From Neelides folsomi (lineage: Eukaryota; Arthropoda; Collembola; Neelipleona; Neelidae), in the NCBI GenBank assembly GCA_034687125.1, contig JAQGBZ010000007.1, positions 62,001 to 126,000 on the forward strand: a DNA stretch of 64,000 bases. Direction: 5' to 3'. A program made the position numbers and the translations under genes. A model generated the notes under the pieces. That model saw only the letters and a list, made by a program, of their open reading frames with translations, was not told the DNA's origin and ran no database searches. Below are positions 1 to 64,000 of the stretch, piece after piece (positions within the stretch are counted from its first letter, which is position 1; each line of letters starts with the position of its first letter).

Positions 1-781
1 CACTGTAATGATTAGAATTGGAGTTAGTGCATAATGAAACCTCAATTTCTCATCAACGGCGTAATACCAACTATGTATAATATTTAATATACTACAGATA
101 TATACATATATGTATGAATGTATGGTGGTATTAGCAAAATAGAAATATTATACATATATTGTAAAAGAGTTTCTAGCAGATATGTCTGGGTTTATACAAA
201 CGGTTTGAGAATTTCGCCATTGTTCAACTTCGCACACGAGGAAATTGAAGTTAAATGCTCAGGAACTAATAATAATCCTGGTTGTGGATAGAAGTGGAAG
301 GATGAACAATTTCCATAGGGTGTTTTCACAAAGAATATTAAGGTTATTTAATAAGTCAAACTCAGTCATAAAAACAACAAAATCCTTGGGTTTGTGGATG
401 TGGCTTCTCTTTAGTATTATTCTTTATTGTCTTTATCTTTCCTGTCTTCACCATTATTTCCTTTTACGATGATGACCATGAAGATGAAAACGAGAAAAAT
501 CCACATGGGTCGGAAATGAGGAAGATCTTTATGTCAGAATGTCAAAATCTATAAATGTCTGGATGTGATGTTTGGGCGGTTTGCTCTTTAGGTGTGCGAG
601 GGATCCGGTGACAAATGGAAGGTAATTGAATCCGCACATCTCGTTAATGAGGACGATGGTTGTCATCGACCGAGGAAGAACGACTCTTTGTATTCATACA
701 GAATCTATCTAATATATCTCCCTAATGTATCAAGACATCATTGGGAAGAAGTATGAAGGGGGGCAGAAAGAAAGAGCGAAC
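1..781 (-). other. probable KMO intron, nothing else seen
   Basis: This AT-rich stretch lies downstream of the last recognised KMO exon, which ends in a splice donor at 781. The conserved KMO segment that should follow (the GDAAH flavin-binding motif) was not found here on the minus strand, so the stretch is most simply intron and the remaining exons lie left of the window. The short open frames in it have no recognisable domain. Confidence 0.5.
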
Positions 782-3519
<2,738 letters not shown>

Positions 3520-6295
3520 TTCTTGAAATTTAAAAAACCGAGTCACTGAAAATCTTCCTTATTTGACCAGCACATGAACAAATCTTCCAATTCCAATAGA
3601 GCAAACAAAAATGTCAGGGACGTTTCAATTTTTTTCTCAACTTCAATCTCTTACCTTTACGACTTGTCTTTCAATGAGTCGGTCGAGTGAAGTCCATCCA
3701 CTTCCAAGACCATGTAAATTCAAATGTAGTTATATGCATAAATGTAATTATATAAATTATATAATATACCTAAGTTGTCGTTATAAACATTTGTCTGTAA
3801 TCTGTAATTATCCCTATTAATCCGATATTAGTTTAATACAAATAAATACATGCCTATACTCGAAATTCCTGTTTATAATATATTTATGTATGTACCAGTG
3901 TGAATCTGTTTAAGCAGATTGTGAGTTCTGTAAAAACAAGTAAAATGTCTCTGGTTTATACAAAGTCCATTCAAAACATTTTAGGCCCAGTAATCGACTT
4001 TTTATTCCCAGCTCTACAAATTTACATACCTACTTCTAATAGATAATATGACTCATTGGTTTTGAACTTAATAATATAATTATATAAAGAGATGCTTAGA
4101 GATGCTCTCTATAAAGAGCTTTAAAGAGATGTACATACATGTGTAGACATAAAAGAAAATGCACAATATATGTTTTATAAGTGTCAAGTCGAATATTACT
4201 ACAAGTAAGCAACACTTTATAAATTGTACGCTTATTACATAATAGGTAAGAATAAGGTGTACGAATATAGTAAATATTCGAATAGGAAGGATTAAATTCT
4301 GGTATTTCATGTCTTAGTTTAAGTTAATAATTAAAACATCTTAGTCTTAAATTACAAAGTCCAAGACACGGAAGATCCAATGGAATAAATAAGGAGCTGC
4401 GAAAGATTAGATTTTAGAAATTATTTACGAGTAAAATGTTCATCCTGATAAGATCCATACTTATATACATAAGTAATATACATATGTACATACACAGTAT
4501 GTACTGTGTAGTGTGTTACATTTAAAACTTTAATAAGCATAAATCTCAATATGCTGTTTGTAAATCAGGATGTAAAGAACTGTAGTGTAGAGGTTAATTT
4601 GCTATGATAATTTAATTGCATTTTATAAATCTTTTAAAATGGTTCAATTAAAACAATAAATAAATTGTTGAAAAACTTTATTTCTTTAATTACCGACGCT
4701 TTAAAACAGTTTTAGGAAATGTGAGTTCATCTTCCTTGTAGATACATTATTAGAAATAAATAACTACAATATATGCATAATTATAATTAGCTTCAGACAG
4801 AGTAAAATTACATAATATTATGTTTAAATTGTAAGTTCTGAAACATGGAGATAGTTTTTAAAAATATTACGAATTAACCCAAACTCACTTCACATAAATA
4901 AAATTATAAAAGTGACATTTATTACATATATACTCTATATCATAATTTAAGTTAATTTCTTGTACTCAAGATTTATTTACTCTAGTATCATAATATAAGT
5001 ATTAAATGGAATGTTAAAGTTACATTTGTATGCCATAAGAATGGCCATTAGTGGAATATAACTAATATAAAGGTAATATATAATATATATAATGTCTTAT
5101 GTCCTACGGTTAATTCTTGTACAATAAAATTTCATATACAGGAATAAGGTACATTAGTTATTTTCATGAGAATACCTGTAGAAGCATCTAAGCTTTAATG
5201 AAATTGGTAAAACAATTAACATTTCATAACTTAAAAATAAAGTTAAAATTTCTACTTTTCTATTAGTATTATAAATGAAAATCACCGAGGGAAATAGATG
5301 ACAATTTAAATCGATATCATTGTAATTAATGAACCCAATTCACAATTAACACCCAACCCATCTTTTCTATCGTCCACCCTTATCAATACAAAAATATGGA
5401 GGGGATTAAGAATTATCACTCACAATTTCTTCATATAATTTACCACAAGTACATAAAACCGAACAGACATTTATTTCTAAGCTAAAATAAATAGTAAAAT
5501 TAGACATAAAGAGGATTTAAAAACCATAAAGCTTTCTCGATTCATTTTCGCTTCATTTCATATTAAAATCCGGAAAATCTTTAAATTTCTATTTAAAATA
5601 TTGAACCCATGCCCTTTAATCGAGATTTGAATTGGGATTTAAAAATGGTTAAAAATTATTATTATAACTAGTATAAATAACTTACGATTAAAAGGTTATT
5701 CCCCCCCATCCCCCCAACGAACAAGATAAATAATGAATAATAAAAATTAATAAATTAAACGAAAACAAATTATTATTAATAGAGACAATATCTGCTTAAT
5801 AACATAATTATCGTTCATATTTATAATATAAATATAAAATGAAACCTAGTGAATATTAATAGAAAGTAAACAAATTACAATACACAACACCAAAGGTTTA
5901 CTAACCCTAAATAAAAAGACAATAACTTAACATGTTAAAATATGTTAGCATTTTTTGTCTGAGGACTCTGAACAAAGTTTCATTTTCAAAGCTACGATAT
6001 GGGAATATAATTAAACGTTATTATAAATATGCTGGAAAATTTACTTTTACACAAATTATTCTTCACTTATACCTTGGTACGTACAGGTAGTTCAGAGTCA
6101 TACTACTCTTCTCATTTTCCTAACTCGATCACTTTAAATGGAGGGAATGTTGTTTAGAACTGGGACTTTAAACATTTGTTAAAATGTCCCATGATCACAT
6201 TAATTCGAAGTATATTTTATCGTTAGTTTCAACTAGCAATCGTCTGCTTCACCGAACCTCCAACTACAATTTCTAATTGTCAGTTTAACAATGAA
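3520..6295. other. intergenic, AT-rich
   Basis: The KMO 5' flank and the RhoGEF 3' flank share this interval. The first 200 bases should hold the KMO promoter, and the last few hundred the RhoGEF 3' UTR. I see no further coding exon, RNA gene or clear repeat; open frames such as 4310-4080 are low-complexity and hydrophobic only because of base composition. A perfect short palindrome lies at 4492-4509. Confidence 0.6.
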
Positions 6296-9200
6296 TTACA
6301 AAAATAGTATTTTCGAGGAATCAAGATCCTCCTCGTTTCCAAACTGATCCAGAAAGAACTGATGTTGCTGGTTCTGATAGTTGGAAGTGAAAGAAACGGG
6401 ACTGCTGCCTGATCTTCTATGGACGATTGGGACGGACGCGTTAGTGGTTCCTTGGTTCGATCTCCCATCTCCAAATCCTTGATTGGTCCCATGTGGCGGA
6501 TTTTTATAATAACTGCTCATCCGGTCATTAGTTGATGGACCATAAAGGTAGGACGGATTGGAAGTTCCTTCCATTCCACCTGCATTCCCAGGTGGAAAAT
6601 AAGTCGAACTCACACTCGTTCTAAGATGAGGATTTTGTCCTTGATGTTGATCAAGTGTGGCCACATTGGTGGCTGATCGGCTCCCCACACTCCGTGGGAG
6701 ACTTGAAGATTTGGCTGCCAAGCCTTCGCTAAGTCTTAAAGGGAGCATCTGTTGAATTCCCTTATTGGTATTGGCAAGTCCGCCTCTGGAAGCTTGACTT
6801 CCTCTGAGGACCGGACTCGGATGAATCTCCCCGCCACTATTCCCCTTTAGTGAGACTCGAGAGGCAAGAGAGGAGACTAGTTCAGGACCAATGGGAGACC
6901 CTACAGCGGCTTTGGCCGCAGAGAAATTTGCCAACTTGAGTGGCAATTGTTGCTTTGCCGTATTTCCACCGCCAGCTCCAGGAGACACGTTGGGATTAGG
7001 AGCAGAAGGGTGATGGGACTGAGTTGCCGTACGGCGGATCTGAGCCGTTGAACTCGACGTCTTTTCAATTGGAGGATTCAGCGACACCGGGGAAACGGAA
7101 TCAAGAGTTGGATGAATTCCTTTCTTCTGAAGAGCCTCCAATTTCCTTTAAGAATAAACCAAAAACCATATAAGTATTTAAACATCAATAATCAACAACT
7201 AGCAAGGGTTTAAATAAATAGGGCATAAATATGTAAGCAAAATAATATGGAGATGTTAAATTAAGTAGTAATATAGGATAAAATATTATACCTATAAAGC
7301 TGTTCTCTTTGTTGACTAATGTCAGCCTCCTCTTTTTGAAGTGAATCTTTGAAGGCTATAAGTTCTTCTTGAGCTCGGTCAATCGCTTCTTTCTGTTTCA
7401 TGAGATCCAACGCCCATTGTGCCTTTTCATCTTCGAGCCTCTTTTGAGCTTCTCTTAGATCTTCCATTCTACGATGGAGTTGAAGGGTGCTCTGAGGAAC
7501 ATGTTGAGACTGTTGCGGAATCATTTGTTGGAACAATTCTCCGCAAACGTCAGCCAATTGAATAATCATCTGAACAAAATATATCATTTACTTTCACATT
7601 ACTTCCATCTAAAACATTCCATTTATTCTTGGAAATTTTATCATTTTGCTATTTTAATATTACATTGTTAATAAAATAAAGTAAAATTTAAACCATGGAT
7701 GAAATTGACATTAAATTGGTTTAAATTAATTATGTTTGATTAAATACCTGAAATAAAACTTTGTTATTGAGATTCGAATGGGAATCAAATGCTGATCTCT
7801 GTTGGGTGTCAAACCCCCCAAAAGTGTCAGCTCTTTTAGGCAGTCCAGTGAGTCCGCTAGAACTCATGTGTTCTCCTGCACAACTAGCACTTCTGTTCAC
7901 CGAATTTCCGTTAGATAAATCCTGTTGGATAAGTCGTTGAACTTCCTACAGTTTGAGTAAAATATTCAAAATTAGTTTAAAAATCCATAATCCACTACAA
8001 ACAACATATTTAACATAATTGAATCGAAGAAGGAAAAAGTGAATTTCTTACGTTAGAGGCAACCGACATTGCATTTAAAAGAGCGTCTTTCCCTTCAAAA
8101 TTATTAACGGCCCAATGATGAGGTTTTTCACTACGCAGAGATTCAATCAGCTTCGAACGAGAACGGAGCATCGTCAAGATCTGTTTGTCTTGTTCTTGAA
8201 GCTCTTCTACGAAAGCAAAATAAATACATTTAATATTAATCTACATTGGTGAAATTATGTGTTCTACTAATAGTATATGTTGGATTTTCTTGATTTTCAT
8301 ACCAAGAGTTTTAGAAATTCGCGAATCAGAATAGTCCAAAGAATCCCCATTGATTTCTCCATCTCCTTCTGATCCAGTTTCCCATTCAGGAGCTTTATTA
8401 ATAGAGTCCCTAAAATAATAATATTTTAAATTTAAAGATAAATTAAGTTTCATAACATAAATTGCATTCAAAATATATTGTAATTTCATATGTAAATCAT
8501 GATTATATTATTAATTACAGCATTAGATCATGCCAAACTTCTCTTTGGGGAGGTTCAATGACTTGGAGTGTGATCATTTCAGTAGTTGATCCATTATACA
8601 TGAATACAAAAAGATTCGCGTTCTGTCTGGCGTCCTCCCTCACAAATAAAGACTTCAACATCAAAAGCCCAGGCTGAACAAGAAAAAAATGTCATTTCAA
8701 TTTTAATTAATTAATAATTAATTCAACAAAATATAAAATCCCCATTTTCCCATTACCAAATTATCAATTAATTTTAGTTATAATATTTATTGTTCGTGAG
8801 AAGACTTACTGGAGTAGCAAGGTGAAGCCTCCCGCTAATTTCCTGAGTGAAGATGATGGAATCATTCAAGATGAAAACATTGCACTGAACAGCCGGTTGT
8901 CCATTGATCTTTGAATTCATTTCGACTCGATTGCAATTAACGAAAGCTTTTCCACTAAACAAGAGTCTTCGACTTGGAGAAGCCAAAATCTCATCTCGTC
9001 CAATTCGCAATTTCCCAACCATTGCAATGGAATTTTTGTCCATTTTTTGACATATTTCAGTAAGGCTCTGGCGCTCAGCAACTCGTTCATTCACTTTGGA
9101 AATAAGGGCTTTGGAAGATTCCAATGTCTTGAGGAGTTGTTCTCTATAATGATCCTGAGTTTCTGTCTTTCTTAGAGGGTCAATGAGAAGAGGATACTTG

Positions 9201-11541
9201 GTAATTCTTTGGGCAACGAGGAGAAGACACTCGGGTACATTTTTTCGGCTAAGCAAAGGCTACACAAATAATCAAAAAAGATGTATAAGTACATGTACCA
9301 TAATTTGTTTCCCTTATACAGGGACATTTTTAATTCTTTCAATCATTCATTGGTTATTAAGATCAATTCACAAATGTAAGACCTCTTTGCTCCACAAGGC
9401 GACGAGGGAAGCAAACTTTGGTTTCTTCAATTCCGCTTTGAACAAGTCGAGTGATTTAGCATGAGACGAACACAATAAGCCATACAGGCGAATCATGTTA
9501 TGCCATTGTTTTCCAGTAAAATGATCAGTTAAGATATCAGCAAGTGTGTCCATTGGTTTTCCTTGATTTCTAAAATGAAGTTGACGTTCTCGCATTCTTC
9601 TCAAGAAAGAAAAATGAACCTAATTCACCAAAAATGGATCAAATTAGCACCAAAACAAAGTGAGTAGAACATATAGTATACTTAATATATAAAAATATAA
9701 AATATCTTCATTCAGAAATATCAGATTATTGAACGAAGTATTATATGATATAATGAAAATTTTGTGGATGTTATATTAACCTCAAGGAGTTCAAGAAGCC
9801 CAGGAAATAAATAGTTCGCTAATCTAGAAAAACCTTGTTTTCTCATCCCGCTCACAAAAAGATGATCCATCAGAGCAAGAGTTAAACAATGGTGTTTCTC
9901 TGTCAAGATCATCTCATACCTATGGAAGAGACAAAAAAGAAATTGGTAATTGTTCCAAAGTAAAATAATTAACCTAAATCTGAAAAGTTAAAATTTAAAT
10001 TAATATTTAAAAAGTTAATAAATTAATTTGTTTTACATGTGTTCTTGTCTTTTGACTTCTTTGTCGTCGAGCTGTGCAACAATTTCAGGATCCATCGAAT
10101 GAGCCCAACATTCCGAGTCGATGTCTTGGAGGCCCAGAGTTTCATCCGTTAAAGCAAAGGCCCCAACGCTTTCCACCGAAGACTGGAATCGATCCAGGGT
10201 GAGTTCATGTTCAGGCCCATTCATTTTCGAGAAGGAAGCGGGTTCAAGTGGACGGGCGGGAAGAGCACTCCGCTTCGTTTTATTCTTTCGTTTGAAGAAA
10301 CTTCTTTTACTCCCTTGGGGTTGTTGGGCTCGTGGTTGAGTTCGTCTGGTGTCTAACACTCCATGTTGAACTCCACCGGAACGTAGGGGAACTTCACGAA
10401 TGCTATGAATTCAAGATATGGCCTTTATTTCCTCTTTCAATTTTGAATTGGCGATAATGACTCAATCGGTGCACATTCAGGTTTGACTATCATCTAATTA
10501 TATATTATGGGATATCACTACAGAGGAGTCATATTCCAAGTTGAATGCTTTTGGTCCAAAAGGATCAATTAATATTTTAACTTTCTCTTATCTATAGTTA
10601 TAACCTTATACTATTTACATCAGACAGATTCGAGTATTTGGGAATAATAAATAGAGAAATATGGAAAAGATAAGGAATTTAATAATATGAACGCTCCTAA
10701 TTGAATGATAACAAAACATTGATATATAAATCAAATGGATGTTGTGAATAAATGCTCGTGGAATTGATTCAAGGCTATTTCCTTCTGAAATCTAAATTGT
10801 GCCTAAACTCTAATCTACTAATTACAATTACCCACCGAGGAAATCATTTAATCTATGCAGAAGCACCTCTGTACTTAATTTGTATATTATTATTAATATA
10901 TTATAGTATTTTTAAGTAATCATTTTCCTTACTATTGAGGCACCGATGGACTTGAAACGGATTTTTGAAGTGTTCCGTTGTGCGATGCTCCAAAAGATCC
11001 ACGATTTGAACTTGTGGCGCTGTGAAGACCCGAAGACCCGACATTTCTGCTAAAGCATTTTTCAATATTTTCAATGGCTTTTGCCACAGCTCCACTTTCG
11101 TGTCCACTTATGGCATTGCCATCGACAGAAGTCGCTTCTCTTTCAAATTCCTCTGTTCCTAAGCTGTTCAAACTTGTGCTGAAAAATAAATTAAATGGCC
11201 ATTTAGAAAAGCCATTAAAATGATTTTGAAGGAAAACAAACTTTAAATGGAAAAAAAGTTAATTGAAACCTTCTTCTAAAGTTGAGGGGCAATTTCTTGG
11301 GAAGACCTTGGGTTCTTTTCTGGAAAATGCCGTCCACGACGTCTTCTTCAGGAAAATTGGAAGCTATTGGAAATGTTCCGTTTTCATCTTCGAGTTCAAG
11401 TATTGACAAATCTGGGCAAGAATTGCTTATGGAAAGTATTTCAAATTGATTGTCAAGGCCATCGTACTCTTCGTCATTTCCGTCGAGTCTTGGAAGAGTT
11501 TGTGATTTGAGATTCGTCTCCAGGCGCTGATGGTTAAACAT
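6296..11541 (-). CDS. Rho guanine-nucleotide exchange factor (DH-PH), ARHGEF18/AKAP13/Cysts type
   Basis: Activates Rho GTPases by GDP release; relatives (p114RhoGEF, GEF-H1, AKAP13, fly Cysts) control junctional actomyosin. Twelve coding exons: 11541-11270, 11178-10933, 10402-10037, 9919-9781, 9619-9383, 9259-8810, 8673-8519, 8409-8303, 8206-8052, 7945-7748, 7569-7292, 7145-6296; phases agree, 1150 residues. DH domain about residues 290-480, starting RQEHMYEMILTEKHH and including the helix with ECLLLVAQRITKYPLLIDPL; PH domain about 490-610, ending near the tryptophan of REVWHDLM. A family helix follows (QEQDKQILTMLRSRSKLIE), then a coiled coil about 785-870 rich in E, K and Q, and a Ser/Pro/Asn-rich disordered tail. 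No C1 zinc finger is visible, unlike GEF-H1 and AKAP13. The first 170 residues resemble the N-terminus of the Tudor protein at 16665 (see findings). The tail beyond the coiled coil is the least constrained part. Confidence 0.9.
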
Positions 11542-13890
11542 CCTTTATAGTCCTTTTGAACACAAATAAACAATTAATCATTCATTGGTTAAAAAATAAA
11601 CGAATAAAAATTAAATGAGTCAAAGTAGAAAATAAATAAAACATTTGAAAAACTAATGTTATTATCTAATCGGACATCCTTATCTTGAAATAAATAAACA
11701 ATGAAGGAATTTAAACATATGCAACATATTTTCCTTATTATAAACTATGCATCTATAATCTTCTATGTATTTGTAAAAAATGTATCATATATATATAATT
11801 TAACGAAGGTTATCCTTAATTTAAGAAAATAGCTACCTAAATAACTTTGGCGTATTCAGTTAAAGGAAGTGAAAAAAAATTCATTGAAAAAAAATTAAAG
11901 CTGATATTGTAAATAAGTATTTATATTCACGGTATGTAATTGTGATATTGTGTAATATTGTGTCAATAATGATCGAATTGAATAATAAAGTTAATTATTA
12001 GAATGGGTTTCAAGCCCGAGTAAAATATTAATTTGTATAATATGTGGAACGTCAAATTATGTTGGCACATAGACAGAACACAGAAATGCTATGAAATTAT
12101 TTTCAATTGATTAAAAAAGTAGAATTCACAGCTTTGGCCCAATTCTTAATTAAAAATGATCTTGACACTTTTAATCCCTTTGTTAGTGCAGTCGTTGGAA
12201 GAATCTGAGAAATTATTTTTTAAATAAATTATACCTAAATGTTGGTATGTGTGAATCCCCCCCAAACAATTGACAAATGTCTAAGAAATTTCCAGATCAA
12301 GCTGGTCCGGCTTGTAAAGGGTACTATTCTTAAGGCCTTTAATTACTTGGGCCAAATGGTTCCTTCCCAATGGTCCCCAATTAAAATGGAGTCTAGATAA
12401 TTAACAAGTGGGTTTAAGATCCCCATTCTAATTTTCTCCAATGGTCTAAGAACCTCGGGATTTTTGGAGTTGTCTCGGATGGGACGGGGGTTAAGGTGAT
12501 GGGTTTGACCCGGGGTTACCTCTCAAGAGGACTTTCCCTCCCTTGTACTTGTCTTTGATGTGGGTAGCAGAAGGGTCGTTTTCATCGGAGGATGAAGTTC
12601 ATCCTGAGAGTTGAGTCGAATGAGGCCACCAGGAATCCGAGAGAGTGTTGAGGAGCTCAGGGGTCTCCCAGCTGATTCTTCAACTGACTCCTCGTCGCCC
12701 ACCTCCTTCTTCTCCCACACCAACTGGAAGGATGACGACGAAGACCAAAAATCCAAATTGGACACATTCAGCATTCAATGGTTCCTACATCCATGGTCTC
12801 CATCTCCGACCAACCATTCCGATGAGGAACAGTTCCGCTTCCTCGGTTCCCCTCCTCCACGGACCTTCATGGTTTAAAGACCAATGAGGAATCCTCAAGA
12901 ATCAACTAAATACCCAATGCTCCCCAGTACCATATAATGCACTACAATACCATTTATATCATTATTATTATTCGTGTATTATGTGTATTACACACATGGG
13001 GGCATATCTAATAGAGGAATGGAATCGAGCTGCCGAATCTCCTCACCTCATCATGGAAGGTGGAGAGACTGCTTTAAGAATAAATGAGTCAAGATCCCCT
13101 TTCTTCGCTCTCTCTTCCACTCTGTGGAAATTGAGGATCTTTGGACCAGGTGTGAAGAGAGGAAAAGATGTTCAAGTCAGAATATTTTATTACACTCAAA
13201 ACTACTCAATTGGACCCATGAACATATTTCCCAACACGCACGGAGGGGAAGTCGCAGAATGTCAGTTGGATTCTTAATATAATGAAAGAGACCGTTTTGG
13301 TAAATTGGATGAATGGATGAGAATGAAGAGATGTGGAGGTGGGAAGAAATTCCCCTTATTATTCCTTTGCCCTCAATTGTTTATGAGGACGTGAGTTTGG
13401 CTCATTTGGAGCTCGTGAGAAGAACTCTGACGGTTCAATGATTCAATGCTTGCTATCTCTTAAGAAGAAGCTCCTCATTGAGTTCACATTCGAGTTCACC
13501 TGTGGATTTGGGCCATCCACGGGCTGAATCTAACAGGGGAATATAACGTTAAATTCCTGAACATACTGCTTTCTAAACTCTGCGGAGGAAACCCTCGAAT
13601 TTTAAATTTACTCTCTCAAGAGTTATTTTTGCACTCTTTTGCATATTCAGTAGTTTTAATAGTCATAGTCGGTTTTCCATTAGTTTTTGGTAAATTTATA
13701 TTTTAATCATTATTTTACAAATTGGACCATTATTAAAATTAATCTCTAGATATATTAAATAATTTAAATGAGATATTATTTAATTAATTTCATTTTAATT
13801 AAAAGAAATGTTTGAAATGGAAAATAACACATTGTTAAACTATATCTAATATGGATAAATCTCAATAATTTCAGATTAGATTACTGAATA
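11542..13890. promoter_or_regulatory. divergent 5' region between RhoGEF and AK3
   Basis: RhoGEF transcribes leftward and AK3 rightward from this 2.3 kb interval. AT-rich sequence up to about 12240 is probably the RhoGEF 5' UTR intron. From about 12280 to 13560 base composition is richer in G and C than the surroundings, fitting promoter sequence. A minus-strand donor (AGAG then GTAACCCC) lies at 12521/12520, so a noncoding RhoGEF exon probably ends there. Open frames here (for instance 12611-12877 and 12981-13277 plus) show no family features and are not called. Confidence 0.5.
12520..12700 (-). other. probable noncoding first exon of RhoGEF (upstream end unknown)
   Basis: Read on the minus strand, sequence here ends in CCTCTTGAGAG followed by a donor GTAACCCC at 12519. 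The same block, with the same donor, lies at 16829 upstream of the Tudor gene, which has homologous coding exons 1 and 2. Shared preservation of a donor upstream of both start codons is the reason for calling a 5' UTR exon. The transcription start is not defined; the upstream border given is only a guess from where similarity (GTGGGCGACGAGGAGTC, TGGGAGACCCC) begins. Confidence 0.45.
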
Positions 13891-14962
<1,072 letters not shown>

Positions 14963-15206
14963 TTCAATGCCACATTCACATTTTCCACTATCCCTCTGAT
15001 TGATTCCATTAATTGAGCTTTATATTAATTTACTGTGATTCTGATACTATCGTTGCCTGATTTAGTAATTGCAGAAATAAGTATTTTGCTAATGCACAAA
15101 CCATTTATGAATTTGTCTCAAAGAAAGTCATTATATATATGTTCTAAAAAGCAAACAAGTTGCATTTTATTTAAAGTTATTGTACTCTGAATTTGAAAAA
15201 ATATTA

Positions 15207-15212
15207 AATAAA
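15207..15212 (+). terminator. candidate poly(A) signal of AK3
   Basis: An AATAAA hexamer lies about 245 bases after the AK3 stop and before the convergent Tudor gene ends at 15321. Such hexamers are frequent by chance in AT-rich DNA. Confidence 0.4.
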
Positions 15213-15320
15213 AAATTGACTTGAGTTACAAAAAATTAATTAACAAAAAGAAAAATAGCTTTTATAAATACCGGTATATGGGAAATTAATTTAGATAAAC
15301 AAATTCTCATAGGAAAAAAA

Positions 15321-16665
15321 TTACATAATAAGGACAGCCTTCTCTTTCATCTCTCCCTTTTGGAGATTTTCAAGGAATCGAGAAATAGTAGCATTTTGTT
15401 CTTCATATTTTCTCATAAAATAGGTTTCTTCACGTTTATCCGTCTCCCTTTGATGTTGCAAAGGATCAATAATTTTGCCATTGAGCAAAAACTTCCCTGG
15501 AGCTGCATTTCTTCCCGAACGAACCAAGAAATGGCCTGGTGCAATCTGTACAAGAAACTCAGAATTAACCCTTAAAATCAACAAAATATATTAATTGACG
15601 CAAAGAAAAATACAGTTTTTGTATGTATATGAGAAAAAGTTTAAAATTAAATTAAATTAACAAATTACGCACCCTCCCCAAAATATACCAGACTTTTTCA
15701 CATTTAACCATTTCTTGCAATACAGACGCTGGGGAGAACGGATTGTAATTCAAAAGCCCACAATCCCATTGAAAACAAATTGCCAAGGCAGGGCACTGTT
15801 TGAGGATGTCCGGAAGGTCGTATATTACTTCTGATTTCCCAATAAGCTCATCGTTCCCATAATCGATGAAATTGACGTGGATGAAGATTGTACTCAATGA
15901 CACAACTTCGATTCGCTTGTAAATTCCGCTGTGCTTGGTCACAGCTAATATCCCTGGTTTCAAATCACGATATGAAAGCTTTTCGGGAAAGCTAGTCTTG
16001 ATGAAATGCCTGATTAATTTCTCAAGATCCCACAACTCCTTTTTGTCCATATGGACATAAATTTCCTCCCATGTCCGGATGAAAGAAACATTCGCCTGAA
16101 AAAATAAAATAATAAAGGTTCGCTTAAAATCATATTATAAACCATTTGATTTTGTCAGTTAATGTCAGACACATTAATTAATATTAATTGACATTAAATT
16201 TTTGTAAATCTTACAACTATTGGAATTGGAGTGAAATCCGAATCAAGTTTAAAAGGTTCCACATATCCAATCTGTCCTGAATATCGTGCTGGGCTATCGG
16301 GTGGTTTAACCAAAATCACACTCGGGTCATCAATTTTCATTACCGATGAACTTGAAATGGATTTCTGAGTTTCATCGTGAGATGTTCCCAAAGTTCCATT
16401 TGAATTATCAACCAGAGAAATGGTATTTCGTTCAGTTACTTCAATCTCGATGCTCTTCAACCTTCCACTAAAAAATGAATAAGTCATTTAAAAAAGAATT
16501 GCTATTTTGATGGAAAACAAACAATTTTTAGATATGTTAAAAAAGTTAAAACCTTTGATAGTTGAGAGGCAATTTATTAACATCTTCGGTTTTCTCCAGG
16601 AAAACATCATCTTCATCGATAGATTTACAAGTACCATTCGTTTCAACACGTTGAGGAGCAAACAT
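15321..16665 (-). CDS. Tudor-domain protein
   Basis: Exons 16665-16553, 16467-16215, 16095-15673, 15545-15321; phases agree and give 337 residues. Residues about 125-260 form an extended Tudor domain: SFIRTWEEIYVHMDKKELW before, PGILAV, then YKRIEVVS and the aromatic/acidic core VNFIDYGNDELIG, followed by IYDLPDILKQCPALAICF. Such domains bind symmetrically dimethylated arginine, often on Piwi proteins in germ granules, and methyl-arginine binding here is inference. No membrane segment or signal peptide is seen. The C-terminal 75 residues are basic and helical (RETDKREETYFMRKYEEQ). Exons 1-2 match RhoGEF exons 1-2 (MF..QR.ETN, KLPLN, SFGASH/TLGTSH, KSxSSxSV). The ATG at 16665 sits 15 bases after an acceptor, so an upstream noncoding exon is expected. 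The last junction (AGG then GTGCGT) is slightly unusual. I cannot name an orthologue. Confidence 0.82.
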
Positions 16666-18938
16666 CCCAAATAAACCTCTAAATAAATATTGACAATCAA
16701 TTAATTAATCATTAATAAATTGATCTAATAATTATGAGATGGATTATTAGTTAGTTTTCTAATTTTCAACGTTGCTCAATGACCCAAGATAGGACATGAG
16801 ACAGGATTTAATCTTGTCAAGGGGTTACCTCTGAAGAGGACTCGCGACTTGTGACTTTTGGAGCGAGTAAAGGCAGAAAGGCGAAAGGTCGTGTCGTGTC
16901 GTATGTCACGAGACTGCGAAATGCGAAGAATATGAACACTTGGAATATGAGACGATGTCCGGCTTCCAAGACCGACCAAATTAACGACCAAGAGTTTCGA
17001 CGTCGACTTTCGAGACTCGACGAGCGTAAAACGTAGGAGGTAGAATGAAGAAAAACAAAAGCACGCCGGTTAAAGAGTTGAGGGGGTCTCCCGCTTTTAA
17101 TAGTATTGACTCCTCTCGCCACCCACCTCCCTCATTCACTATAAAACTAAACTAATGTTTAAGGTATGTTCTTTATAAATATATTATAGCATTCCAATTA
17201 TACAATTACTTTAATACTATATTTTGTATATCATACGTATTTAATATAACACCTAGTATATATAAAATAGTATATATAGTTTCAACACGATAAAATATCT
17301 CAACATTCTCAACTCAACGTTTTTTACTATTTTACCATTTCCAACGTTTTTTATTAAGTTGGAACTTCTAAGCTAGTTTTTGTATTTTATTATAAATATT
17401 TACAATTATTTAAATATTTAACATCATTTAACGAACATCATTTTATGTGGTTTTAAATTAGGAATGGTTAATTTGATTCGAGAGAATTTTAATAATGTTG
17501 GTCCATGGCCTCTGGAGCAGAGGCCTCTTTGTCCGGGGCAAGGTGTGACTTTGCGTTGTTGGGATGTTGTTGTGGAGTCTTGTCGTTCTTGGAGAGCGTC
17601 GGGGCTTGTGAGGAAGTGGGGCATCGTTGGAGGCGTTGAGCATCTGCACATCTGTGTAAACATTCCAACTGCCTCCACTTCGAGGGCCAGCCACAGGAGT
17701 TCGCCATTCGCGGAGCTGCTGCTGCCTTTACCTCATCAGCCCGCAGCCCTTACTCTAATTATAATTATTCGGATCAAACCCGCCGAGCCCCGTCCGGGGA
17801 ACCCCGATCCCATGGCTCGACCGTCCTGCCCCCCGAACCTACATACCCGCCGAGGTAAACACGTCCACCACAACTCTCCCTCCCCAAAACCATCACGAAA
17901 CTTTCTCTTGCTCGCCCTCCCTGTCACAGGCCCAGAGGATCCATTCCCAAATCACATTACATATTTAATAAAGGACCAACAAGGGTGGGGAACATCTTGG
18001 ACAAAATTACCGATTTAATCGCCACAATCTCGCCCTCATCCAAGATTTTCGAGAGGGATCGAGACGAGATCAGGCTTGGGCTAATTGACTGACTGAGAGG
18101 GAGAAACGAGTTATTTGTGTGTCAACTTGACATTTGATCCATAAACTCTCTCACTTCTCACCCTCATTTTCATTAGGCCTATTTTGATTAAGATAAAAGG
18201 GCGGTCAACAGCTCCAGCTGTTTACCACCAGAGATAATTAAAAGATAGGACACTGGGCGATGATTCATTATTGTGATGACATTGTTTGACTCATCGTCTC
18301 TGTCATGTCCAAACTATTTCTTTTCCAACTTGCATTTTCTAAAATCAAAGTAACAAAACCGGAATTTACCATCTTTTTCATCTTGCGATTTTTAATTAAT
18401 AGACATATTGTGTTGTGTTTAATTAACCTTTTCGATGTAAGGCCTTAAGGGGAATTCATGGCTAATTTGATAATATTTTTATCTTATCACTGAATACAAA
18501 ACATTACAATGGAATATTGTTTGTTTATGTTTCAGAGCTTCAAATCGGGTTTTACAATATGTGATCAACAAGTTGCAGATTAAGGAACCTTTTCCGTCCA
18601 GAAGATTATTGACCTATTGAAGATAATTATTTGGGATATTTTGAAGAATATTCTCATAACCCTCAATTAATGTGCTGTATTGTTGAAAATAATATACATT
18701 GTGTATTATTATAATATAAATATTTACTATATTCCGATTAAGTGATATAGTGAATGCGTTAAATATTAAAGATTGAAAAAGGCTGAGAATGAACATTTGC
18801 TGTTTTGACTAAATTGAATTGTGGGTAAGAAAAGAACACAGGCAAAAGAAACCTACAAGGGGATTTTTGCTCAACAAGCGATTAATTTTTTATTATTTTT
18901 ATTTAGCCATTACTGAAGCTGAGTCAAGTGATTGTCTA
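16666..18938. promoter_or_regulatory. divergent 5' region between Tudor gene and MAGI
   Basis: This holds the Tudor 5' UTR (noncoding exon candidate ending at 16829), an AT-rich middle at 17150-17460, and a GC-richer block at 17464-18100 that fits a promoter or CpG-rich 5' exon of MAGI. A good acceptor (TTTTTATTTAG) at 18905 precedes the MAGI start, so an upstream noncoding MAGI exon is likely in the GC-rich block. The open frames at 17464-18018 on both strands have no recognisable domain and look like composition artefacts. A perfect 8-bp-arm hairpin lies at 17507-17525. Confidence 0.5.
16829..17130 (-). other. probable noncoding first exon of Tudor gene (upstream end unknown)
   Basis: On the minus strand the sequence ends GTCCTCTTCAGAG followed by donor GTAACCCC, nearly identical to the block at 12520 upstream of the RhoGEF start. 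About 250 bases further upstream, GGGAGGTGGGTGGCGAGAGG and GGGAGACCCC also recur in both places in the same order. This supports a noncoding exon and promoter-proximal sequence copied between the two genes. The exact start is unknown. Confidence 0.45.
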
Positions 18939-24323
<5,385 letters not shown>

Positions 24324-27035
24324 TCTTGATAACTATTCTCAGCTTTAGTTATTCTTAAATTACGAAACACCTAGCTCTTTGAACCCGTACCATTTATATA
24401 CAATAGGTAAGGCCGAGATCCTTTAAAAGAGATGGGACATTGAGAAACGCGTGTTAAGATTCGTGTACAAATATCAATGTGAATGATCTTCAAAATAACG
24501 CAAAGTTAATTAATTAATTGTAAGAAGTCGATCAATAGATATTTTAGACTTTCAATGTAAAATGCATTTAATTTTTGTACTTCCATACTAATTCAAACGA
24601 GTAGTTTTTTTTATATCTCGCTCGCTTTTCATATGTATGTATATTTATGTATTTAGCAAAAAAAAGTTAGTACTTATCGTTAACAAAAATATAAAGTAAC
24701 CAAAACCTTACATAATTCTCCTGATGTATTTATTAAAGAACAAAAAAGGAAGCTGTTAACTCTGGGAATTTTTTATAATATACTTAAATAGGCTTGTGAA
24801 GAAAGTTCTTTTGAGAAAAAAAGTATTTACAATACGTCCTCCGAAACTAAAACCTGAAAACTTACAATAAATAAAATCCAAAGACTAAAGATATTTTTAC
24901 ATAAAATATTAGAACAAATTATAACTATCTAAATATTATATACTATGTATTATGAATCATAATATATTGAAATGTGACGAAACTATAAACACAAGAAATG
25001 AGCGATTCTTGTGAACTTCAATAATTGTAATTTTTATATTTTTACTCATTTTATAATGGAAATTAATCGGCATTTACACACCTCCGAATGGTTTATTCGT
25101 ATATTTAAATTACGAATAAACTACCTAAATCTGATTGTATTGAAACCAATTGTTGCTGTTAAGCTCACCTTACAATCAATTAAATGAACAGAAATGGAAT
25201 GGCACACGATGTGAACATTCTATTATAAATATGTAAGTATTTGTGAGACATTACATTGAATTTAATTAGTTGTGAATTTTATACTTAACTTCTTTAGTTG
25301 TTATTTATCTCTCTCTCGCTCTAATTTTTCTAGACGCATTTGTACATTTTATTTTGAGTAAATTGGGAATATTTTTGAAGCTTTACTTAATATTTTGTAA
25401 AGACATATTTATATGTATTGATATCTACTATCTTTTAAATCAAAATGATTTTAAGGTGATAAGGATGAAATAATGAAAGAGGTATTTGGTTAAATACTTA
25501 CAAATTAGCAATTATGTAAGAAATTATGTTATGCTTTACATTTTGTAGCTGAGACAAAATAACTAGGTAATTTTTAAAAAATTATATAAAAAAGAACAAT
25601 TGTGAATTGAGGATCAATTTTTAGCAAAATGAAGCATCATCATAACTTATATAAAATAAATATTATTATCTCGTTGATATCTTGTTATGACTAGAATAAT
25701 AATTTTTTATATTCTCCTGGTAAGAGAATTAATCCTTCTCTGAACTTATCAGTAGTGCCTTTTCGTATTAATTATATATTTTTAATTAATATTATTGTTT
25801 ATGATGTACTTATAACTTAATGTAAAAACTTCCCACGCGTTAAATTGTGTGGTCAATAGCCTTAGAAAATATTTTAAATATATATTAAAGTTGGTTGGTA
25901 TAGCAATACATACATTCGTGAATGTATGCCTTTGGTAGGTTTAATACAATTATTGCATATACATACGTTGTGTACTTGTGTATAAGGTAGTGTAACATTT
26001 TTGGCAGCAGGTACGTTCTTATAAATATTCATATTGTTATATAAGTACAGTAAAATTCTATCCCTTTATATAATTTTCATATACCTAAAATATGTAATAT
26101 ATATTTATAAGTAAAGCAGTAAGTGTTTTTATTAAATGTATATTTATATGTTAAATATTCTCATAGATAAATATATCTGTAGTTATTAAACACAGTTTAA
26201 CTAAAAGTAAGGATCAAATATATATTAAATATATTTATAATTTAAGATACTTATATATGTGCCGAAAATATTTATCTTGTACTTAAAATAATTATTTATA
26301 CATTAATCGGTTGTTATTTGTTAGCAATGATTATGTTAGTGATTAGATAAATAATTTAGTTCGAAAACAACTCCATTATGTGTTTTTTATTTATATTTAT
26401 TTGTAGTGATTCAGATGACTCTCATTTATATCCATTTTAGCATTTATGGAATCTCTATTTGAATCTTGAGGGCTTAATCGCTAATTTCGAAAACCTCTTT
26501 GTTAAACTTCTTACATTATCGAATAATTATTAAATGATCGTGAATGAAATGAAAAATGCAATATCAACAATTAATGTCTATGATTTAGAAACTGTTGGCT
26601 ACATGATTAGATTATTTCCTTAAATTACGAACCCCAGCCTTTAAATTGTTTTTATATATTTTCATTTATTAAAATTTAACATTAAGTTTTACATCGTATA
26701 TAAGTCTTTAAATTAAAAACAATTTTCGAAGAGAATTTAAACCTTCAAAATTGTAAACTTGTGAACTGATGACCAAATGACAGTGAAAGATTGAACGAAA
26801 TTGCTCCTGCGGCTGTGCCCGACTCTTCTACATTTAACTCTTTATCATTGTTACAAAAACTAATATTTTATATGTACCCTATTGTATTAAAAGAGATTAA
26901 AAATGTACCAAGGACATTGATAATTCATAATTATGACCCTAATTGTACATCTACTTACGAGAGAATATGCGAATAAATGTTTATTATAAACTTGATTTTA
27001 CAAATTCCATTCATTTCATCAATTTGCAATATAGT
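24324..27035. other. intergenic, very AT-rich
   Basis: MAGI 3' UTR followed by sequence without recognised genes. Several AATAAA hexamers within the first kilobase could end MAGI. A perfect 9-bp-arm palindrome (CATACATTC, two-base centre, GAATGTATG) is at 25909-25928. No RNA gene or coding exon was recognised. Confidence 0.6.
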
Positions 27036-27614
27036 ACTGGGTGTCAAGAAACTAAAGTACCCAGGTGGTTCAAGAAAACTGTTCAAGTTAGAAAATCGTG
27101 TTATATACCATTTGAAAAAAGTTACACGAAAGAAATTATTTTCAGATTGATATCTCAAGGTTTAAATTTTTAACAAGGGGTTAATTGGAAAAAATTAAAA
27201 CGTTCGTTTAAAGAAAGGAATAGCTAGGGGCTGAAATGAAAAGTAAAGTTGTTTTATTATTTATTTGTCTTTAATAATTTCAATAGCTTATAATTTTAAT
27301 TATGGCACTTATTAACGACACTGAAGAAGACCGTTACCGTGATCGTGTTCGTGCTCTTGCATGGAAAGAAGCAAGAGATAACGGAGAGATAAGGAGAAGA
27401 AACAACATACTATTGACGAAACGACAGCACTTATTGACGTTTTTAAGATAATTTCATTTAACTGCTCATTAAAAATTCAAACTTTATAATATCGATCTGT
27501 TATTTATGAATCTAATGTAACTTTTCACATTCTTTCGAATGGTGTATAGCACAATGTTCTAACTTATGCAGTTTCCTCACACTTAATGGGTACTTTAGTT
27601 TCTTGACACCCATT
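27036..27614. mobile_element. short inverted-repeat DNA element (MITE-like)
   Basis: The left end CTGGGTGTCAAGAAACTAAA and the right end are inverted copies of each other: 27038-27063 and 27588-27613 match over about 26 bases, and weaker similarity continues inward for roughly 90 bases (CAAGTTAGAA, TATACCATT, AAAAAGTTAC on both arms). A TA dinucleotide flanks both outer ends, as expected for Tc1/mariner-type insertion. At about 580 bp it is too small for a transposase, so it would be a non-autonomous element. Inside, 27302-27451 is a short open frame of 49 residues of unknown meaning. Superfamily assignment is inference from the TA flanks only. Confidence 0.65.
27302..27451 (+). CDS. small open frame inside the inverted-repeat element
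   Basis: A 49-residue frame starting MALINDTEEDRYRDRV with many charged residues and a basic centre (GEIRRRNN), predicted helical. It lies within the MITE-like element. It has more mixed composition than other chance frames in this AT-rich interval, but I recognise no family. It may be a leftover of a transposon protein or chance. Confidence 0.2.
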   Translation: MALINDTEEDRYRDRVRALAWKEARDNGEIRRRNNILLTKRQHLLTFLR

Positions 27615-28237
27615 ATATGGTATTAAAGAAATGAACCGTTTTTAAATTTTCAGACATTGAGTTTATTTTGAGGCTATATATGAATTACAATTATAAAATG
27701 ATGAAATAAATAAATTAATTGATGGAGCTTATAAAATGATATACATATTGTTCTAAATACGTGAGCTCGAGCTCGGTTTGAATTCACGAACCCAAGTGTT
27801 AATTAAGGAATGTCAATTTGTTTCACTAGGTAATTCTGAAATAAAAATTTAAAATCACGACGAATAAAGGAAACAATGAATTGAACCTTTTGACTTAAAA
27901 AAAGCTCTCACACAATGCGAGAGCGAATGTCCTCTGCTTTACCATTCTACTAACGATAGATTATCTCTCAGCAAAATATATAGTATATGGAGCCAATGGC
28001 ATTCAAATTCAAATTAATTTAATAACTCACGAAAATTTTCACTTGCAATAATTACTAATTGAATTAAAACTAACACTCAAACTTAATTAGGCTCATCAAT
28101 ATAAAAGAATGACTTTTTTTTAAATTAAAACTTATAATTAATGTAGAATGCTTTGTCACCAATTATAGGTAATTGAAAATTGGAATTAATTGAAATAAAT
28201 GAAAGGACTAATTGGAAAGTATTCATGATTTTGCACT
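27615..28237. other. intergenic, GGNBP2 3' flank
   Basis: AT-rich spacer between the inverted-repeat element and the GGNBP2 stop. It contains a tRNA-like fragment on the minus strand near 27905-27965 (see findings) and the GGNBP2 3' UTR. No other feature was seen. Confidence 0.5.
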
Positions 28238-31200
28238 TTATCGTCGGTTCTTCCCCTTGTACTTCTTCCCGGCGGGTCGTGGGCCATTTTGACGACCATG
28301 CGGCTTCTTGTTTTCCTTGGCTGGAGCTGACTTCTCATCATCCTTGGATATAAGTCGAATTGACTTCTTGGACGTAGAAGAATCCTCAGCTCCCCCAGGT
28401 TCACAAATTGCCGCTACTCTGGTACTTCCATTGACCTCTTTTTTGGAAGCCCCGAACATCGCTTCGAATCTCAGCCTCATATTTTTCCGGAAAAGTTCAC
28501 GTTGACGAATAACTAGAGGATCAAGGAATGTTTCCCGGTCTTCTTCTGGAACTTCGTCAAAATCTTCGTCTGACGAGCAGGAAGACTGAAATAAATAAAA
28601 TAATTTTTGTAATATTGATTAAAATTGAAACTAAAATTTCAATAATTCCTTCTATTTTAGTATTTCGTAAATACAATTATTTATAATATAATATATAAGT
28701 ATTTTTAATAGTATTTTTTCCAAGGCAAATCAATTAAAATTTAAAAAAGAGTTTCAATAGAAATGGAATTACTTCTAGTTGTTCCTCAAGGCTTTTATAA
28801 GGACCCTGGTCCAAGGGTAATACTCTTAAAGCAAGGTTCTGGACGACACGATGAGAATAATCTTCGTCATAAGCTGCTCGTTCTTGACAATTAATGATTG
28901 AAGAAAAGAGGGGGCGAGGCATGATCTCAAATCCATCTGGAGAACTACACGTTGCATTGTTGCCCGAAGAATAGCCACAATCCCGAGAAGTTTCCGAAGA
29001 ACATCTCGAAGAAGGATTCGTTTGAACTCCTGAGGATCCCAATGACCCATTTTTGCCCACAAGCAAAGAATCAGTGGGAATTGTAGGAAAATTGTTCCCC
29101 GCTGCTTTGGCATTCCTTTTCGACTTTCCTGACTTCTTCCCATTGACAGCTAAGGCCAATTGGTTTTCCAGTTGCATTTCAGCCTCCTCCCTTTCCTGTT
29201 TATTGTATAACATATAGGAGTTTTTAATGGATTTAAAGAATGAGATGAATTTTACCATTTTCTCCTCTTCTTCTTTCTCGTCGTCTTCAGGCTCAGGTTC
29301 TTCTTCCTGGAAAAGATACAAAGAAGACCGTGTTCTTAAAATACAATTTCCAACATCTTGGCATAAGCGTAAAGCAGAGATACACAAACAGAAACTCACC
29401 AGCTTCAATTTAACAGAGTGAGAAAAATGAGTGAAAAAGTAAATAAATAAATATATACTTGAGATGCGACTTCGGCCTTTCGTTCCTTCTTCTTCCTTTT
29501 CTTTTGCTTCTTCGTCTCCTTCCGTTGAAGTTTGAGTTTGTACTCCTTCGTCAGCTCTTCACATAACAGTTCCAATTGGGATATCCCGAGTTTCCTTTCC
29601 ACAGCCATTTCAAAGCTCCGACGAAAGGCTTGAGCCGCAATGCACATAATGATTTCCCAAGTCCGCTCCTCTTCTTTGAATCTCTGTTGAATTCGGTGGA
29701 GTCGCTCGAAGATACAAAGGCCAAGACAAGTCAAAACTTCCTCCTGGGCAATTTCCATTGTCTTTGCATGACGCTCCCTACGACTTCAACAATTTAAATT
29801 AATTGAAATGGTTGAAACCAAAAGGACAAAATTTTACCTTCCGACTAACTCAGGTACGGCTTTTGCAATCAACCGGCTGACAAAATCCGTTTTCCCCATT
29901 ACATGAATGTGCTTCTCATCCTTGCAGCATCGGATTCCTTCGTAGAGACTCGGAATGTAACCGCTCTCGGTGCTTGAATCCACTTCGCCGATGAGAATAT
30001 GGTACGCTTTGAGAACTTTGGACTTGCACTCTGTACAAAACCGATGCTTCCTGAGATAGCGATCCAGTGTCTCGACAAGACTTGCAGCTTCAATCAGAAC
30101 GACCCGTTCTTGACATTTGTCGTCCATGTAATCCCAAACATCAACCCAGGAACTCACGGTGCGAATTCTTTGAGACTCCATTGAGTGAAGCGTACACCGC
30201 CGACCAGACTTACATTTACTCAAAGAATCCATCAGGGATTGAACTTTGGTGCTAAAAACCAAACAAGTTAAAAAATATTGTCCATCAATTCTCAAATATT
30301 TAAATTTCACGTAATATATTTAAATTTTAAATGTAGAAAGGAATAAACCCTAACCTCGGTATATGAAAGAGGCTACAGAGAAATTTGCTGTTGATTTTGT
30401 CGTTCCTCAGTTGTAGATTGCCTTCTTTGGTGACTTGGATGGGGTTGAATGCATTCAGTTCCCATTCGATCACTTGAGAATACATATTCTCGGAGCTAAG
30501 AAAAACAATTTAATATTTTTAAAAATTCATTTACATTTTAATTAAAAATGGAATATTTTTGTTTGGTTAGTTATAAACCTTCTTCGGCATCCGACACATG
30601 GCACCATTTGATTCAACAGTCCTATGAAATCATCATATGGAACGACCAAGGCCTTTTCTAATTCATCCTTGCTCAGAAGTCTAAACTTTTTGGAAAATTG
30701 TTCTAGCTCTGATTTAGAAGGCGGTTTGACGTCATCACATGTAAAGTAGCCTGTGTCCATCTCCATAATCATCTAAATAGAGAAAGAAAAAGATTTTAAT
30801 ATTTAATGTTATCTATTGTATAAATAAAAATTAAGATTCCAAAATGAAGAAACCTCTATTTGTATCAAGGAGGTTTGAAATTTTTAAATTAAATAGTAAA
30901 CTATTATACAAAATAAAGTCCTGATTCTTTCCGTATGAATAATTAATATATTAATGCCTATAAAATCCTCTTTTACATTTCAAATTCCGCAAAATCGCTT
31001 ATTAAAGTCAATGACCCAACAAAGATCGGAAATTAACTCTAAATAAATGAGAACCAAATGGAATTCCATACATTCTAAATAAACTACCATCACCTTCCCT
31101 CCTATCTAATTGAAAATATGCAAAGTTTAAAAAAACTGCCAATTTACAAAAATCCCTCAGTGTAAGTCGATTTAAATAATAGGGATTGGAAATGTTTAGG

Positions 31201-31475
31201 TAATGAATCCATTCCATTTGGGATTAAAAAAGAGATCCTGTGCGAGATGGTCCAAAATTGGCCCAATTCCCAACTGGCTCAAAGGAGCGGGCCGGAAGTG
31301 TTCAATACGTCAAAGAGGAATGTGCTCTCGAGAGAAAGTTGATGGACAGATGCTGAGGCCGGGCCTTCGCTCTCACCGAAATATTTTCTTCTACAAGGAT
31401 GGGCACCCGGCGGGACTTGAGTATTTTCGAAGCAGAGGCCTCGAACCCGTTGAAAATGTCCGTGAGTCGGGCCAT
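28238..31475 (-). CDS. GGNBP2: gametogenetin-binding protein 2 homologue
   Basis: Eight exons: 31475-31377, 30772-30579, 30495-30355, 30251-29838, 29777-29459, 29306-29256, 29195-28773, 28585-28238; phases agree, 662 residues (human about 697). Family blocks: MARLTDIF at the start and RRVPILVEENIS joined to MIMEMD, matching the conserved N-terminus; VPCVGCRRR; a cysteine-rich core with RKHRFCTECKSKVLKAYHI, YEGIRCCKDEKHIHV and RRERHAKTMEIAQEEVLTCLG; then a Lys/Arg/Glu-rich coiled part, a DCGYSSG segment, and a C-terminal SSCSSDEDFDEV block with a helix RQRELFRKNMRLRFEAMF. Role in animals: spermatogenesis, placental development and possibly ubiquitin-related regulation; biochemical activity is not established. 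Exon 1 lies 600 bp upstream in a GC-rich block and was found only by matching the family N-terminus; its donor TCG then GTGAGA joins exon 2 in phase 0. Confidence 0.93.
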
Positions 31476-34304
31476 AGCGGGGTCGGGCGACTCTCGGCCT
31501 GCGGAAGTCGAAAAGGGCAGAGACTCTCCAAGTCTAAACTACAACTGTCCAATCTCTCCCATCCATAGAGCGAATGTATGTGTGGAAGGGAGATAGGGGA
31601 GAAGGCGTATGGGGGGGATGTTGCCCTGTCGGCCACAGAGGGCCTCTTATACAATCCTCGCCCTCGTTCCCGACCAGACCTCGTGGTCGGACCACCACGG
31701 CCCCCGCCGGGTCACATCCATCCATATCCAAGAATGCTGCGTAGAAAAATGAGGTGGATGGAACTGGGGATTCTGTTGGTCATGGCCCAACCCTTTAGCC
31801 TCTTTTACATCTCTCCAATGAGTGGATGAGTTGTATGGACAGAACGGTCAGGGGACACGAGGGGATCGGCCAGACTAACATTTAACTAAACCCACTGACA
31901 ATCTCAAAGAGTCTTTCCATGCCCCTCTCATCCCTATTGAGGCCCATGCTAACTAATATAAGTAGTTAAATACAATTAAAAATGGAACGTTCATTCATTG
32001 AGGTTAATTATTGTAAAATGTAGTTTTATAAAAGCTGCAGCAATTGGTCATTCTTCCACATTGTTATGATATCTTACATTTATACAGGGCTGTGGTATCA
32101 TAAAAACAAATTATGAAATTAATCCATTAGCCTGAATTACCATTATGATTGCATTTAATAAAAAATCATAAATTATGATAGCCAGATTACGTTATCAATT
32201 TGAACAAACTGATGCCTCGTCGTTTAATCGTATCAACAGTCGGATGAATGAACCCTTGCAAAATAGACTCCTTACCAATCTCATTCCATTTGCTTTCTTC
32301 TTACATGCGAAAATCCGAATGGCCTGATGAAAATGGTCATATTTAATCAAATATTCATTGTCATTGTACCTATTTTATAATTAAAAATTTACAGGGTCGG
32401 GGTTAGGCTCCCAGTCCAAATTCGCTATGCAGCCGACTGAAGCACCCATCTTAAAGACTGTTAAAGCTTTTAATGTCTTTAATTGTCGTTTAATGTCGGA
32501 TTTCTCTTGAAGAGCTTTGAAATAGACGAGCAATTAATTAGGTGTGATTCTTCGAGAAGGTTCACGAAGCTTTTAAGGTTCGCGAAGTGAAGCTTCTGAC
32601 GAATTACCCGAACACCTAAATGAACAAAAGACGCCTATGGCTATGGCTGGAAATAGTTATAGTTCAAGCAATTGTTTAAAAATCGATATTTGATACTTTT
32701 ATTTTATTATATTTATTTATTTGCTTGGATGTTTGGACCTACGAAGTAAAACGGTTATCTGGTTTGAAGTTATTATGAAATATAATTTAAATAACAAGTC
32801 TTATATTACACAAATTTAGTTTAGCAAAAGCTATTTACTTAACTTATATTCATAATAATAATAATTACATAAATTTATAAGTTAATACCTTAGACATAAA
32901 TGATTATTTGCCTTCTATAAAAATTTTTCGGCTTTTAACATTAATTTTATCTTGATTTCAATTATCTAGTTTCAACTTTTAGTCACACAAACCAGCCCTG
33001 AGCCCTGATGGGTTTAATCTATTGAAAAATTGATATTAAATGCCTTTAGCTTAACAACCAACTCATGAATATGCCATGCCATGCCCATAATTGTATGCAC
33101 TTCCTACAATATAAATATTTTGCTATTAAAATGCCAAGCTAATTTAATCATACCTAACCTCTGATCGAAACATATACTGAATTATTAATTTATTATCAAA
33201 TGTGTCACAACTTTACAACTTAAAACAACAATTATTTTTATTTAAAATAGGTTCGGCATTCTCAACGACAAACGTGTTGAATTATAAGTACAAGAAGCAT
33301 TCCAAAATGTAAGACATATACCAACCCAGGCCATTTTACATTCATTTATTAAATTATAAATAAGAGTTGATGTCATTTAATATGATTTTGTAATTAAACT
33401 CCTCATTTTGCTAGCCGTTGTTGTAAAAGCACATGTAAAGGGGATTGCGCGATCGTTTCCTTCATTGCCTTCAGAGGATCTAGCGGCGTTTGTTCGTTCA
33501 ACTCCTTCGTAAACATCAGCTTTGAATAACAAGGTTGAATCAACTTGTTGGATTTACAAACTTAATTTATTTCCTCACATGTTGCACCGAATTGAATCTA
33601 CGTCCTCTTCCTTAATTGGTAATTAAGAGGAAAATTACACTTCATTTAAATTTGCATTCAAAATTGAGTTCGTATTTTTCAACTTGAATAGAAATATTTG
33701 AAGGTAATTTAAACTTTAAATATGTACACATATATACTACATATTTCTAAATAAAAGTATTTCTCTATAAATAATGTTTTTTTCAGTAATGCTTTTATAT
33801 ATTGCTTTCAAATCAAATCAAATCAAATAATCTTTATTTACGGGTTGAATCATCTCACATTACATGATCTTCCGACATTTACTCAATTGAACGTGGAGAA
33901 GTTGATGATTCCCATTAACCATGTTAATTTTATCAATTTGCTTAAATGGCAAAATGGAATTATGTGTTATATTAGTTTAGTTTTTTTGGGCAGATGAACC
34001 ATTTGCTATTAATAATTTTTTCCTTGGTTTTTGTCTAGACGCTGAACTAGCGGAATTTTTATTTAGAAGGCGAAGAAGAAGTATTGATGGAAAATAATAA
34101 ATTTCCGGAAGTTGAACTTAATGAGCTTTAAATTGAGCTTTAAACTCTATTGAAATGTCCCTGATTATAAAATAACTTTGCAAAAACGTGAGTTTAATAA
34201 ACATCCTAAACATTTGCCATTTTTTTATAAGTGAGAGAATTTCTAAACAAGGAAATAATTTAACAAGGGTTAACCAACATAGTTTTATCTTCCAGATATC
34301 ATTG
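31476..34304. promoter_or_regulatory. divergent region between GGNBP2 and PHKG
   Basis: The first 400 bases (to about 31860) are much richer in G and C than the flanks and begin at the GGNBP2 start, so they probably contain its promoter and 5' UTR. The rest is AT-rich. A splice acceptor (TTATCTTCCAG) at 34295 precedes the PHKG start codon, so a noncoding PHKG exon should lie upstream. A 37-residue minus-strand frame at 33403-33516 is listed separately. Open frames at 31203-31829 are not supported. Confidence 0.45.
33403..33516 (-). CDS. unidentified small frame or terminal exon
   Basis: The frame runs from an ATG to a stop (37 residues), with the same frame open a little further upstream. 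It begins MFTKELNEQTPLDPLKAMKE and ends in a helical LLQQRL segment. The sequence is richer in G and C and better balanced in amino acids than the surrounding intergenic DNA, which suggests coding. It could be the last exon of a small gene whose other exons I did not find, or a short independent frame. I recognise no family and see no signal peptide or membrane segment. Confidence 0.25.
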   Translation of the reverse strand: MFTKELNEQTPLDPLKAMKETIAQSPLHVLLQQRLAK

Positions 34305-36083
34305 ATGATGGCTCGAGATGAAAATGATGACTTTCTTCCAGATCAAGGGGTAGCAAAAGAATTTTATGCTAAATACGAGCCCAAAGAAGTCCTTGGGAGG
34401 TTAGTTCAACGATAGTTGATATTTTGTCCATTTTATGTGTTTTGGATTTGTTAATTATTTAATTCTTGTTTAATTACATTAATTTAACTTGTATTACAAT
34501 TAAAGAGGAGTCAGTTCCACTGTGCGAAGATGTATTGAAAAAGAGACAGGTCGTGAATATGCTGCCAAAATAATTGACTTGAGCAATGAAGACGGAAATG
34601 CCACGATGATCAGAGAATCAACTCTGAGTGAAGTGAGTATTTTAAGAATGGTCGCGGGTCACCCTTTCATAAGTAAGATTTATTTAATGAAGACTTTAAG
34701 GTAAATTTAAGAGTTTTGATTGAATGTTCAATTATTAAAATATAATTTCAAGTTGAACTTCACGATGTCTTCGAATCCAATACGTTCATATTCCTTGTAT
34801 TTGAACTTTGCCGTAACGGAGAACTTTTCGACTACTTGACCAGCGTCGTCACTCTCTCAGAGAAGAAAACGAAGTATATTATGAAGCAGATTTTTGAAGC
34901 ATTGCAAGTCGCCCACGATAAAAATATTGTTCATAGAGATTTAAAGCCTGAAAACATTCTACTCGACAATAATTTCAATGTTAAATTAACGGATTTCGGA
35001 TTTGCAAAAGTTTTAAAACCTGATGAAAAACTTGTTGGTAATTTCTAAAATTTAAATCCTTACATAATTATATTTACTCAATTTTCTCCATTCCAATATT
35101 TACCCGCATGAACCAATAATTGATTGATGAGATGTGCAGATTTATGCGGGACGCCTGGTTATCTCGCTCCTGAATCTCTCCGTGTTAACATGTTCGAAAA
35201 CGAAGAAGGCTATGGTTTAAAAGTTGACATGTGGGCTTGTGGGGTCATTATGTACACTTTGTAAGATTTATATGTTTTTATCTAAATAAATAAATAATAG
35301 TTAATTTGTTTACGATCAATAATGGGATTTGAGCGATTTGGGGAATGTTTTAGACTCGTCGGATGTCCTCCCTTTTGGCACCGCAAACAAATGATCATGT
35401 TGAGGAATATAATGGAAGGAAACTATTCATTCCAATCACCTGAGTGGGATAGTATAACCGGTATAATTCAATAACCATGTTACCTCACTTTTTTGTATTT
35501 TATGACCCTTACTTTATTTTGACATTCACTTTCCTCCATACATTTTCAAATAAAGGTCCTCTATAATGTGAGTTGATATCTCACTTTATATTTTAGACGC
35601 TCCTAAGGACCTCATTAGAAAACTTCTTACCGTTGATCCCCAAAAGAGGATTTGTGTGAACCAAACGCTTAGACACGAGTTCTTTCAAAATGCTCAAGTT
35701 AAAAATAAGGATTTTAATGCCAGAAAGACCTTTAGATTCGCCATCCTTTGTGTCCGCTGCTTAATACGATTACAAAGACTCCGTTTCACTCCTGAACCTT
35801 TGTCAATTGCAGCAGCCGTAGCTGACCCTTATAGGATTAAAACAATACGGAAAGTAAGTTCTAACAAACTGTTCATTTTTTAAAATATAAATATGGTCTA
35901 ATAAATAGCGAGCATTACATGAGAAACCTTTTATGGGATTTAATGATTGATTCATTTTTGTAGGCTATTGATAACTGTGCCTTCCGAGTGTATGGGCATT
36001 GGGTGAAGAAGGGCGATTGTCAAAACAGAGCTGCCTTGTTTCAAAATCACCCAAAATCCGATATTAAAAACAACAACGCGTAA
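34305..36083 (+). CDS. PHKG: phosphorylase kinase gamma, catalytic subunit
   Basis: Ser/Thr kinase that phosphorylates glycogen phosphorylase and starts glycogen breakdown; catalytic part of the alpha4-beta4-gamma4-delta4 holoenzyme. Exons 34305-34399, 34506-34672, 34753-35037, 35140-35260, 35354-35460, 35597-35853, 35964-36083; phases agree, 383 residues against about 387 in mammals. Glycine loop GRGVSSTV at residues 31-38 is split by intron 1; ATP lysine in YAAK (K53); HRDLKPEN with catalytic D150; DFG at 168-170; [10 protein letters not shown] ending at E194. The C-terminal calmodulin-binding regulatory part is present ([15 protein letters not shown] and [11 protein letters not shown]). 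Residue 183, made across a splice junction, is Asp where mammalian gamma has the activating Glu182. Two ATGs stand in a row (34305, 34308); either gives MARDE-like N-terminus. Confidence 0.96.
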
Positions 36084-36186
36084 AATACACTTTTAAGAGA
36101 TTGTCAAGATTGTCATACATGTATGTATATAAATAGTCCATATAAATTTTATAATCTCGAGATGATATATTGTATATAGTTTTATT

Positions 36187-36192
36187 AATAAA
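36187..36192 (+). terminator. candidate poly(A) signal of PHKG
   Basis: AATAAA about 105 bases after the PHKG stop codon, a normal distance. In AT-rich DNA this hexamer alone is weak evidence. Confidence 0.45.
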
Positions 36193-37083
36193 TATAGAAT
36201 AGTTCGCATTATCTAAGAAAAATGAGTGAGATATCTATATTTTAATTATATCTTAACTAATATTTAGCAAATGTATACTCTATATGATATCCCTATGTAT
36301 GGTACTACACTGTATATTTCAGAAAATTTACTACCTACCATAGAGCGAATGTATATTTACTACCTATAACCACTCGTTTTATCGTTAGCCGTTTTTAAAA
36401 CAGGGTCGAGATACCAATAAAATATACCTATTAATTTAATATTGTAAATTAATTATGCAAAATTTAAAAATAAAAAACGTAATATTTAACTCGCGTGTCA
36501 TTTTTTGCCAGATCTCAATCGAAGTAGTTGAAATGCTCTATGCTATAAACAAATCTTAAGTTAAATAGTTTCACTTTAATCGCATGGATTACTTTACCAT
36601 ATTGTGTGAGCTTGGTGGTAAATGAGCATTATTAATTAAATGACATTTTAACTGTTTAATATTTCAATTTATTCATAGATTATATAAGTCTTAATTCCAC
36701 ACATTTCCAAAATTATTAAGTCTTTAGATATCAGTCAAGAAGTATAAAGTTGATTCATTTTACATATGAAAAAATAACAATTAATTCTAAATTGAAGTAA
36801 TAGTTATATTCATGTTTGGTAAAAAGCATAAACCTGAATCGCATTAGTGTATTTATCTATTACATATAAATCAAGATAAGACCATTAAAAAATCAGCTTT
36901 ACAAAGACTCGTCTATAAGAAATGAACCGTCACTGGAGAAATAAATATGAATTATAAGTATTTCAGTGTAGTCCATTCATAAAACTTAAAATCTAAATAA
37001 TTCAAAACCATCTACTCTTGAACAATTGCATTATACTAATATAGTGTATTGTATTTATGCATACCAAAACGGTCAAAGGTGCT
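36193..37083. other. intergenic between convergent PHKG and SBSPON
   Basis: AT-rich spacer containing the 3' UTRs of the two converging genes. I see no exon, RNA gene or notable repeat. Confidence 0.6.
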
Positions 37084-38844
37084 TTATACAAAAATGTATT
37101 GAGCCCCTGCCTGGCACAAACAGACAAAGTCCATTTTCATTTGTTTCCATTTTCCTCTGCAAGTTGGATCCCTGAGACTTGTGAATCTCGTGGAGTGTCC
37201 ATCCGTCCCAGTTCCAGTGCATTTGTAATCAAGATGAGCCCGTTGAGCTTCTCGTTCGCAAATTGTGCAAACACGACTTCCTACAATAAAGTGAAAATAT
37301 GGACAGTCAAATTACTTTAAATGGCATTCGATTTTTAATTTCTGGCCATTTTATCCAATTTATTGATGGAAAAGTAACTTGGATGTTTGGATTTGTCATA
37401 TATGGGTTCAGTTACTATATACTTTCAGTTACCTTGTCTCATATTGCAAGAGCGTGAGGCATGGATGATTTCATATTCGACACAGTATCTAGAGAAGACG
37501 AGATATTACAAATATATTTCAAATAATCTACCATTTAGATTCGGAGTAAACATACACAATGCTTCCAGGGGATATCCCATTAATTAAAATACTTGAAAAT
37601 GAATAGAGGAAAACATGGCAATGGAATTTAATGAATAATTTTATGAATTTTTACGGTTTCGACTTCTCCTTTGCAGGGTTCTTTGGATAGCGGAGTCTCA
37701 AATTTCTGGTTATGTCCAAACTGGCGTTCAATTTCCTTTTTACGCTGTATTCAATCGGAAGAATGATTGCAGTCTCTGTTAAAATAATTTAAAAAATAGA
37801 CAAATCGCCGACCACAATACAACTCTTATGTAATTAATACTTTTATGAGCACTTGAGTTCGTTCTCGCCTTTGCGAGACACAGAGTACTAATGTGAATGC
37901 CTCTTGCATTCACTCTTCCAGGTTTCCAGGTGAAAACAAAGAAAGGTCTCTTGCCTTTCTAATTACCCTAAATATAAATAGCTCATTCCTAACTAAAGTA
38001 TTCGCCGTCAGTATACATTATTATAATACTGGTATTTGTAGTTGTTTAACATTGCATTATCATTGGTACATTATTTGTGTTGTTACCTTCCAATGTGAAT
38101 CGACTGGTTGGAAATTCGCATTTAGTCCCTCGGCATGCTAAAACAATAATTACACAGATTAATATAATAAAGTATGGTTAATTATTCATATGGATCTTTA
38201 GTAGAATATGAAGATGACGATTACTATTATCGTATGTATATTTTTACCTCTTTTTTGTGTAAGAATTGGACATGGTTTTCCTCCATTTTTAGGTTCAGCA
38301 GTGACAAAACGTGTTCGTGTCATAGCTCCAAATCCGCAATCTTTACTACAAGGAGTCCAAGTTTCCCATCTCGACACTTCGCAATCTTGCACTACAAAAA
38401 TTCGCTTTCATTGATTTCACTGAGAGATTGAGACTTTGGCTATTTAGCTATTTATATAAGTAGAGTACAAGCAGTGTACTCACATACTCGCAGTATCTGA
38501 CATTGAGTAGGAAACGGTGTTGAATCTCATTACATTATACAATTTTACCTTCACATTCAGACTTGTAGTCCGCGCAGCAATCCCCGAGCGAGAGACAAGC
38601 ATGGTCACCTGAAATTAAATTAGTAAATGAATATGTCGAAAATGAAATTGTACATGGACGTGTACTTACAGTAGCAAGGGATGTCTTCCAGATCTTCAAT
38701 GATTGAATTCAGATTTGCCTTCTGAGCAAAGCAAGAAGAGTCTCGTCCCGCACAGCAAAACCCCTCACAGGAGTTTGGCTTCTTCCCCAAGAGGACGTCG
38801 CCATGGGCGGCTAGGACAGCCGAGAGGACGAAGAATGCAAACAT
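37084..38844 (-). CDS. SBSPON: secreted somatomedin-B and thrombospondin type-1 protein, SBSPON-like
   Basis: Extracellular matrix-type protein of unknown molecular role. Exons 38844-38670, 38608-38549, 38391-38248, 38137-38087, 37775-37655, 37488-37433, 37280-37084; phases agree, 267 residues (human about 264). A signal peptide MFAFFVLSAVLAAHG opens the protein. Residues about 24-76 are a somatomedin-B domain with its dense cysteines (SCEGFCCAGRDSSCF, PCYCDHACLSLGDCCADY). A thrombospondin type-1 repeat follows at about 82-150 (WETWTPCSKDCGFGAMTRTR, CRGTKC). The family's cysteine-containing C-terminal region is present (TAIILPIEYSVKRK, YCVEYEIIHASRSCNM, RVCTICERE, KCTGTGTDGHSTRF). The stop at 37084 gives ALQYIFV-like family ending (AGAQYIFV). 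The conserved C-terminal module supports SBSPON rather than an ADAMTS or thrombospondin fragment. Confidence 0.9.
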
Positions 38845-39445
38845 CCCTCAGGAGTCCTCCGACGGAATGTGGCAGAAGAGTCTATGATTACCAATGATGA
38901 ACCCTTCCCTTCCAAAATAAGACAAGGAGAAAAAAAGAGATAAAAAAGAATCCCCGGTCCCACCTCCCTTCGTCGGCCAACTCCGACAAACCCCCTTCGA
39001 ACACATTTCAGAATTTAAATCAATCCCTGACAGCCCCATATGCATGCCGGAGGATGACTTGTACTTCTTTGAGCATAATAGGCCCACCTCACTTGAGACG
39101 TAATAAATCTCAAGTGTTCCTTTTCCTCCAACTTACGTGTATCCAGACCTTCCTATCTATCCAATTCTTCCTTTTGGCCTCGAGCCCTTTAATCTTCTTC
39201 TCGTGCTCCCCATTAATGAATTTTCAATTCTTTAAGATATATGCGACCTCCCAAGGACCAACAAACAAAGGCGGATCCTTTTCCGCTTCCGACCACTCTC
39301 GTTCCAACAATTCACACGCATAAAATTTACATATATATGCTTTGCGTAGTATTTTTTTTATTAAACATGGGTTGATACAAATATTTTCTGGTTATTAAAT
39401 ACACTTAATATTTTGATTTTTAGATCATGGGTATATGTATTTCAA
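38845..39445. promoter_or_regulatory. SBSPON 5' flank and 4E-T 3' flank
   Basis: The block at about 38845-39310 is pyrimidine-rich and GC-richer than the surroundings and lies directly upstream of the SBSPON start on the minus strand, so it probably holds its promoter and 5' UTR. The remainder is the 3' UTR side of 4E-T. Plus-strand frames here overlap the SBSPON start and are shadows. Confidence 0.4.
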
Positions 39446-42400
39446 TCACGCCCGAAACTGCATCTGCTCAACTTCTTCCAAGCTGAGGGCCATTGGTGGA
39501 GGTGGAGTTGACTTCACGCCGTCACCGCTAGCTCCTCCAGAAAGCAATTTCACGAGGTCATCTGATAGCTTATTCTTAAGGTTGGCTTCAGGTCCTCCTC
39601 CGCCGGCAAGAGCTACAAAAACACAAGAAATAACGAAATATATTATTAGATCCAATACTATACAAATACTTTTTTGATTCGCTCCTATTGACTTTCGATG
39701 TATTTATCAATAATTATCAAATCGTTCCAAATTACCATTAATCGTCGGGAAATTGTGTTTTTGTATTGAAGGAGCTTGGGGATTATACGCTTGTTGAGAG
39801 AAATTCGCTGGTGGTCCTTGGTTCAACAGTTGCATTGGGACTGTTAAAATAATTCCAATTTAATTTCATCACATTGGACAATCAATTTTATGAAAATTAA
39901 AAATAAAAACCTTACATTGTGGCATATGATTTTGAAACGGAATAAATGGTTGTTGGACTGGTTGAACTTGATGGTGATGAATCGGTGGAGGTTGGCCAAA
40001 AGGCATCTGAGGATACGGATTGTGCTGGAAGCCTATTGAAACAATTTAACAATCAATGAATCACCAACATTAGAATGAAACTTCAAGGGATTTGGGAGAT
40101 TTAATAATTCCAATAATACCATGACTTTGAGCCATTGTTGTGTGAACTGATGCAGCGGACATCTGCTTTGGAATTTGAGGTCCAACAGGCCCATGGCCAT
40201 AAGTCTGAGCTCCAGGTTGGTTAGGAACCGAGGTCGGAATCGAAGTTGGGACCTTGAGCTGCTGGTCAGCGTTCATTCGGCGCATAACGGCTGTTGGAGT
40301 GAAGGACAAAGTAGCGGAAGCTCCGTTCCTCTTTTGAGCCTGATCCCCTTGGCTTTGATCGTCAGGTCGGCCAATTGGCATTTGCTGCTGATGTTGAGGT
40401 TGATGATGATGGGGCTGCTGATGATGCGGCTGTTGGTGATGCGGCTGTTGGTGATGCGGCGGCTGATGATGTGGAGGCTGAAGATGCGGCGGCTGATGTT
40501 GAGGCATCATGTATTGGTGATGTCCCGCTGTAATTAAAATGATATTTTTTATAGAACCAAACCATCTGCTTCATTAATTTTTATTTGATACACACGTGAT
40601 CAATAATAATAGTAATAAAGATTCATACGATTAGGATGACGCATGTGCATATTTGGCCCTCCAGGCCCCATTTGAGGTGGATATGGATTATTGGGGCTTT
40701 GAAGTTGAAGGCCTTTGATTGTAATGGCCCCTTTTAAACACATCTTCATGATTGCACACAGAATGAATTTATTAGGATGAGTAGAAACACCGAGCATTTG
40801 AATCAATGAATGGATAGTGACATCACCGCGGGAAATGCCTAATCGAATAAATCATTTTAATCAAACATTAAACGCTATTATTTAAACCCGATTTAATAAT
40901 TTAATTATATTACTCTATGCTATAATATGAAGAATACTATTTATAAATAAGCAAATTAAGATAAATTTATCTTTTAGTACCTTTCAAATACTTGACCACA
41001 TCATACTGAGAAAGGAAATCAGGAGTCACTGCGGCGTTAACGACTAGCAAGTTGGCCTCCCTTGAGAGAGAAGCCAGAACTTGTGGCATTGTGAGAATTT
41101 TAATGGGAGCACCAGCACCAGGAACATAATGTTGAAGTTCCGCTTTCCTTTGCTGCTCAAATCTTAATTTCTCCTGAGCGAGCATATCAGCATTAGTGTC
41201 TCGATGATGCCATATATCCATGAAATTAAAGGCATCTCCTTCTTTCGCGGGTGGAAATCCTCTCATTGGAACTTTCCCATACATTTCGGCTGCTTCTGGT
41301 TCTCTGGGCATATGACCAGGAGTTGGCATGGCTTGATCTATCTATATTAGCAAAAATAATATACATATTAACATATCGAATCGATTTTTGAATGAATATT
41401 CAATTAATAAAAAAGAAATGATCCGTGATAATTTTAATAGGTTAAGAGTTTAATTTAATTAAATACTAATGATCTTACCAGTTTTTGGAATACTCCCATT
41501 TCTCCAAAATGGGCTCCATCATTCGGCTTTGGATCAACCTTGGGATTCTCTTCCCTTTCGGGATTCTTTAACAAAATATTTCTTAACGCATTTTCGAGAT
41601 CACAGACTTCTTTAGGCTTCGCTTCAGCTTTAAATTACAAAAAATAATTAATTTCGTTGGTGATTAACATTCAATAATTATTAAGTTATTTTTCTATCAT
41701 TATTTCCAATACCTTCATCAGACTTTCGATCAGAGAGAGTATTTAAGGTCATTGCCGGTTTGTCTTCCCTTTTCGGGGCGGGGGCTTCTTTCACAGAATC
41801 GGAGCTCTTATTGAAAAACTGGCTGAAACGACTTCCTCGTGCTTCGTTTTCATTGAATGAATTCTAAATTCAAAAAAGTTTTTTTTTACATAATTCGGTG
41901 AGAGTTGAGGATATATGTATTTTATATTTATAAATACGTAATTCATACCGGCAAAATGCTAGAAATTTGATCCATCTCAAGAAAGTTGTCCAAGTTGAAA
42001 TCTAAGTGTGAAGATGGTGTTTTTGGAAATCCCTCATCCTCGTTTCCCGTCTCCTCATTTGTAGCATTTGTGTTTCTCTTCAAAGGCTCTGACCTCCTTT
42101 GATTCTGAGATTCATTATTATCAGGTGCTTTTCTCTCATTAATCGGCTCCCGTCGGTCGTCGTCCTGGAAGCCCCTGAGTTCCATCGTTTCATACCGATT
42201 TTTCGGCCCTTCTGCAAGGTTTAATAAAAATTGAATAAAAATTATCCTATAATTAATCCACGATTTTAAATAAATGCAGAAAATAATCAAGCTATTTTTA
42301 AAAAAATTATACCGGAAAACCAATCAGGAAGTTCTTCTTCGCGTTCAGGTCTATGGGATCCGTATCTCCCACTCCGGGATTCCCTATTGTTCCCATTGTT

Positions 42401-43743
42401 TTTGCCCCTACGGTTCCAGTCGTTAGAAGCTTCATTGTTCTCAGCTGTCCAGAAATTCTGCTGGCTGGATCTTCCACGCATATTTCCTTGCCCTCTGCCT
42501 CTCTGGTCACGATCAATCCGGTCTCGTTCTAACCTTTCCCGATCCATTCGGTTCCGTTCCATCATTTGTTGTTGTTGAGCTTTTAAATTGCTATTCAATC
42601 TTGCTGTCCGTTCCCTTCAAATACCAGATAGAATACAATGAGGAGACAATTTTAAATATTTATTTAAATAATACAAAGGAGCCTTGACTCACCAATCGTT
42701 TGTAAACTTCTCTTCGTGGATGCAAAACCGTGAGTATGAACTCTGAGTGATTTGGGTAGGCGAGATGTTCGCTGCACAACCCGAGGAAAAGTTTCCACTG
42801 TGTGGTCTTAAACTTATGGTGTCTTCAGGTTCCTTTTCCTTCTTCACCTCCACCTTCTTTGGCCTAAGAATTTCAAATAGGATTATGTAAAATTGTTAAA
42901 TTGAAGCTTCAACGTACGAGAGAAAAGATATAACGAAATGAAACTCTCTGGACTTCCATGCAAATGAGATTAGTTATTATCGATAAATATAGGGAGCATT
43001 TAATATAAGTATCAAAATACATCATCGTGGAGTGTTCCCTTTAACCTTGTTCCTTGTAAAGTAGATAGGTATGTATAAAACCCAAGTATATGTTGTAAAA
43101 ACAAATATATTAATCCAAACATTGAAAAAATAAATAATGTCCCAATGTTAACTTAAATTTAATATAGTTATACATTATTGTTGGAAATCGTTTATTCTAT
43201 ATTTCTATTGCATTCAATGAATCGTAGTAATCGTACCACATCAAAAATGAGATAGCGTTAATGTCAATATTAAAAATGTTTTAAAAATCTACAACATTAC
43301 GATCGACCCACTTGGTATTTTTACACATTACGATACATTCCCATATCTAATAAGTTAACTTACATTTGGTTAGCGTTCCCAGTTTCTGATTTTAATTTCC
43401 TTCCGGAGATACATTCTAAAGTCGCTGGGAGTGTTGGTGTTATTTTGGATGCAGGGTTTCGAGCACAAGTCATCAAGAAATTCTAAAATAATATTAACAA
43501 TATTAACATGTATTGACTTTAAACATCTGATGAAGCATTGAAGTATTAAAAGTTGAATTTAAATGGATATTAATTAATATGTATATTATATATATTTACT
43601 CTTTCGTAAACAATCCGTTTTTTTGTTGGTTTCAGATTAGCCAGAATATCACATTCACTAATATTCACACCAGTGTCACGTTCAGGAAGGGAGTCAGGAT
43701 CTTGGATTAATTCACTTGTATTTGACACGTCTTGGGTCTCCAT
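39446..43743 (-). CDS. EIF4ENIF1: eIF4E transporter 4E-T
   Basis: Binds eIF4E, represses translation and links mRNA to P-bodies; it also shuttles eIF4E to the nucleus. Thirteen exons: 43743-43600, 43482-43364, 42863-42693, 42614-42313, 42211-41949, 41863-41713, 41627-41479, 41341-40981, 40838-40629, 40527-40120, 40032-39916, 39840-39736, 39612-39446; phases agree, 888 residues. Residues 46-52 YERNFLM fit the eIF4E-binding pattern Y-x4-L-hydrophobic. Further family blocks: Arg-rich segment then EEELPDWFSG; DFNLDNFLEMD; SRFSQFFN; a conserved middle region around ILTMPQVLASLSREANLLV; LSFTPTAVMRRM; and a C-terminal MALSLEEVEQMQ like the family end. A His/Pro/Gln repeat occurs in exon 10. The start METQDVSN is preceded by an acceptor (TTTTCTACCCAG), so there is a noncoding first exon. 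Most of the chain is disordered, as in the family. Confidence 0.88.
40379..40505 (-). repeat. His/Pro/Gln-coding tandem repeat in 4E-T
   Basis: Imperfect repeats of 12 bases encode a series of HHQQP and HHQPP units within 4E-T exon 10. The tract is low-complexity and in frame. Such tracts promote phase separation in P-body proteins and vary in length between alleles; both points are family-level knowledge, not shown here. Confidence 0.8.
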
Positions 43744-45562
43744 TTTCTCCTCGTGTTTCAACCAACGAACGAGGACTGGGTAGAAAAAGAGAAACCACAT
43801 AAAACAAATTTAATGTGAATTGGGTTCCGATAACCAAGGATTTACATGCAATAAAGGGACATGTAAATATGTATATGAGATGTAAGTAGGTAATATGGAA
43901 GAAGGAATTGATTGTAACATGTATTCTTACCAATGCAGAAACGGACTGGAAATGCAACTTGCCACTTGCAGGAAGAATTAAGAAATTAGCTATATGTAAA
44001 AGAGACGGAGAATACGAACTGCGGCGTCTCAAGCCGACAATAAATAATTTTAACACGAGAATGAAAGATAGGCGTAGTAATGTCCAAATTAGAATCCAAG
44101 GGAAGAAGTGCTCGAATCAACCTGAAAGTCAAATCGAATGGAAGTTAGAGAGAAAATGGTAATGGGATCGCATATCGGTCCTTCGGAAAGATTGGGAGTG
44201 AGGGTGAGTTTATAACCTTCAAATGACATAAGGTCAAAGACCTCGTTCAAACATCAAAGTTTGATATAAAAACCATGGAAACCTTTCTAAAAAGTAAAAT
44301 GGGACATGTATAAAAAGGATTTGGATTTTGAGAAAATGATTTTCTTCCAAAGAGGAAAACAAAGGGAACTTTCTCGTGTCGTTTCTCACAGGGTTTAACG
44401 AGGAAATGGGGTCAAAAGTTGACAAATTTGAATGCCAACTAATTATATGATACAATTAAAGTGTATTGGTTAACTTACGATTCGGGGTTTTGGTTTAATT
44501 TCGGTTAAAGCGAAAGAGAAAATCGAATTACGACAACAGTGCGTTTCGTATCCAAAGATGTTATGCCAAGATGAGACGGCAGCAGGCGAATGAACTGCCA
44601 CCATACATGTGCATTTCAAATCCAAACTCCTCAACGTCTCCCTGCCCTTTCGCCACCCAATTTATTTTAAATGCATATTTTGCTCATTAATGATTCATTT
44701 CAATATAAAAATAATCAAATGATTAAGTGGCAACAAGATGTGGTTTATTAAATTAAATTAACTTAAAAAATTAATGGCACAGTATGCTTTGCACATGTAC
44801 ACAACGTACTTTTTTAAATGTGCAATAAATTATAGCTCATAATCGATCAATTGATAATAAATAGTAAATAATAATTCAACCCATTTTAAATCAAATGGGA
44901 TTAATTACAAATGCCTAAGTATTAACATTCTATTAAAATAATTTCTATTCAGTTTTCTACCTATTGATGCATTTATTTTAATAATAAAGTTCTTAAGCTT
45001 ATTCTAAAACTATATTTACTGCATAGAGGAATTAACGATTGAATATATATGCAATAATAAATAAATCAAAGCTTCAATAAATTTACAATGGTGTTCATAA
45101 ATTAAAAAAGTATAGATTTGGTCATTTGGCATCAAAAAGGGTAATGCGATTGATGAGATTTAATAAAATTACAATATATTTAATGAGCTTAATTAAAATT
45201 ACCTTTAACATATTTAATGATTTTTAATAATATTTAATATATTTAGTATTATTTAATGTTGTTTAATTATTTATTCACAAAATTTGATTATTGTAAGTAA
45301 ATATTTCCGCAGGTTTGTCGAACCTTTCCCCCAGCTTTCTCTTTTTCCTATTGAGATCGAATCACCCTCCCCACCTATCCCCGCAAAGGGGAAACTAAAA
45401 GGGGTTCCTATCCTTTCTCATTTTCATCCACCAGTCAAATTGAGAATTCCTCTCGGCCAGAGTGGACCAGTACATTTGCTCCTCCGCTCTTTCGCCAACT
45501 TCTTGCCCCCACTTGGGCACTTAATTCATCTTCACTCACTTGTCAATCAGATCTCTTCGGCG
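43744..45562. promoter_or_regulatory. divergent region between 4E-T and UBE2L3
   Basis: The two start codons are 1.8 kb apart and point away from each other. A minus-strand acceptor at 43774 predicts a noncoding 4E-T exon upstream, perhaps near 44100-44660 where the sequence is less AT-rich. A GC- and pyrimidine-rich block at about 45310-45560 directly precedes the UBE2L3 start and fits its promoter. AT-rich sequence separates the two. Confidence 0.45.
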
Positions 45563-47223
45563 ATGGCAGCCACGCGTCGGCTTCAAAAGGTACATCCCGA
45601 ATCCCCCGCCAACGTCCCCGCCACCCAAACCCACACGTCTCTACTTAGTCCAAAATCAGCCACTGATGAAAGTTGAAAGGATGACTAATCACCCGGCAAG
45701 CCACCGCTTCCCCGCCACATTTCCCGCATGTCAATTCATAATTACACTGGCATTCAATTTGCACCATGACGTCTGTCACTGTCTCATTTATTCAACAATT
45801 GACAAATGAAATTTGAACTTTGTACAGGAACTGCATGAACTGCGGACTAATGGTGTCCGGTCGTTCTCGGACATTCAAGTCGATGATTCGAACATTCTTT
45901 ACTGGCAAGGGCTTATTATTCCAGTAAGTCGACTTATTACACGTTGGATAAACTTTTGTCCTACATTTTTAACTTTTATGCCTTGACATGAGATCATATT
46001 TCATGGCGAGGTATTTTTCTAGAAGCTTCTTATTTGTAGTTACTCTAATTGCTATGACCCATGACTCATGCTTTACACGTGTACTTCATTTTAAAAATTA
46101 AATATTTGAGTGTCAAATTGTCGATGACGAATATTAATTATTTTTTATTCCTTTGGAAATAGGACAATCCTCCTTATAACAAAGGGGCGTTCCGGATTGA
46201 AATCAACTTTCCTGCTGAGTATCCATTTAAGCCTCCAAAAATCAACTTCAAGACCAAAATCTACCATCCAAATATTGACGAAAAGGGACAAGTCTGCCTT
46301 CCAATCATTAATGCTGAAAATTGGAAGCCAGCAACCAAAACCGATCAAGGTTTCCCGAGAATTCGATACTTTACCTTCAATAATATGAATTTTTATTATA
46401 ATTGCTTACACTTACATATTTATAAATATATATTATTAATTTACAAAGATAAAATTAAAACTTTTAAATAATTTTTTATGCTTACTATGCAACAAGCTTT
46501 TATGAAATTGTATGCCTGGTATACCGTTATACAAAATGCGTATTGGAGCTATTAGACCCCTTATATGCCATTCGTGATTAAATGCTGTTAGCTTTCCATG
46601 GATTGTATTGCTTTCCGCTGCTATCGAAAACTTATAGAATTCTTATAAGCGTCTTACCTCATGCCTCTCAATAGTCGAGTCGAGGAGTTAAATTACAAGG
46701 GAATATTTCGACTATCCTATTTCTTAACTGTAGTCAATAGAATTGGAGTTGTATTAAAACTTAAACCTACTTAGGCCAACATGGATAAATTGACCATCCA
46801 TATAACGATTTTCAAAACTAATGACTAATTATTGAAATGAAATGGGAACAAAGAAACAATATATTTAAATTTAATAGGAAAATGCTTTTAATATTGTTCA
46901 TATAAATAAGAATAATTATTTAACGAGAAATCCACTAAAGAGGCCTTTAACTTATAAGGAGGCCCCATGCATTGATATTTTTTTTATCGAATTTGATAAT
47001 TCCTTTTATATTTATTTTCTTATGAGGATGAATTTGAACTCATGAATCTCTTTGATCTTTTTTTTTAGTTATCCAGGCTCTCGTGGCACTTGTGAATGAT
47101 CCGGAACCTGAGCATCCACTCAGGGCCGACTTGGCTGAGGACTATGTCAAGGACCGAAGGAAGTTCAACAAAAACGCTGAGGAATTCACAAGGAAGCATG
47201 GGGAAAAACGTCCTACGTCATAA
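45563..47223 (+). CDS. UBE2L3: ubiquitin-conjugating enzyme E2 L3 (UbcH7)
   Basis: E2 enzyme that passes ubiquitin from E1 to cysteine-dependent HECT and RBR E3 ligases such as Parkin and HOIP. Exons 45563-45589, 45828-45923, 46163-46349, 47069-47223; phases agree, 154 residues, the same as human. The UBC fold is complete: [34 protein letters not shown] with catalytic Cys86, and [13 protein letters not shown]. Phe63, used for E3 contact, is kept. Conservation is very high, and the first exon codes only MAATRRLQK. The last intron (46350-47068) is the longest. Confidence 0.97.
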
Positions 47224-47312
47224 TTTCTACGCTGCGGGAAAAGGAATCAATTGTTTTATTGAATTGACAAGAAATCGTGTATCTGACGAAATTTTATGTA
47301 ATTTTAAAATCA

Positions 47313-47318
47313 AATAAA
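47313..47318 (+). terminator. candidate poly(A) signal of UBE2L3
   Basis: AATAAA about 90 bases after the UBE2L3 stop codon. Confidence 0.45.
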
Positions 47319-49508
47319 TAATTAAAAATGACCATAAAATGTTTATTTATTTAATTCTATATGTAACATATTGCTTGGCCGATAATTTATGCCACTTGGA
47401 TTTTTCAATTATCTTGTCTTATAATGTTAGTTAAATGAGGAATTAAATAAATTTTCATTAATTTGAGTTCCAGTGAGGAGGTGCGAATAAATTATAAATA
47501 TGATTTTTATGAAGGTGAATGGTGGAAAACTCCAGGAATTATTTTAATAACAGTTAGGTAGTTTTGTTCATGGTTACTTTAATCTGAGTCACAGTCTAAT
47601 TTTTACATATGTATGTATTTCCTCTCAATTGATGTAATCGTAAAATTGTAAGTTTACATGTATTATTTATATGTATGTAATGTATTAGGCACTATTCAAC
47701 ATACTTTTTAAGTAAATTCATCATTTGAATAATAATCGTAATTATTATTTTAATATTATTGTTAAAATTATTACATTACTTAATTAATCCAGCTATTCTA
47801 GAAATGAGACATAAAGCGACAGAGACATAAAATCACAGATTTTTTTTCATTTTCTCCTTCTTCGTGAAATAGAGCAGGCAGGCGGAAATGTTCACTACTT
47901 TAAACAGCCAGCATACAGACAGGATTCGTATCATCATAATACATACTCTAACCAAGAGTTAAGACAATAATGAATCTTAAATTGAGAGACCAGTAAACCC
48001 TACCACAACCGTAACCTATGTATGTATATCAGAGTCAATCAGTCGAGCAGACACGGCGATCCGGACATTCGCGTCTCGTCCTCACTTCACGTGTGTCACT
48101 AACGTATCGAAGGTAGCTGGGTTAGAGAAATATATTTTGGCTATTTTGGAAATAACTGTTCTATGGGATCCTCGAGTCCTTCCCTCCCCACTTCTTCACC
48201 CAGACTCGTCACATTCCAGTTTTTGAACATTGAAACCCTTTGAACTTTTAAATCAGACCTCACAAATGACCTTTTTCCAATGAGGGGTCTTCCGGTCACT
48301 TTCTTCGGTCAATTCCCAGCTCCTTCGATAAATCAATTAAGTGTCAGAGAAGTGGATTTGAAACGTGGTTTGGACACATTTCCACAGATCATCATTTTAT
48401 TTGGGGGTTGAAGGAGCCTTGGGTTCCGTCGTTTCCACGGACCAGCCGAGTTCTTAGGAATTTTTCCACCCAACGACCAAACTAACCATCCCCATACATG
48501 GTCTTGTAGTCTCTTGTAGCTCAGGGAATGACGACTTCCACCAACAGGTTAGATGCACTTCGACCTCCCTCGTCCATTACCACTCTTCATATCATAGGCA
48601 TCGGAGTGGCCATGGGCTTCGCTCAGCTAAAATTGTCATCTTGACCCGGGATTCTCGGAGCAAGACTCTGCTCCAGAATCGTCGTCGTCGTAAAGAGGGA
48701 GACTGAGAACGAATTCCGTTCGTCGTGGGATCCATGGGACAAAAACTACACCAATGGAAGTGCATTATTGTTATGTACAGAGCCTTCTCCTCTTAATGTG
48801 TAATAAATAGTGTTTGTATATATTATATAATACATATTATATCCTCAATCAATCTGACTGTGAGTTGCAAGTACACCATATTACACACACACAGCAAGAT
48901 TAATTAAATATTTTCCTCTCCTTACAGTACATTACATAGTTTAGGTAAAGTAGTAGTAGTATATAGTGATATTGCTGTTGAGATGGGTCTTTGTAATTTG
49001 GTGATGGTAACCAGCAGCAAGGCAGAGTGAGGGCCATCAAACCATCATCGTCTCTCCATCTTTTTTTTGTTTAAATACACACGCTTCTCCATTCTCACCA
49101 CTCATGAAAAGTCATCATAAAAGAACAAGAGATATCCAGAACGTTACATCTTCCCCTCTCTGTGTTTAGATCATTTTCCGAACATTGTGATATTCAAATT
49201 TCGAAGCTTCTCTCCTCAACCAATGTCTCTCACCTCGACCAACAACATATTCCATATTGTAAAGGACTCTAATACATCATTTTTACAAGGTTCCTAATGT
49301 ACCTACTCAAATATGTAATGGTATGGATGTGTGAGTGAATTTGTGTTTTGTGTTCAAATTCCTTCCAGGTTTGTAAGAGCAGAAATATTGAATCGGATTT
49401 GGAATTTTATCAATGTGGTTGAATAAACCTACGCTTCTGATACGCCACAATCTTTCGCGTGATTTTGTCAATTTTTTTCTTCTTTTGAGTTTAAAAAGAC
49501 TAGACTTG
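47319..49508. other. intergenic with a GC-richer block
   Basis: AT-rich UBE2L3 3' flank, then a GC-richer block at about 48030-48740 with no recognised gene start beside it, then the MNT 3' UTR side. I found no exon in the GC-rich block by reading both strands. See findings for the possibility that it is an unassigned promoter. Confidence 0.5.
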
Positions 49509-52500
49509 TCATTTACACATCTTCTCGTCTTCATAATACTGACCAACATCTATTTTCGAAGTCACCGCCAGAGTTAAATTGTTCAGCACAGAGAACCCTT
49601 CAAACAAAAGGACAATACTTACAATTAGCAAACTTAGCCTTTTCGATAATCGGGATAGATTTATATAATTTGTTCAAACTCACCTTTACCGGAATCGTTG
49701 CCCATGTTGTTGACATAGCTCGCTCCCCCTACAACTCACTCGTCACTTTATTGCCAATAAGCTACAAGTCATACCTATAGGAGAGTTTGCAGTTTTTTCA
49801 ACAGTGATGGCTGCTAGGGGCGAGGAGCTTAGCTTGGTTGTTGTTACAAGGCTGATCGGCCCAGACCCATTCGAACCTCCATTCAAACTCACGCCATTAA
49901 TTTGTCCAAAGAGCTTCTTAACTGTGATTTTCTCACCTAAAAAATAAAATAATAAAATGAACTTCCAACATGGCAAGTAATGAGGTGCACACTATAGACA
50001 TAAAAGTCGTTTGCAAATTTACCGACTCGTTTTTATTATAATTTAGCTATTAAATTGTCGTTCGAAAGCCGGCTCAAAAATAACACCCGTAATAAATGAA
50101 TGCAATCTCTCTATGCGAAAATCTTAATAACTACCCCTATATAGTATAATTACTATACTATATGGAATTATACCTATATAGTAATGTGAATCATCCGAGT
50201 AAAAATATAAAACTATATTTTATATTTACTAGGCAAATTTAATAAGTAATCACATCAATTGGTAGAGAGCAAGACAAATCAATTATTAACTATTATTAAT
50301 TTGGTAGGTTCAAGTAGACTTATTAAGAATAGGATGGTAGTATTGAAAAGATTTTTACGATAGAGATAACTGACAATGAGTAAGGGAAATAAAAATATAA
50401 TGAACTGACCTAAATGGCAGTTATTCACGTTGAGAGAACCGAGGTTCAAGGAATCGTTGGATTCATCGAATTCACTCTTGGGATTAATTTCGGAGGGGCT
50501 CTTAGGTTCTGAGTCCGGTGACTCCTCGTGACTCCCAACAGACGTGTCTGGCGAGATTGAGGACGTGAGACCAGAGCCTGAAGCTGTGTTGCTTCCTTCG
50601 AGGTCTAAATCAACATCAAACTCCTCAGGAACAATTGAACGCCAGTCGAGATGATCACACTTCCCAAGCAAATCTTTCTTTAGGGCAGAGAGTCGCTGCT
50701 GAAGAGAAATTTTCTCACGGGCCAGTCTTTCCAGTTCTTGCTCATGCTCCCTTTCCTTACGCTTTAAACTCTAAAAATGAAATATTATAATTGTTAGTTA
50801 ATTAAATATTCAAACATTAATTTATTTAAAAATCAATATATTACATACCTATATACAACTTATGCTATATGTGCTTGTAATATATGTACCTAGTATTGTT
50901 TATATACCAACGAACGAAATATTGATTGTCATATTATGATATCTATATTTGTGGTATTTTATATGGATATTACAAAATATGTTTAAATGATTGCCCTTTG
51001 AGTGGAATGCCTATATACACATATAAATGATAAAAATCAAAGTATTATTGGTTTACAGTTAATTAATATAATTTAGTAATAATTGGAAAACTACCTTAAT
51101 GGGTATGAAATTATAATACCTAATAGCTCATTAGTAAAATCAGGAGATCTTGTAAATGCCTAATTGGTGTTTCATAATAACAGTACATTCATGTACTACC
51201 TATAATACCATTATGAATCATTGAATTATGAGTCTAGTCCTATTCACTAACATTAAATATAAGTATACCTAGTATAAAAGTACTTTAATCTCATATTGAA
51301 AATGAAGTGAAGTTTCAACTCAATTAAATTCAATACAATGTTTGTAAATTATTAAGTATAATGTCGAATTTTTCGTTCATCTGATACAAAGGGATTTGAA
51401 AGTGAATTTTTAAAAGCTTTTCTTCTGCAATGTATCTAATTAAAAAGAAGACATGGTATTTTATTCCATAGATCTATATTATATTATTACCTAAAATACT
51501 AACCCTAAATACTTTTACTCTGGCTATCAAATTTTCATTTGTTATTGGAATTCATGAGACTTCTAAAATTTACATTATTAAATTTATAATGCTCGATTGG
51601 AAAACAAAACGGAAATAAATTTTAAAACTTTTCCAATTGGAACCTCATGAGATGTTAGAAAAGTTGAAAAGGAAATACTTCTATGTATAATATATTAAAG
51701 TATTATCAAAATATTGAAGTTACTTGAATGTGACGAAGAGAACCCCTTAATATTGCCAAATTTGAGATCTTTCGGTCTTCAAAAGTTGGGAGCTGACTTT
51801 TTAGCATTTCAAAGCACTCTTTAAGGTGAGCTCGACGATTTTTCTCCAATTTGTTATGAACTTCACGGGTTCCCGAATTCCGGTTGTTGAGAATTGCCAA
51901 GTTGTTGCTGAAAAACAATAAAGTTGTTTACTTTTACTTTCACATATATAAAACATAATTTCTCTCTTATATGGTTAAATATAAAAAATGTATTACAATT
52001 TAATTATACTGATACAATTGAAGTATATTTGATTTTTTTGTAAAAAATAAAAAAAATACTTTTTATTGTTGATAATTCTATTGGTCCCTCCATTGAAGTC
52101 GAACGTCGGTGAGTGTGAGTGATGAAGATCATCGTGATTTAATCGTCGGTAGGAATGGTCCGGTATCTTTAAACCATTCAATGGTTCAGGTACTCGAGAG
52201 AGGCCCCCAGAATTGTTTGTAAGATGGTTCTTAAACTGATGAGCTTGCGACAAGAAGTGCAACCCTTTTGAACTCCCATGATTGTTCAACCCATTCTGGT
52301 TTGTGGATAAAATTGCTGCTGAACAATTAGTAGGTAAATCGGGTAGTCCCTTCTCTCCTGAAATCAATAAAAATTCCAAAATTTGATCCAAATGTTAATA
52401 AATCCATGCCTGTATATGGAATAGTTTTATTTTGCATTATTTTATATTAATTATTCAATCATTATTCTACAAGGCGATATTTAATCTTTAGGTAATGATG

Positions 52501-55500
52501 TTAGTCAATACACTACATACATGTTAGCCAATGTACTACGTATATACACAACAAATTAACAATTTATCATAATAATCAAATGGGAAAAAATTGCGTAGCT
52601 CTAAATATTTATCAATTGAGTTCAACATCTAGATCTAGAGTATCGGACCATTTATTAATTTATTAATCTACTAATAAAATTGAATAAATAAAAAAGAAAT
52701 GTGGCAATTCAAGAAGCAGATTCAATTAAATGTGTCAATTATAATTGTTCCGAGCCAAGGCATAATTAATAACAAGTTATAGGGGACATTGGGTCGATAT
52801 TGAATGGGTATTTTGCCCACATACAGTATTTACCAGGGAATTTGAGTTTCTACTCCTTATTTATGAGTTTATGACCAACATTGAACATAATCAGCTATAT
52901 TGTCGCTGTGCTCAATAAGTACTCTACTATTTGGTATTAAGCAGGACTGCTTAAATGTTCAAATTTATGTTCATGAAATATACAACGATTCAGCTCTCAA
53001 CTTATAAGTATAGGTATTATCATTCCGAGCTATTAAGACAATACCTGATGATTAATGTAGCAAGTATATTTAATAATGTGAAATGGATAATGACAATCAT
53101 TTTATCGGTAATTCTAATTGTACAATTGTATTTATGCCTATGCATCATCATCCTACGTGTGTTTATACAAGTAAAACTACCAAATTGTACTTACCTCGCT
53201 TATACAATGTATATTCTACGTATATTAGTAAACCAACAAAAGGTAAAAACTTACAATGGTGGAAATTAACTTTTGACGAAGAAGTCATAGACCGAATTCG
53301 GTCTTTAGTCATTTCTTATATACTAATACCTTCTATACTACAAATATATTCACTCTACTCCAACTGTATTCTCACCATCAGTGCAAATGACAAATTTGGG
53401 TAAAATTTATAAATTATGGAGGTATTTATTCAATCATATCAACTAACTTTAACTACGTTCCATATTTCATCATCCATTATGAACTGACGATGAGTGAGTC
53501 GTTGAGAGTTTTCACATTCACGAGATGAGTGAGTCGTCAAAAGACCCGAGATTTATTTGGAGAACGACGAAAAGTTCATTTTGATTGAAAAGTTCCACAA
53601 AGAGTAAAATGTCCCTTCAACTTCTCCACAACTTCATCCTGCCCTTGTCAAGTTAATTAATAAAATGGGAATTTGACAAAGTTGGGAGATTGTATTTCAA
53701 TTGCACAACTATTTGACTAATTATTCCTCTCCATCCCTGCTTCGTCTTGCTATGGACAAAGAACTCGACATTTCAATTTGACTTTTACTTTATTTTCCTC
53801 TATACGGTTCAATTTTAATTAACTCGTACGTATTGTCCTTATTTGGGTCCTTGTATTCCTAACATTACCACAAAGTGAGAATTGTTTTCGAGTGAGCATT
53901 ATATTAGCGAGATGGGTGTATTACTTTTATATTAATTAGCATTTATAGTTATGTAGTTCATCACATCAGCATGCGGCTCGAGGATCTTTGTGACTCACTA
54001 CAAATATTTTTCCTATAATATTAAATGCTAATGCACATGTTATTCCATTGTATTTCCCCCTAATCTCAATTCATTATTAGAGATAAATCGACCCGTATCA
54101 TAATTTACGAGGAGGGTCATGTGCTTCTCTCCTTCCATTATATTCCCTCTTATACATTAAATGATAAATTTATAAATAATAAGCATGTGCATGGAGAAGG
54201 ACTGGACAATGGACGTGTGTGTTGTTTATTTGCTCTTCAACTCCCAGTCCAATTATTTGTAATAAGTGTGCATATAAATAAATATATTCCATTAAATGAA
54301 AGGACGAGATAGCCATAATCTTACTCATCCTCCTGATGTGTAAGATTCAAACAGTCTGGTGGGGACTTTGGCGTCTGGAGGGAGACGATGTCCATTTGCA
54401 GGGATGTTATATGAGAGACAAAGGAGAAGTTTGGAGGACTCCTGGGACCCTGGAAATGAATGTACTTGAGAGCGGGGCGAGTCTTTGTGTTTTCCAAAGG
54501 GCATCATCATCCGCCCCTCGAATCTTCCTGAGTTGAGGAGGTTTTTCCTCGTGGGGGGACGGAAGTGGCTCTGGTCCCTCCACGTCCCTCCTTCACCTCC
54601 TTTGTTCCCCGTTGAGCACATGGCTCCTCTCCGGCTTTGAACTCTGTACGTCACCTCCTTCATAGAACTGACAGCCTCAATCGACCATGTGAGGTTCTCG
54701 GAGGTAATGAGCACATGGGCAGAGAGCACAAACAACTCCTATATGGAAAGTCAACGACAACTCGCCATCGTGGAAATTTCTTGGGTTAAACCACACACAG
54801 CCCAAATATGACTCACTGCTCCTCTTGTAAAATAATCTGTGCGAGCGAGGTTAGGTCCGTCAACACACTAATGATAAAAAATATAAGTACTAATTCTCCC
54901 AATGAGAAATCGGAAGGAGAAAAAGACGCGAATCTAATCCTCACTTCCTAAAACCTAAATTATATTAAAAGCCACAAACTTGAGTTCTAATCATTTCTAC
55001 ATTTCTCAACATGATTAGCTTGGTTAAGAGTAATTCGGGGAATTGAACTTCGTACTAGTAAGGATTTATTTGTGAACAATCACTTGGTTGAGGAGAATGA
55101 GGTAAATTGTCATTTTGTTGAGTGGCCTCGTGTTCATATTCTCACCACACCGTGTGCATAATATGCACACGGAATCTATATGTGTATCTATATGTATATA
55201 ATATATTATATTAGATATATATATATATCTTTATATATAGATTCCAAACACATGGTTAAACAGTTATGTGTCTATGTATGCCAACGAATCAAAGATTCTT
55301 TCAACCTGCATTTGTAGGTTCATTTATTATGCAACGTTAAACGCATTTAAATGGTATAAAGGCCACTCTCTTGTTGTCTGGTGGGTAAATATCACATTTG
55401 ATAAGACCTCTCTGACTCATGGGTTATAGGAAATGAGTCGAGTTGAAAATATTTTCGAGTCTCCTCATGAGTAGTTCGGCTCGTTCAAATGGATCAATAA

Positions 55501-56180
55501 ATCCTGGCTTCCACGTGGAAGGCACAATAGTAGAGGAGAAGCATGATGGAGGAAAAATGTATTATTGAACAATGAAAGAACCCGACAATATGAAGAGACC
55601 AAGTTAAATATGTTAAATGTCTAACAACACTCAAACAATACTTCCAATTTAATCAACTACTCTGTCTTTATATAAAATAATTTATTAGCTAATTGGTATT
55701 GAGACAAATACATTTGGAAGATTTGAAAGATCTCTATTAAACTACATTATTGTAAAGGAATATCAAGCTATTCATGCCACGTACAAGTTTAAAAGGAGCC
55801 AGATACGTCAAATTTATGTAATATATAATGTTATGTGATCTTTCTCGTGCTAAAAAGGAAATGGGAATGAAGAGGGGAGATGTTCAGCCCTGCAGGAGTT
55901 GGTCTAAAAGGGTCCAAGTGCTCCTTCGCCACCACTGTCATTGAGGAAATAGGAATAGGAACAAAGAAATCTCATCGATGTAGGTCAAAATACCAGATTT
56001 ACATAAATAGTTATTTTAAAAAGCATTAAACCGGCCAAGCTCCTGGGAACGTGCAGTGCAAAACACAAAATTGTGCATCGTGTGGAAATAATTTTGAAAT
56101 TATAACTCACCACGTGCTTCGACCTCAGCTCGATACTCCAGGTATTTAGCTGCTTCGAGAAGAGTCTCGAGTCCCATCAT
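49509..56180 (-). CDS. MNT: MNT bHLHZip transcriptional repressor
   Basis: Partner of MAX that binds CACGTG E-boxes and opposes MYC by recruiting SIN3. Exons 56180-56111, 52357-52060, 51907-51724, 50770-50410, 49936-49775, 49728-49684, 49597-49509; phases agree, 402 residues. Residues 1-23 are the SIN3-interacting helix (GLETLLEAAKYLEYRAEVEA). The bHLH is at about 135-184 with GTREVHNKLEKNRRAHLKE, where His, Glu and Arg are the E-box contacts, and helix 2 SNLAILRGSLRHIQ; the zipper continues in exon 4 (SLKRKEREHEQELERL). An acidic/Ser segment follows (EFDVDLDLEGSN). Intron 1 is 3.75 kb. The last two small exons are less certain; exon 6 has two in-phase donors (after 49690 or 49684). Exon 2 ends with a weak donor GTATTTTT. 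The gene continues the frame to TGA at 49509. Confidence 0.87.
52358..56110 (-). other. large MNT intron 1
   Basis: This 3.75 kb intron separates the SID exon from the rest. It contains a GC-richer block at 54325-54760, with a minus-strand frame of 136 codons that has no recognised domain; a palindromic hairpin at 55150-55245; and a duplicated 14-base motif at 53489 and 53524. No nested gene is supported. Confidence 0.6.
55150..55245. repeat. palindrome and nested stem-loop in MNT intron
   Basis: CCGTGTGCATA and its exact inverse flank a single A at 55150-55172. Overlapping its right end, GGAATCTATAT (55171-55181) pairs with ATATAGATTCC (55235-55245) around an AT-rich loop. This is visible directly; its role is unknown. 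Confidence 0.6.
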
Positions 56181-58800
56181 AGGAATGCTGGTGCGGGCGG
56201 AGAAGAGGATTTCCGGACGGCGACCAGCGACGGTCCTCGGAAGCACTGGGACGCTGCGGGTGTGGAGGCCCGGCGGATCGCTGGGTCTCAATCCCGCATC
56301 GATTCCATGATTACAATTGGGTTGTTACAACTTCACGTGGGTCTTGAGGTCGGGATAGGCGATGGAAGTCGGAGGAGCTGTTGGAAGGGGAGAAGAATGC
56401 ATGCTCCGCTTCCCTGCCAGCTCTCAGCCAAAGACGCCTACCCAACAACTCCAACGTGTATAATCAATAAAAGAGAGTCTGCTGGTTTGGTCCGCCAACT
56501 GCACGGCGTTAGCTTCGGTCTCCCAACCTCCGTTCCCTCGAGCCTTCCAATCCAAGCACGCCCAGCTCCTGCTTCCTCAGCCCTCCCCAATTCCCCTCCT
56601 AACAATGACCCTCCTCTGGGGAAATGGCCCAAGGGACACGTGTCCGATGGAAAACGACGCTTAAAACCACGACGCTAAGTCTCAGTGTCACACTTGACCG
56701 TTTAAAACCCTGCTCCCTGATTCACTCTCAAACTCTCAATACTTGGATGTAAAAACCTCTCCAATCGCTCTCCGATTCCTCTCCGATCCACAAAAACCAA
56801 ACTCTCCAAAGGGCGGAGAACGATGGGGACTCCAAGGGCCCCACTCCAAACCAATGTTCAAACTTAAAGATTAATGTTCAAACTGAATAGTTCAACCAGG
56901 GTCGGGACACAGGGTCCTTCTTCCCCGAATTTGTGTCCAAGTCGGGCCCAACTCTGCCTTGCCTTCCTAGCGTTCCTTCTCTCTCACAGTCGTCGAAGGG
57001 AACCTCGGCAGGGCTTTGTGACCGACAAGAGTGGATAGTCACCACTGGCACTAAACGGTGGCGGGAATATTCGGTTGTTGGTCCCGCGGACTCCGCGGCT
57101 CGACTTCTCTCTCTCACGAGTCGGTGTGAGACTGGGTAGTGACTGTGCCCATGCCGTTTCGACCTGTCAAACCCCTGCACGCTCTCCCTCACGCTCTCTC
57201 CCAACTTCCCATCCGTCGCCCCTCTCCCAAGCCTTTGTCCTTCAGCTACCCTCTGCACAACTCTTCCCTCCCTCCCTCCCTCCCCGCTTCCCACCAACGG
57301 CCCTCGAAGGCCCAACGGATTACCCAAGGGCCCTCCATCCAATCCACCCATCCTCCATCATCCGCTTGGGGTTTGCAGCCCCAGGACCCAGCTTCGGCCA
57401 CGTTGAGGACGGCCGGCTCAACACGCTCAAGATCGGAGATGCGGAGAGCTCCATTTGGGTAGGTAGGGAGGATGGGAGCTTTGCCTGCTGGAGATCTCTT
57501 TCTTCATCACAACTATCTCTTCATATATTTAGCTCCCACCTCGATGTGTGGAGATATATCCCTCCATATAGGCCTCCCGCAGGAAGGTTCTTTTCCTATT
57601 ACTCAACGAACCAATAATCGCTTATGGCCATCTTTTCCCAATTCCCTCTCTCCAATGCGGCTCCAGCATGGAGGAGTCAAAAAGTGTTCTCTCGCATTGT
57701 TACGCTTTAATGACCAATGGTTCCACTGCCCATGTTGAGAGAGGCCATATGCCGAAAGAACAACTCCCTCGGCTCTACGCGGATGCTGGAGAGAGATCTG
57801 CAAATAAAATCGAGAGGGAAGGTAGTGCGACGCACAAAGGATCTGGATATGAGGCAGGGGAATATAAAGCTATTGACCCTTTTCAACGCCTTTCATACAC
57901 CACGTCCCCCTACTATACAACTGTGTACGTGGAGGCAATGGAGGGATGTCGGTGATGTATGGTAATCCTCAAGACATCCATTTCCAAGGAATCTCCAAAT
58001 ATTGTTCAGCCCATATTCCTTCTAATTCGAGGGAGAGGGGAGTTTTCGGAGGTGAGCTCCGACCAGGAGGAGAAGGAGGAGGAGAAGGGAGACGCCGAGA
58101 CTTAAAAATAATTACCCACAAAATAGGAGGCTGCAAGAGAGCCGAGCCGACAGGATGGGAGCTTCGAACCTCACCCCGTCTCATACACTACTTGTAATTG
58201 TAAATAAGTATAAGGTTGAGAAGTAATTGGCAAATCTGTATGTGTGTGTGTTTCTTATCGCGGATCCTTTCGCGAGCTCCCTCCTCTCTCATGGGCCCAA
58301 GACATGGAAAGCACATGGATGGATCGAACAGGTGAATAAACTAGAGAACATGTGCGAAACTCTCTCACCACCAACTCGGAGGAGAGGCCGAGAAAGATGA
58401 AGGACATGCCATTCCTCTACAACCCGTTTCTCCTTTCGAACACCCTCGAATCGGAATCGCCGCCTCTCTCCACCAACCTCCCGACCTCACCCCTTCACAA
58501 ACAAAATAAGCCCCTTGTCATGGGAAGTGTCACTCACGGGGCCCTTGGCATTTTTATGACACCCACGTCCCCACTTTCCCAACTATTAAATATCACCTCT
58601 GGAAGCATTGTATTTTTAGACAGTATTTGTTTCATTTCGACTTGCTCGGTCCACGTGAAAACCGACTCGCTCATCCTCAGGGAAATCGATGAGATTCCTC
58701 CTACAGCCGCCCAATTAACCTTTGTAATTCCATTCCTATATAAGGCAACTTTCAAAAGAATTTCGGCTTATTGTTAGAATCAAACGAAGATGAGCCTTCC
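56181..58800. promoter_or_regulatory. GC-rich block upstream of MNT
   Basis: About 2.6 kb of GC- and pyrimidine-rich sequence begins at the MNT start and runs away from it, by far the longest such block in the window. It probably includes the MNT promoter and 5' UTR. Many open frames on both strands (for example 57075-57617 plus and 57351-56878 minus) come from the low stop-codon density of GC-rich DNA and show no domain. A noncoding transcript cannot be excluded. Confidence 0.4.
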
Positions 58801-59816
58801 CCAACTTTGAGCCATTTCATCGTGGCATCGCACTATTAATTGCGGACATCTTACATCAACCTCCTTGGTCTTACTGAATACAAGTACAAATATGTAGTTT
58901 CAATACCTAATAAGTTCGTCGTAAAGACCCCTCATTTTAATAAACGAATTAACATAAGTTTATATATTAAAAGCCAAGGAACTTCCCAACCAACTTATTA
59001 TATTCCTCATCAACCTATTTATCTAACATTAAGTTTAAAATAACTACAGCTATTTAATACCAATATAGAATTGAGAAAAACACAAAGGTCGAACGGGTGA
59101 CACCAAAACCACGCAGAATGAACTTATATTTTCTCAACATAAGGAAATTGACTTTTTATTAAAAACACTTCTTTCTCACTTCATTTATTTAAAGTTTTAA
59201 AGTCGATCTATGTATAGGTTAATGCGCAGTAAATGTATTTTCCCCTTTGCACTTATTTTGATGATAATAAAAATACATAGTAAGTAGTAGTAACAATAAT
59301 AATGTTCTTCGGCTTCATGCTCGCCCATAGATAAGGGAGGAACGTCAGAAGTGGATGAAGAAATGGAGATTTAAGTGACGAGATGAATTCTTATACCTAT
59401 AAATACAAGCTATAGAGAGATATGATATAATTATTCATCTGGATTCCGCTAACCAACAAATAAAGAGAATAAAACAATAAAAATCAACACTTCACAATTT
59501 CATTTCCATACCCTATCTCAAAAATAAAACACTTGGTAATTTGTGAAAATAAAGACTTGATATCCTTTTTTTATATAATTAATATAATACACCTTTATAC
59601 AGACTTTTCCAAATGACTCATGTGCACATGGCAATGCCTTGGGGATATTAACTAAACAGAGTTAATAAAGCAATAAGCTTTTACTGTACACACTCTTAAT
59701 GTTATTTTAACTCAAAGCAGCTGACAAAGTGACAAACAAAATCACATCAACATCAAACAATGTGGTAGGAATCCACATGTTCGCTTATCTCCATTCCTCA
59801 TTTGAGTCCTTTCATT

Positions 59817-59819
<3 letters not shown>

Positions 59820-59864
<45 letters not shown>
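59820..59864. repeat. (GA)n microsatellite
   Basis: An uninterrupted GA dinucleotide run of about 45 bases, ending in AGAGG before TTTCGACT. In arthropods GA runs can bind GAGA factor, but no gene start adjoins this one. Confidence 0.95.
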
Positions 59865-59866
<2 letters not shown>

Positions 59867-61383
59867 TTCGACTATTAATTTTTCTTATCTCATTTATAAC
59901 GTGAACTCGACAACATGATCATTTTAGAATTCGCTATTAATTTGCATACAAAGTGTATCTATTCATAAATGGGAACATCTCCTTCTAATGTCAAGAATTG
60001 AATGATGCAGCACTAGGCGCTATTTAACTAATTTCTTAACCAATAGTAGCATTCGCTTGGATTCAAGGGTCAAACAATGTGCATAATTTTCGCGATGCCC
60101 AATGTAGGTAACCAGTTATATAAATATGTATAAGCCTTGCATTTAATACACAAGTTTAAATGAACTGTGAGTTTGCATATACGAGGAATTTAAAGTCATT
60201 TAAATGTATTAGTAGAACGTAATTGTAATTATCTAATCCTGACATTTCATTCAACTTGATAAGCCCATGAGGAATATGTTCGAGAGTGTGATCTTCGTTT
60301 AAACCCATCCTCATTATTATTATGAAGGAGAGAGAAGTTGATTGGTAAGAATGAGATGTGAACTTGAAAATAAGTTACACCACATAACTCGAGCGTGGAG
60401 AATCCAGAAAACAATGTATACTTACATATATAATAATATATGTATATATTTTTACCTACATGGATGCTACACTCTTGAGTATGTATGTATATTTCCAAGG
60501 ATCACTTACCAAGTTTTCACCTCAGTCAGATGAGTGGTAGTATCCAATTGATTCTTAAGAAAACGTGTCCGTGACAGACATGAACCGTCGGTTTTTGCAG
60601 CCAAGGAAGGTGGGTTCAATTCTTCGTGTCATTCATCCCAATGATCAACAATTGTATTAATTAACCCCAGCCCATATTGTCATTTCTTTCATCCTACCTA
60701 ATGGAGAAGAATAGAAATTATTCCAAGTGGAGGAAATGTTGATCGGGCATATGAATCCACTACCAGGCAGGACTGCTTGAACCACGTGCAAATTATAAAA
60801 CTAGACACGTCAGACAGATTTGTCCTCTTGGTGAATATGACCATGTGTACTTAGGTACTTATATCTGGCATATCCAAATTCCTTGTGAAAATTTCTCCAT
60901 TTCTCCGACCGACTCTCCGTGTATTGTCCTATTGAGCAAAAAATGTTTAATGAATTTGTGTCACAAAGCCAATGAGAGCGTTAACCCAGCATTATTATTT
61001 AGTGCTGAATTTTTATGACCGCATACTTAACAGTGAGTAAACACTAAAACCGTGTATCTTTGAACTATTAAACTTCCCGATATGAAGAAAATACAACTTT
61101 TACTAAACAAATCACTGGTCACACAGAGTCAAAGAGTCAACATTTGGCATAAAAATAGCTAAATATGGCACAGAATACAGAGCGTACATTTATTTAAAAG
61201 TAAATACTTATTCCGAATCACTTATGATGACTTGTTGACCTTAAATTACATCTAACTCACTTTTAAATTCAATAACTATTTGCCTATGCATAAATTAAAA
61301 ATCAAACTCTTAAACTATGTATGTAGTGGAATATTCGTAATAAATTAATGAACATTCGTAAGAATTGATAAAACGTTTACTCG

Positions 61384-61399
61384 TCATCATCATCATCAT
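61384..61399. repeat. short (CAT)n run
   Basis: Five CAT units in tandem in AT-rich intergenic DNA. Confidence 0.7.
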
Positions 61400-62972
61400 T
61401 GGGGAAATGATCTCATCTGATTAGAAATGGAAATACTACTCCAAATTTCATCATTTAAAATATACACACGCCTAACTTACAATTTATAATAATTTATAAA
61501 GTAAAAGTATTGATTTAATACTAACTAGCGACAGCGACTCCGCCAATTCACATATTAATTTGCAATTTTATCGTTAGTTCGACTAAAAAACCATTGCTCA
61601 ACTTATTTCGTTAATATTATTACCTACACACATACACATATCTTGCATACCTACTTTACCTAGATATTGTGGTATATTTCTGATGTTCTATTCCTTGTAC
61701 CTTATGTGGTGTCTTTCTATGCCATGAACTTCCGTTGTGTATGTAATAGTCATCGAGTGGAAGTGTTCTTGAATAGCTGCAAGTTATGTGTTTCCCTAAT
61801 TTCCTATGCTCCTCCCATGACTTCAGGTATGAAATCGGATGCTCTTTGATGGGAATGAAGAGGTAGAGGTTTACAACAATAACATGGTCCTTCTACATTT
61901 ATTCAGTATGTTGGACTGAGTCTCTCCTAAGGTTGGTATTCCTTGAGGTGTTCCTCCTAGGTCTCTTGAGACTCGAGTGAGGCTTCTCCAGGAATCCAGG
62001 ATGAAGGAAGACTCGGGAGCTGGTGGATGACGATGAGGAGGCAGCGACAACGTCCCTCCGCAGTCCCATGCTAATCCTTATTAGTCACCGACAATATATA
62101 TAATATATACATTACATATATATCTTTCCAGGTCTTCCTTTATCCTTGCTTATATTTGGAATTGGAATCTACACGTAAATATATGTATATACGAGATTCT
62201 AAAATATCAAGCATTGACAAGCAAGCGATTTAAACTTATATAATTATAAGTTTTATATACAATTAGGTATAACCAATGCACAATCAGTCATTCGTAACGA
62301 TGCTCTTGATGTGATAGTTAAAGGGGATTTATAATTGATTTTATAAAATATTTACCCGAGGTTGGGAATTCTACTGTTGACATAATTCCATGCAGCGAAG
62401 TTAAGTTGGGCTCGAGATGAATTAATATTTCATCTCGAAATCCCTGTCGCATCGCCATTTTAAGAAGCCGAAAGATCGAAGGGAGATGAGGTTGGCTCGC
62501 AGATCTTTTGGATGGACCAACTCTGGAAATTGGGCATGTTCAACGCGTGGTCGGAAAACTTGCCGGTCCGCCACTTTCGAGTTGTGGGCGTATCACGCGG
62601 TGTATTCGGCTTGGGGCTATACCCCACTATACCCTCCTATACACAGAATAGAATACGTTGCAATGTTGAGCTATCCTATTGTCAAAAATGGGGAATAACA
62701 TGTGGAGGATAGGGAAGGCCTTTGCGTGGTCTTTTGGCTCTATCTCGCGGGGATTGTTCTTCCTTCCTCCTCTGCCATCTTTAGAACACACAGCCGCGAC
62801 TTACTAAAGCCGCTATTACCTTCATTCATTGAACTGAATCAAGTCGTTCGGCATTTATGGTTTAATTAATTAAACTTTTATTATCAGCTTTCTTAAAGAC
62901 GCCCTCGTCGTCTAACCATCTTAAAAGAATAATTGGAAACGAGGCGGCGACTGCCGCGGTAAATAGAACAAA

Positions 62973-64000
<1,028 letters not shown>

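Follow-up and report, generated by a model that had tools for sequence, protein, structure and literature searches.

A RhoGEF gene and a neighbouring Tudor-domain gene carry diverged copies of the same 5' end

The stretch of DNA analysed here, called the window, comprises 64 kb (bases 62001-126000 of contig C7) of an assembly of 75.1 Mb in 840 contigs. The window has a G+C content of 35%, its genes are spliced, and the contig probably derives from an arthropod. In a genome pattern search the TTAGG repeat, which is the typical arthropod telomere repeat, gave 28 overlapping matches on 6 contigs, compared to 0 for the reversed control.

The RhoGEF gene is located on the minus strand. Our model consists of 12 coding exons running from 11541 to 6296 and encodes 1150 residues with no internal stop; the splice sites were picked by eye and are GT-AG throughout. 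The Pfam search revealed a DH domain (PF00621, 75.4 bits, cut-off 27.6), while the PH region scored 14 bits against a cut-off of 22.8 for PF17838. The nearest match in the PDB is AKAP13 (E 5.2e-36), whose chain aligns with residues 266-619, and the next is ARHGEF2. The likeness to the ARHGEF2/AKAP13 subfamily lies in the DH and putative PH region, whereas the N-terminal 172 residues have no convincing PDB match; the PDB stretches listed for them, a bacterial CheC/FliN fusion (E 0.034) and the edge of a match with E 0.87, are taken as chance. A second RhoGEF match in the genome, on contig C232, shows 28% identity. The features of the gene are as follows.

12644..12709, minus strand: RhoGEF upstream block, presumed promoter, GGAGGTG..GAGGAGTC..GGGAGACCCC..CTCAAC; upstream limit of the homology
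12512..12533, minus strand: presumed RhoGEF 5'UTR exon end and donor, AGAG/GTAACCCC; exon end at 12520
11270..11541, minus strand: RhoGEF coding exon 1, MFNHQRLETN...KLPLNFRR; phase-2 donor
11179..11269, minus strand: RhoGEF intron 1, homologous to Tudor intron 1
10933..11178, minus strand: RhoGEF coding exon 2, ...GSFGASHNGTLQKSVSSPSVPQ; donor TA/GTAAGG, phase 2; limit of the homology at 10942
6296..10402, minus strand: RhoGEF exons 3-12, stop included, carrying the DH and putative PH regions

The Tudor gene is also found on the minus strand; its model spans 16665 to 15321 and comprises four coding exons, which encode 337 residues. Its GT donors and AG acceptors were picked by eye, and all four exons are open in one frame. 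The coding score of exon 1 is equalled by 1 of 2000 noncoding stretches. The Tudor domain scored 25.2 bits with PF00567 (Pfam TUDOR), 2.2 bits over the cut-off of 23, and 28.6 bits in the genome search. A single-sequence structure prediction of the Tudor protein had a mean pLDDT of 31.4 and was discarded. Between the two genes, as the earlier note described, is a plus-strand gene of five exons, which we take from its family motifs to be AK3-like.

17074..17133, minus strand: Tudor upstream block, presumed promoter, aligning with the RhoGEF block
16821..16842, minus strand: presumed Tudor 5'UTR exon end and donor; exon end at 16829
16553..16665, minus strand: Tudor coding exon 1, MFAPQRVETN...KLPLNYQ; phase-2 donor
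16468..16552, minus strand: Tudor intron 1, aligned with RhoGEF intron 1
16215..16467, minus strand: Tudor coding exon 2, common with the RhoGEF gene as far as 16342, followed by 42 unshared codons
15673..16095, minus strand: Tudor exon 3, nearly the whole Tudor domain
15321..15545, minus strand: Tudor exon 4, with the stop TAA at 15323-15321
13891..14962, plus strand: AK3-like adenylate kinase gene, 5 exons, 224 residues, on the opposite strand and flanked by both copies

The 5' ends of the RhoGEF gene (12709-10942) and the Tudor gene (17133-16342) are homologous. The earlier note had claimed homologous beginnings for the two genes, and the coordinates and sequences that it gave were confirmed, with an alignment far above chance. 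Both genes show, in the same order, a matching upstream block, 5'UTR donor and start codon, followed by the last part of coding exon 1, then intron 1 and portions of exon 2. A blastn comparison of 10.0-13.5 kb with 15.5-18.5 kb gave four collinear same-strand matches, which correspond to the exon 1 end with intron 1 and the exon 2 start (E 8e-10), the exon 2 end (E 9e-9), the UTR donor (E 2e-4) and the upstream block, which is weak when taken alone (E 0.37). The remaining matches listed, with E 0.009 or worse, are AT-rich or out of order. The Smith-Waterman score of 88 compares with a maximum of 38 in 300 dinucleotide shuffles and of 49 among 107 chunks from elsewhere in the window, and the chain of blocks reaches 209.7 bits compared to at most 94.3 in 400 random window stretches of the same length. 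When the 64 kb were compared with themselves (low-complexity filter on, E 1e-5), two repeat pairs were listed, the RhoGEF and Tudor 5' ends and an inverted pair near 27 kb.

Intron 1, which is 91 nt long in the RhoGEF gene and 85 nt in the Tudor gene, is found at the same place with identical phase-2 splice sites. In its alignment 67 of 77 columns are identical and a further 22 are gap columns, giving 68% over all 99; the score of 68 exceeds the maximum of 52 from 2000 shuffles, and the best of 9 control introns scored 10. The hand-aligned codons agree at 129 of 183 bases (70%), near the intron 1 identity, with a small difference between codon positions 1, 2 and 3 (43, 47 and 39 of 61 identical), and 30 of the 61 aligned residues are the same. 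The N-terminal protein alignment scored 60 compared to a maximum of 55 in 5000 shuffles, and three pieces of it, picked by eye from the alignment, had scores that 0 of 5000 shuffles reached in each case. The middle of exon 1 and the middle of exon 2 showed no alignment between the two copies. For the core of exon 2 the match is 21 of 23 bases, which corrects the 22 of 24 given earlier. Its only exact occurrences in the genome are the two copies described here, the next best place differs by 2 mismatches, and a tolerance of 3 mismatches raises the number to 10 places, compared to 2 for the reversed control.

The UTR donor blocks of the two genes, which the earlier note saw recurring at 12520 and 16829, are identical at 21 of 22 bases, and the exact block occurs genome-wide at these two places only (12533-12512 and 16842-16821). 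With up to 2 mismatches one further place was found and the reversed control gave 9, so that only the exact matches are informative. The recurrence of the upstream block was likewise borne out: its alignment, which begins at 12709 and 17133, scored 32 compared to a maximum of 23 in 500 shuffles, and the pair GAGGAGTC..GGGAGACCCC, spaced 8-30 bases apart, occurs at 2 places in the 75.1-Mb assembly, which are the two copies (reversed control 0). Their place and conservation suggest that the upstream block is a promoter and the donor the end of a 5'UTR exon. From block to donor the distance is 254 nt in the Tudor gene compared to 140 nt in the RhoGEF gene, and this stretch gave no alignment, as 303 of 500 shuffles scored as well. 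The UTR intron, whose acceptors were picked by eye, is 150 nt long in the Tudor gene and 967 nt in the RhoGEF gene; the scores of its start (reached by 9 of 500 shuffles) and of its acceptor side (43 of 500) are both weak.

Because the alignment stops above the upstream block and after SPSV/SSSV in exon 2, the homologous segment is 1768 bases long in the RhoGEF gene and 792 bases long in the Tudor gene. Upstream of the block nothing significant was found (130 of 500 shuffles do equally well) and past SPSV/SSSV the homology ends (355 of 500). That the homology continues beyond the RhoGEF donor and into intron 2 was considered and dropped, since 1016 of 18000 random 20-mers, and 26 of 547 of those beginning with GTAA, score equally. 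The earlier note had the two proteins diverge after exon 2; they do diverge, but the common part ends inside Tudor exon 2 and is followed there by 42 unshared codons. These codons are open and coding-like, with a score reached by 5 of 2000 noncoding stretches when stops are penalised.

New in the present analysis is that an ATG is located at the junction and that the exon phases fit the Tudor exons and not RhoGEF exon 3. The first Tudor codon beyond the common part is an in-frame ATG (16340-16338), which encodes M81. From the base composition the chance of an ATG at this codon is about 0.019; it may be there by chance, yet M81 is likely the old start of the Tudor protein. RhoGEF exon 2 exits in phase 2, which fits RhoGEF exon 3, and Tudor exon 2 exits in phase 0 at ATAGTT/GTAAGA, which fits Tudor exon 3. 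There is also an alternative Tudor donor at the junction itself, TCG/GTAATG, that is likewise in phase 0 and gives a shorter exon 2 in frame, so that the exact Tudor transcript is uncertain. Neither Tudor donor joins RhoGEF exon 3 in frame.

We think it probable that a copy of the RhoGEF 5' end was fused in frame to a Tudor gene already present at the site, near its beginning, and most likely long ago. The copied stretch would have measured about 1.8 kb and would have extended from the presumed promoter through the 5'UTR exon and its intron, exon 1 and intron 1 into exon 2, the greater part of which it included. The copy would have landed in the same orientation 4.4 to 5.4 kb upstream, and its in-frame junction with the resident gene, which has a single Tudor domain, would lie near the original ATG of the latter, the present M81. 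Transcription of the Tudor gene would then start from the copied RhoGEF promoter, and its presumed splicing would yield a protein in which about 80 RhoGEF-derived residues, probably disordered, precede the Tudor domain.

The direction from RhoGEF to Tudor is favoured with some confidence, though unproven, because the Tudor copy is the shorter one and has an ATG at the junction. Exon 1 measures 113 nt in the Tudor gene compared to 272 nt in the RhoGEF gene, and exon 2 up to the junction 126 nt compared to 237 nt. With the UTR intron this makes three places at which the Tudor copy is much the shorter, which is most simply explained by deletions in it. Two observations run counter to this direction: the unaligned stretch from block to donor is the shorter one in the RhoGEF gene, and no tandem unit has left a visible remnant. 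In C. elegans, according to PMC3449122, the ancestral member was the longer paralogue in 13 of 14 pairs, which lends little here because in those pairs only the longer paralogue had unique sequence.

The reverse direction, with a 5' end that was originally that of the Tudor gene and a RhoGEF gene that gained its promoter and N-terminus from it, we regard as rather unlikely. The homology is symmetrical, the longer block-to-donor stretch suits this reading, and neither N-terminus was found elsewhere in the genome. However, it requires separate unique gains in RhoGEF exon 1, exon 2 and the UTR intron, and it leaves the junction ATG of the Tudor gene to chance. The extra coding parts of the RhoGEF gene had no source elsewhere in a protein search of limited reach, which also misses the known second copy. 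A third copy was likewise sought: the N-terminal proteins match only themselves in the genome, and the Tudor 5' region, when compared with the genome as DNA, matched nothing but itself, missing even the known RhoGEF copy. As the N-terminal searches miss each other's known copy, an equally diverged third copy could escape them.

That the Tudor locus is a decaying chimera, a pseudogene, appears very unlikely. The weak Pfam score and the fast divergence of the common protein part are what such decay would lead one to expect, but the four exons share one open frame and have GT-AG splice sites picked by eye, every tested Tudor piece scores best in its declared frame among the six, and the identities at the three codon positions differ, if only slightly. 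Still less probable is that the upstream copy serves the RhoGEF gene as an alternative promoter with first exons that are spliced past AK3, the Tudor exons forming a separate gene. The same strand, the upstream position and the conserved upstream block agree with such an arrangement; against it, the donors GTAATG at the junction and GTAAGA at 16214 are both in phase 0, which does not suit RhoGEF exon 3 with its requirement for phase 2, and the upstream exon 2 continues in a coding-like manner to a donor, GTAAGA, that fits Tudor exon 3. A resemblance by chance or composition in AT-rich sequence is hardly credible, for although several of the blocks are short, the upstream block is weak by itself and the aligned codons agree only in part, the observed scores were reached by none of the 300 shuffles, 107 chunks or 400 chains and the two-part upstream pattern is confined to two loci.

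A one-step tandem duplication was rejected as the route by which the RhoGEF 5' end was copied. It predicts a second AK3 and Tudor remnants to the right of 17.1 kb, and no trace of either was found at 17.14-25 kb, where the best matches (E 0.047) are chance-like. Elsewhere in the genome the AK3 matches listed are only adenylate-kinase-like, with 33-36% identity.

The earlier note read the locus as a partial duplication and did not say which gene was the donor. That such an event gave two unrelated genes a common upstream block, UTR donor and N-terminus is well supported by the alignments, the block chain and the genome pattern. Its term chimeric gene holds as a description of structure, in that the two genes have a common 5' part including introns and then unrelated sequence. 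By the stricter definition in Katju 2012 (PMC3449122), a chimeric duplicate requires a second genomic source for its unique part. When compared with the genome, the Tudor body matched itself and one other stretch (E 0.168, 38% over 50 residues). Without a findable second copy of this body, the Tudor gene is no strict chimeric duplicate by the BLAST criterion as worded there, and a lost or strongly diverged source is conceivable. Partial duplication with recruitment, as outlined in PMC3449122, has a unique part with no other match in the genome and recruits intergenic sequence. The former applies here within the limits of the Tudor body search; the latter does not, as the recruited part encodes a Tudor domain above the Pfam cut-off. 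The likeness to the fog-2 and Hun cases described there is that part of a gene is joined to sequence from its new neighbourhood, for which no second source was found in the genome here, but fog-2 recruited noncoding sequence at its 3' end, whereas here the recruited part is gene-like and codes for a Tudor domain. The tandem-duplication chimeras of Drosophila (Rogers et al. 2017, PMC5460883) and Sdic (PMC3449122) are alike in that the 5' end of a gene was shuffled, with its regulatory sequence, onto nearby sequence. The Drosophila variants are polymorphic and many are very young, whereas the pair described here is diverged, and unlike them it has no second copies of the neighbours that we could find nearby. 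The locus is a genuine partial duplication of a 5' end that has since diverged; it involves neighbouring genes that are otherwise unrelated, and events of this class are known. One literature search of limited reach gave no paper on a RhoGEF and a Tudor domain together as a chimeric gene.

The Tudor domain itself retains FIDYGN, as judged by sight, and the first cage aromatic is not evident at the position where we assume the cage to be. The closest solved structure is 7CFB (E 0.2 in the PDB search), which is Krimper eTud1 according to PMC8249470. The extended Tudor domain of Krimper aligns weakly with the domain here near FIDYGN...LPD..K..PA.AI, the Pfam model of the first Krimper Tudor domain scored 13.2 bits, below its cut-off of 27, and Krimper has two Tudor domains compared to one in the present protein. 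Since the closest solved match reaches only E 0.2, binding of PIWI proteins by the Tudor protein is a lead and not a finding.

Chimeric events of this type often alter expression at once, according to PMC5460883. If the upstream block acts as a promoter, the expression pattern of the RhoGEF gene would extend to the Tudor gene, whose protein would carry about 80 RhoGEF-derived residues. It is possible, but in our view doubtful, that a Tudor protein, perhaps one of the piRNA pathway, thereby acquired the promoter and the N-terminal regulatory region of a Rho activator that acts on the actomyosin cortex. In that event the synthesis and location of a germline-type PIWI arginine reader would follow those of a RhoGEF, and the fusion would link both pathways in this lineage. 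The upstream block, UTR donor, intron and N-terminus of one event can be traced here although about half of the aligned residues differ, and the case is suited to testing directly how the capture of a promoter and N-terminus affects a Tudor gene and how long common regulatory sequence survives after such an event.

The presumed 5′UTR exon of the Tudor copy (16829-17082) is CpG-rich, with 24 CpG in 254 bases, whereas that of the RhoGEF copy contains 4 in 140 bases. No alignment was found between these two exons. On its upstream side the Tudor gene is flanked, in divergent orientation, by a gene that we take to be MAGI-like, from guanylate kinase, WW and PDZ-like segments recognised by sight.

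19777-23532, plus strand, presumed MAGI-like gene

A search of the whole genome assembly revealed at least nine Tudor-domain matches above the cut-off besides the Tudor gene (at least ten with it included), located on contigs C209, C149, C210, C176, C240, C190 and C418. When the Tudor body, the protein part not common with RhoGEF, was used as the genome query (E up to 10), 0 of these 9 were among the matches listed.

When the window was compared with itself under low-complexity filtering, the top-scoring repeat was an inverted pair (71% identity, E 1.5e-17), perhaps a mobile-element remnant.

27035-27190 and 27452-27615, two arms of the inverted repeat, about 160 bases each
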